Below are positions 1 through 64,000 of a stretch of DNA of 64,000 nucleotides, in pieces (within the stretch, counting starts at the first letter, position 1; each line of letters begins with the position of its first letter). The notes beneath the pieces were generated by a model. The model ran no database searches, was not told where the DNA came from, and worked only from the letters and a program-made list of their open reading frames with translations. A program made the position numbers and the translations under genes. This DNA is from an uncultured Victivallales bacterium (GTDB taxonomy: Bacteria; Verrucomicrobiota; Lentisphaeria; Victivallales; UBA1829), in contig CALXSJ010000006.1 of assembly GCA_944391115.1 (NCBI GenBank), forward strand, positions 1 through 64,000, written 5' to 3'.

Positions 1-146
1 TGGTTCGTTGTTTTGGTTTTTTCGTTTGCATAATGCGTAATATACCATGCTGACGTTAATTTGTCCAGCACAATAATTTTTGATATCTCCTTTGTTTACA
101 AGGTATTTCCAAAAGTTTAACAGGAGAAACTCATATACATTAATAT

Positions 147-175
147 ATTATAATTCAAAAGAAAAGGAAAGTCAA
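147..175 (-). promoter_or_regulatory. Leftward sigma70-type promoter
   Basis: On the minus strand TTGACT (175-170), a 17-bp spacer and TATAAT (152-147). It points out of the window and is followed by AAAGGAG about 55 bases downstream, which fits a gene starting near position 75 and leaving the left edge. Confidence 0.5.
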
Positions 176-615
176 TACCCCGAATGAGAAAAAAATCATT
201 TTTTTCATTGGCGTCATATCGATTATCAGATTATTTCCGCGAGATTGTCCCATGAGATCGTTTTTCCTGCTTGTGACTGTCTCCGGAACAGGACAAGCTG
301 ACGTGCAGTGGAATGTCCGTTATTGTGCCGGGCAGATTAATGTCAGCATGCCATATGGGCGGAACAGGATCTTTCCGACTCAAAGGAACCCCTGAGGCAC
401 AGCCTCGAAATGCAGATGAGAAAAAGACAGCGCCCCCTGACTCCATCAAGAAATTCTTTGAAAAAGACGAGGTTCGCCATCCCTCTGAAAATGACTGACT
501 TCCGCGACAATGTGAAAAATATTCCGTAGGCGCTGCGGCAACTTGTTCTGCGATAAAAATATATGAAGAAACGGGCAGGCGGCAGAATTTTTATGGAAAG
601 TTTGCTCTTTGTCCC

Positions 616-644
616 TTGACAAGACCGGGGACTTCTGTTATAAT
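616..644 (+). promoter_or_regulatory. Consensus sigma70 promoter of the GntR-SBP regulator
   Basis: TTGACA (616-621), 17-bp spacer, TATAAT (639-644): a perfect match to both hexamers at optimal spacing, 36 bases before the start codon at 680. The AT-rich stretch between the -10 and the start codon is where an autoregulatory operator would lie, but I see no clear palindrome. Confidence 0.8.
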
Positions 645-679
645 ATATACATATCAACATAACATGAGGAAGCATTGAT

Positions 680-2014
680 ATGGTTGTCGATGAAATAGAA
701 GCCTATCTGCGCAGACGCCTGCAGGAGAAAACACTGATTCCGGGAGACAAGCTTCCCAGCTATGCCGAACTGGAAGCCATGTTCCATACCTCCTACATGA
801 CGATTCAGCGCTGTCTGAAGAAACTGGAGCAGAAAGGGCTGGTCAAAATTGTTCACGGAGTCGGTTCGTTCCTGAACGGAGGAGAAGTTCTCGATGTGGA
901 CCTTTACCTGACCGCGACAACATTTGATTTCGAGGCGCTGCAGAAGATTGTGGATCGGATTTCCCGGGAAAACAATCTTTTTCTGAACATTCATCTGAAG
1001 CCCATGGGCAATGACAATGTGTGGTGCGTGACGGAACACAAGGTTGTCATTGCCGAAGCGGATCCCTGGCTGAAATCCTCCGGTTTTCTGCTGGATTATT
1101 CCATGTTTCCCGATTATGCCGATGTGATGGCGTCCATCCGGACGTGGTCCATGGAATTCAACAATCTCCAGCTTCCGTTTTATTTCACGACCTCGCAGGG
1201 CATGGTGAATCTTGAGATTCTGCGCAAGGTCGGATTCCGGAAACAGATCCGGGAATTTTCCGATCTTGCGTGGTGGGAGGAACTGGATCGGAAATGCAGG
1301 GCGTGCGGAGAATTTCCGGCGGTTGCCAATTTCACCCAGACGGACTTATGGCATTTTCCCGCTTTTGTGATGACTGTCCTGCTGATGATGCAGGAACGGC
1401 AGGATGTGAAAACGCTTTTCCGGATTCCCGTCTTTTCCGGAGAGATCGGGAAACGGGTTTTCCAGATCCTTGATACCTTCGGCGACAGGATGGATGCAGC
1501 GGATTTTCCGCTCGCCGGAGCGGTCAATCTTGATATCGGCTCATGGTTTGCCCTTCAGGCAAGACCGAAATTTCATGTTCCCGGCGATTCCTACCGGATC
1601 GTCCCGCTGAAGTGCGGCGGACATAAAATTCTCAAATACACGGCGATTGCCCTCCGGACCTTTGTCAATGCCTCCATTTCCGACAATGAAAAAAAACGGG
1701 TCTGGGAATTTCTGAAACATCTCCTTTCCAGAGACGTGCAGAAGGAGATTACCGCCATGAGCGGAGCCATCTCGTTCTGTGCGGAAATGAAACCGGAGGA
1801 CCATTCCTGGGTCAGCCGGGAAGATTACCTGCATTTCTTCCCGCGGGAGGGAGATCATCTGGTCAGCACCTTCCTGCTCCCTTCGGAACGGGTCGCCGTG
1901 CTCAGCGCGCTGTACGAGCAGTACCGCCATTTCGGATCGGATCCCGAAATGATCCGGCGGGTCATGGATGCAAAACTTCTGACGCTTTCCAATAACCTGA
2001 CGCAGATGCCCTGA
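680..2014 (+). CDS. GntR-family regulator with a solute-binding-protein-like sensor domain
   Basis: Predicted cytosolic transcription factor of 444 residues. Residues about 5-65 form a GntR winged helix: PGDKLPSYAELEA, then a recognition-helix-like MTIQRCLKKLEQKGL and the wing VHGVGSFL. The rest (about 72-440) does not look like the usual FadR, UTRA or LacI sensors. It reads like a family-1 extracellular solute-binding protein (maltose-binding type), with LPFYFTTSQGMVNLEILRKVGF followed by a helix-rich second lobe and an AIALRTFVNAS segment, but has no signal peptide. It probably senses a sugar or oligosaccharide and controls the pseudopilin and GH2-like genes directly downstream. The start is chosen from AGGAAG ahead of ATG 680. 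The HTH assignment is firm; the sensor fold is an inference from pattern. Confidence 0.75.
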   Translation: MVVDEIEAYLRRRLQEKTLIPGDKLPSYAELEAMFHTSYMTIQRCLKKLEQKGLVKIVHGVGSFLNGGEVLDVDLYLTATTFDFEALQKIVDRISRENNLFLNIHLKPMGNDNVWCVTEHKVVIAEADPWLKSSGFLLDYSMFPDYADVMASIRTWSMEFNNLQLPFYFTTSQGMVNLEILRKVGFRKQIREFSDLAWWEELDRKCRACGEFPAVANFTQTDLWHFPAFVMTVLLMMQERQDVKTLFRIPVFSGEIGKRVFQILDTFGDRMDAADFPLAGAVNLDIGSWFALQARPKFHVPGDSYRIVPLKCGGHKILKYTAIALRTFVNASISDNEKKRVWEFLKHLLSRDVQKEITAMSGAISFCAEMKPEDHSWVSREDYLHFFPREGDHLVSTFLLPSERVAVLSALYEQYRHFGSDPEMIRRVMDAKLLTLSNNLTQMP

Positions 2015-2228
2015 CGGTTTCCCCGCCGTGGCTTGCTTTGAAAACAAGGAGAACAGGTGTGCACAGAAAAAACGGGAATCCGGAGCTTTATCCGGGGATC
2101 GGGGAGCGGTTCCCGGATTGTCACGGCGGGAATCTCTGCCGGCGGAGCGGAACTGATAAAAGACTTGACGGAGAATTCAGGGACCTCTGTTTTCTTCCTC
2201 TCAAAATACAACTGATGGAGACTGAACA

Positions 2229-2822
2229 ATGCGGAAATGTTTCACTTTAATCGAATTGCTCGTTGTGATATCGATCATCGCGATTCTGGCATCTCTTCTG
2301 CTTCCGGCTCTGAACCAGGCGCGGAAGAAAGCGCAGACCATTGCCTGCGCATCCAATTTGAGGCAGGGGGGGATGGCGTATGCGCAGTATCTGAACGATT
2401 TTAACGATTTTTATCCGCCGGCATATTATCAGAAGTATTACACCTGGTATGTCAGCCGGTATGTGGGACCGGAAAGCAACTATCCGGTATTTTCCAGATG
2501 TCCGGGCTGGAACGCGGATTACGGAACGATCGGATGGATCACCTATTCGGTTGCATGGCTGAACGGGAACTGGCAATACGATATGTTCTATAAATGGAAC
2601 ATCTTTTCAAAATACAAGCCGTCTCCAAGCCGGGTCATTCTGCTGTTTGACGGAGTTGCGCAGCCCACGGATAAGAATCACTGCACCGCCGCGGAACGGT
2701 TCCGGAATGCCGCATGGGGACGGCATTCGGCCCGTGCCGCCAATGCGCTCTACTACGACGGAAGCGTCCGCCTGACGGACCGGAGTTATGCAAACGTCGA
2801 CACCAATGTTGTCGCTCAATAA
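2229..2822 (+). CDS. Pseudopilin-like protein, H-X9-DG type
   Basis: 197 residues. A very short leader (MRKC) precedes the type IV pilin N-terminus [16 protein letters not shown], a membrane helix with the usual Glu at +5 of the mature form. Position -1 is Cys, not the canonical Gly. After the helix come [13 protein letters not shown], the conserved C-x-x-N-L of this family (IACASNLRQ), a second Cys in a Cys-Pro pair (FSRCPGWN), and a C-terminal His..Asp-Gly motif ([16 protein letters not shown]), matching the processing-associated H-X9-DG domain family. GGAG precedes ATG 2229. The gene is 24 bases upstream of the large secreted GH2-like gene and is probably co-transcribed with it. Role unknown; probably membrane-anchored with its C-terminal part outside. 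Confidence 0.85.
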
Positions 2823-2846
2823 AAAACGCAATCAACAGGAGATGAA

Positions 2847-5800
2847 ATGAAACCCTCTTTTGCCGCACTTCTTTTCCCGGTTCTGGCGCTGTCCGCATAC
2901 GGCGCAAGGATCGAATATGAAGCTCCGAACGGGATTCCTCCCGTGGAATCCCCCGCCAGACGGCTGGACTGGAACCTGAACCGGGCGTATTCCGAAAAAT
3001 CGGGAGAACGCCTGCGGATTTCCCTCAACACCTACTGGAATTTCCTGCCGTGTGACAGCGCGGACAGAACCATTCCTCCCGACGATGCCGCATGGGGGTA
3101 TTTCATTGTTCCCGGCTACTGGCGCAGTTCCGGTCTCGGCGAAGCGATGCGTTCCGCCGACGGACGTGCCGTCCGGAAATTCAACGGGCGCCTTGTAACC
3201 GACTATCCCGCGGCATGGTACCGGAGAACCTTCAATCCGCCGGCCTCCATGAAAGGAAAAAAGGTCCAGCTCTATTTTGAACTGTTTTATTCCAATCCGG
3301 AAGTCTACATCAACGGAAGGAAAGTTCCGGTTCCCTCTTCTTTCACTCCGCGCTATCAGGTTCCGGTGGACTCCTTTCTGAAATACGGAGAGGAGAACAC
3401 CATTCATATCCGTGCGGAAATTCAGGGGAGCAAATATGTGAAACGCGGCGGAATCCGGGGCAATCTCTGGCTGGAAGCCCGGCCGGAACAGAATTTCGGC
3501 GAACCGGTCGTGGAGACCTCTCTCCGGAAAAGACAGATCTCCGTCGAATTTCTCCATTCCGTCCTGAAAGAGGGCTGCGGCACGCTTTCCGGCGCCATCC
3601 GGGATGCCGCGGACGGAAAAACGGTGCATGTCTTTTCCATGCCGTTCACGTCAAAGGTCGGGATTCCGTATGTGACGCCGAAACTCTGGAGTCCGGACTC
3701 TCCCGCGCTTTACTATCTGGACCTGAGCGTCAAAGCTCCGGACGGGAATGTGCTGGACGCGAAAAGCATCCGGTTCGGATTCCGGGAATTCCGGGTGGAG
3801 GGCGGAAAGTATCTTTTGAATGAAAAGCCGATCGCCCTGCATACGGATACGTCATGGCCCTCCTTCTGGACTCCGGAATGGAATCTGGAAGCAGATTTCG
3901 TGCGCAAGGCGTTCCGGACCTTGAAGAAGATGAATCTCAATTCCCTGTACGGCAAGTTCATCATGCTCTCCGACGCCTTTTTTGATCTTGCGGACGAGGA
4001 AGGCATTCTCGTCATCTATGCGCTGGACAGCATCGTCAGCAGCATTCATCGCGTTCCTGTCGATCAGTATATCGGCGAATTCCGCCGGATCGCGGAAGAA
4101 AACCGCACGGCCCGCTGTTTCATCAATCATCCCTGCAATATCGGAATCCTGCTGGATGTCTGGTACAATTATCACAAAGGCACCACGCATCCGGCCTATA
4201 TCGGGATGCGTGCGGACGCTTCCTCCCATCCGGAACCGGATGCGGACGGAACGTTCCGGAATGTTCCCGGCGGGGATCCGAATCTGAATCTGGAACAGCC
4301 TGCGAGGCGCAAAAAGGATCTGGACAAACTGACCGCGATCTGCCGCGAATATTTCCCCGCGTATGAACCGTTCACCGGAGCGGACGGCCATAACGGGAAC
4401 ATTTACGGGACCCATATCTACCATACCTGGAAAGCGCCGCTTGCGGAACTCGCCGCGCTGTTTTCCCGCTATTCCCGGACACGGGACATTCCGATTTTCG
4501 CCGGAGAAATGAACATCCCCTTTGCCGCCGCGTTTTCGGACATCCGGAGCTATCCGAACAAGCTTCCTCTGTTCAAGGAAAATGCGGCCCGTCTGCTGGG
4601 AAATCGGGCTTATTCCCTCAAGGGAATCTACACGACCTACGCATACAGCGGTTTTGAAAATGATTTTCTGGCGGGATCCCGCAACAGAGAGGCTCTGGAC
4701 AACAGGACCTATTATTTCCTGGGGGATCTGTACGGACTTCCTTTCCGGGAGTATGTCGAGCAGACGCTTTTCCCATGGCGTTACGACGGCATGAACGGAA
4801 TCGGATTTTTCGAATATGTGATGACCTCCCGTCTGGTCCTTGCCGCGCGGAGTTATCCGGCCGTGAATTTCCAGAAAGGCGATCTGACCCGTCCCGGCAG
4901 CAAGGTCGAATTCCAGCATGGAACCCATCACCGGCCGGTTTTTGAGGTGCTGGGGGATCAGCTGGATCTGCGCCCGAATCCGGTTACGGTTCCCTTCCTC
5001 CGGGGAACGGCAAAGCGCACCATGGACTTCGCCGGCGGAGGCAGGGACCGCTACGAAATCGACCATGCCTATTTCGGAGGAGAACTCCTCCGCAAACAGA
5101 TCGCCGTCATCAATCAGGCGGAGGAGGTACTTGCCGGAGAAGCGGAGATTTCTCTTCTTGATGAACGCCGGGCCTGCGTCGGTTCCGCAAAAATCAAAGT
5201 GCATGTTCCTTCCTTTGCCAACCGTTCGTTCCCGTTTGAAATCCGCGTTCCGGCAGCGGCGGGGCGGAGGGAATTCTCGCTGCGTGCCGTTCTGCGCTGG
5301 GGCGGAGGAAAACAGCGGGATCTCAACTGTTCGATGAAAGTGGAGGTATTTCCGCCTGTCAACAGTGCGGCCAACCGCCGGCGGACGGTCCGGCTGCTGG
5401 GAACATCGAATGAATTTGCCGAGGCCGTCCGCAATCTGGGCTTCCAGACGGAAATTGTGACGGATGCCACCGCCGTTCCGTCCGGATCGGTGGTGATATT
5501 CGGTGCGCATTCGCTGGAAAAGGCGCTCAACCGCGGGGTGTTCCAGACCCTGTTCTCCCGCGGGGTGAAGATTCTCTGCATGGAGCAGACATCGGAGGCT
5601 TCCTCGGAGCTGATGAAAACCCGTTCCCGCAAGGCGTTTTCCAACAGTTCCGGACATCCTGTCCTCCACGGTTTCAAGGATGCCGACTTCGCCAACTGGC
5701 GCGGCAGCAGAGCATCCGTACCCGGATATGAAAAGCCCCATTCCAATACCCAGTGGCAGGACTGGGGTGCGCGCAACATGGTGGCGGCGCATGTATTCCG

Positions 5801-7133
5801 CCGTCCCGCCCATGGGAATTTCATTCCGCTTCTGGTTTCCGGTTTCGATCTGTTCCAGACTCCGCTTCTGGAATACCGGACGGGGAAAAATGTATGGATC
5901 GCCAGTCAGCTGGAAATCTCGGCCCGGCTCGGAATTGATCCAGTGGCGACGCATCTTTTCAACCGCCTGGTGAACTATCTGGACTCCTGGCGTCCGGCGG
6001 CGGAAAAAACGGCCTTCTACGGCGGCAGGGAAGGGAAAAAACTGCTGGAAAAAATGCAGATCCGCTTCCGTGAACTGGAAACGGACAGACCGATTCCGTG
6101 GGATTCCTTCTCCACATTGATTGTATCCGATCCCGACTGGAAGTCGCTCAGGCGCCATGCGTTCGAGATCGCGGATTTCGTCTATGCCGGAGGAAACGTG
6201 CTCTATCTGCACACAGGAAAGGATTTCTCCGCGACATGGCTTCCGTTCGTTGTGGATCTGGGAGAATGCGGCAAGGCACGTCAGGCGCATGTTTCCGGAA
6301 CACCGGATGCCGTCTGGCGCCACGGATGGGACAAGGGCGATCTCTACTGGCATACCGCGCGGAATCTTCCCGCATTCCGCAATGTCCCCGAAATTGCGGA
6401 CGCGACGGATCCGGCGGTTCTTGTCCGATATCCCTACGGAAGTGGCAGTTTTGTTCTGGTCTCGATTCATCCCGACCGCTTCGGCGATACCCCGGCCTGC
6501 GGCAAAACGGTCCGGCTCCTGTCTGCGCTGGCAACCTCCCTCGGGATTGAACTGGGAGATCAGAACGTTTCCCCATACCAGTCGAACCAGTCCTTCCGCC
6601 TTGACCTGACCAACCGGCATTGGAAGTTTGCCCGGGATCCGCAGGATGCCGGACTGCGGGAACACTGGTTCGAGGGCAAAGGGAATCCCCCCTGGATCAC
6701 CGGGCAGATGACAGTTGCCGGAGAATATGTCCACACGGGAATCACATGGAAGAAATTCCTGGAGGAGGACTACCGCGGTGTCGGCTGGTACAGCATTGAT
6801 TTCGATCTGACCGCGGAGGAGGCCGCGCTGAACGATGTTTCCATTTCCTGTTACGATGTCTGGTCCGAGGACACCATGTGGATCAACGGGCGGGGAATCG
6901 GCACCTACGGGAAGCCCGGCGCGGACCGGGGATACCGCATCCAGTCCAATTTCCTGAAACCGGGGCGGAATACGCTTGTCATCCGTCTCAGGGACACCAG
7001 CGGCCGGGGCGGTCTCTGCGGCGCTTCGGTAATCCGTTCCGACGGATCGAAGCGGCGGCTTTGGAAAACCCCGTGGGTGAAAGGCTCCGTCCGGGATTAC
7101 GAGTATCCGGCGGACATGCTCCGGATGTATTGA
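2847..7133 (+). CDS. Giant secreted GH2-like protein
   Basis: 1428 residues with a signal peptide (residues 1-19, MKPSFAALLFPVLALSAYG). Residues about 45-210 resemble the GH2 sugar-binding jelly roll, then an Ig-like segment, then a TIM barrel from about 310. The barrel keeps the GH2 landmark NHP (427-429), but the position of the acid/base Glu (12 residues after the Asn) is Trp439; a nucleophile-like Glu554 lies in IFAGEMN. About 850-1230 looks like a ThuA/glutamine-amidotransferase-like alpha/beta region (VVIFGAH, GVKILCMEQT). Residues about 1255-1405 form a second jelly roll (GVGWYSIDFDL, WINGRGIGTYG). It could be an exo-glycosidase with relocated catalytic residues or a glycan-binding protein. 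AGGAG precedes ATG 2847. It follows the pseudopilin gene by 24 bases. Confidence 0.75.
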   Translation: MKPSFAALLFPVLALSAYGARIEYEAPNGIPPVESPARRLDWNLNRAYSEKSGERLRISLNTYWNFLPCDSADRTIPPDDAAWGYFIVPGYWRSSGLGEAMRSADGRAVRKFNGRLVTDYPAAWYRRTFNPPASMKGKKVQLYFELFYSNPEVYINGRKVPVPSSFTPRYQVPVDSFLKYGEENTIHIRAEIQGSKYVKRGGIRGNLWLEARPEQNFGEPVVETSLRKRQISVEFLHSVLKEGCGTLSGAIRDAADGKTVHVFSMPFTSKVGIPYVTPKLWSPDSPALYYLDLSVKAPDGNVLDAKSIRFGFREFRVEGGKYLLNEKPIALHTDTSWPSFWTPEWNLEADFVRKAFRTLKKMNLNSLYGKFIMLSDAFFDLADEEGILVIYALDSIVSSIHRVPVDQYIGEFRRIAEENRTARCFINHPCNIGILLDVWYNYHKGTTHPAYIGMRADASSHPEPDADGTFRNVPGGDPNLNLEQPARRKKDLDKLTAICREYFPAYEPFTGADGHNGNIYGTHIYHTWKAPLAELAALFSRYSRTRDIPIFAGEMNIPFAAAFSDIRSYPNKLPLFKENAARLLGNRAYSLKGIYTTYAYSGFENDFLAGSRNREALDNRTYYFLGDLYGLPFREYVEQTLFPWRYDGMNGIGFFEYVMTSRLVLAARSYPAVNFQKGDLTRPGSKVEFQHGTHHRPVFEVLGDQLDLRPNPVTVPFLRGTAKRTMDFAGGGRDRYEIDHAYFGGELLRKQIAVINQAEEVLAGEAEISLLDERRACVGSAKIKVHVPSFANRSFPFEIRVPAAAGRREFSLRAVLRWGGGKQRDLNCSMKVEVFPPVNSAANRRRTVRLLGTSNEFAEAVRNLGFQTEIVTDATAVPSGSVVIFGAHSLEKALNRGVFQTLFSRGVKILCMEQTSEASSELMKTRSRKAFSNSSGHPVLHGFKDADFANWRGSRASVPGYEKPHSNTQWQDWGARNMVAAHVFRRPAHGNFIPLLVSGFDLFQTPLLEYRTGKNVWIASQLEISARLGIDPVATHLFNRLVNYLDSWRPAAEKTAFYGGREGKKLLEKMQIRFRELETDRPIPWDSFSTLIVSDPDWKSLRRHAFEIADFVYAGGNVLYLHTGKDFSATWLPFVVDLGECGKARQAHVSGTPDAVWRHGWDKGDLYWHTARNLPAFRNVPEIADATDPAVLVRYPYGSGSFVLVSIHPDRFGDTPACGKTVRLLSALATSLGIELGDQNVSPYQSNQSFRLDLTNRHWKFARDPQDAGLREHWFEGKGNPPWITGQMTVAGEYVHTGITWKKFLEEDYRGVGWYSIDFDLTAEEAALNDVSISCYDVWSEDTMWINGRGIGTYGKPGADRGYRIQSNFLKPGRNTLVIRLRDTSGRGGLCGASVIRSDGSKRRLWKTPWVKGSVRDYEYPADMLRMY

Positions 7134-7147
7134 TCCGGAAGCCCCAC

Positions 7148-7210
7148 GCCGCAATGACTTTTGAGTGTGAGAACAGTGGTTCCGCCTCAAAAGTCTTTGC
7201 ATTGCGCGGC
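7148..7210. terminator. Long imperfect hairpin between convergent genes
   Basis: Arms 7148-7165 and 7186-7210 pair as two perfect 9-bp blocks (gccgcaatg with cattgc..ggc, acttttgag with ctcaaaagt), with a small bulge at 7195-7199 and two extra bases in the right arm. It lies between the stop of the GH2-like gene (7133, +) and the stop of the AraC gene (7338, -). There is no T run, so it is either a bidirectional terminator of unusual type or the remnant of a small palindromic repeat. Confidence 0.5.
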
Positions 7211-7337
7211 AGGCACTTCCGGACGTTTTTCAGAAGGAGGCCGCGCGTCCGGGATGCTCTGCGCTCTGCTCCGGGCTGTTTTTCCGGGCGCAGCATGAAG
7301 CGCCTGCAAGGGAAACGCCTGAGGCGCAATGCTGATC

Positions 7338-8174
7338 TCATGCACTTGGATTCTTCCGGAAGCGGGCCGGTGAGATTTTGTAGCGTCTTTTGAACTGTCT
7401 TGAAAATTCAAACTGGGAGCTGTAGCCGAGTTCTTCCGCAATTTCAGAGATGTTCAGAATATGCTGCCGCAGAATTTCCCTGGCTCTGGCCAGCCGGGCT
7501 TCCTGACGGAACTGGTTGGGAGAAATTCCTTTTCCGGCTTTGAAGAGACGCCGGAAGGTGTGATAATTCACATGCCGGAGTCTGCAGAACTCCGCAAGAT
7601 CCGTCTTTTTGCGGAAGTCGCTGCAGAGAATCCTGCAGGCTTCTGATACAATGGGCGTTCCGTCCGCATGGTCCGTTTGGAAGGACGCTGAAAAGAAGTC
7701 AAAAAGAAGCTTCTGGCAGTGGAGGATTTTCTTCGCCTGATTGTAATCATCGGGATTTCTGAACTCCTCCAGCAGGCGTATGAACTGACTTTCCCATTCC
7801 TCCGTGAGCGGCAGGTGTCCGGTCGGTTTTTCCGGAATGATTTCGAGCTCGCGTCCCAGATCATAGACGCGGCGGCCGACCATGACATAAACTTCCTTGT
7901 AGTTTCCGGACGGGGAAATGAAGGTGGAATGAGGCCGTCCGGGAAATCTTTGAAAGAAATCTCCCGCCGAAAGCGCATGGCGGGTTCCGTCCTGATCCGT
8001 GTATTCCGCATTTCCGGATATCAGATAAACAAGGGTGTAATGTTCCGAAATGAAATTCACCTTGTCCCGAAAGCCGCCTTTTTTTTCCAGAATGCCAAGT
8101 CCGTAGAGCATGGAACTTTTAATGGCCGGATAATGCAGAAAGGCAATTTCATTTTTATATTGCTCAAAAAGCAT
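7338..8174 (-). CDS. AraC-family transcriptional regulator
   Basis: 278 residues from ATG 8174, chosen over an upstream in-frame start at 8249 because GAAAGG sits 6 bases ahead of it and the N-terminus then reads MLFEQYKNEIAFL. An N-terminal cupin-like sensor contains TDQDGTRHALSAGDFF. The C-terminal about 100 residues are the twin helix-turn-helix of the family, with FCRLRHVNYHTFRRLF and the signature ISEIAEELGYSSQFEFSRQF followed by KISPARFR. It is transcribed divergently from the GH2 beta-galactosidase at 8331, so that operon is its likely target. The inducer is unknown. Confidence 0.88.
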   Translation of the reverse strand: MLFEQYKNEIAFLHYPAIKSSMLYGLGILEKKGGFRDKVNFISEHYTLVYLISGNAEYTDQDGTRHALSAGDFFQRFPGRPHSTFISPSGNYKEVYVMVGRRVYDLGRELEIIPEKPTGHLPLTEEWESQFIRLLEEFRNPDDYNQAKKILHCQKLLFDFFSASFQTDHADGTPIVSEACRILCSDFRKKTDLAEFCRLRHVNYHTFRRLFKAGKGISPNQFRQEARLARAREILRQHILNISEIAEELGYSSQFEFSRQFKRRYKISPARFRKNPSA

Positions 8175-8330
8175 ATGAAACCTTTCAAAAAACCCATTCT
8201 TTTTTATCAAAATACCATTATAATATAATGACAGGCAGCAAAAAAACAAATCCCGGCAAATGCTTTGTCCGCAACTGGTCCGGCGGAGCTGCCGCCGTCG
8301 CCCGGGGAGCGGAAAAGGAGAATTTTCTCT

Positions 8331-10694
8331 GTGAGAAAAATCATTGATTTCAAGAGCGGCTGGCTGTTCAGAAGAGAGTGGCGTCCGGAAATGTCTTCTC
8401 CGGCCCTGGAAGACTCGTCATGGGAAAAGGTCAGCCTGCCGCACGACTGGAGCATTGCCGGCGTGTTCGATCAGGATTCCCCCGCTTCTGTCCGGGGCGC
8501 CTATCTTCCCGCCGGAACGGGCGGGTACCGCAGGCATTTCACAATATCATATGATCCGGAGATTCATTATTCCATATATTTCGGAGGTATTTACCGCTGC
8601 TCGGAAGTGTATGTGAACGGGCACTATGCCGGCGGCCGGAAATGGGGATATATCTCCTTTTATGTGGATGTCACGCCGTTTCTGAAAGACGGTGAAAATC
8701 TGATTGCCGTTAAAGTCGACAATTCCAGTCAGCCCGGATGCCGCTGGTATACGGGAAGCGGCATTTACCGGAACGTCAGGCTGATCGAGCGTTCCCGGCG
8801 TTTGTTTTTTCCGGAGTGGAGCCAGTTTGCCGTATCCGGGACGCTTTGCGGCGGACGTGCCGCTGTCACGCTGCGGTATGCCGTGAAAAACAATACGGGC
8901 GCTCTTGTGGAATGTGATGTCGGACATATTGTAAAAGACGCAGAAGGAAAGATTGTCGCACAGGAGATTTCCCATCACCGGATCAGCAGCGGAATGCGCG
9001 TTTCCCTGAGCAGGAGTTTCTCCCTGGAGCAGGCACAGCTCTGGAGCCCGGATTCTCCGTATCTTTACACCTGGGAGACGACTTTGCGGGATGGCGCCCG
9101 GACGGAGGATTCTCAAATCGTCCGCTTCGGGATCCGGGATATGGTTTTTGACAGGGAGCGCGGTTTGATTCTCAACGGCAGGCCGCTGAAGATCAGGGGC
9201 GCATGCCTTCACAACGATGCCGGTTCTCTCGGGGCTGCGGGACATGTCAGGAGTTATCAGAGGCAGATCGCTTTTCTGAAGGAGATGGGATGCAATGCCG
9301 TCCGCACGGCGCATCATCCCTTTGACGAGTCCTTCCTGGATGTCTGCGATGAACAGGGCATGCTGGTTCTGGCGGAGGCGTTTGACGAATGGCAGGTTCC
9401 CGCCCGTGTCGCTCCTTTTTCCGACGGGGAGGAGCAATTCATTTCCGTGGACTACTACTCGAAAATATTTGATGAATGCCATGAACGAGATCTTTCCGAC
9501 ATGATTCTCCGCGACCGGAATCATCCGTCCATATTCATGTGGAGCATCGGCAATGAAGTTCCGCAGATGGGGAAATACAGCGGGGGGGCAATTGCCGGAA
9601 AACTTCAGGAAATCTGCCATAATCTGGATGATTCGCGTCCGGTTACCTGCGCGGTTGTTGCGGCGACGATGAACCATGACAATCTCAGGATTCTGGACAT
9701 CTGCGGATGCAATTATCCGGATGCCGCACAGACGGAGGAACTCCGGCAGCGTCATGGAAACAAACCTCTTCTGATTACAGAGTGTTATTCCGCCCAGATT
9801 CAGCGTCCCGTCGGCAGATATTACAGGGCGGATGAATACAATCCCTGCGCTTATTCCCGGCCCGGAGCCGCCGATTTCATCCGGCGGAAGGAAGACATGC
9901 ATGAAGGGATTGCCGCCTGGAAACTCATTGAGGAACGGGAGGATGTCATGGGGGGATTCATCTGGACGGGCTGGGATTATCTCGGAGAAACAACGCCCTA
10001 TGATTTCCCTGCGCATGTTTCGTTCTACGGGGTGTTCGACACCTGCGGTTTTCCCAAGGACGGATACTATTTCTACCGTTCCCGGTGGAGGCCGGAGCCG
10101 CTTGTTCATATCGTTTCCTCCTGGGACTTTCAACCGGGGGATCCCGTTGACGTCCGCGTGATTTCCAACTGCGAAGAAATGGAGCTTTTCCTGAACGGCC
10201 GTTCGGCGGGATGCCGGAGAGGAGGCCCCGTTCACTGCTTCCGGATGAAATATGAGCCCGGCATGCTGAAAGCCGTCGGCCGCTGGAACGGGAATGCCGT
10301 TGCGGAAGACCGGGTGCATACTTCCGGAACCCCTGCAAAGCTCCGTCTGAACGCTGAGAAATTGTCTCCGTGGATTGCGGACGGGAGCGACTTGCAGTAT
10401 GTGACCGTGGAAGTCACGGATCGGAACGGCAGCCGGGTTCGCAGCTGTCATGAGAAACTGACCTTTTCCCTGACAGGGCCGGCGTATCTGAAGGCGCTTG
10501 ACAACGGCGATCAGTTCAGTCTGGAACCGTATCAGGGACATTCCGAACGGAAGGCCTGCGCAGGACGCGCCCTCTGCATTCTGCAGGCGGGCTTTTCTCC
10601 GGGAACCGTCAGGCTGACCGTCGCTTCAGGGATGCTTTCCGAGGAAATAGAAATTGAAATCCATCCAGCCGGAGAGGAGATTGCTGCAAAATGA
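8331..10694 (+). CDS. Glycoside hydrolase family 2 protein, probable beta-galactosidase
   Basis: 787 residues from GTG 8331, chosen because AAGGAG lies 10 bases upstream; an in-frame start at 8265 would add 22 unlikely residues. Domains in order: jelly-roll sugar-binding domain (LPHDWSIAGVFD is a GH2 hallmark), Ig-like sandwich, TIM barrel, C-terminal sandwich. Catalytic residues are visible: acid/base Glu409 in MWSIGNE, after NHPS, and nucleophile Glu484 in LLITECYS. HHPFDESFLDVCDEQG and GWDYLGE are also conserved. No signal peptide, so probably cytosolic and acting on oligosaccharides after uptake. The stop overlaps the start of the pseudopilin gene by four bases. TATAAT at 8219-8224 may be its -10, but no good -35 is seen. 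Confidence 0.9.
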   Translation: MRKIIDFKSGWLFRREWRPEMSSPALEDSSWEKVSLPHDWSIAGVFDQDSPASVRGAYLPAGTGGYRRHFTISYDPEIHYSIYFGGIYRCSEVYVNGHYAGGRKWGYISFYVDVTPFLKDGENLIAVKVDNSSQPGCRWYTGSGIYRNVRLIERSRRLFFPEWSQFAVSGTLCGGRAAVTLRYAVKNNTGALVECDVGHIVKDAEGKIVAQEISHHRISSGMRVSLSRSFSLEQAQLWSPDSPYLYTWETTLRDGARTEDSQIVRFGIRDMVFDRERGLILNGRPLKIRGACLHNDAGSLGAAGHVRSYQRQIAFLKEMGCNAVRTAHHPFDESFLDVCDEQGMLVLAEAFDEWQVPARVAPFSDGEEQFISVDYYSKIFDECHERDLSDMILRDRNHPSIFMWSIGNEVPQMGKYSGGAIAGKLQEICHNLDDSRPVTCAVVAATMNHDNLRILDICGCNYPDAAQTEELRQRHGNKPLLITECYSAQIQRPVGRYYRADEYNPCAYSRPGAADFIRRKEDMHEGIAAWKLIEEREDVMGGFIWTGWDYLGETTPYDFPAHVSFYGVFDTCGFPKDGYYFYRSRWRPEPLVHIVSSWDFQPGDPVDVRVISNCEEMELFLNGRSAGCRRGGPVHCFRMKYEPGMLKAVGRWNGNAVAEDRVHTSGTPAKLRLNAEKLSPWIADGSDLQYVTVEVTDRNGSRVRSCHEKLTFSLTGPAYLKALDNGDQFSLEPYQGHSERKACAGRALCILQAGFSPGTVRLTVASGMLSEEIEIEIHPAGEEIAAK

Positions 10695-11437
10695 AAAAGG
10701 CTTTCCCGAAAAACAGGAAGACAAGGGGCAGGGATCTGCGGAAGACTTTTACACTGATAGAACTGCTTATGGTGACAGGAATTATTGCCGTTCTTGCGGG
10801 AATGCTCCTGCCCGCTCTGAAAAACGTCAGAACCCGGGCCAGGGCGATTCAATGCGTGTCAAACCTGAAGAATGTCTTGACCTATCACCAGTTCTATGTT
10901 GACGATCATGCCGGATACACAATGGATGAAGGCGCCCCCGCGCCATGGCAGCCGACCGCGGCGCTCTGGTGGATCGACTATGTCAATATTCTGTATCTCA
11001 GGAGGAATACTTCGTCTGCCGAAGCCGGCCTTTCCATGTTCCCGAAGTTCAGTCTGTGCCCCTCGTTTGCCGGAAGCAACGCCAGAAAACATTCCTATGC
11101 GACAAACATCAACACAAGAAGCAGAAAAATCACCAGCTTCCGCAGACCCCCGTCCGGACTTTACTGGACCATGGAATATTCCTGCAATACGGCTCCCGCC
11201 CAGTGGCCCGGAGCCGCTCATGCGGCGTCCCCCGCGCAATATGTTCCCGGAGTCGGGCGTTACTGCACGGCTGTTCAGAAATACACCATGCCGGAAGATG
11301 AAAGTTTCTATATGCATGGGAGGCATGGCCTCAATATTGCAATGGGATTCGCGGACGGTCATGCGGATGCCTCTCATTCGCCATTGCGGGTCAAGGAGGC
11401 CCGTTCAAAAGAACCGAAATCCTGGGATATCCAGTAA
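10691..11437 (+). CDS. Pseudopilin-like protein, H-X9-DG type
   Basis: 248 residues. A 19-residue basic leader precedes FTLIELLMVTGIIAVLAG; Glu +5 is present and residue -1 is Thr. Family landmarks follow: LLPALKNVRTRARAIQ, Cys-x-x-Asn-Leu (QCVSNLKN), Cys-Pro (FSLCPSFAG) and GRHGLNIAMGFADGH, in which nine residues separate the His from Asp-Gly. Its ATG lies inside the TGA of the GH2 gene (ATGA overlap), implying translational coupling, and the secreted DUF4838 gene starts 43 bases downstream. It thus sits between a cytosolic and an exported enzyme in one operon. Confidence 0.85.
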   Translation: MKKAFPKNRKTRGRDLRKTFTLIELLMVTGIIAVLAGMLLPALKNVRTRARAIQCVSNLKNVLTYHQFYVDDHAGYTMDEGAPAPWQPTAALWWIDYVNILYLRRNTSSAEAGLSMFPKFSLCPSFAGSNARKHSYATNINTRSRKITSFRRPPSGLYWTMEYSCNTAPAQWPGAAHAASPAQYVPGVGRYCTAVQKYTMPEDESFYMHGRHGLNIAMGFADGHADASHSPLRVKEARSKEPKSWDIQ

Positions 11438-11480
11438 AGTTACCTTCATTTTTTGCAAAGACAACGGGAAAGGATTGACA

Positions 11481-14318
11481 ATGCCTGCGTTTCAAAAATT
11501 TCTGAAAGGTCTTCCGGCTGCGCTCCTGCTGATCTCCGGCCCTGCCGCCTTGAGCGGAACGGATATTTTCCGGGATCAGCAATCCTCGTGGCGGATTGTT
11601 CTGCCGCCCAATCATTCGGAGCCGGAACGCTTCGCCGCGGAAGAGCTCCAGAAATACATTCTGCTTTCTTCCGGTGTGAAACTCCCGCTGAAAACGGAAG
11701 ACCCGCCTTCTCCTGCAACCCATGCGTTCCATATCGGCGTCGTCCGGAGCTCCGGTCCCCTGAGCGGGAAAGTCCGTTTCCCTTCCAGCAGTCTGACGGA
11801 TGAGTTTGCAATTACCGCGGCAGACGGCAATATTTATATCATCTCCTCCAATCCTCGTTCCGTTTTGTTCGGCGTTTACGAATTTCTCAAGTCCGAGCTG
11901 GGAATCCGCTGGTTCTGGCCGGGCGAAAAAGGCGAGTTCGTTCCGAAACGCGAATCCTGCCGTTATAATGAAAACCTGCGGATTCATAAAAAAGCCGCAT
12001 TTGCCTACCGGGAAATGTCGCTGGTTTTTCAGCAGAATCATTTTGATACGCAGATGTGGACCGTGCGGAACGGTTTGAATCAAAGTGTGGAGAATTTCCG
12101 TCTCTGCGGAAAGACCGGGGCAATCCGGCGTTATGCAAAACATTCCGTCGGCTTCCCGAAAAAGGATTTTCAGCAGCATGGAGAGCTCTTCGGCGTTTTT
12201 GAAGGAAAACCCAGCGTGAATGTTCCGGCGGGATGCTGGAGCAATCCTGCATTTCTGGATTTGATGTTGAAGAAACATCTTTCCCTGATCGAACGCAATC
12301 AGCTGGAACTGATCTGCCCCTTTCCGGCGGATGCCGTACGTCGCTGTGAATGTGCCGCATGCGTCAGAGAAGCGAATCCCAGCCGCAGATGGTATGCGTT
12401 TTTTGAAAAGCTGGCAGACGGGATCCGCAAGGTCCATCCGGCTGTCAAACTGGCCACAATCGGTTATCAGGAATACCGCAGATATCCCGGATATCGGATC
12501 AACGGAGCGGAGTATGTCGATTACTGTCAGTACAACCGCTGCTACGTGCATAAATACGGTGATCCGCATTGCCCGCTCAACCGGAGAGCCTTGCAGGAGC
12601 TGGATGCATGGATCGCATCCGGCACGCCGATGGGATGCTACGGATATGAGTTCGACATCTTCTCACCTGTATATTACGTCCCTTTCTGGAACATGCTCGC
12701 CGACCAGGCCAGAACTTTAAGAGGGCGCGGCCTTGTCAGAATGAAAACGGAAATGCCTGTTCAGAACGCGGATTCGAAGTCAGGCCGTCATGCCTCCACG
12801 CTGGAACGGATGCGGCTGCCGTACTATCTTTTCGCACGTCTTGCATGGGATCCGGATCTGGATGTGAATGCGGCAATTGACGATTTCTGCAGAACCGTTT
12901 ACGGATGCGCCTCCAGCGAAATGTATCAATACCATATTCTCATGGCTGAAGCCTGGGATTCCATGAAAGAGCATTTCACCTATTTTCTGCGCCCGCCGGA
13001 TTCGGCCGCCGCCGCATTCCTGAATCAGAAAACCGTTGAAAAGGCAAATGCGCTTCTGAAACAGGCGGAACGGAAATTGAAAAAAGCGGGAAATTCACCG
13101 TCCGTCGTTCGCCAGAGAGAGGATCTGGCACTTGATGCTGCCTGCTTCAGAGACTGGGAAAAACTTTTTCATACCTGCCGCAGGGATGCCGTCTCCATTC
13201 CGGTCGCGTATGCCGGAGATTATCGGAATATTTCCGCCGTTCCAATGACTTTCAGCGGAAAAACAGAAGAAAAGCAGCCGGAATTGAAACTGCGCCGTAC
13301 GGAGAACGCCCTGCATCTTCTCGTCCGGACATTTGAAAACGACATGAAGCAGTGCAGAAAAGGAAAAGCCGGCAATGATGTTCAAATGTGGCATGACTCC
13401 CATGTGGAACTTTTCCTTGACTGCGGCAGCGGGGCTTATTATCATTTCGCCGCCAATCCGGCGGGCGGCAGATACGATGCAATGGGAACCGACTCTTCCT
13501 GGAATGCGTCGTGGACCGCGGAAACAAAGCTCCTCGCCGACGGTTATGAGATGGAATTTGTTCTCCCTTTCAAGGCTTTGAATGCAGCTCCTGAAACCGC
13601 GGAACAGTTCCGCCTGCTTGCCGTTTTCTGCGCAAGCAGCGGAAACCGGGCCGGTTTCCCCGTCGCGGCATTTCATGACATGTCCAGAAGCGCGGTCATC
13701 TATTTCTCCCGGAAGGATAAATCCGGAAAAAGGATGATTTATCTGAATTCCCGGAATGACGCGCCTGCTTTGACTCGTCATTTCCTTGCAGATTCCTGGG
13801 ACACCTCGTTCCACGGATTCGAAGATGCGGGAAAACTGGATTTTTCTCAGGCCGATCTGATTCTCGTATGCTGGAACTTTGCCAGCCGGAACAGCATTCC
13901 CTTTTCCGTATACCGTGACAGGATTGAACCGGCGGTGAGAAATGGAGCCGTGATCTATTTCAATGCCTACGGCGCTCCTGCGCTGGAACGGTTCTTTGGC
14001 AATCCCGAACTGAAACTGAAAGCGAAGTTAAACGGTCTGCATGCGTTGAGAAGAGTTACCCGGATTACGGATTCCTCTGTTGTCACAACGCCGGATGATA
14101 TCCGGGATCTCCTGAAGAAGAAATACACTCCGGCGGGAGTCTTCACCATTCCGGAGAATGGGAAATGGGAATTTGTCGCCTGCCAGAAAATGCAGAACGG
14201 GGAAGAGTATCCTTTCCTGATTGTGCGTCGGCACGGAAAGGGATTGATTGCCGTCGGAATCAATTTTATCCACAGCAGATTCTTGAACAATCTTCTGGAA
14301 TACAGAAACGCCAGGTAA
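11481..14318 (+). CDS. Secreted DUF4838-family protein with CBM9-like region
   Basis: 945 residues from ATG 11481. An ORF starting further upstream would overlap the pseudopilin gene; GGGAAAGGA and a signal peptide (MPAFQKFLKGLPAALLLISG) fix this start. Residues about 30-150 resemble the GH67/GH20-type N-terminal domain (FAAEELQKYI); DUF4838 follows (GIRWFWPGEKGEFVP, with CECAAC). The family is predicted to be a TIM-barrel glycosidase related to alpha-glucuronidases, without a settled substrate. Around residues 570-740 is a CBM9-like sandwich (DSHVELFLDCG). The last about 180 residues (FSQADLILVCWNFAS, GAVIYFNAYG) look like an alpha/beta domain. Last gene of the GH2-pseudopilin operon. Confidence 0.75.
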   Translation: MPAFQKFLKGLPAALLLISGPAALSGTDIFRDQQSSWRIVLPPNHSEPERFAAEELQKYILLSSGVKLPLKTEDPPSPATHAFHIGVVRSSGPLSGKVRFPSSSLTDEFAITAADGNIYIISSNPRSVLFGVYEFLKSELGIRWFWPGEKGEFVPKRESCRYNENLRIHKKAAFAYREMSLVFQQNHFDTQMWTVRNGLNQSVENFRLCGKTGAIRRYAKHSVGFPKKDFQQHGELFGVFEGKPSVNVPAGCWSNPAFLDLMLKKHLSLIERNQLELICPFPADAVRRCECAACVREANPSRRWYAFFEKLADGIRKVHPAVKLATIGYQEYRRYPGYRINGAEYVDYCQYNRCYVHKYGDPHCPLNRRALQELDAWIASGTPMGCYGYEFDIFSPVYYVPFWNMLADQARTLRGRGLVRMKTEMPVQNADSKSGRHASTLERMRLPYYLFARLAWDPDLDVNAAIDDFCRTVYGCASSEMYQYHILMAEAWDSMKEHFTYFLRPPDSAAAAFLNQKTVEKANALLKQAERKLKKAGNSPSVVRQREDLALDAACFRDWEKLFHTCRRDAVSIPVAYAGDYRNISAVPMTFSGKTEEKQPELKLRRTENALHLLVRTFENDMKQCRKGKAGNDVQMWHDSHVELFLDCGSGAYYHFAANPAGGRYDAMGTDSSWNASWTAETKLLADGYEMEFVLPFKALNAAPETAEQFRLLAVFCASSGNRAGFPVAAFHDMSRSAVIYFSRKDKSGKRMIYLNSRNDAPALTRHFLADSWDTSFHGFEDAGKLDFSQADLILVCWNFASRNSIPFSVYRDRIEPAVRNGAVIYFNAYGAPALERFFGNPELKLKAKLNGLHALRRVTRITDSSVVTTPDDIRDLLKKKYTPAGVFTIPENGKWEFVACQKMQNGEEYPFLIVRRHGKGLIAVGINFIHSRFLNNLLEYRNAR

Positions 14319-14637
14319 TCCCGGATGCATTGCCTGCCGGAAAGGCGGATGGCTGTCAATCGCTGTGTCATGAACTGCCTGTCGGCATGCGCGTGAACGG
14401 GAGCTTTTGCATGCGGAAATTGCCATGATGCGCCGGACTGCATAAGAAGGGAAGGGGGGATTGTACTGATCCTTCCCGCAGCCACTGCTCCAGGATAGCA
14501 TCTTGAGGGATGCACTTACGTTCCGTTTCACTTTCGGGATACGGATTGCGTCCATATTGGAAAAATGATTTTTTTTTGTCTGATGTGTCTTGATAAATTA
14601 AGATATTTAGCTATATTACTGAATGAAGGGAGAATTC
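14319..14637. other. Intergenic region before the ars operon
   Basis: About 320 bases without a gene. Apart from the arsR promoter near the right end (14590-14617), I see no RNA gene, repeat or clear terminator; small frames crossing it lack ribosome binding sites. Confidence 0.5.
14590..14617 (+). promoter_or_regulatory. arsR promoter with candidate ArsR operator
   Basis: TTGATA (14590-14595), 16-bp spacer, TATATT (14612-14617). The spacer end carries TATTTAGCT (14604-14612), which recurs inverted as AGCTAAATA at 14961-14969, just before the first permease gene. A dimeric ArsR could bind there and block RNA polymerase. Confidence 0.6.
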
Positions 14638-14931
14638 ATGCTGAAATTTGATAAAAACTGCTGCCGCCATGAAGCGGAAGTCTTCAAGGCGCTCGGCCAT
14701 CCGACACGCCTCTGGATTGTCAGGCAGCTTGCGGATGGGCAGGAGCACTGCGTCTGCGAATTTGTCGAAGCGGTCGGAATCCGGTTTGCCACCATGAGCC
14801 AGCATCTTGCCATTCTGAAAAATGCCGGAATCATCATTGACGACAAGCGGGGCAAGCAGGTCTTTTACCGGCTTGCCTGTCCGTGTATTCTGCCGGTCCT
14901 TCAATGTCTGGGGGAGAAGCGGCAGGTGTAA
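14638..14931 (+). CDS. arsR: ArsR-family arsenic-responsive repressor
   Basis: 97 residues from ATG 14638, preceded by AAGGGAGA; an ATG at 14623 lacks such a site. Winged-helix repressor of the ArsR/SmtB family: FKALGHPTRLWIVRQL is the family signature, followed by the metalloid-sensing Cys38-x-Cys40 in EHCVCEF and the recognition helix ATMSQHLAILKNAG. Extra cysteines (8, 9, 81, 83) could add ligands. In this family As(III) or Sb(III) binding to the CxC site releases the operator. It is the first gene of an operon with two ArsP-type permeases and ArsEF/ArsG-like genes, so arsenicals are the expected inducers. Confidence 0.9.
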   Translation: MLKFDKNCCRHEAEVFKALGHPTRLWIVRQLADGQEHCVCEFVEAVGIRFATMSQHLAILKNAGIIIDDKRGKQVFYRLACPCILPVLQCLGEKRQV

Positions 14932-14960
14932 CTCTTTTTTTTGATAATATTTTGTCTTTC

Positions 14961-14969
14961 AGCTAAATA
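14961..14969. promoter_or_regulatory. Candidate second ArsR half-site
   Basis: AGCTAAATA is the inverted copy of TATTTAGCT at 14604-14612 within the arsR promoter. It lies just upstream of the AAGGA ribosome binding site of the first permease. Only nine bases match, so it needs a binding test. Confidence 0.35.
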
Positions 14970-14986
14970 AATAAGGATTGCGCAGC

Positions 14987-16282
14987 ATGTGGAAAACGCA
15001 ATGGAAATGGCTGGCCGGCCTTGCCGGGGGATTTCTCCTCTGCTACTATTTGCCGCTTGGCACGGAACGCTTCAACCATGCGGTAATCGAATCGCTGGAA
15101 CTGGTGAAATGGTATGCCCGGGAACATGTTCTGCTCTGTCTGGTTCCAGCCTTCTTCATCGCCGGAGCGATCGGCGTATTTGTGAGCCGTGGAGCGGTTA
15201 TGCGGTATCTCGGACCGAAAGCGGAAAAATGGACCGCTTATTGCGTCGCATCCGTTTCCGGTTCCATTCTGGCGGTATGTTCGTGTACGATTCTTCCTTT
15301 GTTTGCGGGAATTTACAAAATGGGAGCGGGACTTGGCCCGGCATCCGCCTTTCTCTATTCCGGACCTGCCATCAACATTATGGCAATCGTGCTGACCGCC
15401 CGTGTGCTGGGCATTGAAATCGGATTTGCCAGGGCTGTCGGCGCGATTGGACTTTCAATCGTGATCGGGCTCTGCATGCACCTGATCTTCCGCCGGGAAG
15501 AGCAGGAAAAAGCACGCCTGGCCGCCGAACTTGCGGAGCCGGAATCCGGACGTCCGCTCTGGCAGAATGTTCTGCACATCGGCAGTATGATTGCGATTCT
15601 GGTTTTTGCCAATCTGGGAAAATCCGAAGATTCCGGAGCCTTGTGGACAGCCTTCTGGGGAGTCAAATGGTATCTGACGAGCCTTGCCGCTCTCGTGTTC
15701 GGATTCATGCTGGTCCGGTATTACGGCATGAAATGGTGGAAACTTGTGTGTGCGGCCGTTCCGGTGGTCGTATTGGCGTTCCTGTTTCCGGATATGCCGT
15801 CACTGGCGTTTACGGCGGGATTTCTCGGAATCGGGGCGTTTACGAGCACGGCAAAAGAGAGCGAACTCAGAAGCTGGTTTGAGACCGGCTGGGAGTTTGC
15901 GAAAAAGATCATGCCGCTTCTGCTCTTCGGCGTGTGGATCGCCGGACTGCTGCTGGGACGCGTTGGGCAGGAGGGGCTGATTCCCTCCGAATACGTCGGA
16001 AAACTGGTCGGCGGGAATTCTTTGCTTTCCAATTTCCTTGCGGCATTTGCCGGAGCATTCATGTATTTTGCAACGTTGACGGAAGTCCCGATTCTGGAAG
16101 GATTGACCGGGGCTGGCATGGGAAAAGGCCCCGCATTGGCGCTGCTGCTGGCAGGTCCGGCGCTCTCGTTGCCGAACATGCTGGTCATCAGCAGTGTGAT
16201 GGGAATCAGGAAAACGGTCGCTTTCGTTTCTCTGGTCATCCTGTTTTCCACGCTGCTGGGGTTTTTCTACGGGAGCTGGTGA
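14987..16282 (+). CDS. ArsP/DUF318-type permease 1
   Basis: 431 residues from ATG 14987, preceded by AAGGA. A polytopic inner-membrane protein with about ten hydrophobic segments, of the permease family that includes ArsP. The diagnostic intramembrane Cys98-x-Cys100 is in VCSCTILPLF and is followed by the family's GAGLGPASAFLYSGPAIN. ArsP proteins export trivalent organoarsenicals. Its position after arsR and before the second permease and ArsEF/ArsG-like genes supports an arsenical-efflux role. It is longer than the second permease and differs in sequence, so the two are not a recent duplication. They could form a complex or have different substrates; this cannot be decided here. Confidence 0.8.
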   Translation: MWKTQWKWLAGLAGGFLLCYYLPLGTERFNHAVIESLELVKWYAREHVLLCLVPAFFIAGAIGVFVSRGAVMRYLGPKAEKWTAYCVASVSGSILAVCSCTILPLFAGIYKMGAGLGPASAFLYSGPAINIMAIVLTARVLGIEIGFARAVGAIGLSIVIGLCMHLIFRREEQEKARLAAELAEPESGRPLWQNVLHIGSMIAILVFANLGKSEDSGALWTAFWGVKWYLTSLAALVFGFMLVRYYGMKWWKLVCAAVPVVVLAFLFPDMPSLAFTAGFLGIGAFTSTAKESELRSWFETGWEFAKKIMPLLLFGVWIAGLLLGRVGQEGLIPSEYVGKLVGGNSLLSNFLAAFAGAFMYFATLTEVPILEGLTGAGMGKGPALALLLAGPALSLPNMLVISSVMGIRKTVAFVSLVILFSTLLGFFYGSW

Positions 16283-16310
16283 AAAATTGTAAAAATACCG
16301 GAAATGGGAA

Positions 16311-17225
16311 ATGACGGGAATGAATACATTGCTGGATACATTGGATTACTTCGGCTTCATTTTTCTGGAGCTGGCGGCGCTTTTTCTCTCGATCAGTACC
16401 GCGATTTCTCTGATTCTTCAATATATTCCCCGGGAGAAATTCGGCAGATATCTTTCCGGTCGGAGCGGATACCTGATGGCCGCACTGCTCGGAAGCATCA
16501 CGCCGTTCTGCGCCTGCTCGACCATCCCGCTGACGCTGGGACTGTTGAATGCCGGGGTTGCCGTCGGTCCGGTTCTGACATTTGTGCTGGTCTCTCCTCT
16601 GCTCAATCCGGTCATCGTCGGCATGGTCTGGACATTGATGGGATGGAAGGCGTGTTTGATCTACTTTTCAGCCTGCTTCTTTTCGGCAATGGCGGGCGGA
16701 TGGCTGATGAATGCATTTCATGCGGAACGATATGTGCGTAAATTCCCTGACCCCGGGGCGAACTGCTGTTCCGGAGAAGAAACATCAGGACCGGTCACTC
16801 CCGTCACTTTCAGAAACAAACTGAAAAAAGCATTTTCCGACGCTTACGGAGATTTGCAGCGCGTGCTGCTTTATCTGATCGTCGGCACCGCGATCGGAGC
16901 GACCATCTACGGATACATTCCACAGGAGTGGATTGCATCACTGGCCGGGCCGGAGAACAGGTTCGCGATTCCACTTGCCGCGCTGGCGGGGGTGCCGCTG
17001 TACATCCGGGCGGAAAGCGCGATTCCGATCGGCCTGGCGCTGCTGCGGAAGGGGATGAGTCTCGGCGCGGTAATCGCCCTGCTCATCGGCGGTGCAGGCA
17101 TGGCGATTCCGGAAATGTCGATGCTGCTGAGTATTTTCAAGGCGCGGATTGTTGCGGCGGTTGTCGCCATGATTTTCTTCACCGCAGTGATCGGCGGTTA
17201 TCTGTTTGACTTTCTATTGAACTGA
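16311..17225 (+). CDS. ArsP-type permease 2
   Basis: 304 residues, about eight membrane helices, same permease superfamily as its upstream neighbour (28-base gap). The catalytic-type motif TPFCACSTIP (Cys67, Cys69) is closer to classical ArsP than that of permease 1, and SPLLNPVIVG follows. A loop near residue 150 carries a Cys-Cys pair (NCCSGEE). The C-terminal half repeats the pattern with AGVPLYIRAESAIPIG. Predicted to export trivalent arsenicals using thiol ligands. The start at 16311 has only a weak ribosome binding site (GGAAA); ATG 16320 is an alternative. The downstream thiol protein starts 26 bases after its stop. Confidence 0.82.
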   Translation: MTGMNTLLDTLDYFGFIFLELAALFLSISTAISLILQYIPREKFGRYLSGRSGYLMAALLGSITPFCACSTIPLTLGLLNAGVAVGPVLTFVLVSPLLNPVIVGMVWTLMGWKACLIYFSACFFSAMAGGWLMNAFHAERYVRKFPDPGANCCSGEETSGPVTPVTFRNKLKKAFSDAYGDLQRVLLYLIVGTAIGATIYGYIPQEWIASLAGPENRFAIPLAALAGVPLYIRAESAIPIGLALLRKGMSLGAVIALLIGGAGMAIPEMSMLLSIFKARIVAAVVAMIFFTAVIGGYLFDFLLN

Positions 17226-17251
17226 TTATAAAACAAGAAGGAGCAGGAAAA

Positions 17252-18091
17252 ATGACAAAAATTCAAATCCTCGGTTCAGGTTGCGACAAGTGCGGAAAAC
17301 TGGCTGCCAATGCGAAACTGGCGGCGGAACGGCTCCATCTTTCCTGTGAAATTGAAAAAGTGGAAGACATCAATCAGATCATCGGGTTCGGAGTCATGAT
17401 AACTCCGGCACTGGTGGTGGATGGCAAAGTCGTCAGTTCCGGCAAGGTGTTGACGCCGGATGAAATTACCGGTTTCCTCGCCGCTCCGGCATGTGATTGC
17501 AGCTGCCAATGCATTTCATCTGAAACGAAAACGACGGAATCTCCCTGCGGCTGCGGAGACCATGATTCCGAAAAGGAGTCCGCCGCCCCCTGCCGCTGCA
17601 GCGGCAGGAGTGACAAAAAGAAAATCATGACCATTGTGCTGTTCATTTTCGTTGTGGCAAGTATCGTGTTCATGGTCATTAAGCAGATGAAAGGAGCCTC
17701 TTCCGCCGCAGCGGCTGCGGGGACGGAACAAAAAAACGCATCTGCGGTAGCGCGGATGGACGATGTCTTGACCGTTTACTGTTTTCACGGCAACCGGCGC
17801 TGCATGACCTGCAGCAAGATCGAACAGTTGACCAAGCAGGCTCTTGAAGAAAAATATGCCGGAGCACTCGCCTCCGGAAAGATTGTCTTTCGTGCGGTTA
17901 ACGTGGAAGAGCCGGTTAATGAACACTTCGTCAGAGATTTTGGATTGACCGTCCGGGGCGTGGTGATGGCGGGAAATGGACGGTTCGAAAAATTCGACTC
18001 CGTATGGAATCTGGTCCGCGACCCGGAAAAATTTCAATCCTGTATCCAGGATGGTGTAAAAAGAATGATGGGGAAAACGCTGGATGAATGA
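17252..18091 (+). CDS. Fused ArsE-like thioredoxin and ArsF-like protein with Cys-rich linker
   Basis: 279 residues with three parts. Residues 1-76 are a small redox thioredoxin of the TM0996/MTH895 type with Cys11-x-x-Cys14 (GSGCDKCGK), cis-Pro52 and VVDGKVVSSG. Residues 81-116 are a linker with eight cysteines in CxC pairs (81/83, 85/87, 99/101, 114/116). Residues 125-144 are a membrane helix. Residues about 170-275 resemble the ArsF family (YCFHGNRRCMTCSKIE; Cys177, 184, 187). ArsE and ArsF, known as separate proteins, are linked with ArsG to reduction and efflux of nitroaromatic arsenicals; here they are one polypeptide. AAGGAG precedes ATG 17252. Its end overlaps the ArsG-like gene by eight bases. 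Confidence 0.75.
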   Translation: MTKIQILGSGCDKCGKLAANAKLAAERLHLSCEIEKVEDINQIIGFGVMITPALVVDGKVVSSGKVLTPDEITGFLAAPACDCSCQCISSETKTTESPCGCGDHDSEKESAAPCRCSGRSDKKKIMTIVLFIFVVASIVFMVIKQMKGASSAAAAAGTEQKNASAVARMDDVLTVYCFHGNRRCMTCSKIEQLTKQALEEKYAGALASGKIVFRAVNVEEPVNEHFVRDFGLTVRGVVMAGNGRFEKFDSVWNLVRDPEKFQSCIQDGVKRMMGKTLDE

Positions 18092-18749
18092 AATCTTTGC
18101 CGCTTCCGCGGCGGCTGCATGGTTCGGGTTTCTGAGCTCCATTTCGCCATGCACACTGGCAGCCAATCTTGCCGCGGTCACTTTTGCCGGGCGCAAAGTC
18201 GGACCGGTCAGGGCGGCAGTCCTTTCCGGCCTGCTCTACTCTGCGGGGCGGACAGCGAGCTGCTCCCTGCTGGGATTCGGTCTGGTCAGCGGCATCCTGA
18301 ATGCGCCGGAACTTTCACATCTGCTGCAGAAATATATGAATCTGCTCATGGGGCCACTGCTAGTTGTCGCAGCAATGATTCTGCTGGACCTGTTGAGCTT
18401 TGCCTCCCATGGCCGCGGATTGGCTGGAAAATTTCAGAATATTGCTGAGAGACTTGGGATATGGGGGGCATTTGCATTCGGTGTCATTTTTGCTCTTTCC
18501 TTCTGCCCGGCTTCCGCGGTATTGTTTTTCGGCAGTCTGCTGCCGCTTGCCGTGAAGGTTCAGTCCGCAATCCTGCTTCCAGCCGAGTTCGGGATCGCCA
18601 CCGGACTCCCTGTGCTGGCGCTGGCCTTCCTCCTGGGCTTCTGCGCAAACAGGATCGGGAGCGCATATCACAAACTTGCAAAATTCGAATTCTGGGCTCA
18701 GCGTATAACCGGTGTTTTTTTTCTGGCTGCCGGAACGGAATCGTTATGA
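18084..18749 (+). CDS. ArsG-like permease (CcdA/DsbD-type), possibly C-terminally frameshifted
   Basis: 221 residues, six or seven membrane helices. It belongs to the CcdA/DsbD-like transporter superfamily, as shown by SISPCTLAANLAAVTF (Cys23) and the symmetric SFCPASAVLFFGSLLPLA (Cys141). Coupled to the ArsEF-like gene by an 8-base overlap, it matches ArsG, predicted to export aromatic arsenicals. The frame stops at 18749 after AAGTESL. In another frame the sequence continues as GIVMTFAMTLGIRPW to 18784, which reads like the missing end of the last helix. Removing five bases (acgga, near 18735) would join them. It may be a frameshift or sequencing error, or the natural end. Confidence 0.75.
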   Translation: MNEIFAASAAAAWFGFLSSISPCTLAANLAAVTFAGRKVGPVRAAVLSGLLYSAGRTASCSLLGFGLVSGILNAPELSHLLQKYMNLLMGPLLVVAAMILLDLLSFASHGRGLAGKFQNIAERLGIWGAFAFGVIFALSFCPASAVLFFGSLLPLAVKVQSAILLPAEFGIATGLPVLALAFLLGFCANRIGSAYHKLAKFEFWAQRITGVFFLAAGTESL

Positions 18750-18833
18750 CTTTTGCAATGACCCTTGGAATTCGTCCATGGTAAAATGATACAGCTGTTT
18801 ACGGGAGCCGGAATCGCGCCCGGACGGGAACGC

Positions 18834-18856
18834 AGCCGGAAGGATGGCCGGCTTTT
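18834..18856 (+). terminator. Candidate terminator after the ars operon
   Basis: AGCCGG (18834-18839) pairs with CCGGCT (18848-18853) across an 8-base loop and is followed by TTT. It lies in the gap between the convergent ars operon and symporter gene. The stem and the T run are both short. Confidence 0.35.
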
Positions 18857-18931
18857 CCCATGGCCGCAGAAGTGTCCTGTGCGGGGGCGATTCAGACGGT
18901 TCCGGACGTTTTTTCCCGCGGACGGAAACGG

Positions 18932-20185
18932 TCAGATTTTTGCAGAAGAAGCTGTTTCCGAAGCGAATGTCTTGTCCACCATCGCACAGACACAGGAATC
19001 GGACCATACATTTTCCGCGGTTTCGATCATGTCGATAATCGTATAAATCGGCAGGATAATCCCCAGAATCCCGATGGGAGCCTGAATGCCGGACATCAGG
19101 GACAGCGTCAGAAAATAGCAACCCATCGGCACGCCGGCGTTGCCGATTGCGGAAACAATGGAAATAAAAAACCAAAGCGTCACGGTCGACGCATTCAGAG
19201 TCCAGCCACCGTTCTGCATGACAAAAAGCGACGTGACCAGAATAAAGGCGGCACAGCCGTTCATATTGATGGTGCAGCAGATCGGCAACACAAAGCGCGC
19301 CACCTCTTTCCTGGCCTTCAAATTGTTTTCCGCGGATTCCACTGTCACCGGCAGGGTCGCCGCGGAACTCTTGGTGAAAAGAGCCATCAGAACCGCAGGC
19401 AGCATGCAGCGGAACACCTTGACCGGATGAATGCCGCGGATCAGCAGAAAGAGAGGAAGAATGAGGAAAAACTGAATCAGGTTTCCTCCCAGCACCACAG
19501 CCGCATATCTGCCCAGAGATCCGATAATGAAACCAGTCGAAACCTGTGCTGAAAGCTGTGCGGAAAATGCCGTAATCCCGAGCGGCAAAGTCCAGACCAG
19601 TCCCTTGATCAGGGCGAAGAGCACCTCCTGCATGCCGAGAATCCCTTTTAAGAGAATCTGAATGTTTTCCGACTCTTTTTTCATGGCCAGGACCAGACCG
19701 GTTGCGACAGCCACCAGAAGGATGCTTAAAACGTTGCCGGATGAAAACGGCGCAAGAATGTTGTTCGGAACCACGGAGAGAATATGACTGTAATATGAAA
19801 GGGTTCCCAGATTTTCCGGGACGCCTGTGCTTCCCTTCTGAATGACGTCCGCAGGAAGATTGCCGGGCTTTATGATCGAGAAGAGCAGGAGGCCTGCCAA
19901 TGCCGCAGCGGCAGTGGTGAGCAGGGTATACAGAATGGTATGCAGGAAAATCCGGCCTGTATTTTTCCGGGCTCCCAGCTGCGCCAGTGTTGTTGTCACA
20001 GCCAATGCGATCGTCGGCACTGCCGCAAATTGAAACAGGCGGGTGTAAACAGACGCGATGAAATTGAAAAAATCGTTCAGCCGGCCGATGCCGAGAGTTC
20101 CGAGGATCCCTCCCAGCACCAGTGCTGTCATCCAGAGTGCAAATTGTCTGCCGTTCAATCCGTTTTGCTTTTTGATTTCTTCCAT
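18932..20185 (-). CDS. Dicarboxylate/amino acid:cation symporter
   Basis: 417 residues from ATG 20185, with AGAGAG just ahead; an in-frame ATG 12 bases upstream is possible. Polytopic inner-membrane carrier of the DAACS (GltP/DctA/SstT) family. Visible hallmarks are the serine-rich re-entrant loop FTKSSAATLPVTVESAEN, the cation/substrate helix NMNGCAAFILVTSLFV (usually NMDG), GNAGVPMGCYFL and the last-helix IIDMIETAENVW. These proteins import glutamate, aspartate, serine or C4-dicarboxylates with Na+ or H+; the substrate cannot be set here. Single gene with its own promoter (20298-20326), convergent with the ars operon and not obviously linked to its neighbours. Confidence 0.88.
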   Translation of the reverse strand: MEEIKKQNGLNGRQFALWMTALVLGGILGTLGIGRLNDFFNFIASVYTRLFQFAAVPTIALAVTTTLAQLGARKNTGRIFLHTILYTLLTTAAAALAGLLLFSIIKPGNLPADVIQKGSTGVPENLGTLSYYSHILSVVPNNILAPFSSGNVLSILLVAVATGLVLAMKKESENIQILLKGILGMQEVLFALIKGLVWTLPLGITAFSAQLSAQVSTGFIIGSLGRYAAVVLGGNLIQFFLILPLFLLIRGIHPVKVFRCMLPAVLMALFTKSSAATLPVTVESAENNLKARKEVARFVLPICCTINMNGCAAFILVTSLFVMQNGGWTLNASTVTLWFFISIVSAIGNAGVPMGCYFLTLSLMSGIQAPIGILGIILPIYTIIDMIETAENVWSDSCVCAMVDKTFASETASSAKI

Positions 20186-20619
20186 GATCTCTCTCATTCA
20201 TCAGGTGATGTCCCGGATTTTCACCATGGGACTGATGTTTGATGAAGCTGCTGCTCTTTTTTATGCGGCACCGGACATCATCAAAAAAACGGATATAAGA
20301 TTAGCATGGTTTTCCCGTTTTGTCAATCGACGGGAATTGAGAGAAAACCGCGGGAAAAACACCTGTTCTTATGATTTGCCGGAATTTGACGCGCCGCTTC
20401 CGGCCTGTCTCGGGAAGCGGAGGATGCATCCGGAGCAGAGATCTGTGCAGGGAGATTGCCGGAATGATACGGCAAGTCATCAGCTGCCGGTCTTCCGGCG
20501 GATCGGGGTGCGGGAAGCTTTTCTCTCCGGCGGAAACCTTTTCCCTGCCTCCTGACAGCATCCTCCCTTCCGTCAACGCTCTGCCGGCATGAGGCGGTGT
20601 TCCGGGAGAATGCGTGTTT
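20186..20619. other. Intergenic region between symporter and dehydrogenase genes
   Basis: About 430 bases. It contains the leftward symporter promoter at 20298-20326. From 20330 to 20619 I see nothing: frames on both strands lack ribosome binding sites, and no structured RNA or repeat stands out. Confidence 0.5.
20298..20326 (-). promoter_or_regulatory. Symporter promoter
   Basis: Minus strand TTGACA (20326-20321), 17-bp spacer, TAATCT (20303-20298), about 110 bases upstream of the symporter start. Confidence 0.6.
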
Positions 20620-21720
20620 TCATGCCTTCCGCAAGAGTTTGGATTTGAATTTTTTGATCGGCTCAAATCCGCTTTTTTTGGAGATTTCCTCCGTAATCCG
20701 CACCACTTCGCGTCCCTGTTCCAGTGTAATCGGAGACGGGATTCCTTCGGTAACCTCCCTGTAAAGGTGTTCCCAGAGGACCCGCGGTTCAAAGTAATCG
20801 GGACCGCCATAGCGGTTGTGCATCTGGTATTCCGCATGCACGACGTAGAGTTTTTCATCAAAATTGCCGTATTTTTTCGGCGGGTTTTCAGGATGCGGTT
20901 TCAGGTCTTTCAGCTCCACGCAGGGATCGAGGTATTTTGCATGGATTCTGCCGTTTTCCGCGTAAATCGAGCCCCGGTTTCCGATGATTTCAATTTCGCG
21001 CGGCGGATTCAGCAGATTTCCGCCGGTCACTTCCACGTCCGCAAGACGTCCGTTGGCGCCTTTGAGAAGAATCTTGAAATAGTCGTCGCCGTCGCCGATG
21101 GAGACAATGCGGCGGACATCCGCCCAGAGATCCGTGACGGGAGACGCCAGAAACTGCAGCGCCTGATCGATCAGATGCGGTCCCCAGTTTGTGAGAAGTC
21201 CGCCGTAAAACTCCGTCATTGTCATCCAGTCGTTTCTGCGGCAGAATCCGCAGCTGCGGCAGAGTTTCACCACCTGGACGTCGCCGATCAGTCCGGAATT
21301 CATCAGTTCCATCGCCTTGACAAATTCCGGTTCAAAACGGCGGTTGTGGCGCAGAAAGAGCTTATGCGGATGTTTTTTCGCGGCTTCCAGCAGAAGATCA
21401 TATTCCGCCACGCTTGTCGCGACGGGTTTTTCCACCACAACAATTTTGCCCGCCTCCAGAATCTGGAGCGCCATGGGGACATGATCCGGATGGCGCGTGC
21501 CGATTGTCACCATGTCCAGGCCCGGATGCCTGAGCATCTCTTCCAGCGAGGTGTATTTGGCCGCGTCCTTCAGATTTTCCGGGACATCCCTCAGACGGTC
21601 CGGCGCGTGATCCGCGCAGGCAACCCACTGGAACAATTCCGGAAAACTTCCGATCTCCTCCGCATGGTTGGCTCCGATCCGTCCCACTCCGACCACTCCG
21701 ACATTCAGTTTCTTCCCCAT
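20620..21720 (-). CDS. Gfo/Idh/MocA-family NAD(P)-dependent oxidoreductase
   Basis: 366 residues. Cytosolic dehydrogenase of the Gfo/Idh/MocA family. An N-terminal Rossmann fold has VVGVGRIGANHA (GxGxxG near residue 10), followed by VVVEKPVATS, the family EKP whose Lys is usually catalytic, and the C-terminal alpha/beta domain with NWGPHLIDQAL holding the usual His. Substrates are sugars, sugar acids or inositols; the precise one is not readable. It follows the ThuA gene by 15 bases in the same operon, whose promoter matches that of the fucose-isomerase-like gene. It probably oxidises an intermediate of the same sugar route. Confidence 0.88.
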   Translation of the reverse strand: MGKKLNVGVVGVGRIGANHAEEIGSFPELFQWVACADHAPDRLRDVPENLKDAAKYTSLEEMLRHPGLDMVTIGTRHPDHVPMALQILEAGKIVVVEKPVATSVAEYDLLLEAAKKHPHKLFLRHNRRFEPEFVKAMELMNSGLIGDVQVVKLCRSCGFCRRNDWMTMTEFYGGLLTNWGPHLIDQALQFLASPVTDLWADVRRIVSIGDGDDYFKILLKGANGRLADVEVTGGNLLNPPREIEIIGNRGSIYAENGRIHAKYLDPCVELKDLKPHPENPPKKYGNFDEKLYVVHAEYQMHNRYGGPDYFEPRVLWEHLYREVTEGIPSPITLEQGREVVRITEEISKKSGFEPIKKFKSKLLRKA

Positions 21721-21735
21721 GACATTTTTCCTTTT

Positions 21736-22527
21736 TTATTTGCTGTGATGCAGTTCTGCGGTATTGAGCGTTTTCAGCGGATTTTCCGTAAGGACTTTTT
21801 CCAGCGGTTCCGGCTGGCTGGTTATGCGGTCGGGCTGAATTCCCCCGGGAAGCGCCGCCCAGCGGATTGCATTGCCGATCACTTTCAGGACGGTTGCGTC
21901 ATGATAGATCGGATAGGTTTCGTGGCCGGGCGCAAAATAGAAGATCCGTCCCGCATCCCGCTGGAACGCCACGCCGCTGCGGAACACGTTGCCGCCTTCA
22001 TACCATGACAGGAAAACGATTTTCCCGTCATCCGGGATGTCGAAGGGTTCGCCGTACATTTCCGTGTGGGGGAGGGTGAACGTTTCCGGCACCCCCTGCG
22101 CCACAGGATGGGATTTGTCCACCACCCAGATCCGCTCCTTTTCCCCGATTTCGCGCCAGCGGAGACGGCACTGCGTGCCGAGCATGCGGCGGAAAATCTT
22201 GGACAAATGGCCGGAATGAAGCACCACCAGTCCCATTCCGTGCTGAACACGGTTCTGTATTCTGTCCACCAGCGCATCCGCCACCTGTGCATGGGCGCAG
22301 TGTCCCCACCAGACCAGCACATCGGTGCTGTTCAGCACTTCATCCGGCAGTCCCTGTTCCGGCATGTCAAGGGAAACGGCACGGATGGAAAGGTCTTCCG
22401 CCGCCAGGTTTTCCGCAAGTGCGTTGTGAATGCCGTCCGGATAGATTTTCCGGATCAGGACGCCGACGGGGTCTTCCCCGCGTTCATGAATGAATTCGTT
22501 CCAGATGGTGACATTGATTTTTTGCAT
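21736..22527 (-). CDS. ThuA-domain protein
   Basis: 263 residues from ATG 22527, with TAAGGAG 5 bases upstream; an in-frame extension to 22713 is rejected because it covers the promoter. The protein has the glutamine-amidotransferase-like ThuA fold (STDVLVWWGHCAHA, GMGLVVLHSGHLSKIF, RIFYFAPGHETYPIYHD) that bacteria use in sugar metabolism, first described for trehalose utilisation. The nucleophilic-elbow position is Ser/Gly (LHSGH), as is typical of ThuA, not Cys. First gene of an operon with the dehydrogenase at 20620. Its promoter (22686-22713) carries two AraC-type half-sites, and it diverges from the AraC gene at 22760. Confidence 0.87.
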   Translation of the reverse strand: MQKINVTIWNEFIHERGEDPVGVLIRKIYPDGIHNALAENLAAEDLSIRAVSLDMPEQGLPDEVLNSTDVLVWWGHCAHAQVADALVDRIQNRVQHGMGLVVLHSGHLSKIFRRMLGTQCRLRWREIGEKERIWVVDKSHPVAQGVPETFTLPHTEMYGEPFDIPDDGKIVFLSWYEGGNVFRSGVAFQRDAGRIFYFAPGHETYPIYHDATVLKVIGNAIRWAALPGGIQPDRITSQPEPLEKVLTENPLKTLNTAELHHSK

Positions 22528-22685
22528 CGCATTCTCCTTATGAGTTGTGACTGCCGGAATTCCGCCGTTTTTCCGGTGGTTCTGACGCGCGGAGCCGCAC
22601 TGACTGGAACCCCGGAGGCTTTTGCGCCTTTTCCGACTGGCCGCCTCTTGAAAAATTGTGATTGCCTGATATTGTATTTGCAGAG

Positions 22686-22746
22686 AATATAGATGACAAT
22701 ATAGTATTTGCAATACACAAAATGAACATGTTTTTACACAAAACGA
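22686..22746 (-). promoter_or_regulatory. AraC-type activated promoter of thuA-dehydrogenase operon
   Basis: Reading on the minus strand: half-site TCGTTTTGTGT (22746-22736), 10 bases, half-site TCATTTTGTGT (22725-22715), one base, -35 TTGCAA (22713-22708), 16-bp spacer, -10 TATATT (22691-22686). The half-sites start 21 bp apart, two helical turns, as for AraC itself. The same arrangement recurs at 23610-23670. Confidence 0.75.
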
Positions 22747-22759
22747 TCAAGAAGAAGAT

Positions 22760-23560
22760 ATGAATTTCTTTTCGGAACATGAGTTCGTTTTATCGGGAAG
22801 TGTGCCGGCGTCTCTGGAAGTGGTCCATCAGGAGCCGATCTACTACGGGATACAGTTCAACTATGAGGGCCCTTTTTTTCTCCGCATCGACCACAAGACA
22901 AAATACGCGGTGGACGGTTCCTATGCCTTTGTGACCTTCCCCGGAGCGTTTTTTGAATACGGCTCCGTTGACGGACAGGCGCGTCATCACAATTTCATCT
23001 GTTCCGCGGGAAAACGGATTCAGCAGTATATCGACGGGGGGCTGCTCCGTCTGGAACGGGAGAAACCTCTTGTTCCGATCCGGAATCCTGATAAATTTCT
23101 GCAGCTGATGCTTTCCATCATGGATCTGACCCGTCATTCGGAGATCGTTCCCCCCCGGGCCGTGCTTCTTTATGAGGAGCTGCTTCTTCAGCTTCACGAG
23201 TCGCGGGAAAAACAGCAGACGGTGCCCTTCCAGATGCCTGTTTTGAAGTCTCTGATTGAGGGGATCCGGAAGCATCCCGAAAAAAGCTGGGATTTTGAAA
23301 AGGAGGCGGAAAAGTGTCATATCTCCTCCACTCATTTCCGCCGTGTGTTCAAGGCCGTGACGGGAGTGCCGCCTCAGCAGTTCCTGATTATCAACCGGTT
23401 GCGGAAGGCCACAGAACTTCTGGTCCGCACAACGGAGCCGGTCAGCACGGTGGGGGAGCTCTGCGGAATCGAAAACATGTTCTATTTTTCCAGGGTCTTC
23501 AAAGAAAAATATAAAATCTCCCCCAAAGAGTACAGACGGGAATTCACCGGTCTGGTCTGA
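22760..23560 (+). CDS. AraC-family regulator of the ThuA/FucI-like regulon
   Basis: 266 residues. The N-terminal about 150 residues form a sensor with FNYEGPFFLRIDHKTKYAV and FPGAFFEYGSVDGQARHHNF, a cupin-like pattern. The C-terminal twin HTH is clear: EKCHISSTHFRRVFKAVTG, then TVGELCGIENMFYFSRVFKE and KISPKEYR. It is transcribed divergently from thuA and followed by the fucose-isomerase-like gene. Both flanking operons carry the same tandem half-site promoter, so this protein is the obvious activator. The inducer is probably the sugar processed by the isomerase. The start at ATG 22760 has a modest AAGAAGA site. Confidence 0.88.
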   Translation: MNFFSEHEFVLSGSVPASLEVVHQEPIYYGIQFNYEGPFFLRIDHKTKYAVDGSYAFVTFPGAFFEYGSVDGQARHHNFICSAGKRIQQYIDGGLLRLEREKPLVPIRNPDKFLQLMLSIMDLTRHSEIVPPRAVLLYEELLLQLHESREKQQTVPFQMPVLKSLIEGIRKHPEKSWDFEKEAEKCHISSTHFRRVFKAVTGVPPQQFLIINRLRKATELLVRTTEPVSTVGELCGIENMFYFSRVFKEKYKISPKEYRREFTGLV

Positions 23561-23609
23561 GCCGTTTTCCTCCATTTCCGAGTCTCCCCGGAGCATACGC
23601 CTTTCATGC

Positions 23610-23670
23610 TCGTTTTGTGTAAAAACGTGTTCGTTTTCTGCATCGTAAATGCAGTTCTGCCGTTTATATT
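23610..23670 (+). promoter_or_regulatory. AraC-type activated promoter of the fucose-isomerase-like operon
   Basis: Half-site TCGTTTTGTGT (23610-23620), 10 bases, half-site TCGTTTTCTGC (23631-23641), one base, -35 TCGTAA (23643-23648), 16-bp spacer, -10 TATATT (23665-23670). The weak -35 next to the proximal half-site is what activator-dependent promoters look like. The geometry is identical to the thuA promoter. Confidence 0.75.
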
Positions 23671-23711
23671 AAATAAAAATTGCATGGAAACAACCAAAGG
23701 AAAGAGAGAGG

Positions 23712-25118
23712 ATGATGCTGAACTATCATGTCAGAATCGGACTGGTTCCCGTCCGTCGCGACTGTTCCCCCCGGCCGGGGGCGTTCAACTGGGAAATCGC
23801 GGAGGAACGCGGCAGAAAAGCCGTTGCTTACATTGAACGGCATTTTTCCGGCGAAAATGTCTCCTTTTCCGATCTCAAGGGCGTGAACGAGGCGGAGACA
23901 TTGTATTCCGAAAACGATGTGGACAAGGTGGTGGAACATTTCCGCAGAGAGAAGGTGGATGCCGTTTTTCTCATCAATGCCAATTTCGGCAGCGAGGAGG
24001 CGGCGGGGCTCCTGGCCGAGAAGATGAACGTCCCGGTTCTGCTGTGGGCGATCCTTGACGATGTTTTCATGCCGGACGGACTGCGCTATACCGACAGCCA
24101 GTGCGGCGTCTTCGGCATCGCAAGACAGCTTCAGCGCTGCAATCTCCCTTTCAGTTTCATCAATACCTGCTGCCTGGAGGATGAGATCCTGGCGCGGGGA
24201 GTGGATCAGTTCATCCGGGTCGTCTGCATGGTGAAGAATTTCCGCGGCATGAGAATCGGCACGGTGGGAACCCGTCCGAAACCCTTCTGCTCCGTCATCA
24301 TCAACGAAGGCGAACTTCTGCAGCGTTTCGGCATCCATACCGTTCCGGTCAATATGGCGGTCGCGGCCGATCAATTCAGGCGGATTCTGGCGGAACGGGA
24401 CGCGGAGCTGGAAAAGGAGGCGGAATTATTGAATTCCATGTATCAGATAGACGGGAAAACCGCCCCTCTTCTCAAAAGAATCTATGCATTCGTCCTGCTT
24501 TTCCGGGAGTTGTTCCAGGAACATCGTCTCAGCGCCGTTTCCGCCGAGTGCTGGACGGCAATGGGACTCGCCTGCGGCGCCTTGCCCTGCACCGCGTACG
24601 GGATTCTTCTGGATCAGGGATATCTGATCAGTTGTGAAAATGATGTGCATTGCGCCATCACCATGGCGCTGCTCTCCTGTGCGGCGCTGGGGAAGAAGCC
24701 GCCGTTTCTCGGGGAATTCACCGTACGGCATCCCGAGGACAGAAACGTGGAGCTTCTGTGGCATTGCGGCCCGTTCCCCTATTCCGTCCGGGATGAGGGA
24801 AGGTGCGCCAGGGTGGTTGACCAGCGGCAGTGGTTTGAAGTGAAGAAAGGCACCTACACCCTTGCCCGTTTCGATCAGGACGACGGCAGATACCGCCTTC
24901 TGAGCGGCACCTGCCGGAGTGCGGAAGGGCCTTATACGAACGGGACCTATCTGTGGGCGCGTTTTGACGATCTGGACAGATGGGAGCGCAAACTGATCGA
25001 AGGGCCTTACATCCACCATGTCGCGGAAATCGAAGGGGAATACACCAATGTCCTGCGCGAATTCTGCAAGTACGTGCCGCACCTGACCATTGATGAGGTG
25101 ACAGGGAATCATGAGTGA
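23712..25118 (+). CDS. L-fucose/L-arabinose isomerase-like protein
   Basis: 468 residues, cytosolic. The L-fucose isomerase fold is suggested by AVFLINANFGSEEAAGLLAEK, FRGMRIGTVGTRP, then AVSAECWTAMG (Glu near 278), SCENDVHCAITMALLS (Asp near 311) and VELLWHCGPFPYS (His near 349). These agree with the Glu, Asp and His that bind the divalent metal in FucI. It is shorter than classical FucI (about 590). Family members interconvert an aldose and a ketose; the exact sugar is unknown. Translated with the downstream DUF4867 gene (8-base overlap), from a promoter shared in design with the thuA-dehydrogenase operon. AAAGGAAAGAGAGG precedes two tandem ATGs (23712, 23715). Confidence 0.85.
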   Translation: MMLNYHVRIGLVPVRRDCSPRPGAFNWEIAEERGRKAVAYIERHFSGENVSFSDLKGVNEAETLYSENDVDKVVEHFRREKVDAVFLINANFGSEEAAGLLAEKMNVPVLLWAILDDVFMPDGLRYTDSQCGVFGIARQLQRCNLPFSFINTCCLEDEILARGVDQFIRVVCMVKNFRGMRIGTVGTRPKPFCSVIINEGELLQRFGIHTVPVNMAVAADQFRRILAERDAELEKEAELLNSMYQIDGKTAPLLKRIYAFVLLFRELFQEHRLSAVSAECWTAMGLACGALPCTAYGILLDQGYLISCENDVHCAITMALLSCAALGKKPPFLGEFTVRHPEDRNVELLWHCGPFPYSVRDEGRCARVVDQRQWFEVKKGTYTLARFDQDDGRYRLLSGTCRSAEGPYTNGTYLWARFDDLDRWERKLIEGPYIHHVAEIEGEYTNVLREFCKYVPHLTIDEVTGNHE

Positions 25119-25800
25119 TGTTTTAACTCTTCTGCGGGAGAAAAATCCCCGTCTGGCGTTTTATCCGGTCTGGGACGCGCGGTTCCGCCGCTTCGGGCGC
25201 GTGGTTGATTTTGACGGCGGAAAACTGATTGCGCAGGCCCTTCGGGTGCCGATGCCGGAAAACGGGACGAAATACCTGACGGACATGCCGGAGCTGGAGA
25301 CTCCGGCGGAGCTTGCCGCGGCGCAGAATGCCCTGTTCGGCCAGACGCCCTGTCAGATCGGCATGTGCTGGGGCTGGAACAGCCGTCTGAACTGTCTGGA
25401 ATACCACCGTTCAAGCGAATTCAATATTGCGGCCGGGGATTTTGTGCTTCTGCTTGCCTCGCAGATGGATATGGAGGGCGATGAACTGCCTCCCGGCAGG
25501 ATAACGGCCTTTTATGTGCCGCGCAATACGGCGCTTGAGATTTATGCCACGACACTGCATTTCTGCCCGTGCCAGGTCAGCGATGACGGTTTCCGCTGTA
25601 TCGTGATCCTGCCGCGCGGCACCAATCGGCCATTGAAAGCGGAGCGTTCCGCCGTCGGGGACGGCCGCCTGCTGTGGTCGGAGAACAAATGGCTGATTGC
25701 CCATGAGGAGGCGCCGGCGGCAGGCCGCGGAGCATATCCCGGATTGCACGGAGAGAACTTTACGGTCAACCTGCCATTCCGCCGTGAGACGCCGGCCTGA
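25111..25800 (+). CDS. DUF4867-family protein
   Basis: 229 residues, no signal peptide or membrane segment. It resembles the DUF4867 family, small cytosolic proteins of sugar-utilisation operons without a proven activity. Recognisable parts are LTDMPELETPAELAAAQNALFG, MCWGWNSRLNCLEYHRSSEF and FYVPRNTALEIYATTLHFCPC, which read like a cupin-type beta barrel. Its ATG lies eight bases inside the isomerase gene, so the two are translationally coupled. The constant pairing with isomerases suggests an epimerase, mutarotase or isomerase role for the same sugar; this is only inference from context. The stop is 14 bases from the end of the convergent GH39-like gene. Confidence 0.75.
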   Translation: MSDVLTLLREKNPRLAFYPVWDARFRRFGRVVDFDGGKLIAQALRVPMPENGTKYLTDMPELETPAELAAAQNALFGQTPCQIGMCWGWNSRLNCLEYHRSSEFNIAAGDFVLLLASQMDMEGDELPPGRITAFYVPRNTALEIYATTLHFCPCQVSDDGFRCIVILPRGTNRPLKAERSAVGDGRLLWSENKWLIAHEEAPAAGRGAYPGLHGENFTVNLPFRRETPA

Positions 25801-25813
25801 AGCGGGAATTGAC

Positions 25814-27235
25814 TCAAAGCTCGTGGAAATGAACCGTTTTTCCGAGATCCAGCAGAAGCGGATGATCCAGAATCGGCATATTTTTCAGCAGGATGCTGTT
25901 GGCTCTCCGGCTTGTCATGGCTTCCGGGATTTCGTAAATGCCGCCGTCCATCATGTCGATCAGGCGGGGATTTTCATTCATCCCCGCGATTTCGATCGTG
26001 ACGGTGGATTCATAGGAAGTTGTCAGAATTTCCGAGGCATGCCAATAGGCAAATGCCGCAGCTCCGTTCGGTCTCCGGAATCCGTAATACATGAGATTTT
26101 CATACTGGTCATCCCGCCTTCCGATGCGCGGGGAATCGATGAATTTGATCATCACCGGCAGATGGGCGACGGTAAAACTGCCGTGAAACAGAGCCGCGAG
26201 CACCTGCATGGCCCGGTATGAGATTTTCGGCTCATAGTTCCCGATCATGTTGCCGCGTTCGTCCAGGTTGGCGCGGAGCAGTCCGAATCGGCCGTATTCC
26301 CGAACCTGCTTTACCGCCGCGTCTCCTTTTCCCTGAAGATCCTCGATCATGTCGACCGCGGAGAAGAAAGAGGTGAATTTCACATCGGAGGTCAGGGTCG
26401 TCAGAAGAAACCGGAGCAGAAAGGTGGCCTGCCTGCGTTCGTTCCATGCCCGGGAACACATTGCGCCCGCGCCGTCGCCGCGGGAGGGGCAGCCTGTTTC
26501 CCCCTGGATCAGCTCGATGTCTTTCCGGTAGAGATCCGTCAGGCCGCGCAGACTCCGGTAGCGCATGAGTTCTTCATTTTCATCCGGACAGTAATTGTGA
26601 TACGAGATCGCATCCACATAGTCGCCCGCGGAGGTCTTGAGGACTCCGCTGAGCCAGTCCAGCTTGTGAATGGTGAGGGCTCCGCCGATGATCTTTGCCG
26701 CCGGATCTCCTTCCCGGACCGCCTGTGCCGTAAGCTTCAGAAATTCGCCGTATTCCGCGGCATCGGCTCCGTGACTCCAGCAGGAATCGCCGTCCGGTTC
26801 GTTCCAGACCTCATACCAGCGGACGCGCCCGGCGAAATGACGGGCGACTGCGGCGGCATAGAGGCACCAGGCTGTGCGTTCCTCCCCGGTTTTCACCGGG
26901 GGACATCCGAATCCGCGGAATTTCTCTTTTGCCGCCTCCGTATAAAGCGCATTGCCGTAGCAGAGACACATCCACGGCTGGAGACCGCGCCGCAGAAGAT
27001 TGTCCACGATGGCATCCAGCCATGCAAAGTCGTACTCGTGCTTCCGCTTTTCCGTTTTCGCCCAGCCGGACTGGATGCGAACCCATTTGACGCCAAGCGC
27101 CGCAACCTGATCGTAAGCAAGTTCCGGGTCAAAGGCGTCCCGGTCCAGTTTTTCAAATCCGATCCCGAGCCTTGACGATGCGATATCCGAAGCGCAATAA
27201 GCCTGAACATCACCGATTTTTTTCAGACGTTCCAT
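25814..27235 (-). CDS. GH39-like clan GH-A glycosidase
   Basis: 473 residues, no signal peptide. TIM-barrel glycosidase of clan GH-A: opening strand GVKWVRIQSGWAKTE, acid/base Glu146 in WYEVWNEPDG, AISYHNYCPDENEE, nucleophile Glu246 in ELIQGETGCPS, then a C-terminal beta-sandwich. The spacing between the two Glu fits GH39 (beta-xylosidase or alpha-iduronidase type), but GH5 or GH30-like families cannot be excluded by eye. Cytosolic, so it probably acts on imported oligosaccharides. It is 84 bases downstream of the secreted unknown gene at 27320, separated from it by a hairpin (27271-27310), and may be the last gene of that operon. Confidence 0.75.
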   Translation of the reverse strand: MERLKKIGDVQAYCASDIASSRLGIGFEKLDRDAFDPELAYDQVAALGVKWVRIQSGWAKTEKRKHEYDFAWLDAIVDNLLRRGLQPWMCLCYGNALYTEAAKEKFRGFGCPPVKTGEERTAWCLYAAAVARHFAGRVRWYEVWNEPDGDSCWSHGADAAEYGEFLKLTAQAVREGDPAAKIIGGALTIHKLDWLSGVLKTSAGDYVDAISYHNYCPDENEELMRYRSLRGLTDLYRKDIELIQGETGCPSRGDGAGAMCSRAWNERRQATFLLRFLLTTLTSDVKFTSFFSAVDMIEDLQGKGDAAVKQVREYGRFGLLRANLDERGNMIGNYEPKISYRAMQVLAALFHGSFTVAHLPVMIKFIDSPRIGRRDDQYENLMYYGFRRPNGAAAFAYWHASEILTTSYESTVTIEIAGMNENPRLIDMMDGGIYEIPEAMTSRRANSILLKNMPILDHPLLLDLGKTVHFHEL

Positions 27236-27270
27236 TTTTTCTTCCCTGTGTTCTGATTGCTTTCCTGTTT

Positions 27271-27310
27271 CATCCGGCGGCGTGACGGCTGAAGCCGCGG
27301 CTGCCGGATG
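27271..27310 (-). terminator. Hairpin between unknown secreted gene and GH39-like gene
   Basis: CATCCGGC (27271-27278) pairs with GCCGGATG (27303-27310), with a further inner pairing of AGCCGCGGCT. There is no T run. It may act as a partial terminator or an mRNA processing/stability element within the operon. Confidence 0.35.
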
Positions 27311-27319
27311 CAGATGTCT

Positions 27320-28210
27320 TCACTCGAACTGAAACCATTCCGGATGCTCCTGAAGCATTTTCCGCGTTTCCGCATTGGTAACGGGGGCGCGCCGCTGCCA
27401 GACGCCGAAGCGGAATTGCCTGAAATCCGGTTTGATGTGAACCGTGATCCAGCTGAACGGCCCGTTTTTGACTTTGAGGAGAATCTTTTCCACATTTTTC
27501 CCGTCCGTCAGGAAGATGCACGGACCGCTTCCTTTTTCCGGGCTCGAACCGTCCAGTTCGCTGTCCTGCATGACAAACATCGTCTCCCCGGGCAGCGCGG
27601 GAATTTCCGTCTGCGACTGTTCGATCAGCCGTTTGTTTGTCTGCACCTGCCGGTGGTAGACGCCTGACCAGATCACGCCTTTCCGGTCCGCTTTCAGGGT
27701 GGACGGCTCGCAGGTAATGACAATCGAGAGATTCCGGATGGTGTCCAGGGAATCCTTCTGCGGCGAAACCGTGCACCAGAGCACCGGCGAATCTTTCCGC
27801 ATATACCAGTCCAGGCGGAGCTTGACGCCGTCAAAGCGCTGCTGGATGCTTCCCCCCGCGCGTCCGCTTTCCGTCCAGTTCGTGACATCGCCCTCCTTCG
27901 GCTGAATCAGATGTCCGGAGATCCCGTTGACACTCATCCGGAAAAAGTCCATGACCGGCCGGGAAAAACCGCCTTTTGGACGCGGACCGAAAAGACGGAG
28001 CTGCGTTTTCGGCGGAAATTTCATCTGCACATAACTCAGATCATAATCATTGAGACCATTGGAAATGGAGAGTTTTTCATTGATGCGGAGCGTGTTTGCT
28101 GCGGCGGTGGCGTGTTTCCCCTGCCGGACAGTCACTTCGCTTCCGTGAAGCAGAAGGGTTGCCGCGAGGAGCAGCGTTCCGCAGAGGAGCTTTCTTTCCC
28201 TTTGCGTCAT
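27320..28210 (-). CDS. Secreted protein of unknown function
   Basis: 296 residues with a signal peptide (hydrophobic core CGTLLLAATLLLHG). I do not recognise the family. The body is rich in beta-strand pattern (SISNGLNDYDLSYVQMKF, LRLDWYMRKDSPVLWCTVSP, RNLSIVITCEPSTL), suggesting a single large beta-sandwich such as a galactose-mutarotase-like or carbohydrate-binding fold; the C-terminus is RKMLQEHPEWFQFE. It begins three bases after the stop of the DUF4838 gene at 28214, so the two are co-translated, and it probably acts on the same extracellular glycan. It could be a glycan-binding partner or a small lyase/hydrolase. No catalytic motif is evident. Confidence 0.7.
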   Translation of the reverse strand: MTQRERKLLCGTLLLAATLLLHGSEVTVRQGKHATAAANTLRINEKLSISNGLNDYDLSYVQMKFPPKTQLRLFGPRPKGGFSRPVMDFFRMSVNGISGHLIQPKEGDVTNWTESGRAGGSIQQRFDGVKLRLDWYMRKDSPVLWCTVSPQKDSLDTIRNLSIVITCEPSTLKADRKGVIWSGVYHRQVQTNKRLIEQSQTEIPALPGETMFVMQDSELDGSSPEKGSGPCIFLTDGKNVEKILLKVKNGPFSWITVHIKPDFRQFRFGVWQRRAPVTNAETRKMLQEHPEWFQFE

Positions 28211-28213
28211 TTT

Positions 28214-30724
28214 TCATTCTCCTTTCCCGAGAAAGCGGATGAAGCCGTACATGTTCATATTATGATTGTTTCCGAGCGTCATGGCGGTTCCGGAATATTC
28301 TTTCGGATCGCCGGCTTTGTTGCGGACGATGTTGATCAGCCAGGAATCGTAGGGCTTCGGAGTTTTTCTGTTCAGATCGGCGTAGGGAATGAAAAACATG
28401 AAACGCCATGAGTTTTCATCATATTCTGCAATGGAGCGGAAGCCGGGAGAGGACCATTTCCCGTTGTAGGGCTTCCTGACCGGAATGAATTCCTGCGTGC
28501 CGAAATGGAGGTTGTTCAGCGGATCCGCGGCATAATGGAAAAGATGACTTTTTTCCAGCCCCGGCGAAATCAGGATTTCGACGCTGCAGTTTGTCCAGAC
28601 TCCTTTTCCCGGAACGACTTTCGGCGGATGCTGCATCCGCATGTATCCGTAAATGCCGTTTCCGTCCCATGCGAGCTTGGCCGTGACAGGGAACTGCGGC
28701 TTGTCGTCCGTTCCCCTGGGGTCGCGCATTTCCATCGGCGCGATTCCCTTCCAGAAGGCGGCATCCTTCTTGAAATCCAGGAAGACCTTTTCGCCGTTCA
28801 GAATCTGATGCACGCCGTACATCGGCCGCTCATAAACCAGACGCGTTTTCTGCTTCTGAATCGCCTTTTCCCATGGGTGGCGGAAAAGACGGACCCGTTT
28901 TCCTTCCACGCTCTCTTCCGGAACAGCCGCCTTCGCCTGTTTCAGGAAATTTTCCATTTTCTCATAGACGGAAACCGGATAAAGCGGCGTATCTTCCGCA
29001 GACGGCATATAATATTTGAGACAGGCTTCCATCAGGAGATCGTAAAAGCCTTTGACATACGGCGCCGCCTTGCCGTAGAACGGCTTCCAGTGTTCCTCCA
29101 TGGCTGCGGCAACGTTGAAATCCGGGTTCCACTGCGCTTTCGCGGCCGCGTAGTTGGAATAATAATACCACCATTCCAGAGAGCCGTACTGATCAATGAA
29201 AAGATTGTCGTTTCCGAGAGAGTCCCCCAGATCTTTGACCACATCGCCGGCAAAGGACGGCGCAAGGGCCCGTGCAAATTCAAATCCCGGGACGTTGTAG
29301 AGCCAGAGGGCGGCGACCGGACGGCCTCCGAGACACTCCTGCCATTCCCGGATGATTGTTTTCCAGGTTTCGGCGATGTTTCTGTTCCGGATTTTCTTCA
29401 TCCCGTAGTGACAGACGCAGAGTTCCACATTGTCGGGAAGCGCCCGCCATTTCGGATTCAGCGGAGCTCTGGTGTAATTGGAATAAGGCATCAGAATCAG
29501 TTTCTTTCCGGGAAATTCCTCTTTGATGCGTCGGGCAAAATACTGATTGAATCTTCCGTAAATGTCGCTGTAGGCATATCCCCGTCTGACCATTTCCGGC
29601 GTCAGAAGTTTTTCTCTGACGACAATGGGATGGGACGCCATTTCCGAGGGCGGCACGGACGTGTCGCATTGTCCGAATGGAATATATCCCTGCAGCAGAG
29701 TCGCCCGCGGCCAGCCGGCCGGATTGTCCCTGCCGTTGGAGGCGTAAAAGCGTTTCAGGGAGTCAATCAGGAGGTCGGCAAGACGGAGGTCCACGACGTT
29801 CAGGTAATTGCCGATGCCTTTGGGATCGTAATAGCGTTGTCCGCTTGCGGAGGTGGAAAAGAGAATGTCCATTTTGTCCGGATACGATTTCGCCAGCTTC
29901 AGGGGATTCGGGGCGTGGCCTGCCCAGAAGGAGGATCCGGATTCCATCCGCCAGCGCTCGAAGAACGGGACGGTGTCGGGATAACTGGTCTTTCCGATGA
30001 ATTCCCCGAGCAGCGGCTCCCACTTTTTCCTGTTTTTTTCTCCTGTCATGCACCAGTAAACCCATTTCGGCGTCCGCTGAATGAACCTTGGCGCATCGCT
30101 GTAGTGGAACGGTTCCAGGTTCAGGGTTCCGGTTTTCGGCCACAGGGAGCCGTATGGCCCGGGGAAAAAGAAGCGGCATCCGAGAATGCGTTCCGCGAAA
30201 TCGTATGCGCCCCACAGGGTGCCGCGGAAGGTTCTGCCGGAAAACCACGGAAAGCCGGGGATGGATTCCGAATCGCTTCCGACAATTGCGACTCCTCCGG
30301 GAAAAGTTGTAATTTCATATCCCTGCACCGGCTGCGCTTTCGCGGAAAGTCCGAGGTTTTTCGTCTGTTCGCTTTCCCCCAGAAAGAACAAAAGCGGATA
30401 TTTCTGTTTTGCCTGCTCCATTTCTTTGAGATCAAACACCTCCGGCTTTTCGCCTGTGCATTTTTCAAAGGCCTCCTGCAGAAGTTCCGCGGCGGGAAGA
30501 ACGGACATATTCGCCTTGTGGACGGTTTTTTCCCCGCACTGCCTGTCAATGACGATCGCAAAGCGGAGCTTCCCGTTTTCCACAAGAGTCAGTGGTTCAT
30601 GCCGGGGAGCTTTCCGGATCCTGACCGGGGTCAGCGCCGGATTTCTCAGATCGAATGCGGATGCCGTCAGCAGAAAAACGGCTGTCAGCAGAACGGATGA
30701 TGCATATTTTATGTTTCGGAACAT
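28214..30724 (-). CDS. Secreted DUF4838-family protein with CBM9-like C-terminus
   Basis: 836 residues; signal peptide in residues 1-23 (SSVLLTAVFLLTASA). The N-terminal domain carries ELLQEAFEKCTGEKPEVFDL, as in GH67/GH20-type N-terminal domains, then WGAYDFAERILGCRFFFPGPYG, the DUF4838 signature region, and a barrel-like core with ELCVCHYGMKK. From about residue 640 a CBM9-like sandwich follows (FLDFKKDAAFWKGI, AYLHY-type strands, VEILISPGLEKSHLFHYAADP). Substrate unknown; a secreted alpha-glycuronidase-like or hexosaminidase-like activity is an inference. It lies between the hairpin repeat plus pseudopilin upstream and the unknown secreted gene downstream. GGAGGGGAC precedes ATG 30724. Confidence 0.77.
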   Translation of the reverse strand: MFRNIKYASSVLLTAVFLLTASAFDLRNPALTPVRIRKAPRHEPLTLVENGKLRFAIVIDRQCGEKTVHKANMSVLPAAELLQEAFEKCTGEKPEVFDLKEMEQAKQKYPLLFFLGESEQTKNLGLSAKAQPVQGYEITTFPGGVAIVGSDSESIPGFPWFSGRTFRGTLWGAYDFAERILGCRFFFPGPYGSLWPKTGTLNLEPFHYSDAPRFIQRTPKWVYWCMTGEKNRKKWEPLLGEFIGKTSYPDTVPFFERWRMESGSSFWAGHAPNPLKLAKSYPDKMDILFSTSASGQRYYDPKGIGNYLNVVDLRLADLLIDSLKRFYASNGRDNPAGWPRATLLQGYIPFGQCDTSVPPSEMASHPIVVREKLLTPEMVRRGYAYSDIYGRFNQYFARRIKEEFPGKKLILMPYSNYTRAPLNPKWRALPDNVELCVCHYGMKKIRNRNIAETWKTIIREWQECLGGRPVAALWLYNVPGFEFARALAPSFAGDVVKDLGDSLGNDNLFIDQYGSLEWWYYYSNYAAAKAQWNPDFNVAAAMEEHWKPFYGKAAPYVKGFYDLLMEACLKYYMPSAEDTPLYPVSVYEKMENFLKQAKAAVPEESVEGKRVRLFRHPWEKAIQKQKTRLVYERPMYGVHQILNGEKVFLDFKKDAAFWKGIAPMEMRDPRGTDDKPQFPVTAKLAWDGNGIYGYMRMQHPPKVVPGKGVWTNCSVEILISPGLEKSHLFHYAADPLNNLHFGTQEFIPVRKPYNGKWSSPGFRSIAEYDENSWRFMFFIPYADLNRKTPKPYDSWLINIVRNKAGDPKEYSGTAMTLGNNHNMNMYGFIRFLGKGE

Positions 30725-30759
30725 TGTCCCCTCCTGTTTGATGATTTCTGTATCACTTT

Positions 30760-30914
30760 ATTCAAAAAAATTTAGGTTAATACCGCGATGCTCTGCATCG
30801 CCAAAAATTGCTTCGTGCAGGACTCTCAGTCCTGCCGCGGTCCAGCTGCGTAAGCTGGTCGCCGGAGGCGAAATCCCCAATACCGCGCATGCTTGCATCG
30901 CGGTAATTTATTTT
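30760..30914 (-). repeat. Hairpin-rich intergenic repeat, copy 1
   Basis: An element of about 155 bases bounded by perfect 11-bp inverted ends (taccgcgatgc 30781-30791, gcatcgcggta 30895-30905). Inside are short perfect hairpins: gcgatgc/gcatcgc (30785-30801), gcaggact/agtcctgc (30817-30835), ccagct/agctgg (30842-30858) and cgcc/ggcg (30860-30870). The flank ttcaaaaaaat is shared with copy 2. It fills the gap between a pseudopilin stop and the start of the DUF4838 gene. It could be a miniature mobile element or a transcribed regulatory or terminator structure. Confidence 0.8.
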
Positions 30915-30974
30915 TTCCCGCGCCTGTATCAATTCGTTTTTTCCCTGTTTTTCCAGTCTGCCGGGAGCGGCATC

Positions 30975-31703
30975 TCAGAAACGGCTTGCAAGTGTCAGCT
31001 CCCGGGGAACCCTGACAATGAAATAGTGTCCGTAAAGAATGGAGCTCCACTGTTTGTGGACATAACGCCACGGGACTCTGGCAACTTTCCGCAGTTCAAT
31101 ATGACCGTCAATGAACGAATACGCGCATTTCCCGTTGTGATCGAACCGGGGCGAGGATGTGTTGACGGTTTCATTGTGCAGGAGATGCTTGCTGTCGCCG
31201 CTGGTGTCGCCGAGGTAAAAGGCCCGCGAAGGGAACTGGAACGACGTCAGTTTCGGGCGTTCATATTCGAACAGTCCGAAATAATTGATTCCGTATGAGG
31301 TTCTTGGCCCGTAGGGATCGGAGAAGAAATCTTCATCCTTGTGCGCGGGACACCGGAAAAGATTGGAGGTCTGCCGGAGCGTCGAGCTGGCCATTGAACA
31401 GCCTGCTGGATCTTTGCGCAGCTTGTACAGCCGGGCAAAGGAATCCATCCAGTTGTTGGGAGAAAAGTTGACGGTTAGAACCATATCGCTGCCCGGAGAA
31501 AAATCGTTGTAGTCCATGCTGTAGGCGATCATTGCCATGGTGATCTGTTTGAGATTGCCGGAACATAAGGACTCCTTCGCGATGTCGCGCGCTTTGTTCA
31601 TGGCCGGCAGAAGCAGTCCCGCAAGGACTGCAAGGATGGCAATGACGACCAGAAGTTCAATCAGGGAAAAGTGGCTTTTTACAGGCGCAGAATCGTCTTG
31701 CAT
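30975..31703 (-). CDS. Pseudopilin-like protein, H-X9-DG type
   Basis: 242 residues. The leader MQDDSAPVKSH is followed by [18 protein letters not shown]; residue -1 is His, and Glu +5 is present. Family landmarks: LLPAMNKARDIAKES, Cys-x-x-Asn-Leu (LCSGNLKQIT), Cys-Pro (LFRCPAHKDED), and FDHNGKCAYSFIDGH, in which nine residues separate His and Asp-Gly. AGGAGAA precedes ATG 31703. It is the first gene of the group that continues, past the hairpin repeat, into the DUF4838 gene at 28214 and the unknown secreted gene. It is 78 bases downstream of the GntR/LacI regulator gene, which probably controls the set. Confidence 0.85.
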   Translation of the reverse strand: MQDDSAPVKSHFSLIELLVVIAILAVLAGLLLPAMNKARDIAKESLCSGNLKQITMAMIAYSMDYNDFSPGSDMVLTVNFSPNNWMDSFARLYKLRKDPAGCSMASSTLRQTSNLFRCPAHKDEDFFSDPYGPRTSYGINYFGLFEYERPKLTSFQFPSRAFYLGDTSGDSKHLLHNETVNTSSPRFDHNGKCAYSFIDGHIELRKVARVPWRYVHKQWSSILYGHYFIVRVPRELTLASRF

Positions 31704-31781
31704 AAGCAGTTCTCCTTCCTTTCGCCCCGCGGGGGATGGCGGGGCATGTTGTTATTTACCGTCATTTGCAGCAGAGCAGTT

Positions 31782-32933
31782 TCAGATTTCGATTGGAATC
31801 CTGTTCTGCGGAACGTCGAGTGCCGGCAGCACAGGATTTCCGGCTCCTTTTTTTGAAGACTCGCGTTCCAGAAACACGGGTTCCATCGGGATATCCTGCG
31901 GAGAAAAATATTCAGTCAGAAAGCATTTGACGCATTGCCGTCCGAGGGCGAACATGGGGAAAGAGAAGCAGGAAATCGGAAGCGTGCACTCCGGAACTTC
32001 AAAATTGCGGATCGATACGCAGGCCACCTCGTCAGGGATCGCCACCTCCATGCTTTCCAGGAGCTGGACCGTTGGAAGAATCAGTGCGGGATTGTTGAAA
32101 ATAATACTGTCAGCATGCGCCTCAAACAGCGCCTTGTGGAGATACGACCGCAGAATGGAACGCAATCTGCGTATTTCGTTTTTGTCCGTCTGAATGCCTT
32201 TCTGATAATCAAGCGGAATGAAGAGACGGGGGTCGAAGGCGCTTTTTTCTGTTCTCAGACAGGAAAAATACGCCTTGGATTCCTGTTCCGTCATATGGAA
32301 AATGATTGTCCGCTTTCTTTTCCGGAGCGTCAGATACCGGTGGCATCTGCAGACGATGTCCGGCAGATCGGCATGCAGGCGCTTCCAGTTCTGGATATAC
32401 GGAAGAATCATGGAACTGGCATTGCTGGTATTGGTGTCCACGCAAACCACTTTGCAGCGGTTTTCCGCCAGAATCGGCAGAATGGCGCGCCACCAGTTCA
32501 GCGTCAGAAGAATGATGCAGTCATCCGGCGTAAGCGAGCGGAAGGCGTCCAGATTGATGTGAGCGCGATTATGATCCGGAGTGCACAGAATGATCTCTGT
32601 CCGTATGCCGCCGGCATGTGCTTCCGTTGCAATTCCCTGAACAAACTCCGACCATGAGGAATCCAGCGAGGGGCCCGGCAGAACGATTTTCACCGATTTG
32701 CACTGCAGTGTGGGGTGACAGACAACCGTTCCTTTTCCCCGGATGCGGACCAGAAGCTTTTCGGATTCCAGCAAGTCCAGCGCCGCACGGACCGTTCCCC
32801 GGGAAACACCATGTTCCGCCGCAAGCTCCGTCTCTTTCGGAAGACGGGTGTCCGGGAGCCATTCCCCCCGGTGGACGGCACGGCGCCATTGCTCCGCAAG
32901 TGCGAGACTTTTCTGTTTTCTCTTCATACGCAT
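31782..32933 (-). CDS. GntR-HTH regulator with LacI-type sensor
   Basis: 383 residues. Residues about 8-72 are a GntR winged helix (LAEQWRRAVHRGEWLPDTRL, KETELAAEHGVSRGTVRAAL, RIRGKGTVV). The remainder is a periplasmic-binding-protein-like type I sensor as in LacI/GalR (KIVLPGPSLDSSWSEFVQGI, DDCIILLTLNWWRAILPIL, ALFEAHADSIIFNNPALILP, DEVACVSIRNFEVPECT). The overall plan is that of AraR from Bacillus subtilis. It senses a sugar or phosphosugar and probably represses the pseudopilin-DUF4838 operon directly downstream. It has its own promoter at 32963-32991. Two in-frame ATGs (32933, 32927) are possible starts. Confidence 0.85.
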   Translation of the reverse strand: MRMKRKQKSLALAEQWRRAVHRGEWLPDTRLPKETELAAEHGVSRGTVRAALDLLESEKLLVRIRGKGTVVCHPTLQCKSVKIVLPGPSLDSSWSEFVQGIATEAHAGGIRTEIILCTPDHNRAHINLDAFRSLTPDDCIILLTLNWWRAILPILAENRCKVVCVDTNTSNASSMILPYIQNWKRLHADLPDIVCRCHRYLTLRKRKRTIIFHMTEQESKAYFSCLRTEKSAFDPRLFIPLDYQKGIQTDKNEIRRLRSILRSYLHKALFEAHADSIIFNNPALILPTVQLLESMEVAIPDEVACVSIRNFEVPECTLPISCFSFPMFALGRQCVKCFLTEYFSPQDIPMEPVFLERESSKKGAGNPVLPALDVPQNRIPIEI

Positions 32934-32962
32934 TCAAGCCTGATATCCGAATCCTGCTCTAC

Positions 32963-32991
32963 ATTATAATTTGAACGGGAAGAAAAAACAA
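32963..32991 (-). promoter_or_regulatory. Promoter of GntR/LacI regulator
   Basis: Minus strand TTGTTT (32991-32986), 17-bp spacer, TATAAT (32968-32963), about 30 bases before the start at 32933. Confidence 0.6.
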
Positions 32992-33100
32992 GACATTTCC
33001 CCGGGGAAAAAATGCTTAATTTCCGTCAGGTACAGTTAAAAAAAGGCGTCAGGTTCATTTTTCAGGCGGACTTGTCATTCCAGTCATGCTCTCCAGCGAG

Positions 33101-33170
33101 TTCTGCGCGGTCCACCTGCGCAAGCCGGCCGCCGGAGGCGAAATCCCCGATGCGGGCGCATGCTCTGCAC
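33101..33170 (-). repeat. Hairpin-rich intergenic repeat, copy 3 (decayed)
   Basis: About 70 bases match the centre of copies 1 and 2 in the same orientation: gcggtcca, ctgcgcaag, gccgccggaggcgaaatccc, then gcgcatgc. The cgcc/ggcg mini-hairpin is kept; the outer inverted ends are not recognisable. It lies just downstream of the AraC gene stop (33180, -). Confidence 0.6.
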
Positions 33171-33179
33171 AGGGGCGCT

Positions 33180-34028
33180 TCATTGCCCGGGGGGCGGAAC
33201 GGCGGCGAAAAACGTGCCCTGCGCAGCCGGATTTGCCCGGCGGAAACTTGTCGGCGAATTTCCCGTGCAGCGGCGGAAGAAGTTCGAGAAATAGTATTCG
33301 CTGCTGAATTGAAGGCGCTCGGCGATTTCACGCACCGGCAGAGTGGAACCCAGCAGATAACGCGCCGCCTGCGCCGCCAGCTCTTTCTGCAGGAACGACT
33401 TGAGAGGCATGGAGAAATCGCGCGAGAAGTTGCGCGAAAGCCTCCCGCGGGAGAGACCCGCCACCTCCGCGAGCCGGTCGATGTCCAGGCGCGCGGAGAG
33501 ATTTTCCCGGATGAAGGTGAGCAGTTTTCCGTAGCGGACGGAAAGACTGGTCAGTTCCGCCGGACGGGAGCCGGAAGGAAGCGGCAGACAGGCAATGATG
33601 TTCCAGAGAAAGGCTTCCGTTTCGCAGATCTTCCGCCATTCCGGAGCTCCCGAGATATTGCCGACGATCCGGTTGATCTCCTCAGTTTCGAGCGGGAACT
33701 CCCGGCAGTGTTTCTCCTTTTCAAAAAGATCGACGCCGGGAAGGACGGAAAGATTGAAATGGCAGCTCAAAAACTGCAGTCCCGGCTGGAAATCGAACCT
33801 GAGATCAAGCGCCTCCGGCATGAAGAGCCCGACACCAGGGCGCAACCGGAAGCATTCGGACGAGGTGTGATTCCGCACCTCTCCTTCTCCTGAACGGACC
33901 AGAAAGATCCGGTTGAAGAAATGGACGTTCCTTCCGCGCCAGGCAAAGTCGGCGTAGGCAAGCTGATGCAGTTCCAGACGAATCATATTGTGTATGGCGC
34001 GCCACTGGAAATTTTCCGTCAACGGCAT
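33180..34028 (-). CDS. AraC-family transcriptional regulator
   Basis: 282 residues from ATG 34028 (AAGGATAT upstream). The N-terminal sensor includes FNRIFLVRSGEGEVRNHTS and CFRLRPGVGLFMPEALDL, a cupin pattern. The C-terminal twin HTH is ARLDIDRLAEVAGLSRGRLSRNFSRDF, then PVREIAERLQFSSEYYFSNFFRRCTGNSPTSFR split over two helices. It diverges from the GH116 gene (103 bases between starts), which is its likely target; the shared gap contains TATAAT at 34082-34087 towards GH116. The inducer is unknown, possibly a beta-glucoside or xyloside. Confidence 0.87.
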   Translation of the reverse strand: MPLTENFQWRAIHNMIRLELHQLAYADFAWRGRNVHFFNRIFLVRSGEGEVRNHTSSECFRLRPGVGLFMPEALDLRFDFQPGLQFLSCHFNLSVLPGVDLFEKEKHCREFPLETEEINRIVGNISGAPEWRKICETEAFLWNIIACLPLPSGSRPAELTSLSVRYGKLLTFIRENLSARLDIDRLAEVAGLSRGRLSRNFSRDFSMPLKSFLQKELAAQAARYLLGSTLPVREIAERLQFSSEYYFSNFFRRCTGNSPTSFRRANPAAQGTFFAAVPPPGQ

Positions 34029-34131
34029 AAAATCATATCCTTACGGCCTGTTTTTGCATTCCTTTTTTCTTCTATCCTGTGTATAATAATATGCAGTTGC
34101 AAAAAATCAATCAGAAAAGGAGTTTTTTGCC

Positions 34132-36720
34132 ATGAAACTGGAAAAGGAAGCGCTGCGCGAAGTTTCGTTTCCCGTAGGCGGAATTGGAGCCGGATGCATC
34201 GGGCTGGCCGGAAACGGGCGGCTGATCGACTGGGAAATTTTCAACCATGCCGGGAAAGGGCTTCTGAACGGCTGTTCCCACTTTGCCGTCCGTGCGGAGC
34301 GGAATGGACGTGTCGAAGCGGCGCGCATTCTCAATGGCGATCTCATTTCCGGACTTTCCGGAGAGTTCGAGGGGCGCGATGCCGTGTATCACGGTTTCGG
34401 CTGGGGACCCGACATCGGCACTTTGTGCGGAATGCCTCATTTCCGGGAATGCGAATTCAACGGGGAGTTTCCTGCGGCGGAACTCACTTTCACGGATCCC
34501 GCTTTCCCCGGCCGGGTGTTTCTGACGGCATGGAGTCCGTTTGTCCCGGGAGAATCCGATCTGGCTTCCCTGCCTGTCGCCCTTTATGAAATTACGATTG
34601 AGAACACTTCGGATTCCGCATATGACTACAGCTGCGCCGCCACGCTTGGCAATCCCTGGAAAAATCCCGAGGCGGACAACCGGGTTGAACGGGAGGGTTC
34701 TCTGACTTCCCTCCTGCTCGGCAATCATCTCGCCCCGGATTCCTTCGATTACGGCGAACTTGCGCTTACCACCGATGCGGAAAACGTCTCCTTCCAGGAA
34801 TACTGGTTCCGGGGACGCTGGCGCGACTCTCTGGAAGTCTACTGGAACGATCTGAACACGCCCGGCATGTTCCGCAACCGGAGTTATTCCGGACGTGCCG
34901 GAGTATACGCCTGCGACAGCGGAATGCTTGCAGGACATTTTACACTGGCGCCGGGGGAACGGCGGACGGTCCGCTTCCTGATCAGCTGGTATGTTCCGAA
35001 CCGTCAGAACACCTGGGGAGCTCCCTCGGAGGAGGATCTCCGGTATTCCGGCCTGAAGGAAAACCGCTGGAAAAATTATTACACGCGTCTCTGTTCCGGC
35101 GCGGCGGATGCGGCGCGCCGCTTTTTCCCCGTATGGAAGGAAACCCGGAAAAAGGTCTTCCTGTTCCGGCGGGCCCTGCATGAAAGCACGATTCCGGAGG
35201 CTTCTCTTCAGGGGGCGGCGGCCAATCTTGCGGTTCTGATCTCGCCGACCTGCCTGCGGGTGGAGGACGGCACGCTCTGGGGCTGGGAAGGGGTCGGTCC
35301 GGAACGCGGCTCCTGCCCGGGGACCTGCCAGCACGTCTGGAACTATGCGCAGGCGCTGCCGCTGCTCTTTCCCGATCTGGAGCGTTCCATCCGGGAATCC
35401 CAGGCGAAATACGGCTTCGACGAAAAGGGCGGCTGGCAGTTCCGTCTCCGGCTGCCGCTGGGCATCAAGGCGCGCGCCGCGTGGATGCGTCCCTGCGTGG
35501 ACGGCACCTACGGCGAAGTGATGAAAATCTACCGCGAATGGAAGATCTCCGGTGACACCGGATGGCTGAAGTCCATCTGGTTTGCTGTGAAGAAGGCGAT
35601 TGAATATGCGTGGAGTCCGAAGAACGGCGACCGCTGGGATCCGGACCGGACCGGCGTGATCTCCGGCCGCCAGCATCATACGCTTGACATGGAGCAGTTC
35701 GGCGCTTCCGGATGGCTCAACGGGCACTATCTCGGCGCGCTCAAGGCGGCTTCCGAGATGGCGCAGTATTGCGGAGATCCCGAGTTCGGAACGCTCTGCG
35801 CGGAACTTTTCGAAAAGGGGCGGAAGTGGTCCGAGGAACATCTCTTCAACGGGGAATACTACCGGCAGGACGTGAACATTCACGACCAGTCCCTGCTTCT
35901 TCCCTTCCTGCAGGGAAAGGAAACCCCGGAGAACAATCCCTACTGGGATGCGGAACACGGCCAGATCAAATATCAGACCGCCGACGGATGCCACATCGAC
36001 GCCCATCTCGGGCAGTGGTATGCGTCGCTTTACGGCATCGGCGGGATTTTCCAGCCCGACAGGATCCGCGCGACGCTCCATGCGATCTACCGTTACAATT
36101 ACCGCTCCTCCATGCGCGAGGTCGCAAACACATGGCGTACCTTTTCCCTCAATGACGAGGGCGGATGCATCATGTGCGAGTGGCCGGAAGGCCGGGAACG
36201 CCCCGTCATTCCGCTGCCTTACAACTCCGAAACCATGACCGGTTTTGAATGGGCCGCCGCCGCTCATATGGTCATGATCGGTGAAACGGAGATGGGAGAG
36301 ACTCTTGCCCGGGCGATCCGTGCGCGCTATGACGGAGTGCACCGCAATCCGTGGAACGAAATCGAATGCGGCAGCAACTACGCCCGCAGCATGGCATCCT
36401 ATGCGATGCTTCAGGCCTACAGCGGTTTCTGCTATGACATGGTGCGCGGCATGATCGGATTCCGCCCGGTGCTTTCCGGAGATTTCCGCTGCTTCTGGTC
36501 GCTTGGCCCCGTCTGGGGAATTTATGAACGCACAGGATCGGAGCAGAAGATCCGCATCCTGCACGGGGAAGGGGAGTTTGCCGCCTTCCGGCTCTCCGCC
36601 GGCGTCGTCTCCCGGAATGGAGAGACCGTTTCCGGGGCGATGCAGGGGGATGAGTGGAAGCCGGAAAAACCGCTTTGCCTTCGCGAAGGAGACGAGCTGC
36701 TCTTTTCGCAGTCCTGCTGA
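34132..36720 (+). CDS. Glycoside hydrolase family 116 protein
   Basis: 862 residues, no signal peptide. The N-terminus VSFPVGGIGAGCIGLAGNGRL is the GH116 (GBA2/non-lysosomal glucosylceramidase-type) hallmark. An N-terminal beta-sandwich domain (to about 340) is followed by an (alpha/alpha)6 barrel with CPGTCQHVWNYAQALPLLFPDLE, SGRQHHTLDMEQFGASG (the region that holds the nucleophile Glu in this family), IHDQSLLLPFLQG and EIECGSNYARSMASYA near the acid/base region. Bacterial members cleave beta-glucosides, beta-xylosides or N-acetylglucosaminides. AAAAGGAG precedes ATG 34132. Monocistronic, divergent from an AraC gene and without a pseudopilin partner, as expected if it is cytosolic. Confidence 0.88.
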   Translation: MKLEKEALREVSFPVGGIGAGCIGLAGNGRLIDWEIFNHAGKGLLNGCSHFAVRAERNGRVEAARILNGDLISGLSGEFEGRDAVYHGFGWGPDIGTLCGMPHFRECEFNGEFPAAELTFTDPAFPGRVFLTAWSPFVPGESDLASLPVALYEITIENTSDSAYDYSCAATLGNPWKNPEADNRVEREGSLTSLLLGNHLAPDSFDYGELALTTDAENVSFQEYWFRGRWRDSLEVYWNDLNTPGMFRNRSYSGRAGVYACDSGMLAGHFTLAPGERRTVRFLISWYVPNRQNTWGAPSEEDLRYSGLKENRWKNYYTRLCSGAADAARRFFPVWKETRKKVFLFRRALHESTIPEASLQGAAANLAVLISPTCLRVEDGTLWGWEGVGPERGSCPGTCQHVWNYAQALPLLFPDLERSIRESQAKYGFDEKGGWQFRLRLPLGIKARAAWMRPCVDGTYGEVMKIYREWKISGDTGWLKSIWFAVKKAIEYAWSPKNGDRWDPDRTGVISGRQHHTLDMEQFGASGWLNGHYLGALKAASEMAQYCGDPEFGTLCAELFEKGRKWSEEHLFNGEYYRQDVNIHDQSLLLPFLQGKETPENNPYWDAEHGQIKYQTADGCHIDAHLGQWYASLYGIGGIFQPDRIRATLHAIYRYNYRSSMREVANTWRTFSLNDEGGCIMCEWPEGRERPVIPLPYNSETMTGFEWAAAAHMVMIGETEMGETLARAIRARYDGVHRNPWNEIECGSNYARSMASYAMLQAYSGFCYDMVRGMIGFRPVLSGDFRCFWSLGPVWGIYERTGSEQKIRILHGEGEFAAFRLSAGVVSRNGETVSGAMQGDEWKPEKPLCLREGDELLFSQSC

Positions 36721-36918
36721 GAGGTCTCAACGTCCTGCCTGACACTTCCGGGGGCTGAAACGCGGGTTTCAGAAGAAAATGCCGTTTTCCGAAGCTCCGT
36801 TTCCCCCCGGGAGAATGTCTTCAGCGTCGGACTGACCGGTTTCTGCGGGAAAACTTCTGTTTTCAGGAACGCCGTGCCGGCCTGTCCGGGCCCGTTCCGG
36901 CGACAGTTCCCCCGCGCT

Positions 36919-38427
36919 TCAGCCGCGGCCTGTGTAGACAGCGTACAAACGCGGCGAATCCAGATTGCCGAAGCGGCAGTCCGGCGCATGGAAATGACAG
37001 CAGATCTTCACCGTTCTGCCGTGCAGTGTCTGCGGATCGGCGTTTTCCCAGAGGATTCTTTCCCGCAGTCCCTCCCGGGACAGGGGACGGCAATTTTCCA
37101 GTTCAAAACCGGGAATCGCACGATTGTTTTCGTCGCGCAGTTCAAAGCGCAGATAACGCTTCTCATTCACATGCGACAGGTTTGCGCATAATTCCGTCTC
37201 CTGCGGCAGCGCAGCGGGCTTCAGAATCAGGAATGCCTCCCGGTCTCTGGGCGCGGCATAATCCCGGTAGACCCTTACCATGCGGCAGCCGTAACGGTCC
37301 CGGCCGACATAGGCGGTTCCGGGATGCATCATGGCGTCTCCCGCGTTGCCGACGTTGTTTGCCGTATAAAAAATCAGGGTTTTGTCCTTGAAATCGACCA
37401 GCGCCGCCTGGCGCATCAGTCCGCAGTCCCATTCGCCCATGTTGCCGCGTCTGAGGAACGGACGGAACGGCCAGACCTGATTGAAGATGTAACCCGAACC
37501 GCCTGCCGCCAGACCGATGTCCGCGGTCTGGGCGAAGGTTTCCGCCCCCTGCGCGCCGTAAAGATATCCGGTCAGCGCGACAAAGGAACTGCCTTTGCGG
37601 GCGGGGAAGATCCCCACGTGAGACTGCACCCACGGAGACCCGACCCAGCTTCCGGCGAAAAAGCGCGGCTCGATGATGACCTTGTGATCGGGAAGCGCAA
37701 AGATGCTGCCAGGAATGCGGTGCGCGGTTTTCCCGTCACGGGTGAGCCAGCCTTTCACTTTCCGGCACTGGATGTCGTCCGTCTGGGAAACCGTCTGGCC
37801 GGAAATGATGAAGGCGCCGTCCCCGGCGCGGTACAGATTCGGTTCCTCAATGGCCCCGCTCACCAGAAATTCGTTTTCCGGATCCGCCATGGGCGTCCAG
37901 CGGAATCCGTCGCGGCTTTGAATGATGCGCTTGACGAACCAGCAGGCGAACGGGTGATTCGTTTCCCGTCTGTTTCCCGGATACTTGGCGAACAGCCCGG
38001 GTTCGAGCTGATCCGCCCGGCCCCGCGCCAGAACCAGGGCCTTGAACGGGTGTTCCGCATCCAGGGGATCCTGCATGATCCCGCTGATCCGCTGTTCCGG
38101 GGACTGCTGAAAATCGACAGGCGCGGAGCCGTTCAGGAGAGTCCAGTGAAGGGCATCGGAACTTTCGGCGCAATGGATTTTCTGCGTTTTTTCGGAAAGA
38201 GCCGCCTCTATGCCTTCGTCCGGACTGACGGGGGAATAAAACATCCTCAGGTTCTCTCCATACAGGGAGACGCAGTGAATATACACGCCGTCGGACGGGC
38301 TCGCCAGAGGAAGATCGAGAGGATTTTCCCTGCATTTCCACGCTTCCTCGCGCACCATGGAAGTATTGCTTTCTTCCTCCACCGTGTTGATGTCAACCAT
38401 CAGAATGGCATTTTCTTCCCAGATCAT
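36919..38427 (-). CDS. Predicted beta-propeller glycosidase-like protein
   Basis: 502 residues from ATG 38427, chosen for GGAGGGA just upstream; the open frame runs further up through the hairpin repeat, which is not credible coding sequence. No signal peptide. Repeated blade-like patterns (HCAESSDALHWTLL, IIQSRDGFRWTPM, IEEPNLYRAGDGAFIISGQT, EPRFFAGSWVGSPWVQSHVG, MRQAALVDFKDKTLIFYTAN) point to a five-bladed propeller of the GH32/43/68 or GH130 type. The C-terminal beta-sandwich (FELRDENNRAIPGFELENC) resembles a GH32-like end domain. I cannot pick the family or catalytic acids with confidence. It lies downstream of the DUF4838 gene with the repeat copy 2 between. Confidence 0.65.
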   Translation of the reverse strand: MIWEENAILMVDINTVEEESNTSMVREEAWKCRENPLDLPLASPSDGVYIHCVSLYGENLRMFYSPVSPDEGIEAALSEKTQKIHCAESSDALHWTLLNGSAPVDFQQSPEQRISGIMQDPLDAEHPFKALVLARGRADQLEPGLFAKYPGNRRETNHPFACWFVKRIIQSRDGFRWTPMADPENEFLVSGAIEEPNLYRAGDGAFIISGQTVSQTDDIQCRKVKGWLTRDGKTAHRIPGSIFALPDHKVIIEPRFFAGSWVGSPWVQSHVGIFPARKGSSFVALTGYLYGAQGAETFAQTADIGLAAGGSGYIFNQVWPFRPFLRRGNMGEWDCGLMRQAALVDFKDKTLIFYTANNVGNAGDAMMHPGTAYVGRDRYGCRMVRVYRDYAAPRDREAFLILKPAALPQETELCANLSHVNEKRYLRFELRDENNRAIPGFELENCRPLSREGLRERILWENADPQTLHGRTVKICCHFHAPDCRFGNLDSPRLYAVYTGRG

Positions 38428-38447
38428 CGTGTCCCTCCGCATCCTTT

Positions 38448-38602
38448 CATTCAAAAAAATCAGCTTAATACCGCGATGCTCTGTCTCGCCAAAAATCGTT
38501 TCGTGCTCTCCTTTCAGTCCTGCCGCGGTCCAGCTGCGCAAGCTGGTCGCCGCAGGCGAAATCCCCGATAGAGCGCATGCTTGCATCGCGGCAATTTATT
38601 TT
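38448..38602 (-). repeat. Hairpin-rich intergenic repeat, copy 2
   Basis: Aligns along its length with copy 1 at 30760-30914. Ends taccgcgatgc (38469-38479) and gcatcgcggca (38583-38593) are inverted, 10 of 11 pairing. The hairpins ccagct/agctgg and cgcc/ggcg are kept, whereas the gcgatgc and gcaggact hairpins are degraded in one arm. It spans the whole gap between the DUF4838 stop (38596) and the ribosome binding site of the propeller gene. Confidence 0.8.
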
Positions 38603-41130
38603 GCGAAAAACAGCCAGCCCCGCAGATTCTTGTCCCCGTGTCCGAAGAAGGTCGGGAACCAGCAGGATATCTGCACGGGTTTTCCCGGTCCGGCGCCCCA
38701 GGTGTCGCGGACCAGGTTGAAGCGCAGTCCGCTGAATTGTTCCGGGCTCATGCCGATCTTGTCCAGCGGGATCGAGAATTCCAGCGTCCAGTGATCCGCG
38801 GCCCGCTGACCGCCGGTTTCGATTTCAAAATTTTCAGCGGCGTCATTTTTGAACATGTCGAAGACGACGCCGTTTATGTTGACGACCGCCTGAAAATATT
38901 CGTTTTCCGCGGCATTCGGCCGGTCCAGGAAAATTTCGACCGCGTCATCCAGCCACACTTTTCCGTCCCGGACAATCGTGCTGGCCTTGGGGTTTGTCAT
39001 GTCCTGCATGCATTTCACCGCGACATAGAGACGGCCTTTCCGGTAAACTGCCTTGAAGAACGTCGGATATTTTGCCGCGGCGCTCCCGCCGTAAGCGTAA
39101 AACCCGCCGTTCCATGGAAGATCCTTCCATGCCGGATCGTCCAGTTTTCCATCCACGACAGGAGCCTGTTCCGCCTGCGGTGCAAACACGCTTTTGCCCG
39201 CAAGCCGAGCCACCGACCGGGCCGCCTCCCTCATCTCGTTGCTCCGGGATGCCGGAAGCAGTTTCGCCAGCGCCTCGTCCACTGCGGCGGAGTATGCGCC
39301 CTCTGTCACTTTTTCCGCTTTCATGATTTTTCGCCCGGCCTCGCGCATCGCGGGAGCGGCCAGTGCGATTTTCGCTTTCAGAAGTTCTCTGGAACAGGTA
39401 TAGAAATTGTTGTCCAGCGTGCCGGACTTATAATAATTGATCAGAGGCCAGTTGTCAAGAACCATTTTCATATATAATTCCGGGTCTTCCGCAGGTCTGG
39501 CCACCCTGCCGATGCAGGAGAGCGCCTCCGCATAATTTTCTGCCTGGACCGCCTTCAGGGCGTTTTCCCCGGATTCATACGCGGCGCACGCTCTGGCGCT
39601 GAATGCGAAGGATTCCCGGAAAAAACGCACCCGCGTGTATTCCGGACAGGAATTCTCCACCTTGGCAAGCGCCTTGTCCAGAAGCTCCGCCAGTTCCTTT
39701 CTCACAGCCGGCGGATAGGCGGCATACTGGTTTGTCCCCGCCATGCCCCCTCCGGTCGTGCTGCCGCTCCATTGTTCCTCGCAGCGTGCGAAATATTTCC
39801 GCATTTCAGGCATCGCCCTGCCGAAGAGTTTCCCGCAATATTCATCCAGAAGGTCGTCGACATTTAAATTGACATCCCACAGCAGTCTTGCGGCAATCCA
39901 GTGCGCCGGTCCCTGCAGTCCCCAGGAGGGATAATCTTCGGAATACCAGCCGGTTGCTCCGTTCTCCGCATAGAATTTCATGTCTTCCGCCAGACGGTGC
40001 GGATAAAGCACCGGGACGTTGAAGAAGTATCCATGCGCCCATTCATAGATTCCGAAGTGCCTGAGCCCCGCCTTCTTCCACATTTTCACCTTTTCGCGTT
40101 CCGCCGCCTTTGCCTCTTCCCTGCCGGATGAGCGGCAGCCTACGATATAGCCGATGACGTTCGGTTCAATCTTCAGATCCGGCACCGGTTTCTGGTAGTC
40201 CGCATAGATCAGGATTCCCGCCAGTTTCCCGGGGCTTTCTTTGGCCAGTCTGGCCGCGACATGATTGACCAGATTGAAGACCAGTTTTGTTCTGGATGAG
40301 TCGCGGTCGCCGCTGTCGCCCCAGAGTTTCCGGCATTCCGGACACTCGCAGTAAGAGGCTCCGTCATTCGGGGAGAGGGAAATGCTCAGCATGTTTGCAT
40401 TCAGATTCCGTGCATATGCTGCAAATTCGTCCACCACGCCGGGATTGGTCATGCACACCTGCCAGCCCTGCACGCTTCCCGGTCCCGGGATCATGCGCCG
40501 TCCGCTGACCAGCGAATAATATTCAGGATGCTTTGTCCCGTATTTTTTCCCGGGAAAGAAGCGGTGATAGGCATGATGGAAATCATAACGGTTGATGCTT
40601 CCCTGATTTCTGAGCCATTCCCAGTTCTGCGCGTTCCACGGCGAATTGCCCAGACTGTGCCAGCGCGACTTGAAAGAGGGTTCAGTGACAGTTTTTCCGT
40701 CGGGGACACTCAGGCGGCGCTGCTTTTTCACAACGGTCCACAGCTCTCCCGGCATGAACCAGCGGACTCCGCAGTAGCGGCGGAGGAAATCTCTCGCGCC
40801 GCAGCCGGCCGAAAAAGTGTTGTTGGCTGAAATGACGACTTTGCTGCCGGAGGCCTCGATGATGAAGCCGTCCCTGGAAAGTCTGTCGTTGTCTTCCACT
40901 CTGATGATGATCTGCGCTTTTCCTTCCTCTGGCCGGTCCGCATGGACCACCGGCAGTTTCACCGTCGTTGATTTTTCGATATATTTCTGCAGCATGTGCG
41001 CGATGTTGACAAGTTCGGGGTGCGGACGTGCCGGGATTACGATGTCGGCACGCGTGCTGTCATTGACCAGTTCCGCCGCGCAAAGAGCGGACATGCCCCA
41101 GAGCAGGGCAAAAGTTGCTGCAAATCTCAT
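38596..41130 (-). CDS. Secreted DUF4838-family protein with CBM9-like C-terminus
   Basis: 844 residues; signal peptide MRFAATFALLWGMSALCAA. The N-terminal domain has HPELVNIAHMLQKYIEKSTTVKL, as in GH67-type domains. DUF4838 features follow: GARDFLRRYCGVRWFMPGELW, ISLSPNDGASYCECPECRKLWG, and a barrel ending near residue 520. Residues about 660-840 are a CBM9-like sandwich (APVVDGKLDDPAWKDLPWNG, DDAVEIFLDRPNAAENEYFQ). Third member of this family in the window and closest in layout to 28214. The pseudopilin gene lies 33 bases upstream, probably in the same transcript. The stop codon lies at the edge of the hairpin repeat. Substrate unknown. Confidence 0.8.
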   Translation of the reverse strand: MRFAATFALLWGMSALCAAELVNDSTRADIVIPARPHPELVNIAHMLQKYIEKSTTVKLPVVHADRPEEGKAQIIIRVEDNDRLSRDGFIIEASGSKVVISANNTFSAGCGARDFLRRYCGVRWFMPGELWTVVKKQRRLSVPDGKTVTEPSFKSRWHSLGNSPWNAQNWEWLRNQGSINRYDFHHAYHRFFPGKKYGTKHPEYYSLVSGRRMIPGPGSVQGWQVCMTNPGVVDEFAAYARNLNANMLSISLSPNDGASYCECPECRKLWGDSGDRDSSRTKLVFNLVNHVAARLAKESPGKLAGILIYADYQKPVPDLKIEPNVIGYIVGCRSSGREEAKAAEREKVKMWKKAGLRHFGIYEWAHGYFFNVPVLYPHRLAEDMKFYAENGATGWYSEDYPSWGLQGPAHWIAARLLWDVNLNVDDLLDEYCGKLFGRAMPEMRKYFARCEEQWSGSTTGGGMAGTNQYAAYPPAVRKELAELLDKALAKVENSCPEYTRVRFFRESFAFSARACAAYESGENALKAVQAENYAEALSCIGRVARPAEDPELYMKMVLDNWPLINYYKSGTLDNNFYTCSRELLKAKIALAAPAMREAGRKIMKAEKVTEGAYSAAVDEALAKLLPASRSNEMREAARSVARLAGKSVFAPQAEQAPVVDGKLDDPAWKDLPWNGGFYAYGGSAAAKYPTFFKAVYRKGRLYVAVKCMQDMTNPKASTIVRDGKVWLDDAVEIFLDRPNAAENEYFQAVVNINGVVFDMFKNDAAENFEIETGGQRAADHWTLEFSIPLDKIGMSPEQFSGLRFNLVRDTWGAGPGKPVQISCWFPTFFGHGDKNLRGWLFFAK

Positions 41131-41163
41131 GTCATTTCCTCCTGTGAAAAGCTTTTCCGTTTC

Positions 41164-41907
41164 TTATTCGTTCCACCAGACCCGGTACATCGGATGCCCC
41201 CAGAACAATGTCGCATGCCAGTCGTTCACGATAAAGTAATCCGAAGGGATCTCGCCAGGTATATTCGTGAATTTGAACGGCTGCCAGCTGGCGAATCTGG
41301 TCAGGCGTCCGGTTTCCGCGTTTCCCCCGTAAAAGAGCACATTGGAGCGCAATCCCCCGTGCCGGATTGTCATTGTAGTTGCGCCCTTGTCCCCATAGGA
41401 ATTGTTCGCGTCGATGACCAGGCAGCGCTGCGGTTTCGGCTTGGTCATCTTATAGACCTCGCCGCCGTTTCCCGTGTTATAGGAGTTAAGCCCGTAAGTC
41501 GTTCCGAACCAGTCAAAATTGGATACGCTTCTGACCTGGTGAATCAGCTCTTCGGAGGGGCATTTGAACACTCCCTGCGGATAATTGTAGTTTACCTTGT
41601 CTTCCCAGTTCACATATTTGTTTTCCATCAGCTGCTGCGCCCAGCTGTAGTATGCCAGACTTGTATCTTTGTATTTCGGAGGATAGTCCTTGTTGTCCGA
41701 TGCATAGCTGCTTACTGCATAGTAGATCTGTTTTAAATTGCTCAGGCAGCTGACCAGTCTGGCTTTCTGTCTTGCCTGGTCCAGAGCGGGCAGCAGCAGA
41801 GCAGCCAGAATCGCAATGATCGCGATCACGACGAGGAGCTCTATTAAAGTGAAAAAACTGCATTTTTCCGGATCCGATTTCCGAGGCTGCTTTTTCTCCG
41901 TCAACAT
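41164..41907 (-). CDS. Pseudopilin-like protein, variant H-X-DG motif
   Basis: 247 residues from ATG 41907, chosen for GGAAGGA 10 bases upstream; in-frame starts at 41940 and 41994 have poorer spacing. An 18-residue leader ending in Ser-Phe precedes [20 protein letters not shown], so residue -1 is Phe. Family landmarks: [15 protein letters not shown], Cys-x-x-Asn-Leu ([10 protein letters not shown]) and Cys-Pro (VFKCPSEEL). The C-terminal motif is changed: [15 protein letters not shown] has Gly-Gly where the other five have Asp-Gly. It is 33 bases upstream of the secreted DUF4838 gene at 38596. Confidence 0.83.
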
Positions 41908-42091
41908 TTTCTGCACATCCTTCCGTTTTATTTTCCGCATAAAAAATCCGCAGATTCCTCCGCTTCCGCGAAGGTTTGTATTGATCCCGTTCACTTATAG
42001 ATTATAATCTTTTTCCAGCAATTGTAAATAGCATTTTGGAGAAAAAATTTGACACTTTGGACATTTTTCCTGAATTCAAATGGAAAAGAAT

Positions 42092-42120
42092 TTGCCATTT
42101 CACTCCTTTCGCTTTATAGT
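42092..42120 (+). promoter_or_regulatory. Promoter of AraC gene at 42156
   Basis: TTGCCA (42092-42097), 17-bp spacer, TATAGT (42115-42120), 36 bases before the start codon; one mismatch to consensus in each hexamer. Confidence 0.65.
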
Positions 42121-42155
42121 AGATGCGGTGAACAGAACAAAGGACAGGAGATGAC

Positions 42156-42947
42156 ATGACGCAGAAAAGTTTTCCCGCGGATTTTCCGGAACTTCTCTAT
42201 TTCGGCAAGGGGAGCACAATGTCATCCACGCCGCATATTCATTCCTTCTATCAGCTGGAAATCTGCATCTGCGGTGAATTTCACGGAAGGAGCCGGGAGA
42301 AAAACGTCCGGCTGCTTCCGGGGCACTACTGGCTGATTCCGCCGGAAACGGTCCATCATTTCGCCTCCTACCGGAAGGACGTGGAGTATTACACGCTCAA
42401 ATTCACCTTCCAGTCCGCGGTTCCGGAAAGAGAAGTCTATGACGATGTCACGAAATATCATCTTGAGGCGATCCGCAGGATTATCTGCAATGAGACCCCT
42501 CCGTCCGCATTCTCCAATTCCGGAAAGGAGATCATCGAGGCTCATCTTTACGCTTTTTTGAATCACATTGCCTCTCATGCGGAAGAAACGCAGGAACGGG
42601 AATCGGATTTCATCATGCGTCTGCGGGAGGAAATATGCTGCCACGGATACCGGATGAACGTCAATGAGCTGGTGCAGTTCTGCCGCTGCACGCGGCCGCA
42701 GTTCAAATACCGCTTCAAAAAAGAGTCCCGCTGGAACGGGACGATCAAGCAGTACATCGATCATGTCCTGTTTGAGGTCGCCCGGAATCATCTGCAGTAT
42801 TCCGGGATGAGTCTGAGCAGGATTGCCGCGATCATGCATTTCCCGAATCTTTCGCTTTTTTCGCGCTTCATCCGGAAGCAGTCCGGAATGCCCCCGAGCC
42901 GCTACCGGAAAACGCTTCGGAACGCCAGTCCCGGTTCGCCGGAATGA
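42156..42947 (+). CDS. AraC-family transcriptional regulator
   Basis: 263 residues from ATG 42156 (AGGAG upstream). The N-terminal cupin-type sensor carries two His-rich segments (STPHIHSFYQLEICICGEFH, LLPGHYWLIPPETVHHFASY), the classic pattern of sugar-sensing AraC proteins. The C-terminal twin HTH is VNELVQFCRCTRPQFKYRFKK and LSRIAAIMHFPNLSLFSRFIR followed by MPPSRYRK. It precedes the GH89-like gene in the same orientation, 270 bases away. That gap carries a separate promoter at 43147-43174, so the regulator probably acts there. It has no close partner on its left side; the pseudopilin gene diverges from it. Confidence 0.87.
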   Translation: MTQKSFPADFPELLYFGKGSTMSSTPHIHSFYQLEICICGEFHGRSREKNVRLLPGHYWLIPPETVHHFASYRKDVEYYTLKFTFQSAVPEREVYDDVTKYHLEAIRRIICNETPPSAFSNSGKEIIEAHLYAFLNHIASHAEETQERESDFIMRLREEICCHGYRMNVNELVQFCRCTRPQFKYRFKKESRWNGTIKQYIDHVLFEVARNHLQYSGMSLSRIAAIMHFPNLSLFSRFIRKQSGMPPSRYRKTLRNASPGSPE

Positions 42948-43146
42948 CGAGGGCAGGGGGATTGCCTTCCGCGGATTTCCCCCGCTTGTTTCCCGCCTGA
43001 AATCACTGCGGATCTTTTGCTCCCCCGGGAGCCTGCCGCCTTCCTGCTGATGGGGGCATCCGGCGTTTCCATGGACGCCTCCCGGAAAGAAATGCCGTCC
43101 GGAATCTTTTTGTGTAAAATAAATCGGGATTTTCCCGTTTCCGGTA

Positions 43147-43174
43147 TTGACAAATTTTTGAAAATATGTATACT
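43147..43174 (+). promoter_or_regulatory. Promoter of the GH89-like operon with palindrome at the start point
   Basis: TTGACA (43147-43152), 16-bp spacer, TATACT (43169-43174). Directly after it, AAACAGGTGTTT (43177-43188) is a perfect 5-bp inverted repeat placed over the expected transcription start, a typical repressor site. The GntR/LacI gene at 45569 in the same operon is the likeliest repressor. Confidence 0.65.
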
Positions 43175-43216
43175 TTAAACAGGTGTTTTTAGTATCTAAC
43201 TTTGGGAGCAAGGAAA

Positions 43217-45556
43217 ATGATCAAGCTTCTGATTCCCTCCGGAAAAGGAATATTTCCAATTGCGGCAAAGGAGTTTTCCGCTTATTATCAGAAAATCACC
43301 GGCACGGAGATTGAAATACTCACCGCGGAGGATGATCGATCCTCGGATCTGATCGTATTCGGCTCCGATGCGGAGAATCCTTTTGTCCTGAATGAAATCC
43401 TGTCCGGGCGACTGCCTCATCTTCCGATCCGGACCGGCACGGATGATTACAGTATCATTTCCGGATCCGGCGGGACCCGCCGCTTTCTGTTCTTTGCCGG
43501 CGGCCGTCCGAGGGCCCTTCTTTACAGCATTTACGACTATTTTGAACGGTTTGCCGGATGTGCCTATTTCTGGGACGGCGACCGGATCGAGACCCGGGAC
43601 ACCCTGCCGCTTTCCGGCATTCATGTGGCGGAATCTCCGCATTTCCAGTATCGCGGCACCCGCTATTTTGCACACCGGAGCCTGGAGCGCTTCCAGGCGG
43701 AACACTGGGATTTTCCCCAGTGGAAGCAGGAGATCGACTGGCTTCTGAAGAAACGCTTCAATCTGTTCATGCTCCGCATCGGGCTGGATGATCTTTTTCA
43801 GAAAGCGTTTCCGGATCTGGTTGATTACCCCGTCTGGAAAGTTCCGGAAACCATCGAAGGCAGTTATGATGACCGAGATCTCTTCTGGAAACTTCAATAC
43901 CGTGCGGAACTGCGGAAAAAAATACTCGACTACGCCTTTGAGCGGGATCTGATGCATCCGGAAGATGTCGGCACCATGACGCACTGGTATTCCAGAACCC
44001 CGAAGGCCTTTCTGGAGGCGGTCCGTCCGGATTTTCTTCCGCAGTCAACGGCAGGCTACTCCGATCCGACCGGACGCGTCTGGGATATCCGCCAGGACGG
44101 GAATCTGGAGCGTTATTTCCATTTGACGGAGACCCATATCCGCGCTTATGGAAAGCCGGAACTCTTTCATACCATAGGACTTGCCGAACGCCGCTGTTAC
44201 CAGGACCCGGAGGCGAATCATGCCATGAAACGCTATACCCTCCGCCGGATTATCCGCCGTCTGCGCAGCAGCTGGCCGAATGCGCCGCTCCTGATCGCCA
44301 GCTGGGATTTCTGCATGTACTGGACGCCGGACGAGGTGCGCGAGCTTTTGAAGGAACTGGATCCTGCCAACACTCTGATTTTCGATTATACCAGTGACAC
44401 GACAAACGATTACAACAATTTCACCAACTGGGGAGTGCTCGGAAAATTTCCCTGGATTTTCGGAATCTTCCACGCCTTTGAATCGAACGCGGACATCCGC
44501 GGGGATTATGCGACGATTGCGCGCCGCCTTGAAACCGCTGCCGGTGATCCGTTCTGCAAAGGCATGGTGCTCTGGCCGGAAAATGCGCATGCCGACACGC
44601 TGATGCTGGAATATGTCGCGGCGAATGCCTGGAATCCTTCCCTGCGGAGGATTTCCGATTTCCTGCCGGAGTTCTGCCGGAAACGCTATGCTTCGGAAGA
44701 ACGCGGGGAGATGTCCGGGATATGGCTCCGTGCGCTTCCGATCATTCAGATGCGTTTTTTCATCGGGCCCCAGACGGATCATGCCGCGCTTCTCGGGGAG
44801 AACATTTTCCGCGTCATCATGTACGACATGTATTCCACTCTGAATTACGACAATCTGAAAGTTCACTCCTGGTACAGGAAAACAACGGAGGAGGCGGCGA
44901 AAGGGATTCCGGAGTTTTTTGCGTTGCTCGCCTCCCGGGCGGAAAAGCCGCTTTCGGAATTTGCGCGGAGAGATCTGATGGATCTGGCGAAAATGTGCTG
45001 CGGACGCGTGCTCCACTGCATGATGTCCCGTCTGCCGCTCTTTCTGGAGGAGTGGCGGAACCTGAAGCGCGGGAAGGATTTTCTGGACGGAATTCTGGAG
45101 GATATGGAGACGTTCTACCGTCTGACGGCGCGCCTTCTGGAAGCCTGCGAAGAGTTTTCCCTGAATCACTCCCTGAAGCGTCTGGAAAACGCCAGGGAAT
45201 GCAATCCGGACTTTGAAAAAACATTAAAGGCGAATGCCTCCAACGGATACTGCCGAACTTACATTTTTGAACTGTTTTCCGCACTTTATCTCCCTGAGTT
45301 CAAAGTATATGCGAAGTTCATTCAGGAAAAGACGGCGGCCGGGGATCATACCGCGTTTGTCCGCCCGGACCGGTTTGACACCGAACAGGAAAGAATCGCG
45401 GAGGAATTCCGGAAAACTCCGCTGCGCTGTTATGCTCCTGACATTCAGGCGGCGCGGCAGGAGCTCCCGGATACTTTGAAGAGACTGAATCTCTGCTCCT
45501 CTCGTCTGTTGAACGCACAGTCTTCCGCGGAAAAAAGAACCACCACCTTATTTTGA
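43217..45556 (+). CDS. GH89-like (alpha-N-acetylglucosaminidase-type) protein
   Basis: 779 residues from ATG 43217 (GGGAGCAAGGAAA ahead); an upstream TTG at 43202 is less likely. No signal peptide. The small N-terminal alpha/beta domain (PIAAKEFSAYYQKITGTEIEI, RPRALLYSIYDYFERFAGC) is shared by GH89, GH67 and DUF4838 proteins. The barrel starts at HFQYRGTRYFAH with WDFPQWKQEIDWLLKKRFNL, closely GH89-like, and continues with HTIGLAERRCYQDPE, LIASWDFCMYWTP and FPWIFGIFHAFESNADIRG. The C-terminus is helical. Catalytic Glu assignments are not certain. Cytosolic location would be unusual for GH89. It is followed after 12 bases by a GntR/LacI regulator. Confidence 0.65.
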   Translation: MIKLLIPSGKGIFPIAAKEFSAYYQKITGTEIEILTAEDDRSSDLIVFGSDAENPFVLNEILSGRLPHLPIRTGTDDYSIISGSGGTRRFLFFAGGRPRALLYSIYDYFERFAGCAYFWDGDRIETRDTLPLSGIHVAESPHFQYRGTRYFAHRSLERFQAEHWDFPQWKQEIDWLLKKRFNLFMLRIGLDDLFQKAFPDLVDYPVWKVPETIEGSYDDRDLFWKLQYRAELRKKILDYAFERDLMHPEDVGTMTHWYSRTPKAFLEAVRPDFLPQSTAGYSDPTGRVWDIRQDGNLERYFHLTETHIRAYGKPELFHTIGLAERRCYQDPEANHAMKRYTLRRIIRRLRSSWPNAPLLIASWDFCMYWTPDEVRELLKELDPANTLIFDYTSDTTNDYNNFTNWGVLGKFPWIFGIFHAFESNADIRGDYATIARRLETAAGDPFCKGMVLWPENAHADTLMLEYVAANAWNPSLRRISDFLPEFCRKRYASEERGEMSGIWLRALPIIQMRFFIGPQTDHAALLGENIFRVIMYDMYSTLNYDNLKVHSWYRKTTEEAAKGIPEFFALLASRAEKPLSEFARRDLMDLAKMCCGRVLHCMMSRLPLFLEEWRNLKRGKDFLDGILEDMETFYRLTARLLEACEEFSLNHSLKRLENARECNPDFEKTLKANASNGYCRTYIFELFSALYLPEFKVYAKFIQEKTAAGDHTAFVRPDRFDTEQERIAEEFRKTPLRCYAPDIQAARQELPDTLKRLNLCSSRLLNAQSSAEKRTTTLF

Positions 45557-45568
45557 GGCGACAGGCAA

Positions 45569-46609
45569 ATGGGATATCGGGAAATTGCGGATGAGCTGGA
45601 ACGGGAAATTGCGTCGGGCGCTCTTCCCCTCGGTTCCAATGTGCCATCCCGGCGGGAGATCTGCGAACGTTTCGGCGTCAGCAACGTGACGGCCGCGCGG
45701 GTTCATGACGAATTGTCGGCGCGGAATCTGGTTCTCAAGATCCGCGGCTCCGGCGTGGAGGTTCTGGGCCCTTTCATTCCTCCTGCCCTGAAAGCGGTTT
45801 ATCCGAAGATCAGGACGCTTTCTTTTCTTCACAATGTCAAAAGCGGCGCTCTCCGCGCCACACAGGGGCCGATCTCGGAATATTTGAAGCGGGAATCTGA
45901 AAAACGGGGCGTGGAATACCGCGCGGAATACGGGGAAATGATTCCTTATGCGGGTGTCCGCAAGGCGCTGAAGTCGCAGGACCCGTCCCATGCCTATGTC
46001 ATCAGCGTCCAGAATGCGCCGCCGGACAAGGTTCCGGCGAGTTACCTTTATCTGATGAATCCGAACATTCAGACCGTGCTTCTCGACGGAATCGCTCCCC
46101 AGAGCTACTGTGTGCTGGCAGACAATCACGCGGGCATGGCGGAACTTGTGAAGTATGTCTCCTCGCGGGGATGCCGCAGCGTTCTGTATGTGAATCACTT
46201 TTACTCTCTGGGGAACTGCAATGCGTCGGAGCGTTTCCACGCATGCCGGAGCGCGTGTCTGGCCGGCGGAATCAAATTCCGCGTGATTGATTCCGGCAGT
46301 TACAAGGAGATTCTGACGCTTCTTGCTTCCGCCGGGGCCCCGGATGCGGTCATGTGCTCCCAGGATTCGGTGGCGGTCCGTTTGATCCGGATGCTGGATC
46401 AGGAAGGCTTCCGGAAATATCCGCTGATTACCGGTTTTGACGGATTTTCCGTGATCGGTTCCGATCCGCGCATTGCAACCGTCCGCGTCAATCGTGTGAA
46501 GATGGCGGAGATCGCTGTCAGTATTATTTTTACAAAGCCCTTGAAACCTGTTATTTATGATATTTTCAGAATACCGGGGACATTGATTCCGGCTCAAATA
46601 TCAAACTGA
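45569..46609 (+). CDS. GntR-HTH regulator with LacI-type sensor
   Basis: 346 residues. Winged helix in residues 1-65 (YREIADELEREIASGALPLG, SRREICERFGVSNVTAARVH, LVLKIRGSGVEV). The LacI-type sensor follows (LRATQGPISEYLKRESEKRG, LADNHAGMAELVKYVSSRGC, DAVMCSQDSVAVRLIRML, YPLITGFDGFSVIGSDP), a complete type I binding fold. It is 12 bases after the GH89-like gene and 16 bases before the LamG/GH123-like gene. It thus links a cytosolic cassette to the secreted one behind it and may control both, through the palindrome at 43177-43188. Confidence 0.86.
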   Translation: MGYREIADELEREIASGALPLGSNVPSRREICERFGVSNVTAARVHDELSARNLVLKIRGSGVEVLGPFIPPALKAVYPKIRTLSFLHNVKSGALRATQGPISEYLKRESEKRGVEYRAEYGEMIPYAGVRKALKSQDPSHAYVISVQNAPPDKVPASYLYLMNPNIQTVLLDGIAPQSYCVLADNHAGMAELVKYVSSRGCRSVLYVNHFYSLGNCNASERFHACRSACLAGGIKFRVIDSGSYKEILTLLASAGAPDAVMCSQDSVAVRLIRMLDQEGFRKYPLITGFDGFSVIGSDPRIATVRVNRVKMAEIAVSIIFTKPLKPVIYDIFRIPGTLIPAQISN

Positions 46610-46625
46610 TGGAAAGGAGATGGTC

Positions 46626-49253
46626 ATGAAAAAGGAAGCGGCATCTTTTCTTGTCCTTCTGCTGACGGGAGTTCTGCATGCGGCCGGAATCCCTGTTCCG
46701 GTGTTTGAAACAACCTTCCGGACCGATGCTTCCGGGCGGCTTCTGGACAACACGCCGGATCCGGTGACAGGAAAACTCACGCCCGGAGCGGCAATCAGAA
46801 AGAGTGCGATCGGCAATGTGCTGGAACTGGAGGGCAAGCTCAACAACGGAGCTGTTTTCAACTCGGCTCCGAAACTGCTTCTGCCCGATAAATTCACCAT
46901 TTCCGGCTGGGTATGGTTCCGGAATGCCCCGGATCCCGGCGGGGAGCGTCCCTACCGCGTTTACACCTTTTTCTTCCGCGGTGAGCAGCAGAGAATCTGC
47001 ATGAGCGATTGTGTCTCCACACAGTTCTCCGCCGACGGGGAATTCTTCACTTTGAGAACTCCCCCGAAAACGATTTCGCCGAATGCCTGGACGCATCTTG
47101 CCTACTGCTACTCCGTTCCGGAAGGGAAGCATTATCTTTACGTCAACGGCGTAAAACAGGCGGAACGCACCGCCAGCGTCATAAAAAAACGCATTCCCCC
47201 GTTTCCGATTCCCAATAACGCGCCGCTGCAGTTCGGGTCCCTGGGATATTTCTTTCCGCTGAAGGGATGCATTGCGCGTCCCCGTGTTTATCCGGAAACC
47301 ATGACGCCGGAACAGATCATTGCAGGGGAACAGGATATGGTCCGTCTTCTGCTTGCGGATCTGGAGCGGCGCAGCGCCGCCATCCCCGGCACGGAAGAGC
47401 TCCGCACAAAGCTCCGGCGAATCATGGAACAGGCGGTGATCCCTCTGAATGTCCTGCCCGGGTTTTATGCGGAACTGGAACGGTTTCAGAAGGTTCAGAA
47501 ACTCAGGAAGAACGCGGGGACAGGTGGTGCGCCTCTCATTTACAGCGTCGTTGATCCCATGGAACCGGACATTTTCTACCGGGACAGCGATCTGCCGGAA
47601 AGCGGCCGGAACGGAACAATCCGGATTGCCGCCGCGCGGAATGAATACGAACCGGCCTCCTTCCTGGTCAAAGCTCTGTCTGAACTCAAACGTGTGCTTC
47701 CTGTCGTGGAGGAACTGAAACGGCGGGACGGAGTTTCCATTCCGCCTTCCGCAATCGACATCCGGCTGGTCAAGCAAATTGTTGTCGCGGGGCGGACCCT
47801 CAGCCCGAATGTTCTGATCCATGATGACAAATTGCTGAAGGTTGACCCGCTGAAGATGGAGATGTCTCTCCGGCTTTCCAAACCGGAAGGTGTGCGTTAC
47901 CACAATGTTACGGCGAAAACGCCGGTTGTGCTTCCGAAAAGGGAGCAGACCGCGGAAAAATTCCCGGTTTATGACGCAAAGCAGCTGCAGGCTCTGGATT
48001 TGCAGCCGGGCGTGACGCAGCAGTTCTGGCTGACGCTGAAAACGACTCCGGACATGCAGCCGGGTCTCTACTCGTCCCGGATCCGTCTGACGGCGGACGG
48101 AACGACCCTCTGTTTCATTCCTCTCAAAGTCCGGATCCTGCCGTTCTCGCTTCCGGACCCCAAAACCAACTATGATCCGTCCCGCGAATTTACAACCTCG
48201 GTCTATTTTTTCGACACAGCCGACAGCGGAACCGATGCGGGACGCGACGGCGCAATCAACTATGTCATGCCGCTGAGCGGAAAACAGTTTCAGGCCTGTC
48301 TGAAAAATCTCCGGGAGCATGGGATCCGGCATCCGACCATCATCATGGGAAACTGGTTTCCCGGATGGAATTCCTGGGTGAAACCGCAGGCCCCCCGCGT
48401 TTATCCGGATGCGGAGTTGATGAAACAGCGGATGAAAGAACGGATCGCAATGCTGAAAGAGGCGGGATTTCCGTTGAGACCGCTCTATCTTCATACCGGA
48501 GGAAATGTCGGATTCCGTGAATTTTACGATCGGAAGCAGCACCGGGAACTCCTCCGGAAATTCCTTGCCGAGGGCACTGCGTTCTATCGGGAGCTTCTCG
48601 GACATGACGAGATTTATCATTACGGACTGGATGAGGCGGAGGATGAGCGTCTCCGGAAGGAATTCGAGGTCTGGGAGGATATGCGCGCGATGAACGCGAA
48701 AGTCTATACGACGCTCAAGGCCGCGAACATTCCTCTGGTTGCCGGAAAAGTGGACGTTGCCGTTGCCGTGCACAAGCCGGAAAAAAGCAATGCGAAACTG
48801 ATGCACGACAACGGGGGGCGTCTCTGGGTCTATGCCCAGCCGTTTGCCTCGCAGGCCTCCGCTTATCCTCACCGCAAAGGATACGGATACGGAGTTTATT
48901 TTGCCGATTACGACGGAATCTGCAATTACAGCTTCAATCACTGGGACTGGAGGACGATTCCCTGGGACATGCACAATCAGAACCGCTTCTATTATGCAAT
49001 GCCGACCGCGGACGGCATCATCGACACTCCCGGCTGGGAGGGATACCGCGAAGGAATCGACGATGTCCGCTATGCTACGAAACTCCGTCAGGAGATTCTC
49101 CGCGCAGGATCCGATCCCCGGAAAAAGGAGACGGCGGAAAAGGCGTCTTGCTTTCTGGATTCCGTCCGGATCGACACCATGGAATTCGATCCGGCATGGA
49201 CACGGCTGCAGATCATTGACTTTATTCTGGATCTTACGGAGGAGCAGAAATGA
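46626..49253 (+). CDS. Secreted LamG plus GH123/DUF4091-like protein
   Basis: 875 residues from ATG 46626 (AAGGAG six bases upstream; ATG 46620 is too close). Signal peptide MKKEAASFLVLLLTGVLHAAG. Residues about 30-235 are a concanavalin-like LamG domain (KFTISGWVWFRN, AWTHLAYCYSVPEGKHYLYV). From about 300 comes a GH123/DUF4091-like region: an N-terminal sandwich (AARNEYEPASFLVKAL), a barrel with HYGLDEAEDER holding the Asp669-Glu670 pair expected of GH123 enzymes, and the C-terminal WEGYREGIDDVRYATKL. GH123 cleaves beta-N-acetylgalactosaminides by substrate-assisted catalysis; here that activity is an inference. The stop overlaps the CBM9-like gene by four bases. Confidence 0.77.
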   Translation: MKKEAASFLVLLLTGVLHAAGIPVPVFETTFRTDASGRLLDNTPDPVTGKLTPGAAIRKSAIGNVLELEGKLNNGAVFNSAPKLLLPDKFTISGWVWFRNAPDPGGERPYRVYTFFFRGEQQRICMSDCVSTQFSADGEFFTLRTPPKTISPNAWTHLAYCYSVPEGKHYLYVNGVKQAERTASVIKKRIPPFPIPNNAPLQFGSLGYFFPLKGCIARPRVYPETMTPEQIIAGEQDMVRLLLADLERRSAAIPGTEELRTKLRRIMEQAVIPLNVLPGFYAELERFQKVQKLRKNAGTGGAPLIYSVVDPMEPDIFYRDSDLPESGRNGTIRIAAARNEYEPASFLVKALSELKRVLPVVEELKRRDGVSIPPSAIDIRLVKQIVVAGRTLSPNVLIHDDKLLKVDPLKMEMSLRLSKPEGVRYHNVTAKTPVVLPKREQTAEKFPVYDAKQLQALDLQPGVTQQFWLTLKTTPDMQPGLYSSRIRLTADGTTLCFIPLKVRILPFSLPDPKTNYDPSREFTTSVYFFDTADSGTDAGRDGAINYVMPLSGKQFQACLKNLREHGIRHPTIIMGNWFPGWNSWVKPQAPRVYPDAELMKQRMKERIAMLKEAGFPLRPLYLHTGGNVGFREFYDRKQHRELLRKFLAEGTAFYRELLGHDEIYHYGLDEAEDERLRKEFEVWEDMRAMNAKVYTTLKAANIPLVAGKVDVAVAVHKPEKSNAKLMHDNGGRLWVYAQPFASQASAYPHRKGYGYGVYFADYDGICNYSFNHWDWRTIPWDMHNQNRFYYAMPTADGIIDTPGWEGYREGIDDVRYATKLRQEILRAGSDPRKKETAEKASCFLDSVRIDTMEFDPAWTRLQIIDFILDLTEEQK

Positions 49254-50233
49254 CAAAACACATTCTTCTTGTATTGATAACGGGCGTTTTCTTCCTGCCG
49301 GCGCCGCTTCTTCCCGCTTCCGAACTGCGCACTGCCGCCGCTTCCTTCTCCGAACTTTCTCCGGAACTGGACGGTGAAATCGAGCGGGATCCCGCATGGA
49401 GCGGAATCCCGTGGTCGCGGGAACTGTTTTATCTGCACCGCAGGAAACAGCCTCCGGTCAACGCCACCCGCTTCAAAACGCTCTATACCGGCGACGCCCT
49501 TTATTTCGCGGTGGAGTGCCGCGAGCAGGATATCTCCAAGCTGAAACGGATTTACAACTTCGGAGAATTCTGGAACTATGACAATCTGGAGCTTTTCCTT
49601 CAGCCGAAGGAGAAGGAACTGATGCAGCTGGTCGGCAACTACGAAGGAATGAAGCAGAATATTGTCGCGCGGGACGTCGCGAGGCGGACGGGATACAAAA
49701 CCTCCTGGCTCTGTGCGGCCAAGCTCGGCGGAGACCGCTGGTATCTGGAAATCTGCGTTCCGTTTTATCTGCTCGGCGTCGTTCCGGACCGCGGCGATGT
49801 TTCCATGCCGTTCAATCTGTGCCGCAATTCCGTCAGCGCCTCGGAGCGTTCCACCTGGTCCTTCCAGAGCGGGAGTTTCAACAATGTGAAAGACTTCGGA
49901 CGCCTTGTCCTTCGGAAGGCGCCGGAGAACAGGCGGAGCGCTTTGCGACAGGCGCTCTCCCGGCCTCACTGGAGCGCTCTGGAGGAGCGCTGGCTGGCAA
50001 TCCGGAACGATCCCGCCTGGAAACCGGTTTTTGATCGGAATCCCCGGGAATATGCCGAACTGATGCGGTATGACCGGAAAAGAATGCGGGAACCTGATTA
50101 TGCGGCGCGTTTTTACGGGAACCTTTCCCGGCTTGAAACATATTCCGGAAAGCTGCGGACGGAAAAGCGGGAAAGAATCCTGAAGCGTCTTTTTGAAGAA
50201 ACCGGTCATGAAGCGCAGGGAGGCATGCCATGA
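49250..50233 (+). CDS. Secreted CBM9-like carbohydrate-binding protein
   Basis: 327 residues; signal peptide MTKHILLVLITGVFFLPAPL. One CBM9-like domain fills residues about 28-215 (LSPELDGEIERDPAWSGIPW is the family opening, then TLYTGDALYFAVECREQD, YDNLELFLQPKEKELMQLVG, WYLEICVPFYLLGV). The rest is a charged helical tail. No catalytic domain is present, so it is a stand-alone glycan-binding protein. In the three DUF4838 proteins the same kind of module is fused to the enzyme. It is joined by 4-base ATGA overlaps to the GH123-like gene before it and the pseudopilin gene after it. Confidence 0.82.
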   Translation: MTKHILLVLITGVFFLPAPLLPASELRTAAASFSELSPELDGEIERDPAWSGIPWSRELFYLHRRKQPPVNATRFKTLYTGDALYFAVECREQDISKLKRIYNFGEFWNYDNLELFLQPKEKELMQLVGNYEGMKQNIVARDVARRTGYKTSWLCAAKLGGDRWYLEICVPFYLLGVVPDRGDVSMPFNLCRNSVSASERSTWSFQSGSFNNVKDFGRLVLRKAPENRRSALRQALSRPHWSALEERWLAIRNDPAWKPVFDRNPREYAELMRYDRKRMREPDYAARFYGNLSRLETYSGKLRTEKRERILKRLFEETGHEAQGGMP

Positions 50234-50988
50234 GACAATACGGGAAACGGCCTGACGGGAGTCAGGGGCGGAGTTTTACATTGGTGGAGCTCCTGGTCGT
50301 GATTGCGATCATCGCAACGCTTGCGGGGATGCTTCTTCCCGCCTTGAAGAGAGCACGCGAGACGGCGCAGAATACGCAATGTCTGTCGCAGGTCCGGCAG
50401 ATCGTCATGGGCGGACTTCACAGCTACGCGAACGATTATAATGACTGGGGATTCGCATGGGCGTGGGTCATGCTGCCCTCCTCGGGTTATCCGCCGGAAT
50501 GTTCCTGGATCTTTCGTCTGGGCGTGAAAAACGTGTATGCTCCCAACGGACAGGGGTATCTTCCCTGGCGTGCGGGCGCCCCGAAAAAAGGTCTGCTCTT
50601 CTGCCCGGCGGGGGTCGCCGCCGCCACCATTTCCTTTGCTGTCACCTATACCATCAATGAAGGTCTGCATTCCAGCAAGGGATATGGCTCGGACGGAGGA
50701 CCGACGGGAATTCAGCGCGATGTGGACGGGACGGCGCGGAACAATCTGTTCCGCATGAGCTCCCTGCGTTTTCCCTCCGCGGTTTCCTGGGTTCTGGATT
50801 CCTCGGATTATTCGAATGCCACGCAGTGGGCGCCTCATCCCGGCTGCAGTTTCAACGCCGGGATCGTGGACGGACACGCGCAGCATTTCGGAAAGAATGT
50901 TTTTGCGCCGGGACAATTGAATCCCGCGACAAAAAAATATACCCTGAACACGTCGCTGGAAGTCAAACGGGAGCCCTTCTCCAAGTAG
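50230..50988 (+). CDS. Pseudopilin-like protein, H-X9-DG type
   Basis: 252 residues. A 15-residue leader precedes [20 protein letters not shown]; residue -1 is Ser. Landmarks: LLPALKRARETAQNTQ, Cys with the Asn position changed to Gln (QCLSQVRQIV), Cys-Pro (LLFCPAGVAA) and PHPGCSFNAGIVDGH, in which ten residues separate His and Asp-Gly. The start overlaps the stop of the CBM9-like gene (ATGA), so translation is coupled along the chain GH123-like, CBM9-like, pseudopilin. It is the last gene of this operon; the convergent GH28-like gene ends at 51070. Confidence 0.85.
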   Translation: MRQYGKRPDGSQGRSFTLVELLVVIAIIATLAGMLLPALKRARETAQNTQCLSQVRQIVMGGLHSYANDYNDWGFAWAWVMLPSSGYPPECSWIFRLGVKNVYAPNGQGYLPWRAGAPKKGLLFCPAGVAAATISFAVTYTINEGLHSSKGYGSDGGPTGIQRDVDGTARNNLFRMSSLRFPSAVSWVLDSSDYSNATQWAPHPGCSFNAGIVDGHAQHFGKNVFAPGQLNPATKKYTLNTSLEVKREPFSK

Positions 50989-51069
50989 AGCGCGTCTTGC
51001 AGACCCGGCGGGAAAAGAAGGTGCGTGTTTTCTGCCCGCAGCGGGAGAGGGGCGGGACGCATATGCGCT

Positions 51070-52416
51070 TCAGATTTTCCGCAGCCTGACGTCGGAACCG
51101 AGCACGCGGACATCCCCTTTGCAGAGGAACTCCGCATCCTCCCGTTCCGGAATGGAACCGGACAGGCGGATTGCGGCGGATCGGCCGGGCTGCGCTTCCA
51201 CGAGCACTCCGCCGGCGCCCTTGAATGTCGTGCCGCTGAAGAGAATTTTTGTCGTCGGATACTGACCGGCGAGATAATCCCACAGATTCAGAAGAATCGT
51301 GGAGCGGTCCATGACGGAATTGATGATTTTCAGTGTGTCGCACGGGGTCCGGATTTCCGCAAGGGCGTCGATTCTGTTTTTGAAGAAGATGTTTTCCAGA
51401 ATGATGTCCGACTGGACCGGCATCCGGGCGCCGGGATAGACGCTCCTCGACCATTTGTCGTGATCGAAGGTCATGGAAAAGGCGCGCGTGCGCCGCTTTT
51501 CCAGAAAAATATCCCGGAAGTGAACATTGCGCACCCCGCAGCAGCAGGCACTGTTTTTCTGCACGAATTTCCACGGAATGCCGTCATGTTCCACGATTCC
51601 GGATTCATGCACGGGCGGCGTGCGGGAAATGCGCTCCAGTCCGTCGACGGGAAGATGGGCGTTATAGAGATTGCCGTTGCTGACGACCAGATCGGAGCGG
51701 CGGATCGGCATGTCCGGGCGCCAGTCGCTCCATGCGCCGCCGAGCATCCGGCAGAAAAAGCCCGTGGTGTCCGGCTGGTCCAGGTCATGGCAGTCTTCAA
51801 TCACGCCGTCCTCGATCCAGCCGAACTGCGGATTCGCATTCACATAGTCATGCGCGTTGAGCGCGATCGGATCGTCGAATGTCCGGAACATGCCGTGACG
51901 GATGGCGAATTTCCTGCCGCAACCGAGATGCACCGCATCCTTGCTTCCTTCAATGAAAAGATTTTCCAGCACGATGTTCTCGAAGGTGCAGACATGCAGG
52001 CAGAATCCGCGCGCCATCAGATCATGGCACGTGAAGTCGCGGACCGTCAGATTTTTTACAAAATGGAACCCGACGTGTCCGTTCATGCCGACAATGTCCT
52101 GATGCGTCAGTTCGCATCCGTTGACAATCAGACTGAGTCCTGTGACCCGGATGTTTTCATCCCAGACACCCGTATAGGCCCCTTTGTTGACAAGGGTGTA
52201 GCCGCAGGCGTTTTTCCGGCGGAGAAAGACCCCCGCTCCGAATTCAAGCGCAGTGTTGCTTCCGATCTTCAGGGGGCCGGAAAGATCATAGATTCCCGGT
52301 GCGTCGACCCGGACGGTTCCGGTCCGGTCGAGCGCCGCCTGCAGAGCCGCGGTATTGTGTTCCGGCGTTCCGGCGGGAGAGAATCCGAAGCAGGCGTCAT
52401 TGCATTTTTCCATCAT
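51070..52416 (-). CDS. GH28-like right-handed beta-helix protein
   Basis: 448 residues from ATG 52416, chosen for AAAGGA 7 bases upstream; a longer frame to 52806 would run through non-coding sequence. No signal peptide. The start NTAALQAALDRTGTVRVDAP is the usual opening of polygalacturonase/pectate-lyase-3-type helices, and later turns carry GSKDAVHLG and TFDDPIALNAHDY. The Asp181-Asp182 pair resembles the GH28 catalytic DD, whereas the family's GHG and RIK motifs are not clearly seen. It may be a GH28-type enzyme or a related helix lyase or epimerase. It is 148 bases downstream of the pseudopilin gene and probably acts in the cytosol. Confidence 0.7.
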   Translation of the reverse strand: MMEKCNDACFGFSPAGTPEHNTAALQAALDRTGTVRVDAPGIYDLSGPLKIGSNTALEFGAGVFLRRKNACGYTLVNKGAYTGVWDENIRVTGLSLIVNGCELTHQDIVGMNGHVGFHFVKNLTVRDFTCHDLMARGFCLHVCTFENIVLENLFIEGSKDAVHLGCGRKFAIRHGMFRTFDDPIALNAHDYVNANPQFGWIEDGVIEDCHDLDQPDTTGFFCRMLGGAWSDWRPDMPIRRSDLVVSNGNLYNAHLPVDGLERISRTPPVHESGIVEHDGIPWKFVQKNSACCCGVRNVHFRDIFLEKRRTRAFSMTFDHDKWSRSVYPGARMPVQSDIILENIFFKNRIDALAEIRTPCDTLKIINSVMDRSTILLNLWDYLAGQYPTTKILFSGTTFKGAGGVLVEAQPGRSAAIRLSGSIPEREDAEFLCKGDVRVLGSDVRLRKI

Positions 52417-52564
52417 TTTGTATCCTTTCTTAAAACTTGCCGTTTCCCGGAAACAGGCGCACAGGATGCGTGCCGCATCACGGGAAATCCGTTGCGAGAA
52501 CGGGAGAGTGTGTGATGAATGCATCGGGGAGATCCGCATCCCGGAGTGTTCCCGATGCGGTGGA

Positions 52565-53335
52565 TCAGTCGCCGGAGACCCAGGTCCAGATGCCCCGCGG
52601 GTCCTCCAGCGTGCCTCCGTGCGGGCTGACGGTTTTCCGTGGCTGCAGAACCTCCAGATGTCCGTCCGTAAAGACGTAGGCGTGCCGTCCGAGGTGCGAG
52701 CGGAGGATGACGAGTTCCGCTCCGGGACCGCACTGCTGGGCCGGAGAATTGATGTTGTTGCAGGATTCATCGCTGATGTAGTTGGTGTCAAGGGGACGTT
52801 CCGCATAGATCAGGGTCCGGGAGGTCTGCGGGATTTTCACCAGATTCTGCGACCAGTTGCGGAATGCGACTCCGTGGGTGTTTTCCGGATTGCCGGGGGC
52901 CGCGGCACTGCCGGCGACGTGGGTGCTTACGATGGAGTAGGAACGGCGGCTGCTGTCATTTCCGATGTGCTGCGGGCAGATATACAGCTTAGTCCGGCAG
53001 CGGAAGGGCAGGGGGATGGAGGCCGCGTCCGTCACGCTGAGCTTCCGCCCGTCGTAAAAGCCCATTCCCAGCAGGTCGTCCCAGGTGATATTGTTCAAGG
53101 CCGCGTAAGGGATGAAATCTTTGTTGTCCGCCGTGTACTGATGGGTTGCCGTGCCGATCTCCCGCATGTTGCCGGCGCATTGAATCTGGCGTGCCTTGGC
53201 GCGGACCTTGTTCAGCGCGGGAAGAAGCATCCCAGCCAGAATCGCGATGATTCCGATCACGACCAGAAGTTCGATCAGGGAAAAGTGTCCTGCGGGGGGG
53301 TGTTTTCGTTTACAGGCCGTTTTCTTCGCATTCAT
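52565..53335 (-). CDS. Pseudopilin-like protein, H-X9-DG type
   Basis: 256 residues. The 17-residue basic leader ends in Gly-His, so residue -1 is His and the Gly is at -2; then [20 protein letters not shown]. Landmarks: LLPALNKVRAKARQI, Cys-x-x-Asn-Met (QCAGNMREIG), Cys-Pro (LYICPQHIGN), and SHLGRHAYVFTDGH, in which nine residues separate His and Asp-Gly. AAGGAG precedes ATG 53335. The gene starts 13 bases after the stop of the multi-CBM glycosidase gene, which is therefore its immediate upstream partner, and it is followed by the GH28-like gene. Confidence 0.85.
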   Translation of the reverse strand: MNAKKTACKRKHPPAGHFSLIELLVVIGIIAILAGMLLPALNKVRAKARQIQCAGNMREIGTATHQYTADNKDFIPYAALNNITWDDLLGMGFYDGRKLSVTDAASIPLPFRCRTKLYICPQHIGNDSSRRSYSIVSTHVAGSAAAPGNPENTHGVAFRNWSQNLVKIPQTSRTLIYAERPLDTNYISDESCNNINSPAQQCGPGAELVILRSHLGRHAYVFTDGHLEVLQPRKTVSPHGGTLEDPRGIWTWVSGD

Positions 53336-53348
53336 GATTCACTCCTTT

Positions 53349-56300
53349 TTACGATTGAAAAAGAACGGAAACATTCCCGGAATTTCCGGGGAGCTCGGCA
53401 TAGAGCACTTCCTGTCCGGGAACGGGCCGTTTGACGGGATTTCCGTAAAGATCGTAGAATTTCATTTTCCGCGCGGCTTTTTCCCATTGCCTGTCCGATG
53501 CCGCCGCGCGTCCGATGATGACTGCCGTGCTTGTCGTGCCGTCTGTGAAGAGGTGGCTCCATGCGCCGTTTCCCATAGGCTCCGTCCCGGAAAAGCGTTT
53601 TCCCTCCAGATGTTTCGTCATTGCCGAACAGGCCGCAAGCATCGGGTGCGGCGTGCCGTTTGCGTTGAAGAGAACCAGAAAACTCGGCGCCTGGGAAAAA
53701 TCGGAGTAACAGTGGGCGGAATAAAGGAAGATCCGCCTGACGCCGAGACTGAGAAACGAAACGATGTAGCGGACGTTGCGTTCCGCAACGGAATTGAAAT
53801 CCTCCTCGTTTTTCCACGGGAGAGACAGATTGTGCATTCCGGCGTAACGCATGGAGGTGTCTCCCGCCGCGCTTCCGAGACTGGCGCCCTGTCCTTCGGA
53901 GAGGAGAACGGGTTTGCATGGCGCCGCTCTGCCTTCCATCAGCGGCCCGAGCGCCTGGCGCCAGGCCTCCCCGCACGCGTCGCCGGGGAATCCGGTTTTC
54001 CGTTCGGTATAAAAATGAAAGTCGACGGTGTCGCAGGCGGCCAGTCCTCCCGCCTCAAGAACACCTTTTGTCCATTCGGAACCCTCTTTTCCGGCGGTCG
54101 TATTGAATCCGGAGATCCGGACGGCCGGATTTTCTTTCTTTGCCGCCTCGAATGCGGTTCTGGTCAGCGCGGCGAAATCCGCCTGCGGGTTGGAGCTGGT
54201 GGCATATGCGCCGCCGCGCGTGTCTTTCGCGTAGCCAATCCCCCACCAGGCCGGCACCCACGGCTCATTCCAGACGAACCAGTCGTCAATGCATCCCCGG
54301 TAGCGTTTGACGACGGTGGAGACGTAATTCCTGAAATCCTCCTGCCGCAGGGGCTGGAAATAACGGTCATGATAACTGGCGTGCTGTTTGTCCGGAGCGG
54401 CTTTGGAAAGATAGCTCGCCCAGCGCGGCGCAGTTCCCAGCTGTCCGAAGATTTTCAGGTGATTTTGTCTGTATGCGCGGATTTCCGCGTCCCGGAAAAG
54501 CCATTTTCCTTTTTCGGGTTCCAGATAAAACCAGCCGGTGTATTCCGTTCCCGCGTCATGAAGGCGGACCCAGTTCATTCCGGCGGCCTTGACCGCCCTC
54601 AGCGAAGGCGCGTCGGGAAGCACATGAATGCCGAAGGGCGAGTCCGGCGCGTCGCGCTTCCAGTATTTGGGCCTGGAAATGCGCGTGACGATCAGCTCCG
54701 CCGGCGGGGAAAGAGGTCTGTCGTTTTTCCGGACTTCCAGTTCAAGGCGGAACTGTCCCAGCTCTCTGTCCGGAAAGCGGAGATAGCCGATGCTGCCGGA
54801 AGTATTCCCCTCGGACAGCGGGAGCGGCGGCAGCGTGACGCTTTCTCCATACAGATTCACGATCCTGCCGCAAAGCGTGCCGCCGCTGCAATCGCCGGTT
54901 ACCGCATACCGGATTTGAGCGGGTTCGTCATCGAACTGAATGCCGCTTTCTTTCATTTCGGAATCGGGAAGCGCGAGCGCGATTTCACACGGAGCTCCCG
55001 GAAGATAGAGCGCATCCCCGGATGGGGCGATCCGGAACGCGTCCACGGTCATCGCGCCTGTGCCGTGAATCCGGAATGTCAGCGCGAGAGCGTTCCGGGG
55101 CGCCGTAAAATCCAGAGAGAGCCTCTTCCATTTTTCTTCCGGCCTCAGAGGAAGGGCGGCGAGTCGTTTCCCCTCGCACTGGATTTCCGCCAGAAAATCG
55201 CCTGTGCCGGAACAGGAGAAGGAAAGCGTATGCCGTTTTTCCGGTTCCGCAACCTGGAAGGGAGCGCTGCAGATTCCGATTTTCCCTTTTTCCCGGGAGA
55301 GGAGGAGCAATGCCGGTTCTCCGGAGGGGCCGCGCCGCTCCGGGGAGGCAGTGACGCTTCCCGCCGTATGCCCGCGCATCAGATTCCATCCTGCGGGGAG
55401 TCCCAGTGGAAAACGGGTGGAGTGCAGAAAGTTTTTCTGCCGGGGGGAGGGACGGCGAAGCGCCGCGACAGCTCCGTCGAACTCCTCCAGCTTCAGCGTG
55501 GCGAGGTCCAGCGTGCCGGGGCCGTCGATGTTCATCAGGAGTCCGACGGGAAGCGATTCCTGAAATGCGGGCGTTTTGAAGTAAAGGGTCTGCGTGCTCC
55601 AGGAGTCGCCTCTCTTCCAGGAGCCTGCGGAAAGCGTGGTGTAGGGCGGAGGCAGGAGACGCAGGCTCATTTTCACGGGACCGCCGGTGCCGTTCCGGAC
55701 ATAGGCCGTCAGACGGTAGGTGCGCTTCGCCCGGATGCCCTGGAGCGGCGCAAGAAACTGCGGAGAACCTTTTTCCACGTTCAGGCGCAGGAACTGTTCC
55801 GGTCCGCGGTTGATGATTTCAGAAGCGGCCCGCGCCGGATTCCAGTGTGTGTAATCCTGTCTCCAGGGCGCGGGAAGCACGCCATGGAAGGAACCTTTCC
55901 CGTTTTCGGCGCTCTCTTTCCCGTCCAGGAAAAATACCGTCCGGAGGATCGTTTTTTTCACCTCCGCTTCCGCTTTCGCCTCGGCGGGCGTCAGCTCCTC
56001 CAGGAGAATGTTCCGCACATCGAATTCTCCGGGAGCGTTCAGGGTCAGGAAGAGCCCGGACGGAGCCGTGGCGGATTTCTCCCATTTGATGATGCGGGAG
56101 AAGTTTTTCCATTCTCCGCCCGGCGGAAGATGAATGGTTGCATAAGTTTTATACGGCGCAGGAATCATGCGGAGACTCAGAGTCGCGTCTTTCGGCGCGC
56201 GGTTCCTTGCGCTGATGCTCATGCGATAGACGCGTCCTACGGAAAGATTCGGCAGTCTGCACAGAAACTGCGGCGCGGCGCCGCTGATCTCATGAACCTG

Positions 56301-56543
56301 AAAACGGAGATATCCGGCCGCGTTTTCCTGCCGGGATACGGTTGAGACGCGCGACTTTGTCCAGCTGATGAAATTTTCCTGCCAGTTTGCGGGAAGACTC
56401 CCTTGAAAACTGCCTTTCCCCGCGGATTCCGTCGTCTGAAAACGCTGCGTCGCACGGGAAAAATCCCCGCTGGCAACCGCAGTCGCGCCATGAACCTGAA
56501 TGAGCAGCAGCGCGCCGCCGCATACGAATAAAATTTTCCGCAT
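53349..56543 (-). CDS. Secreted multi-CBM clan GH-A glycosidase
   Basis: 1064 residues from ATG 56543 (GAGGTGA ahead). Signal peptide MRKILFVCGGALLLIQVHG. Three CBM4/9-like sandwiches follow at about 25-195, 196-365 and 366-510. The first two share GKGSF..LPA.W and a M.LR..P.PY.T pattern, so one arose by duplication. After an Ig-like linker (about 540-650), a TIM barrel starts with FGIHVLPDAPSLRAVKAAGM. Acid/base Glu760 lies in WFVWNEPW and nucleophile Glu883 in VLLSEGQG. The family is clan GH-A (GH39- or GH5-like); substrate unknown. Co-transcribed with a pseudopilin and a GH28-like gene, under the GntR/LacI regulator gene 117 bases upstream. Confidence 0.8.
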   Translation of the reverse strand: MRKILFVCGGALLLIQVHGATAVASGDFSRATQRFQTTESAGKGSFQGSLPANWQENFISWTKSRVSTVSRQENAAGYLRFQVHEISGAAPQFLCRLPNLSVGRVYRMSISARNRAPKDATLSLRMIPAPYKTYATIHLPPGGEWKNFSRIIKWEKSATAPSGLFLTLNAPGEFDVRNILLEELTPAEAKAEAEVKKTILRTVFFLDGKESAENGKGSFHGVLPAPWRQDYTHWNPARAASEIINRGPEQFLRLNVEKGSPQFLAPLQGIRAKRTYRLTAYVRNGTGGPVKMSLRLLPPPYTTLSAGSWKRGDSWSTQTLYFKTPAFQESLPVGLLMNIDGPGTLDLATLKLEEFDGAVAALRRPSPRQKNFLHSTRFPLGLPAGWNLMRGHTAGSVTASPERRGPSGEPALLLLSREKGKIGICSAPFQVAEPEKRHTLSFSCSGTGDFLAEIQCEGKRLAALPLRPEEKWKRLSLDFTAPRNALALTFRIHGTGAMTVDAFRIAPSGDALYLPGAPCEIALALPDSEMKESGIQFDDEPAQIRYAVTGDCSGGTLCGRIVNLYGESVTLPPLPLSEGNTSGSIGYLRFPDRELGQFRLELEVRKNDRPLSPPAELIVTRISRPKYWKRDAPDSPFGIHVLPDAPSLRAVKAAGMNWVRLHDAGTEYTGWFYLEPEKGKWLFRDAEIRAYRQNHLKIFGQLGTAPRWASYLSKAAPDKQHASYHDRYFQPLRQEDFRNYVSTVVKRYRGCIDDWFVWNEPWVPAWWGIGYAKDTRGGAYATSSNPQADFAALTRTAFEAAKKENPAVRISGFNTTAGKEGSEWTKGVLEAGGLAACDTVDFHFYTERKTGFPGDACGEAWRQALGPLMEGRAAPCKPVLLSEGQGASLGSAAGDTSMRYAGMHNLSLPWKNEEDFNSVAERNVRYIVSFLSLGVRRIFLYSAHCYSDFSQAPSFLVLFNANGTPHPMLAACSAMTKHLEGKRFSGTEPMGNGAWSHLFTDGTTSTAVIIGRAAASDRQWEKAARKMKFYDLYGNPVKRPVPGQEVLYAELPGNSGNVSVLFQS

Positions 56544-56660
56544 TGATTCACCTCATATTTTGATGCGCAGTTGGAAGTGTTTGACTTTCGTTTTCCCTTT
56601 CCGAGTCCCCCCGGTTCTGCAATGGTCGGCGAGATCGGCGTTTTCCGAAGCCTCCGGCGC

Positions 56661-57701
56661 TCAGGACATCCCGGACGGGCCCATGGTTTTCCGGAATACG
56701 GCATGCGTGGGGATTTTCAGAATTGTCTGACATTTCATGGCGTCCGGTTCGCAGAGGAGTGTCTGGAATTGTCTGGCAATGGCGACCGCGGCGTCCCGGC
56801 GCGAATACCCGACCGCGGTAATCAGCGGCGTTCCGAACGGAAGGAACCCGTATTCCTCCAGATTGTCGTATCCGGCCAGCGAGACATCCCTTCCGACCAC
56901 GATGCCTTCCGAGGTCAGCGCGCTGATGAGTCCTGCAGCGAGATAGTCTCCGCAGGAAAACAGGAAGTTCCCGGCGCAGCGTGGTCCAAGCTCCTTCCAG
57001 AGGGGCCAGTTGCGTTCCGGCAGAATGTTGTCGGCCAGAACAATTTCCACACGCCCGGAAGGGAACCCCTGCTCGCGGAGCCGCTGTTCCGCGAGTCTTG
57101 CGCGCAGGGACATTGTGGCGTCGTCGGCGGTTACGATAAAAGCCTTGCGGAAGCGTTCCGGCGTGACATGGCGGAAGAGTTCCCGGAATCCGGATTCCAG
57201 ATCAATCACCGCCTGATGGAACGGATGATTCCAGATGCGTTCTCCGTAGAACTGCAGCACGGGAATCCCGAGCGAAGCGGCGCTTTTCTCCTGTTTTCTG
57301 TCAAGCTCATGGGAGAAGAGAAGCGCGTCAAGATCTCCGAGCCATTCCGGACTCCAGTCGTTCGGAGAAAGCATCCGCACCTTGAAATTCCGTTTCCGGA
57401 ATTCGCTCAGCAGAATCTCGCGGAAGACGCCGGCCGTCTGATTGAACACATTCTGCCGGTAATGCTCAATGGAAAAACCGATCAGACGGCTTCTGCTTCC
57501 CGCCTCGTTCACATACGATCCCCCCCGGGGTTTCCGGATTATGAGATTCTGTTCGTTCAGCAGATTCAGCGCGCGGTTGCCGGTCAGATAGGAGACCCCG
57601 TAGCGTTCCGCGATTCTCCGGGCGGAGAGCTTGGCGCCCGAAGCGATGCGCCCCAGAAAAATTTCCTGCCTCAGTTTTTCCGCGATTTCCATGTAGGTCA
57701 T
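56661..57701 (-). CDS. GntR-HTH regulator with LacI-type sensor
   Basis: 346 residues. Winged helix in residues 1-65 (YMEIAEKLRQEIFLGRIASG, SARRIAERYGVSYLTGNRAL, IIRKPRGGSYV). The LacI-type sensor carries LIGFSIEHYRQNVFNQTAGV, DLDALLFSHELDRKQ, NFLFSCGDYLAAGLISALTS and RDVSLAGYDNLEEYG. Same length and plan as the regulator at 45569 but clearly diverged. It lies upstream of the glycosidase-pseudopilin-GH28 operon in the same direction and is its probable repressor. AGGAG precedes ATG 57701, and a promoter lies at 57720-57748. Confidence 0.87.
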   Translation of the reverse strand: MTYMEIAEKLRQEIFLGRIASGAKLSARRIAERYGVSYLTGNRALNLLNEQNLIIRKPRGGSYVNEAGSRSRLIGFSIEHYRQNVFNQTAGVFREILLSEFRKRNFKVRMLSPNDWSPEWLGDLDALLFSHELDRKQEKSAASLGIPVLQFYGERIWNHPFHQAVIDLESGFRELFRHVTPERFRKAFIVTADDATMSLRARLAEQRLREQGFPSGRVEIVLADNILPERNWPLWKELGPRCAGNFLFSCGDYLAAGLISALTSEGIVVGRDVSLAGYDNLEEYGFLPFGTPLITAVGYSRRDAAVAIARQFQTLLCEPDAMKCQTILKIPTHAVFRKTMGPSGMS

Positions 57702-57719
57702 TGTTTTTCTCCTGTTTTC

Positions 57720-57748
57720 ATTATACCGCGAATCTCCGGAAACGGCAA
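57720..57748 (-). promoter_or_regulatory. Promoter of the GntR/LacI regulator at 57701
   Basis: Minus strand TTGCCG (57748-57743), 17-bp spacer, TATAAT (57725-57720), leaving a leader of only about 12 bases before the start codon. Confidence 0.65.
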
Positions 57749-58030
57749 GATCTGCGGCTGAAAAACGTCTGGATTTTTCTCTGAACTGATTACATCTGAT
57801 CTATCATCAAAACGGAATTCTGATCTGCTGCGGAGGTGTTTCCCTTCCTTTTTCTCAAAGGCTTCCAAGGGCGTTCCGCTGGGAAAACGGCCAAGATGCG
57901 GAGAGAGTCCGTCGGGCATCTGCCCGCAGGACGGCATTGTTTCCCGCAAAGGGGGACTGTTCCGGGCCGGGTGGAGCCCGGAGTCTGATGCAAATAGCGG
58001 GGAAAACCGTTTCCCCGGATTTCCGGAAGG

Positions 58031-58067
58031 ATGCCGGAAGAATCCCGCGGGGGGACCCTTCCGGCAT
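58031..58067 (-). terminator. GC-rich hairpin after the oxidoreductase operon
   Basis: ATGCCGGAAG (58031-58040) and CTTCCGGCAT (58058-58067) form a perfect 10-bp stem with a 17-base loop, starting five bases past the stop codon. There is no T run, so termination may be weak or need a factor. Confidence 0.55.
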
Positions 58068-58071
58068 GGGG

Positions 58072-59571
58072 TCATGCGGGGTTGTCTTTCGCCTTGTCGC
58101 GTTCCAGGGCGACCTTTTTGCCTTCGTAAAAGGCGTAAAGGTTCTGTTTGATGACTTCCGGCTTGCTGCTGAATCCGTCGATGATCGCCTCTTCGAATGC
58201 GCGGTCGAAATCCAGCTTGTCCTCGCCTTCGAGATAGTGGTCGATCAGAATCACGGAGAGCGCGCCGAGAATGACCGAGTTCGCACATTTGGGGTTGCCG
58301 ACACGGTTCGTGGCGATGTCAAGCGCGTCGATGCCGAGCACTTTCTTGTCCGGCGTGACGTCGGGCCGTTTCATCGTGGAGCTGTCATACAGGAGCACGC
58401 CGTTTGGCTTGAGCTCGTGAATGTATTTTTCCAGTGCGGTTTGGGTCATTGCGATCAGCAGATTGCAGTCGCGGTCGATCAGCGGCGACGGGATTTTGCT
58501 GTGGCTCAGAATGATGGAGCAGCTTGCCGAGCCGCCGCGCTGTTCGGGGCCGTAGGAAGGCATCCACGTGACGTTGAAATTGCGCAGTTTCGCCATGTTC
58601 GCCAGCATGATCCCGAGACTCAGAATGCCCTGTCCGCCGAATCCGCCGATCTTGATCCTCCGTTCGTAGTTGAAGATCTTCGACTCGTTGCGGAAGGTTT
58701 TCGGCACGCCGATGTTGAGCTTGCGCGGGAAGAGGAGCTCCTTGACTTTTTCCGGATCGCGGACCGGAGGAGGCGGCATCGGCGCCGGGAAGGTTTCCGA
58801 AGAGCGGTCCCGGAAGCAGCCCAGCGGGAAGTATTTTTCCATGCGTTCCTCGATGAAGGCGTTGATCTCCTGTGCGCTCATCTTCAGATTCACGGGGCAG
58901 GGGGAGAGCACTTCGACGAGAGAGAATCCCTTGCGGTCGCGGAGATTTTCAACGGCCTTGAAAACCGCCTTTCTGGCGTCGCGGATGCGCGGCGTCGTGG
59001 TGAGGGCGACCCGTTCGATGTAGACGGGCGCCTCCAGCGCGTTCGCCAGTTCGCAGACCTTCAGCGGAAAGCCGTCCGTCGCCGTATTGCGCCCGTAGGG
59101 GGAGGTCATGGTCTTCTGTCCCGGGAGAGTGGTGGGCGCCATCTGTCCGCCGGTCATGCCGTAGTTGGCGTTGTTGACGAAGAAGACGGTCATCTTCTCA
59201 CCGCGGTTTGCCGCCTGAATGAATTCGTTGAATCCGATTGCCCCGAGGTCGCCGTCCCCCTGATAAGAGATGACAAAGGATTTCGGATTGGCACGGGAAA
59301 CGCCGGTTCCGACCGCAGGGGCGCGTCCGTGCGCCACGGAGATGCTCCCGCAGTTGAAGTAGTAATAGGCGAAGACCGCGCATCCGACGGGTGCGATCAG
59401 CACGGTGTCCTTCTGAATGCCGCAGTGTCCGATCGCCTCGGCGATCAGTTTATGCAGGATGCCGTGTCCGCATCCGGGGCAGTAATGCATGTTTTTCCTG
59501 ATCGGCCCCGGCCGGCGTTCAAAGGTGTCGAAGAAGACGGAAGATTTTCCGAATTTGACAGTTTCGCTCAT
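58072..59571 (-). CDS. 2-oxoacid:ferredoxin oxidoreductase, fused beta and gamma chains
   Basis: 499 residues. Residues 1-about 290 are the TPP-binding beta chain (KorB/VorB type): iron-sulfur ligands Cys31 and Cys34 in YCPGCGHG, YFNCGSISVAHGRAPAVGTG, the TPP/Mg motif GDGDLGAIG (105-113) and NNANYGMTGGQM (133-144). From about 307 the gamma chain follows in frame (KIGGFGGQGILSLGIMLA, SYGPEQRGGSASCSII). The complex oxidatively decarboxylates a 2-oxoacid to acyl-CoA and reduces ferredoxin; 2-oxoglutarate or branched-chain oxoacids are likeliest. The start overlaps the alpha-chain stop by four bases (ATGA). The beta-gamma fusion is unusual, since these are normally two genes. Confidence 0.9.
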   Translation of the reverse strand: MSETVKFGKSSVFFDTFERRPGPIRKNMHYCPGCGHGILHKLIAEAIGHCGIQKDTVLIAPVGCAVFAYYYFNCGSISVAHGRAPAVGTGVSRANPKSFVISYQGDGDLGAIGFNEFIQAANRGEKMTVFFVNNANYGMTGGQMAPTTLPGQKTMTSPYGRNTATDGFPLKVCELANALEAPVYIERVALTTTPRIRDARKAVFKAVENLRDRKGFSLVEVLSPCPVNLKMSAQEINAFIEERMEKYFPLGCFRDRSSETFPAPMPPPPVRDPEKVKELLFPRKLNIGVPKTFRNESKIFNYERRIKIGGFGGQGILSLGIMLANMAKLRNFNVTWMPSYGPEQRGGSASCSIILSHSKIPSPLIDRDCNLLIAMTQTALEKYIHELKPNGVLLYDSSTMKRPDVTPDKKVLGIDALDIATNRVGNPKCANSVILGALSVILIDHYLEGEDKLDFDRAFEEAIIDGFSSKPEVIKQNLYAFYEGKKVALERDKAKDNPA

Positions 59572-60641
59572 TGTTTGATCTCCTTCCGGATTGCTTTCAC
59601 CATATCGCAGATGTCGCCGCAGCTCGGGATGTTTCCGCCCATCCGGTTGCAGAGATGAACCGGGAGACGGCAGTCGATGGCGAGGCGGATGTCCTCAATC
59701 ATCTGCCCCGCGCTCAGCTCCACGCTGACAAGTGCGCGGGCATGGCCGTTGTTCAGGAGTTTGCGCAGCGCGTTTTTCGGGAACGGGAACACCATTTTCG
59801 GACGCACGAGTCCTGCGCGGATTCCCTCTTCGCGCAGCATCGCGACCGCGCCCGCGGCGACGCGTGAACTGATTCCGTAGGCGACCAGCACGATTTCCGC
59901 ATCGTCGGTCATGAACTCCTCTGCGCGCTGTTCCGTTTCTTCAATGAGGCGGTATTTCGCCTGAAGACGGCGGTTCAGCTCCTCCAGATCGTCATGTTCC
60001 AGATAGATGGATGTGATGATATTGGCTTTCCCGTCGACGATCCGCCCCATTTTCCATTCCGGATCGTAATCGTAGGCCGCCGGTTCGGGGAGCGTGAGCG
60101 ACTCCATCATCTGGCCGATCACGCCGTCCGCCATGATGTAGGCGGGCATCCGGTATTTTTCAGCCATGCGGAAGGAATCATACGCCATGTCGCACATCTC
60201 CTGCACGGAGTTCGGCGTGAAGACCAGGCACTTGTAGCTGCCGTGCCCGCCGCCCTTGACCAGCTGGAAGTAATCCGCCTGTTCGGGTCCGATGTTGCCG
60301 AGTCCGGGGCCCCCGCGCGTGATGTCCGCGATCACGGCCGGCATTTCGTAGGCCGCCAGATAACTGACTTCCTCCTGCTTGAGGCTGATTCCGAGTCCGG
60401 AACTCGCCGTCATCGCGCGTCTTCCTTCCGCGACCGCGCCGATCACCATGTTGATGGCTGCGATTTCGGATTCCGCCTGGATGAAGACGCGGTTGAGTTT
60501 CGGAAAAAGCGCGGCCGCGCTGTGCGCGATTTCGCTCGCAGGCGTGATCGGATAACCGAAGAAGCAGTCGCAGCCCGCGAGCAGGGCGCCGTAGACGAGC
60601 GCCTCGTTGCCTTTCAGAAGAAGACGGTTGTTGTATTCCAT
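59568..60641 (-). CDS. 2-oxoacid:ferredoxin oxidoreductase alpha chain
   Basis: 357 residues from ATG 60641 (GGAGGAA 8 bases upstream); a longer frame would overlap the ferredoxin gene. The pyrimidine-binding alpha chain is recognised from LLKGNEALVYGALLAGCDCF, GYPITPASEIAHSAA, QAESEIAAINMVIGAVAEGRR, TASSGLGISLKQEEVSYLA and GPGLGNIGPEQADYF. The C-terminal domain carries RPKMVFPFPKNALR. It partners the fused beta-gamma chain and the ferredoxin-like delta chain to form a cytosolic complex of KorDABC/VorDABC type. Such enzymes are oxygen-sensitive and typical of anaerobes; here it probably feeds reduced ferredoxin from sugar or amino-acid catabolism. Confidence 0.9.
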   Translation of the reverse strand: MEYNNRLLLKGNEALVYGALLAGCDCFFGYPITPASEIAHSAAALFPKLNRVFIQAESEIAAINMVIGAVAEGRRAMTASSGLGISLKQEEVSYLAAYEMPAVIADITRGGPGLGNIGPEQADYFQLVKGGGHGSYKCLVFTPNSVQEMCDMAYDSFRMAEKYRMPAYIMADGVIGQMMESLTLPEPAAYDYDPEWKMGRIVDGKANIITSIYLEHDDLEELNRRLQAKYRLIEETEQRAEEFMTDDAEIVLVAYGISSRVAAGAVAMLREEGIRAGLVRPKMVFPFPKNALRKLLNNGHARALVSVELSAGQMIEDIRLAIDCRLPVHLCNRMGGNIPSCGDICDMVKAIRKEIKQ

Positions 60642-60645
60642 GATT

Positions 60646-60870
60646 TCATTCCTCCGTCTGGTAGATGGTGATGGCGCCCGGTTCGGGACATTGCAGATAG
60701 CAGGAACCGCAGCCGATGCAGTCTTCCGGGTGTTCCGCATGGACGGAGAAATATCCCTGTTTATTCAGCTCGCCGCCGACGGCGATCAGATTTTTCGGAC
60801 AGGCCGGAATGCAGCGTCTGCACCCTTTGCATTCCTCATGTGCAATGACAATGCGGTATTTTCTGCTCAT
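60646..60870 (-). CDS. Ferredoxin-type delta chain, 2[4Fe-4S]
   Basis: 74 residues. Two classic cluster motifs: HEECKGCRRCIPACPKNL and EDCIGCGSCYLQCPEPGA, eight Cys in all, each set C-x2-C-x2-C-x3-C-P. It is the delta chain of the 2-oxoacid:ferredoxin oxidoreductase and passes electrons to soluble ferredoxin. First gene of the operon, four bases before the alpha chain; AGGAGGTGA precedes its ATG. The promoter lies at 60906-60934. Confidence 0.92.
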   Translation of the reverse strand: MSRKYRIVIAHEECKGCRRCIPACPKNLIAVGGELNKQGYFSVHAEHPEDCIGCGSCYLQCPEPGAITIYQTEE

Positions 60871-60905
60871 AATTCACCTCCTGGCGATGATTCCTGGAAA
60901 ACGGA

Positions 60906-60934
60906 AATATACCACGGAAACGGCTGTTTTTCAA
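60906..60934 (-). promoter_or_regulatory. Promoter of the oxidoreductase operon
   Basis: Minus strand TTGAAA (60934-60929), 17-bp spacer, TATATT (60911-60906), 35 bases before the ferredoxin start codon. Confidence 0.65.
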
Positions 60935-60969
60935 GCCGGAAATATCCGGGAGCGGAGTGTCGCGCGTGA

Positions 60970-60996
60970 CCTGGCGGATGCGGAATTCCCGCCAGG
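60970..60996 (-). terminator. Hairpin after clpX
   Basis: CCTGGCGG (60970-60977) and CCGCCAGG (60989-60996) form a perfect 8-bp stem with an 11-base loop, downstream of the clpX stop and upstream of the next promoter. No T run follows. Confidence 0.45.
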
Positions 60997-61043
60997 CCCG
61001 GAGGTTTATGGAGGGGACGGCCGGATGCCCCGGAAAGAGCGGC

Positions 61044-62336
61044 CTATTTTCCCGGCTTTTTCTTTTTCAGGACGGGAACGCCGGTTTCCACCGTTTCCGG
61101 CGTGATGATGCATTCTGCAACATCGTTCCGGGAAGGGAGATCGAACATGATGTCCACCATCATCTGCTCGATGATGGAGCGGAGTCCGCGCGCGCCGGTG
61201 CCTTTTTCAAACGCCTTGTGCGCCAGCGCTTCCAGCGCCGCCTTCTCAAAGATCAGCCTGACTCCTTCCATCGCGAGGAGTTTTTCATACTGGCGCGTGA
61301 TGGAATTTTTCGGTTCGACAAGAATTTTCACAAGATCCGCCTCGGTCAGCGGTTCCAGGCTCGTGATGACCGGAAGGCGGCCGATGAATTCCGGGATGAG
61401 TCCGTATTTGACAAGATCCTCCGGCTCGACGGCCTTCAGAACCTGACTGGAATCGAGACGGCGGTTTTCCTCGACTTCCTTCCGGTCGGCGGCGAAGCCG
61501 AGCACATGGCGTCCGATCCGCCGCTGCACCATCTTGTCAAGTCCGACAAAGGCGCCGCCGCAGATGAACAGAATGTTTGTCGTATTGACGGGGATGTATT
61601 CCTGCTGGGGATGCTTGCGCCCTCCCTTCGGCGGAATGTTCGCAATCGTGCCCTCGAGAATTTTGAGCAGCGCCTGCTGCACGCCTTCGCCGGAAACATC
61701 GCGCGTGATGGAGACGTTTTCGCCTTTTTTCGCGATTTTGTCGATCTCATCCACGTAAATGATGCCGATCTGGGCGCGTTCGATGTTGTAGTTTGCCGCC
61801 TGAAGCAGCCGGAGAATGATGTTTTCGACGTCCTCTCCGACATAGCCGGCTTCGGTCAGCGTGGTTGCGTCTGTGATGCAGAACGGCACATCCAGGAGAC
61901 GCGCCAGGGTTTTGGCGATCAGGGTTTTCCCGGAACCGGTCGGGCCGATCAGGAGGACATTGCTCTTTTCGATTTCAACGTCGGCGAAGTCTCCGGAAAG
62001 TTCCGTTCCGCCTGTCTGAAAGAGACGCCTGTAGTGGTTGTGCACGGCGACGGAGAGGATTTTCTTGGCATCATCCTGCCCGACGATGTATTTGTCGAGT
62101 TCCGCCTTGATTTCAGCGGGTTTCGGCAGAGGTTTCTTCGCCTGTTCCTGCAATGCCTCCTCGGCGGCCTTTTTCGCCCGTTTCTCCTCCTGCCCGAAAA
62201 GACGTTCGCACTCCGCGACGCAGTCCTTGCAGATGTTGGCTCCGTTCGGCCCGATGACCAGCGGCCCCACTTCCGGCGTGAATCCTTTGCGGCCGCAGAA
62301 CGCGCACTTCATATCGTCATTGCGATTGTTCGCCAT
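61044..62336 (-). CDS. clpX: ClpX, ATP-dependent unfoldase of the ClpXP protease
   Basis: 430 residues, full length. An N-terminal zinc domain has two C-x2-C pairs ([16 protein letters not shown]). AAA+ core: Walker [16 protein letters not shown], pore loop around [10 protein letters not shown], Walker [31 protein letters not shown], the RKH loop in [10 protein letters not shown], and sensor 2 in GARGLRSI. The ClpP-docking IGF-type loop is represented by RIGRHVLGF. Forms a cytosolic hexamer that unfolds tagged proteins and feeds them into ClpP, encoded 24 bases upstream. The gene order tig, clpP, clpX is the common bacterial one. Confidence 0.97.
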
Positions 62337-62360
62337 CCCGGTTCCACCTTTCCTGAATCT

Positions 62361-62975
62361 TCATTTCCCGTTCTGTTCCCGGACGCGGTGCGGGAGAATC
62401 TGGTCCACAAGGCCGTATTTTTTCGCTTCCTCGGCGGACATGAAGAAATCGCGCTCCATATCCGTTTTGACCTTTTTGAGCGGATTGCCCGTTGTCGCTG
62501 CGAGGATTTCCGCGAGAATGTCGTTCAGGCGGTTCGCCTCGCGGACCGCCAGCTTCATATCCTCGACTTTCCCCTCGGTTCCGCTGGAGACGGAATGGAT
62601 CATGATCCGGGCGTTCGGGAGCGCATAGCGTTTTCCCGGCGCGCCCGCGCTGAGCAGAACCGCGCCCATGCTGGCGGCCTGCCCGACGCAGTAGGTCTTG
62701 ACATCGCAGGAGAGCATCTGCATCACGTCGTAGATCGCCAGTCCGGCGGTGACGCTTCCCCCGGGGGAGCAGATGTACATGTCGATGTCCTTTTTGGGAT
62801 CTTCGCTCTGAAGAAACAGCAGTTCGGCAATGACAAGGTTTGCGATGGAATCGTCGATCGGCGTTCCGAGCAGGACGATTCGGTCTTTCAGAAGACGGGA
62901 GTAGATGTCATATCCGCGTTCCCCGTTGCCGGTCTGTTCCACCACCATGGGGATGGTCATTGAATTGCGCGTCAT
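62361..62975 (-). CDS. clpP: ClpP, serine protease subunit
   Basis: 204 residues. The catalytic triad can be placed as Ser102 ([12 protein letters not shown]), His127 ([11 protein letters not shown]) and Asp172 ([15 protein letters not shown]). [16 protein letters not shown] forms the oxyanion strand region. The residues after the active-site His are SV, where most ClpP proteins have QP. It assembles into two stacked heptamers in the cytosol and degrades proteins unfolded by ClpX. A short N-terminal propeptide may be removed. 39 bases separate it from tig upstream and 24 from clpX downstream; one operon. Confidence 0.97.
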
Positions 62976-63014
62976 AAACTGTTCCTTTCAGAGTTGTTGC
63001 CGGGAAGCGGATTC

Positions 63015-64000
63015 TCAGGCCTTTGCCTGGGAGGCGATGAAGTCGATCACCTTGCCCATCAGGATGTCGGCCTGAATTTCCTCGTAGCCGCCGTTTTCGC
63101 CGAGCATTTTGCGGACGTCTTTTTCCTTGTATCCGAGATAGCTGCTCATATTGCGGATCTGGGTGTCCACTTCCGCTTCTCCGACCGTGATCTTTTCGTT
63201 TCCGGCGATCTTGCGGAGGATGAAGAACTTCTTCAGATATTTCCCGGCTTCGGCTTTTGCCTCCTCAATGTGTTTGTCCTTGTCCTTCTTGAAGGCTTCG
63301 ATATCCGCCTCGCTGCGGACAAGACGCTCCGCGATGCGGGAGAATTCGCGCTGGGAGGCGGAGGCGAGAATGCCCTTGGGAAGCGGGAAATCTTCGACCA
63401 TGCCGACGATGGTCTCGGCGGCTTTCGCCTTGACGGCTTCCTTGTGCATCAGCTCCAGTTCGCGTTCGGCGGTCTTCCGGATTTCCTCGTTCATCTTCTC
63501 GACAGTTCCCAGGCCGAGCTTTTCCGCCAGTTTCGCGTCATCCGCAACGGGAACCCGCCGCTGCGCCTCGAAAACCTTGACCTTGTATTCCACGCTTTTG
63601 CCCTGCAGATCCTTTTCCCTCCAGTCGGCGGGGAATTCCGCCTTGAAGGTGTATTCGCCATCCTTCTTCGCGCCGGTCAGAGCCGCGAGGACGCCGGGAA
63701 TCTGTTCCGGTTCGGAAAGCCAGATCCAGCTCTCCTCGGACTTGACGGCGCGCCGGAGGGAGGCGGGCGCGTCTTCCGCCGGAACGAAATCGGACTCGTA
63801 GGAGACCTTGAGCATGTCGCCCTTCTGCGCCGGTTCCTCGATGGTCACATAGTCGGCATACAGGTCCTTGAGATATTTCATGCGGTTTTCGATATGTTGC
63901 TCGAGCGTTTCGCCGTCCTCGACCTTGATTTCAAGCCCCTTGTATTCCGGCATCTTGAACTCGGGCGCGACTTCCACGTCAAGCGTGACGGCATATTCCC
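63015..64000 (-). CDS. tig: Trigger factor, N-terminus beyond the window
   Basis: Partial: about 328 C-terminal residues are present, and the open frame runs through the right edge (EYAVTLDVEVAPEF is in frame at the edge). The peptidyl-prolyl isomerase domain (about the first 110 visible residues) and the helical C-terminal chaperone domain (ASASQREFSRIAERLVRSEA, EAKAEAGKYLKKFFILRKIA) match trigger factor; the ribosome-binding domain lies outside. It folds nascent chains at the ribosome exit. The stop is followed after 39 bases by clpP, the usual order. Confidence 0.93.
   Translation of the reverse strand, partial: EYAVTLDVEVAPEFKMPEYKGLEIKVEDGETLEQHIENRMKYLKDLYADYVTIEEPAQKGDMLKVSYESDFVPAEDAPASLRRAVKSEESWIWLSEPEQIPGVLAALTGAKKDGEYTFKAEFPADWREKDLQGKSVEYKVKVFEAQRRVPVADDAKLAEKLGLGTVEKMNEEIRKTAERELELMHKEAVKAKAAETIVGMVEDFPLPKGILASASQREFSRIAERLVRSEADIEAFKKDKDKHIEEAKAEAGKYLKKFFILRKIAGNEKITVGEAEVDTQIRNMSSYLGYKEKDVRKMLGENGGYEEIQADILMGKVIDFIASQAKA

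Follow-up and report, generated by a model that had tools for sequence, protein, structure and literature searches.

A GntR-type regulator of Victivallales with a sensor domain related to family-1 sugar-binding proteins

What can a one-component regulator sense when its DNA-binding head is readily recognized and the rest of the protein, searched alone against Pfam and NCBIfam (residues 71-444), matches no model? This question is raised by a gene near one end of contig CALXSJ010000006.1 of an uncultured Victivallales bacterium (assembly GCA_944391115.1), of which we analyzed positions 1 to 64,000, hereafter the window. The gene and its parts are the following:

680..2014, + strand: GntR-SBP regulator gene, 444 aa (ORF with ATG start; close copies and a paralogue; family alignment)
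689..871, + strand: GntR winged-helix DNA-binding domain, residues 4-64 (PF00392, E 1.7e-14, above the cut-off)
890..2011, + strand: sensor domain, residues 71-444, homologous to family-1 sugar-binding proteins (hhalign and sub-threshold PDB matches)
1544..1546, + strand: codon of Trp289, the tryptophan of the 'GSW' motif and a candidate for stacking on the ligand (family and SBP alignments)

The reading frame is a genuine gene, since copies that are 91% and 88% identical are present in two other genomes, and since 28 full-length relatives align with it from the helix-turn-helix (HTH) through the C-terminus. A second copy in the same genome is 44% identical. The sensor was matched in 12 of 148 related genomes, its own genome counted, and a profile search over the class gave a match in 13 of 197 genomes; viral contigs searched with a nine-row alignment yielded no relative. 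In total, 30 places were gathered from its own and the related genomes, of which two were left out of the 28-row alignment of full-length proteins, namely L051, which nearly duplicates L045, and L054, which is cut by a contig end; a 29-row alignment of the sensor omitted L051. Only 679 bases lie upstream of the gene before the contig ends.

The GntR helix-turn-helix that the first-pass annotation had read at the start of the 444-residue protein was confirmed by the PF00392 match, and the N-terminal position of this winged helix, which was found in all 28 aligned family members, places the protein in the GntR superfamily. The helix-turn-helix occupies the place where family-1 sugar-binding proteins have a signal peptide or a lipobox. 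No export signal was found at the N-terminus, and the most hydrophobic stretch of 19 residues averages a hydropathy of only 1.26. The sensor had also been described as unlike the LacI-type fold of three other GntR regulators in the window (31782, 45569 and 56661), and this distinction holds: those three carry Peripla_BP_3 (E 2.2e-5, just under the Pfam cut-off, 2.5e-6 and 9.3e-10, respectively), which is absent from the 680-2014 protein. Regulators of the GntR and Peripla_BP_3 type resemble it in combining the same HTH family with a binding-protein-like sensor, but their sensor is of the type I periplasmic-binding kind, and its profile similarity to the sensor studied here is nil (0.1%).

Three routes of sequence comparison agree on the origin of the sensor, and we therefore assign it to the family-1 sugar-binding proteins, as the earlier annotation had suspected, and not to the LacI-type, UTRA or FCD sensors. 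Firstly, the sensor profile was compared by hhalign with a set of 24 sugar-binding proteins of the class, picked by PF01547 and mostly having lipoprotein-like starts, which gave 93.1% (P 3.2e-7 over 208 columns); the same comparison with the reversed sensor profile as a control gave 0.1%. This set was drawn from 25 prepared proteins by excluding L131, a frame without an N-terminus, and it does not contain L082, which was first listed as a solute-binding protein (SBP) and proved to be a GntR fusion. Secondly, a search of the PDB (177,635 sequences) with the sensor profile listed five entries at sub-threshold E-values of 0.19-0.51. Each of them is a sugar- or substrate-binding protein, and two appear to be one and the same. 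Thirdly, single-sequence Pfam scans matched SBP_bac_8 in 8 of the 28 members, with a best E of 0.0051, below the cut-off. Other candidate homologues were rejected on their hhalign values: the LacI-type sensors (only 0.1%), a set of SBPs that we take to be polyamine-type from their typical N-terminus (only 0.1%), and the prepilins (only 0.2%).

It should be noted that the homology is remote, because a plain SBP profile gives the 680-2014 protein an E-value of only 4.6. The link to the SBPs therefore depends on family profiles, and the protein on its own reaches no SBP model. The C-terminal part could alternatively be a known GntR effector (LacI-type, UTRA, FCD or aminotransferase) that has diverged past recognition, or an unrelated new fold, and this reading is in keeping with the absence of any model match for residues 71-444 and with the pLDDT of the predicted models, which was too low for use: 38.5 for a single-sequence model and 35.9 when three near-identical sequences were in the alignment. 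We nevertheless regard it as very improbable: hhalign gave 0.1% against the LacI-type sensors as opposed to 93-98% against the SBP sets, and none of these effector domains is among the 25 shown of the 34 Pfam families matched by the 28 members. On the basis of homology, we infer that the family-1-derived sensor adopts a bilobed type II fold.

A group of other GntR-SBP proteins connects the two ends of this comparison. The sensor family profile reaches L098 at E 2.7e-4, and with GntR as well as with SBP_bac_8, L098 and L082 each score above the Pfam cut-off. Together with six proteins of the same genome as the regulator, they form a bridge set of eight other GntR-SBP sensors. The sensor profile matched this set at 97.7% (P 1.4e-12), the set matched the SBPs at 99.3% (P 3e-20) and the LacI-type sensors at 0.1%, and a PDB search with the bridge profile returned sugar-binding SBPs from E 1.2e-15, with an arabino-oligosaccharide-binding protein on top. 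These values make the chain of homology from the 680-2014 family through the bridge set to the SBPs a firm one. Both a GntR and an SBP family were likewise found above the cut-off in L204, from another family of the phylum, in L211, from another family of the class, and in L200, from the same order. L082, L098, L200, L204 and L211 have the same architecture as the 680-2014 regulator, but are nearer to ordinary SBPs, whereas the family of the latter is a diverged branch that was found, among the 148 related genomes, only within the same order.

The next question is whether such a diverged sensor still binds a ligand. Homology with the family-1 ABC sugar-binding proteins (maltose-binding type; SBP_bac_1 and SBP_bac_8) includes common motifs such as 'GSW', whose tryptophan in the regulator, Trp289, is invariant in both the 28-row and the 29-row family alignments. 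The family motif aligns with 'GSW/GTW' of the SBPs, where tryptophan is the commonest residue of the column (21 of the 24 SBPs), and the matching tryptophan of maltose-binding protein presumably stacks on the sugar. An SBP relative that has given up small-ligand binding and serves in dimerization, or in contacts with a partner protein (a transporter, for instance, or a second SBP), could explain the strong divergence expressed in the E-value of 4.6. Such a role would also fit the surroundings of the gene: family-1 sugar-binding proteins are accompanied by ABC permease genes, whereas no ABC permease or transporter gene was found among the five downstream genes that were scanned. The conservation of the motif tryptophan, which equals the commonest SBP residue, argues against such a loss, as do the carbohydrate-related neighbourhoods described below, and we consider it unlikely.

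Two further genes on the same strand follow the regulator:

2229..2822, + strand: prepilin-type (pseudopilin-like) gene, following the regulator in the cassette (PF07963, E 2.4e-5)
2847..7133, + strand: gene for a glycoside hydrolase family 2-like protein of 1428 aa with a signal-peptide-like start, the likely target gene (PF02837, PF00703, PF21467)

The order of regulator, prepilin-type gene and GH2-like gene is kept in both close relatives (L060 and L061). Across the 22 loci for which gene order was counted, with none excluded, a prepilin-type gene is among the first three same-strand downstream genes in 16, mostly beside a large glycosidase-like gene, and is absent from these three positions in the other six. 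It comes first among the same-strand downstream genes in 12 of the 22 loci, or in 11 under the rule of the control, in which an intervening frame on the opposite strand disqualifies; in this control, which was drawn from 20 regions including the window, a prepilin-type gene came next after 9 of 184 other genes. Stop and start codons overlap by four bases in 5 of the 22 loci. The glycosidase families vary from locus to locus. Nine large neighbour proteins were scanned, and six of them show at least a weak match to carbohydrate families (GH2, GH42, GH39, GH5 and carbohydrate-binding modules; these groups overlap, GH39-like and module matches occurring within single proteins), one matches DUF4838, one has only a match to the lectin-like Laminin_G_3, below the cut-off, and two have no Pfam match at E 0.001. 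This association of genes suggests an autoregulated glycan-degradation cassette, against which count the six loci with no prepilin-type gene in these positions, the varying glycosidase families and the two unmatched neighbours. Prepilin-type genes lie at positions 2229-2822 and 10691-11437 of the window, and, together with those of the 16 related loci, form a recurrent cassette with glycosidase-like genes and regulators.

Homology and gene neighbourhood together would point to an oligosaccharide as the ligand. The ligands of type II binding proteins are diverse, however, and a sensor of SBP origin could bind something other than a sugar (for instance a polyamine, a sugar acid or some other small metabolite) and act on distant genes instead of its own operon. 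The profile match to the sugar-type SBPs, as opposed to 0.1% for the polyamine-type set, and the GH2, GH42 and DUF4838 genes among the neighbours weigh against this reading, which we hold to be quite improbable; the result of the regulon search given below is compatible with it.

The DNA preceding the gene contains two elements that may be relevant to its control:

616..644, + strand: promoter-like -35 TTGACA (616-621) and -10 TATAAT (639-644) with a 17-base spacer (sequence reading; kept in both close copies)
637..682, + strand: conserved block spanning the -10 element through the start codon, a candidate operator or RNA control element (comparison with the close copies)

The block is nearly identical in the window and the two close relatives, while the DNA further upstream diverges, and it contains an inverted repeat, CATATCAA (650-657) and TTGATATG (675-682). 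Since the repeat overlaps the start codon, it is in part conserved for other reasons; the candidate operator is based on three close relatives and covers bases of the ribosome site and of the coding sequence. A search of the genome with the 20-base upstream core, allowing up to three mismatches, found the gene's own site alone. The occurrence of the core once in the genome means that no regulon is visible in either direction, which is a point in favour of a regulator with distant targets.

Taken together, the 680-2014 protein is likely a one-component regulator with a cytosolic, family-1-derived sensor for a glycan fragment, which controls its own operon. In the mechanism we propose, the sensor behind the N-terminal GntR winged helix would derive from ABC sugar-binding proteins of family 1 and have lost their export signal, so that the protein would stay in the cytosol. 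The neighbouring glycosidase, which is probably exported, would make a glycan fragment that is taken up by the cell. On binding, this fragment would stack on Trp289 and bring the two lobes of the sensor together, and the closure would change the grip of a putative dimer on the DNA at its own promoter. The altered grip would then switch the operon that comprises the regulator, the prepilin-type gene and the glycosidase gene, and the ligand may either induce or repress it.

SgrR already exemplifies the principle of coupling an HTH to a solute-binding domain, and the pairing of a GntR head with a family-1 sensor appears to be new. Neither SgrR nor its relative DsvR is known to have an HTH of the GntR family. 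Their SBP part belongs to family 5 (SBP_bac_5), which was not matched in the 680-2014 protein by Pfam, while its own sensor is of family 1. According to reports on these proteins, both are one-component regulators that, as here, combine DNA binding at the N-terminus with a solute-binding-protein domain, and a sugar-type signal is proposed for them (PMC13060122, PMC7786190); DsvR is described there with an SBP_bac5 domain (PMC13060122). The literature searched contained no paper on a GntR head fused to a family-1 SBP; most subscription papers lay outside its scope, which makes this weak evidence of novelty. As the principle exists in SgrR and LacI, what is gained is the new combination and a sensor class of fair size, and not a new principle.

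The genome of the regulator contains 65 places with PF00392 in 3.66 Mb, a very large expansion of GntR proteins that mostly have LacI-type sensors. A census of 64 of these places, one frame of 118 residues being excluded, assigned a LacI-type sensor to 50 (E <= 3e-6, with a profile built from 21 of the genome's own GntR proteins) and an SBP-type sensor to eight, namely the 680-2014 gene, L002, L010, L019, L150, L162, L168 and L179, which look like four sequence groups; the remaining six fit neither type. L179 (contig C3, from position 133693) has an in-frame TAG within the HTH, reflecting a decayed gene or a sequencing error, and only the portion after this stop was used in the census. Among the six proteins with neither sensor type are those of L159 (271-3015, + strand, contig C5) and L161 (413-3106, - strand, contig C14), in which a GntR helix precedes the whole architecture of a GH38 alpha-mannosidase; these proteins have 915 and 898 residues, and their GH38 N-terminal and middle domains score above the Pfam cut-off. 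It is possible that the GH38-like part is an enzyme-like domain used as a sensor, or that the protein is a DNA-bound enzyme.

A broader view, which we put forward tentatively, is that the phylum may have repeatedly recycled carbohydrate-handling proteins, maltose-binding-type domains several times and even whole GH38 mannosidases, as cytosolic GntR sensors, so that every glycan-degrading cassette would have an oligosaccharide sensor of its own, drawn from the machinery of import or digestion. As for the 680-2014 regulator itself, the proposed function, if verified, would move oligosaccharide recognition, which is normally performed outside the cell by transport proteins, into a cytosolic gene switch. 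This would connect particular glycosidase cassettes with the fragment that controls them, would make the search for ligands of poorly known glycan cassettes testable through one soluble protein, and would offer a natural GntR-SBP scaffold for biosensors.

A fusion of another kind was observed in the same genome, where L062 (contig C7, from position 110314) has a sugar-binding protein and an apparent ABC permease within one frame of 897 residues. Frames of similar length (820-1070 residues) recur across the class.

Follow-up and report, generated by a model that had tools for sequence, protein, structure and literature searches.

The window, a stretch of 64,000 nucleotides from an uncultured Victivallales bacterium, carries a gene for an AraC/XylS-family regulator flanked by a thuA gene on the opposite strand and by a sugar isomerase gene on its own strand. 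The genes and promoter elements of the locus are as follows, with positions counted from the first letter of the window.

18932-20197, minus strand: SDF-family symporter (PF00375), downstream of gfo
20620-21720, minus strand: Gfo/Idh/MocA dehydrogenase (gfo), 366 aa (PF01408, PF22725), 15 bp 3' of thuA
21736-22527, minus strand: ThuA family protein, 263 aa (PF06283, E 4.2e-34, 119.1 bits against a cut-off of 33.4; solved relative 1t0b)
22686-22713, minus strand: thuA core promoter, TTGCAA-16-TATATT, its -35 box one base 3' of the proximal half-site
22715-22746, minus strand: operator 1, direct half-sites TCGTTTTGTGT-N10-TCATTTTGTGT, oriented to thuA
22760-23560, plus strand: AraC/XylS-family regulator, 266 aa (PF12833, E 3.7e-18, 66 bits; PF00165, 58.3 bits)
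23610-23641, plus strand: operator 2, TCGTTTTGTGT-N10-TCGTTTTCTGC, 5' of the isomerase-DUF4867 operon
23643-23670, plus strand: isomerase core promoter, TCGTAA-16-TATATT
23712-25118, plus strand: AraI/FucI-fold sugar isomerase, 468 aa (structure model with pLDDT 85)
25111-25800, plus strand: DUF4867 cupin protein, 229 aa (PF16161, E 1e-67, positions 3-200 of 201), overlapping the isomerase gene by 8 bp

The regulator possesses the C-terminal double helix-turn-helix domain of the AraC/XylS family according to Pfam. No Pfam match was obtained for its N-terminal domain (residues 1-150), and a single-sequence structure model (pLDDT 42) was unreliable. Elsewhere in the window, four consecutive plus-strand genes at 14978-18749 encode two permease-like membrane proteins, a short protein containing a CDKC motif and one more membrane protein; they have the appearance of a distinct metal or redox cluster.

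The two promoter elements share one design, consisting of TCRTTTTSTGY, 10 bases, a second TCRTTTTSTGY, one base, a -35 box, 16 bases and TATATT. The first-pass annotation had placed two such promoters here with the AraC gene (22760-23560) between them, and its coordinates, half-sites, spacing and TATATT boxes were all reproduced in the sequence. The araBAD-like offset that it had proposed was measured at both sites, the half-sites being direct and starting 21 bp, or two helical turns, apart. Operators 1 and 2 are identical at 28 of 32 positions, counting half-sites and spacer, and the whole 61-bp promoters at 47. The runner-up 32-mer within the 64 kb window reaches only 20 of 32, and the best ungapped 32-mer match in first-order Markov resamples of both intergenic regions averaged 18.2, with a maximum of 21. 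As the likeness continues through the spacer, the half-site probably extends beyond 11 bp.

Class II activation at araBAD involves a direct repeat with two-turn spacing and a site at the -35 box. At both promoters in the window the proximal half-site likewise adjoins the -35 box, with a fixed distance to the -10 box. Taking E. coli AraC/araBAD (araI1-araI2) from general knowledge, the two systems have in common an AraC-family regulator, direct half-sites 21 bp apart with the proximal one at -35, and a regulator gene adjoining its target. On the other hand, the half-site sequence in the window differs, two separate operons flank the regulator, and an araO2-like distal looping site was not identified here; a pattern search of the genome for full two-half-site operators found no third one. 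By comparative genomics, an AraC-family regulator with an araBAD-like class II operator and two target operons is strongly supported. An AraC dimer would bind each direct repeat with its 21 bp start-to-start spacing and act as a local class II activator at both promoters, with thuA-gfo driven from operator 1, between araC and thuA, and isomerase-DUF4867 from operator 2, 3' of araC.

The same geometry does not by itself fully separate activation from repression, and a half-site that adjoins the -35 box would also suit a regulator that represses both operons or that acts only as a ligand-relieved repressor. We consider this unlikely, because each operator lies upstream of its core promoter and not over it, which favours activation, and because the -35 box of the isomerase promoter is very weak. 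A sigma-70 scan returned zero matches at that promoter, in keeping with a need for an activator. Activation of both operons by AraC is thus the reading that we prefer. As for the regulator gene itself, 13 bp separate operator 1 from the start codon of araC. Immediately upstream of this operator, a sequence resembling a promoter for araC is seen (TTTGCA-17-TATAGT, 22677-22705). Bound AraC should therefore hinder transcription of araC and repress it. The thuA leader from the operator 1 promoter would span about 150 nt (22528-22680, minus strand). A further sequence that resembles a promoter is found just 3' of the thuA core promoter; it reads TTGTCA-17-TACAAT (minus strand, 22699-22671) and could represent an AraC-independent promoter of thuA.

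A scan of the genome with the two-half-site model had been proposed as a check in the first-pass annotation. In the 3.66 Mb genome, its exact pattern occurs at two places with no mismatches, which are the two promoters, and at four more, all with 3 mismatches. These four were considered as regulon sites and rejected as chance matches; none of the pathway genes searched for adjoins them. A relaxed consensus allowing up to 2 mismatches also recovered only the two window sites in the whole genome. With two sites only, the many equally good matches elsewhere that would have spoken against the regulon were not seen. We also looked for the operator at the kinase/aldolase cluster, the second thuA locus and the second isomerase locus of this genome, and found none.

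Loci with AraC homologues were gathered from 149 related genomes including the one under study, and homologues at E≤1e-30 were present in 77 of the 149. The order has at least 13 further genomes in which an operator sits near the start codon of the araC orthologue and faces the divergent gene, as operator 1 does in the window. Among the loci most similar to the window AraC, the distance from operator to start codon is 6-18 bp (41 bp in one genome), compared with 13 bp in the window, and a TATAAT-like -10 box follows 23-24 bp 3' of the operator in the relatives. The consensus across genera is TcGTTTtGT.tA.Aaa...GTTt.TTTTcT..ATT, followed after about 20 bases by TATAAT. At several AraC homologues of greater divergence, the operator is weak or absent. 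In two loci (L050, L055), a DUF4838 gene lies about 1.4 kb from the AraC homologue and the operator is unrecognisable; the window encodes a 36% identical DUF4838 protein (28214-30724, minus strand), about 5 kb from its AraC gene.

All 15 places that match the pattern with 0-1 mismatch in the 149 genomes adjoin an AraC orthologue, 14 of them being the divergent site and one being operator 2 of the window; as the pattern was derived from the divergent sites, their recovery is a matter of construction and the specificity is the informative part. The backwards pattern gave three matches in total at up to 3 mismatches over the same 149 genomes. A matrix trained on the other genomes only, with this genome left out, assigned 42.2 bits to operator 1 and 40.9 bits to operator 2, against a maximum of 18.4 bits in 417 kb of unrelated, mostly clostridial DNA. 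Viewed as an alignment of orthologous loci, the operator is a specific and conserved phylogenetic footprint of a local AraC regulon. Binding by AraC here is predicted, and the genome harbours other AraC-family genes (one at C4:104558), so that the elements might in principle serve another regulator and lie near araC by chance. Taking into account that every site with 0-1 mismatch adjoins an AraC orthologue, we regard this as highly improbable and assign the operators to the neighbouring AraC. No usable literature was retrieved by our searches on AraC regulons in this bacterial group or on a 21-bp rule for AraC half-sites.

The AraC orthologue is, in most genomes, divergent from an isomerase, thuA or gfo gene. 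Some pattern matches with 3 mismatches precede unlinked genes of these kinds: thuA in genome G019, and in G012 both a gfo gene and a TIM-barrel-thuA-gfo run. The thuA loci of two sister genomes (G024, G026) carry the operator with the -10 box in place. All of these remote copies, which come from one genus, have a -10-like box at the expected distance. Operators in front of unlinked thuA and gfo genes are evidence for one regulon that is independent of gene adjacency. In G008, a genome of the same family, the genes form one run, pfkB-thuA-gfo-isomerase-kduI-FGGY-glcD-FeS-aldolase, indicating that the window genes probably provide the upper steps of a sugar pathway of the kinase-aldolase type. 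Divergent from this run is a symporter gene 68% identical to the window SDF gene, and the window symporter may thus transport the pathway substrate. The symporter family and KduI weakly hint at an acidic sugar. The remote operators and the G008 run bear out the earlier proposal that ThuA, the Gfo/Idh/MocA dehydrogenase and the isomerase belong together, and from these gene arrangements the three enzymes very probably serve one sugar-breakdown pathway.

A counterpart of the lower part is present in the same genome on contig C12 at approximately 27.1-37.7 kb (L236 8134-18701), and comprises PfkB, KduI, FGGY, an FAD oxidase (GlcD), a cysteine-rich protein in the Fe-S position and an aldolase, with LarA and ETF genes divergent. 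These are the genes found with isomerase and DUF4867 in clostridial clusters. The C12 cluster contains neither isomerase, DUF4867 nor operator, and its counterparts in relatives contain an isomerase of their own, which makes the tie between the window isomerase and C12 indirect. In the proposed pathway, a sugar or glycoside would be the substrate of the Gfo/Idh/MocA protein and ThuA, a ketose would be formed by the AraI-fold isomerase, and the degradation may be completed by the kinases and the class II aldolase of contig C12 (G000:C12). The inducer would probably be the sugar or a derivative, and AraC with its inducer would switch on the upper steps.

Two known systems resemble the thuA-gfo pair. 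In the ThuA-ThuB system of rhizobia (trehalose/sucrose oxidation, from general knowledge), ThuA is also paired with a Gfo/Idh/MocA dehydrogenase; the window locus, in contrast, lacks trehalose transporter genes and is joined to a sugar isomerase. The nearest solved chain to the window dehydrogenase by sequence is DgpA2, a glycoside oxidoreductase. With DgpA-type glycoside 3-oxidases the locus has in common the Gfo/Idh/MocA protein and, in the operons of relatives, a xylose-isomerase-like TIM barrel, but evidence of a C-glycoside lyase is absent from the window and the likeness is at the family level only. A search of the literature on ThuA/ThuB chemistry gave nothing usable.

The isomerase had been described as FucI-like, with L-fucose, L-rhamnose and arabinose named as candidate sugars. 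The label proved loose. The Fucose_iso_C domain scores 14 bits against a cut-off of 29.3, and the structure model gives query-normalised TM scores of 0.75-0.84 to L-arabinose isomerases and 0.71-0.74 to FucI. E309, E335, H351 and H436 sit at what we take to be the positions of the metal ligands of L-arabinose isomerase. By its structure model, the enzyme is an AraI-fold isomerase and not FucI proper, and the named sugars are without specific support. A second isomerase of the same superfamily is encoded in this genome (L166 8601-9935, G000 contig C15); it is 26-27% identical to the window isomerase and no operator is nearby.

The DUF4867 protein aligns to the solved SqvB (9gyy) and retains the 2His-2Glu metal ligands, as E97, H99, E103 and H150. 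The structure of this family (SqvB/SftX; PDB 9gyy, 9gyz) has been solved and its metal ligands named (PMC11968277), and DUF4867 proteins have been proposed to open or mutarotate the sugar ring for partner isomerases, with activity tests negative so far (PMC9594981, PMC11968277). The window protein shares with SqvB/SftX the Pfam family, the four aligned ligands and a gene beside an isomerase of the AraI/FucI superfamily, and probably assists ring opening for the isomerase. The functional lead claimed for DUF4867 in the first-pass annotation is not new, since it is already in print for SqvB/SftX. The gene was absent from all 148 other relatives searched, and its assignment to the regulon depends on a single operon of a single genome.

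These similarities raise the question of sulfoglycolysis. DUF4867 is common in sulfoglycolytic clusters acting on sulfoquinovose (PMC11968277, PMC9594981), and among curated models the isomerase matches best the NCBIfam sulfoquinovose isomerase SftI (E 4.8e-34). Nevertheless, the SftI score of 117.9 bits is far from the cut-off of 700, no sulfofructose transaldolase, transketolase or sulfolactaldehyde reductase is found among the genes annotated at the locus, and the published network has its largest DUF4867 groups next to genes for non-sulfonated sugars (PMC11968277). Unlike SqvB/SftX, the window protein has no annotated sulfoglycolysis genes at its locus and would be co-controlled with ThuA and the Gfo/Idh/MocA dehydrogenase. 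We thus judge a sulfoglycolytic role quite unlikely.

The best matches to the DUF4867 protein in other species are mostly from Firmicutes. Three clostridial clusters (L110, L111, L115) contain DUF4867 together with an isomerase 51-60% identical to that of the window, compared with at most about 40% within the order, and in Clostridia these genes share clusters with PfkB and aldolase. The cluster L110 encodes the isomerase, an FAD-linked oxidase, an Fe-S protein, a class II aldolase, a PfkB kinase, KduI/IolB, DUF4867, an FGGY kinase and ETF. Horizontal acquisition of the isomerase-DUF4867 pair is likely on these sequence comparisons. As for its promoter, 25 columns vary among orthologues, and both promoters of the window share the same letter at 14 of these; the median over all pairs is 7. 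This fits a duplication of the araC-thuA promoter, without proving it. We tentatively suggest, as a possibility still open to considerable doubt, that the acquired operon joined the resident AraC regulon through a copied araC-thuA operator-promoter, replacing the AraC-controlled isomerase of the relatives, and that the regulon serves an uncharacterised pathway in which ThuA and Gfo/Idh/MocA act before an AraI-fold isomerase, FGGY/PfkB kinases and a class II aldolase.

The agreement at variable columns, and the location of araC between the two promoters, would also be accounted for if operator 2 were a functionless recent copy left by local duplication. However, operator 2 retains the exact spacing, the -10 box and a ribosome-binding site ahead of a coding operon, and most of its differences from operator 1 are letters allowed at the sites of other genomes. 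A functionless copy is therefore very unlikely, and we regard operator 2 as a working site. The model as a whole, in which AraC would bind both operators, activate thuA-gfo and isomerase-DUF4867, repress its own gene and control the upper steps of a sugar pathway, appears to us highly probable, with binding, activation, self-repression, inducer, reactions and substrate each a prediction.

The type of circuit is an ordinary one that is already known; the regulatory claim is well supported and the pathway is a good lead. The results identify, in a bacterial order that has received little study, an operator of an AraC regulator that is both specific and conserved, and through it ThuA, a Gfo/Idh/MocA dehydrogenase and an AraI-fold isomerase are brought together as members of one regulon. 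Little biochemistry has been assigned to ThuA proteins, and the regulon thus limits the functions to be tested; it also places a DUF4867 protein beside a sugar isomerase outside the characterised sulfoglycolysis clusters.
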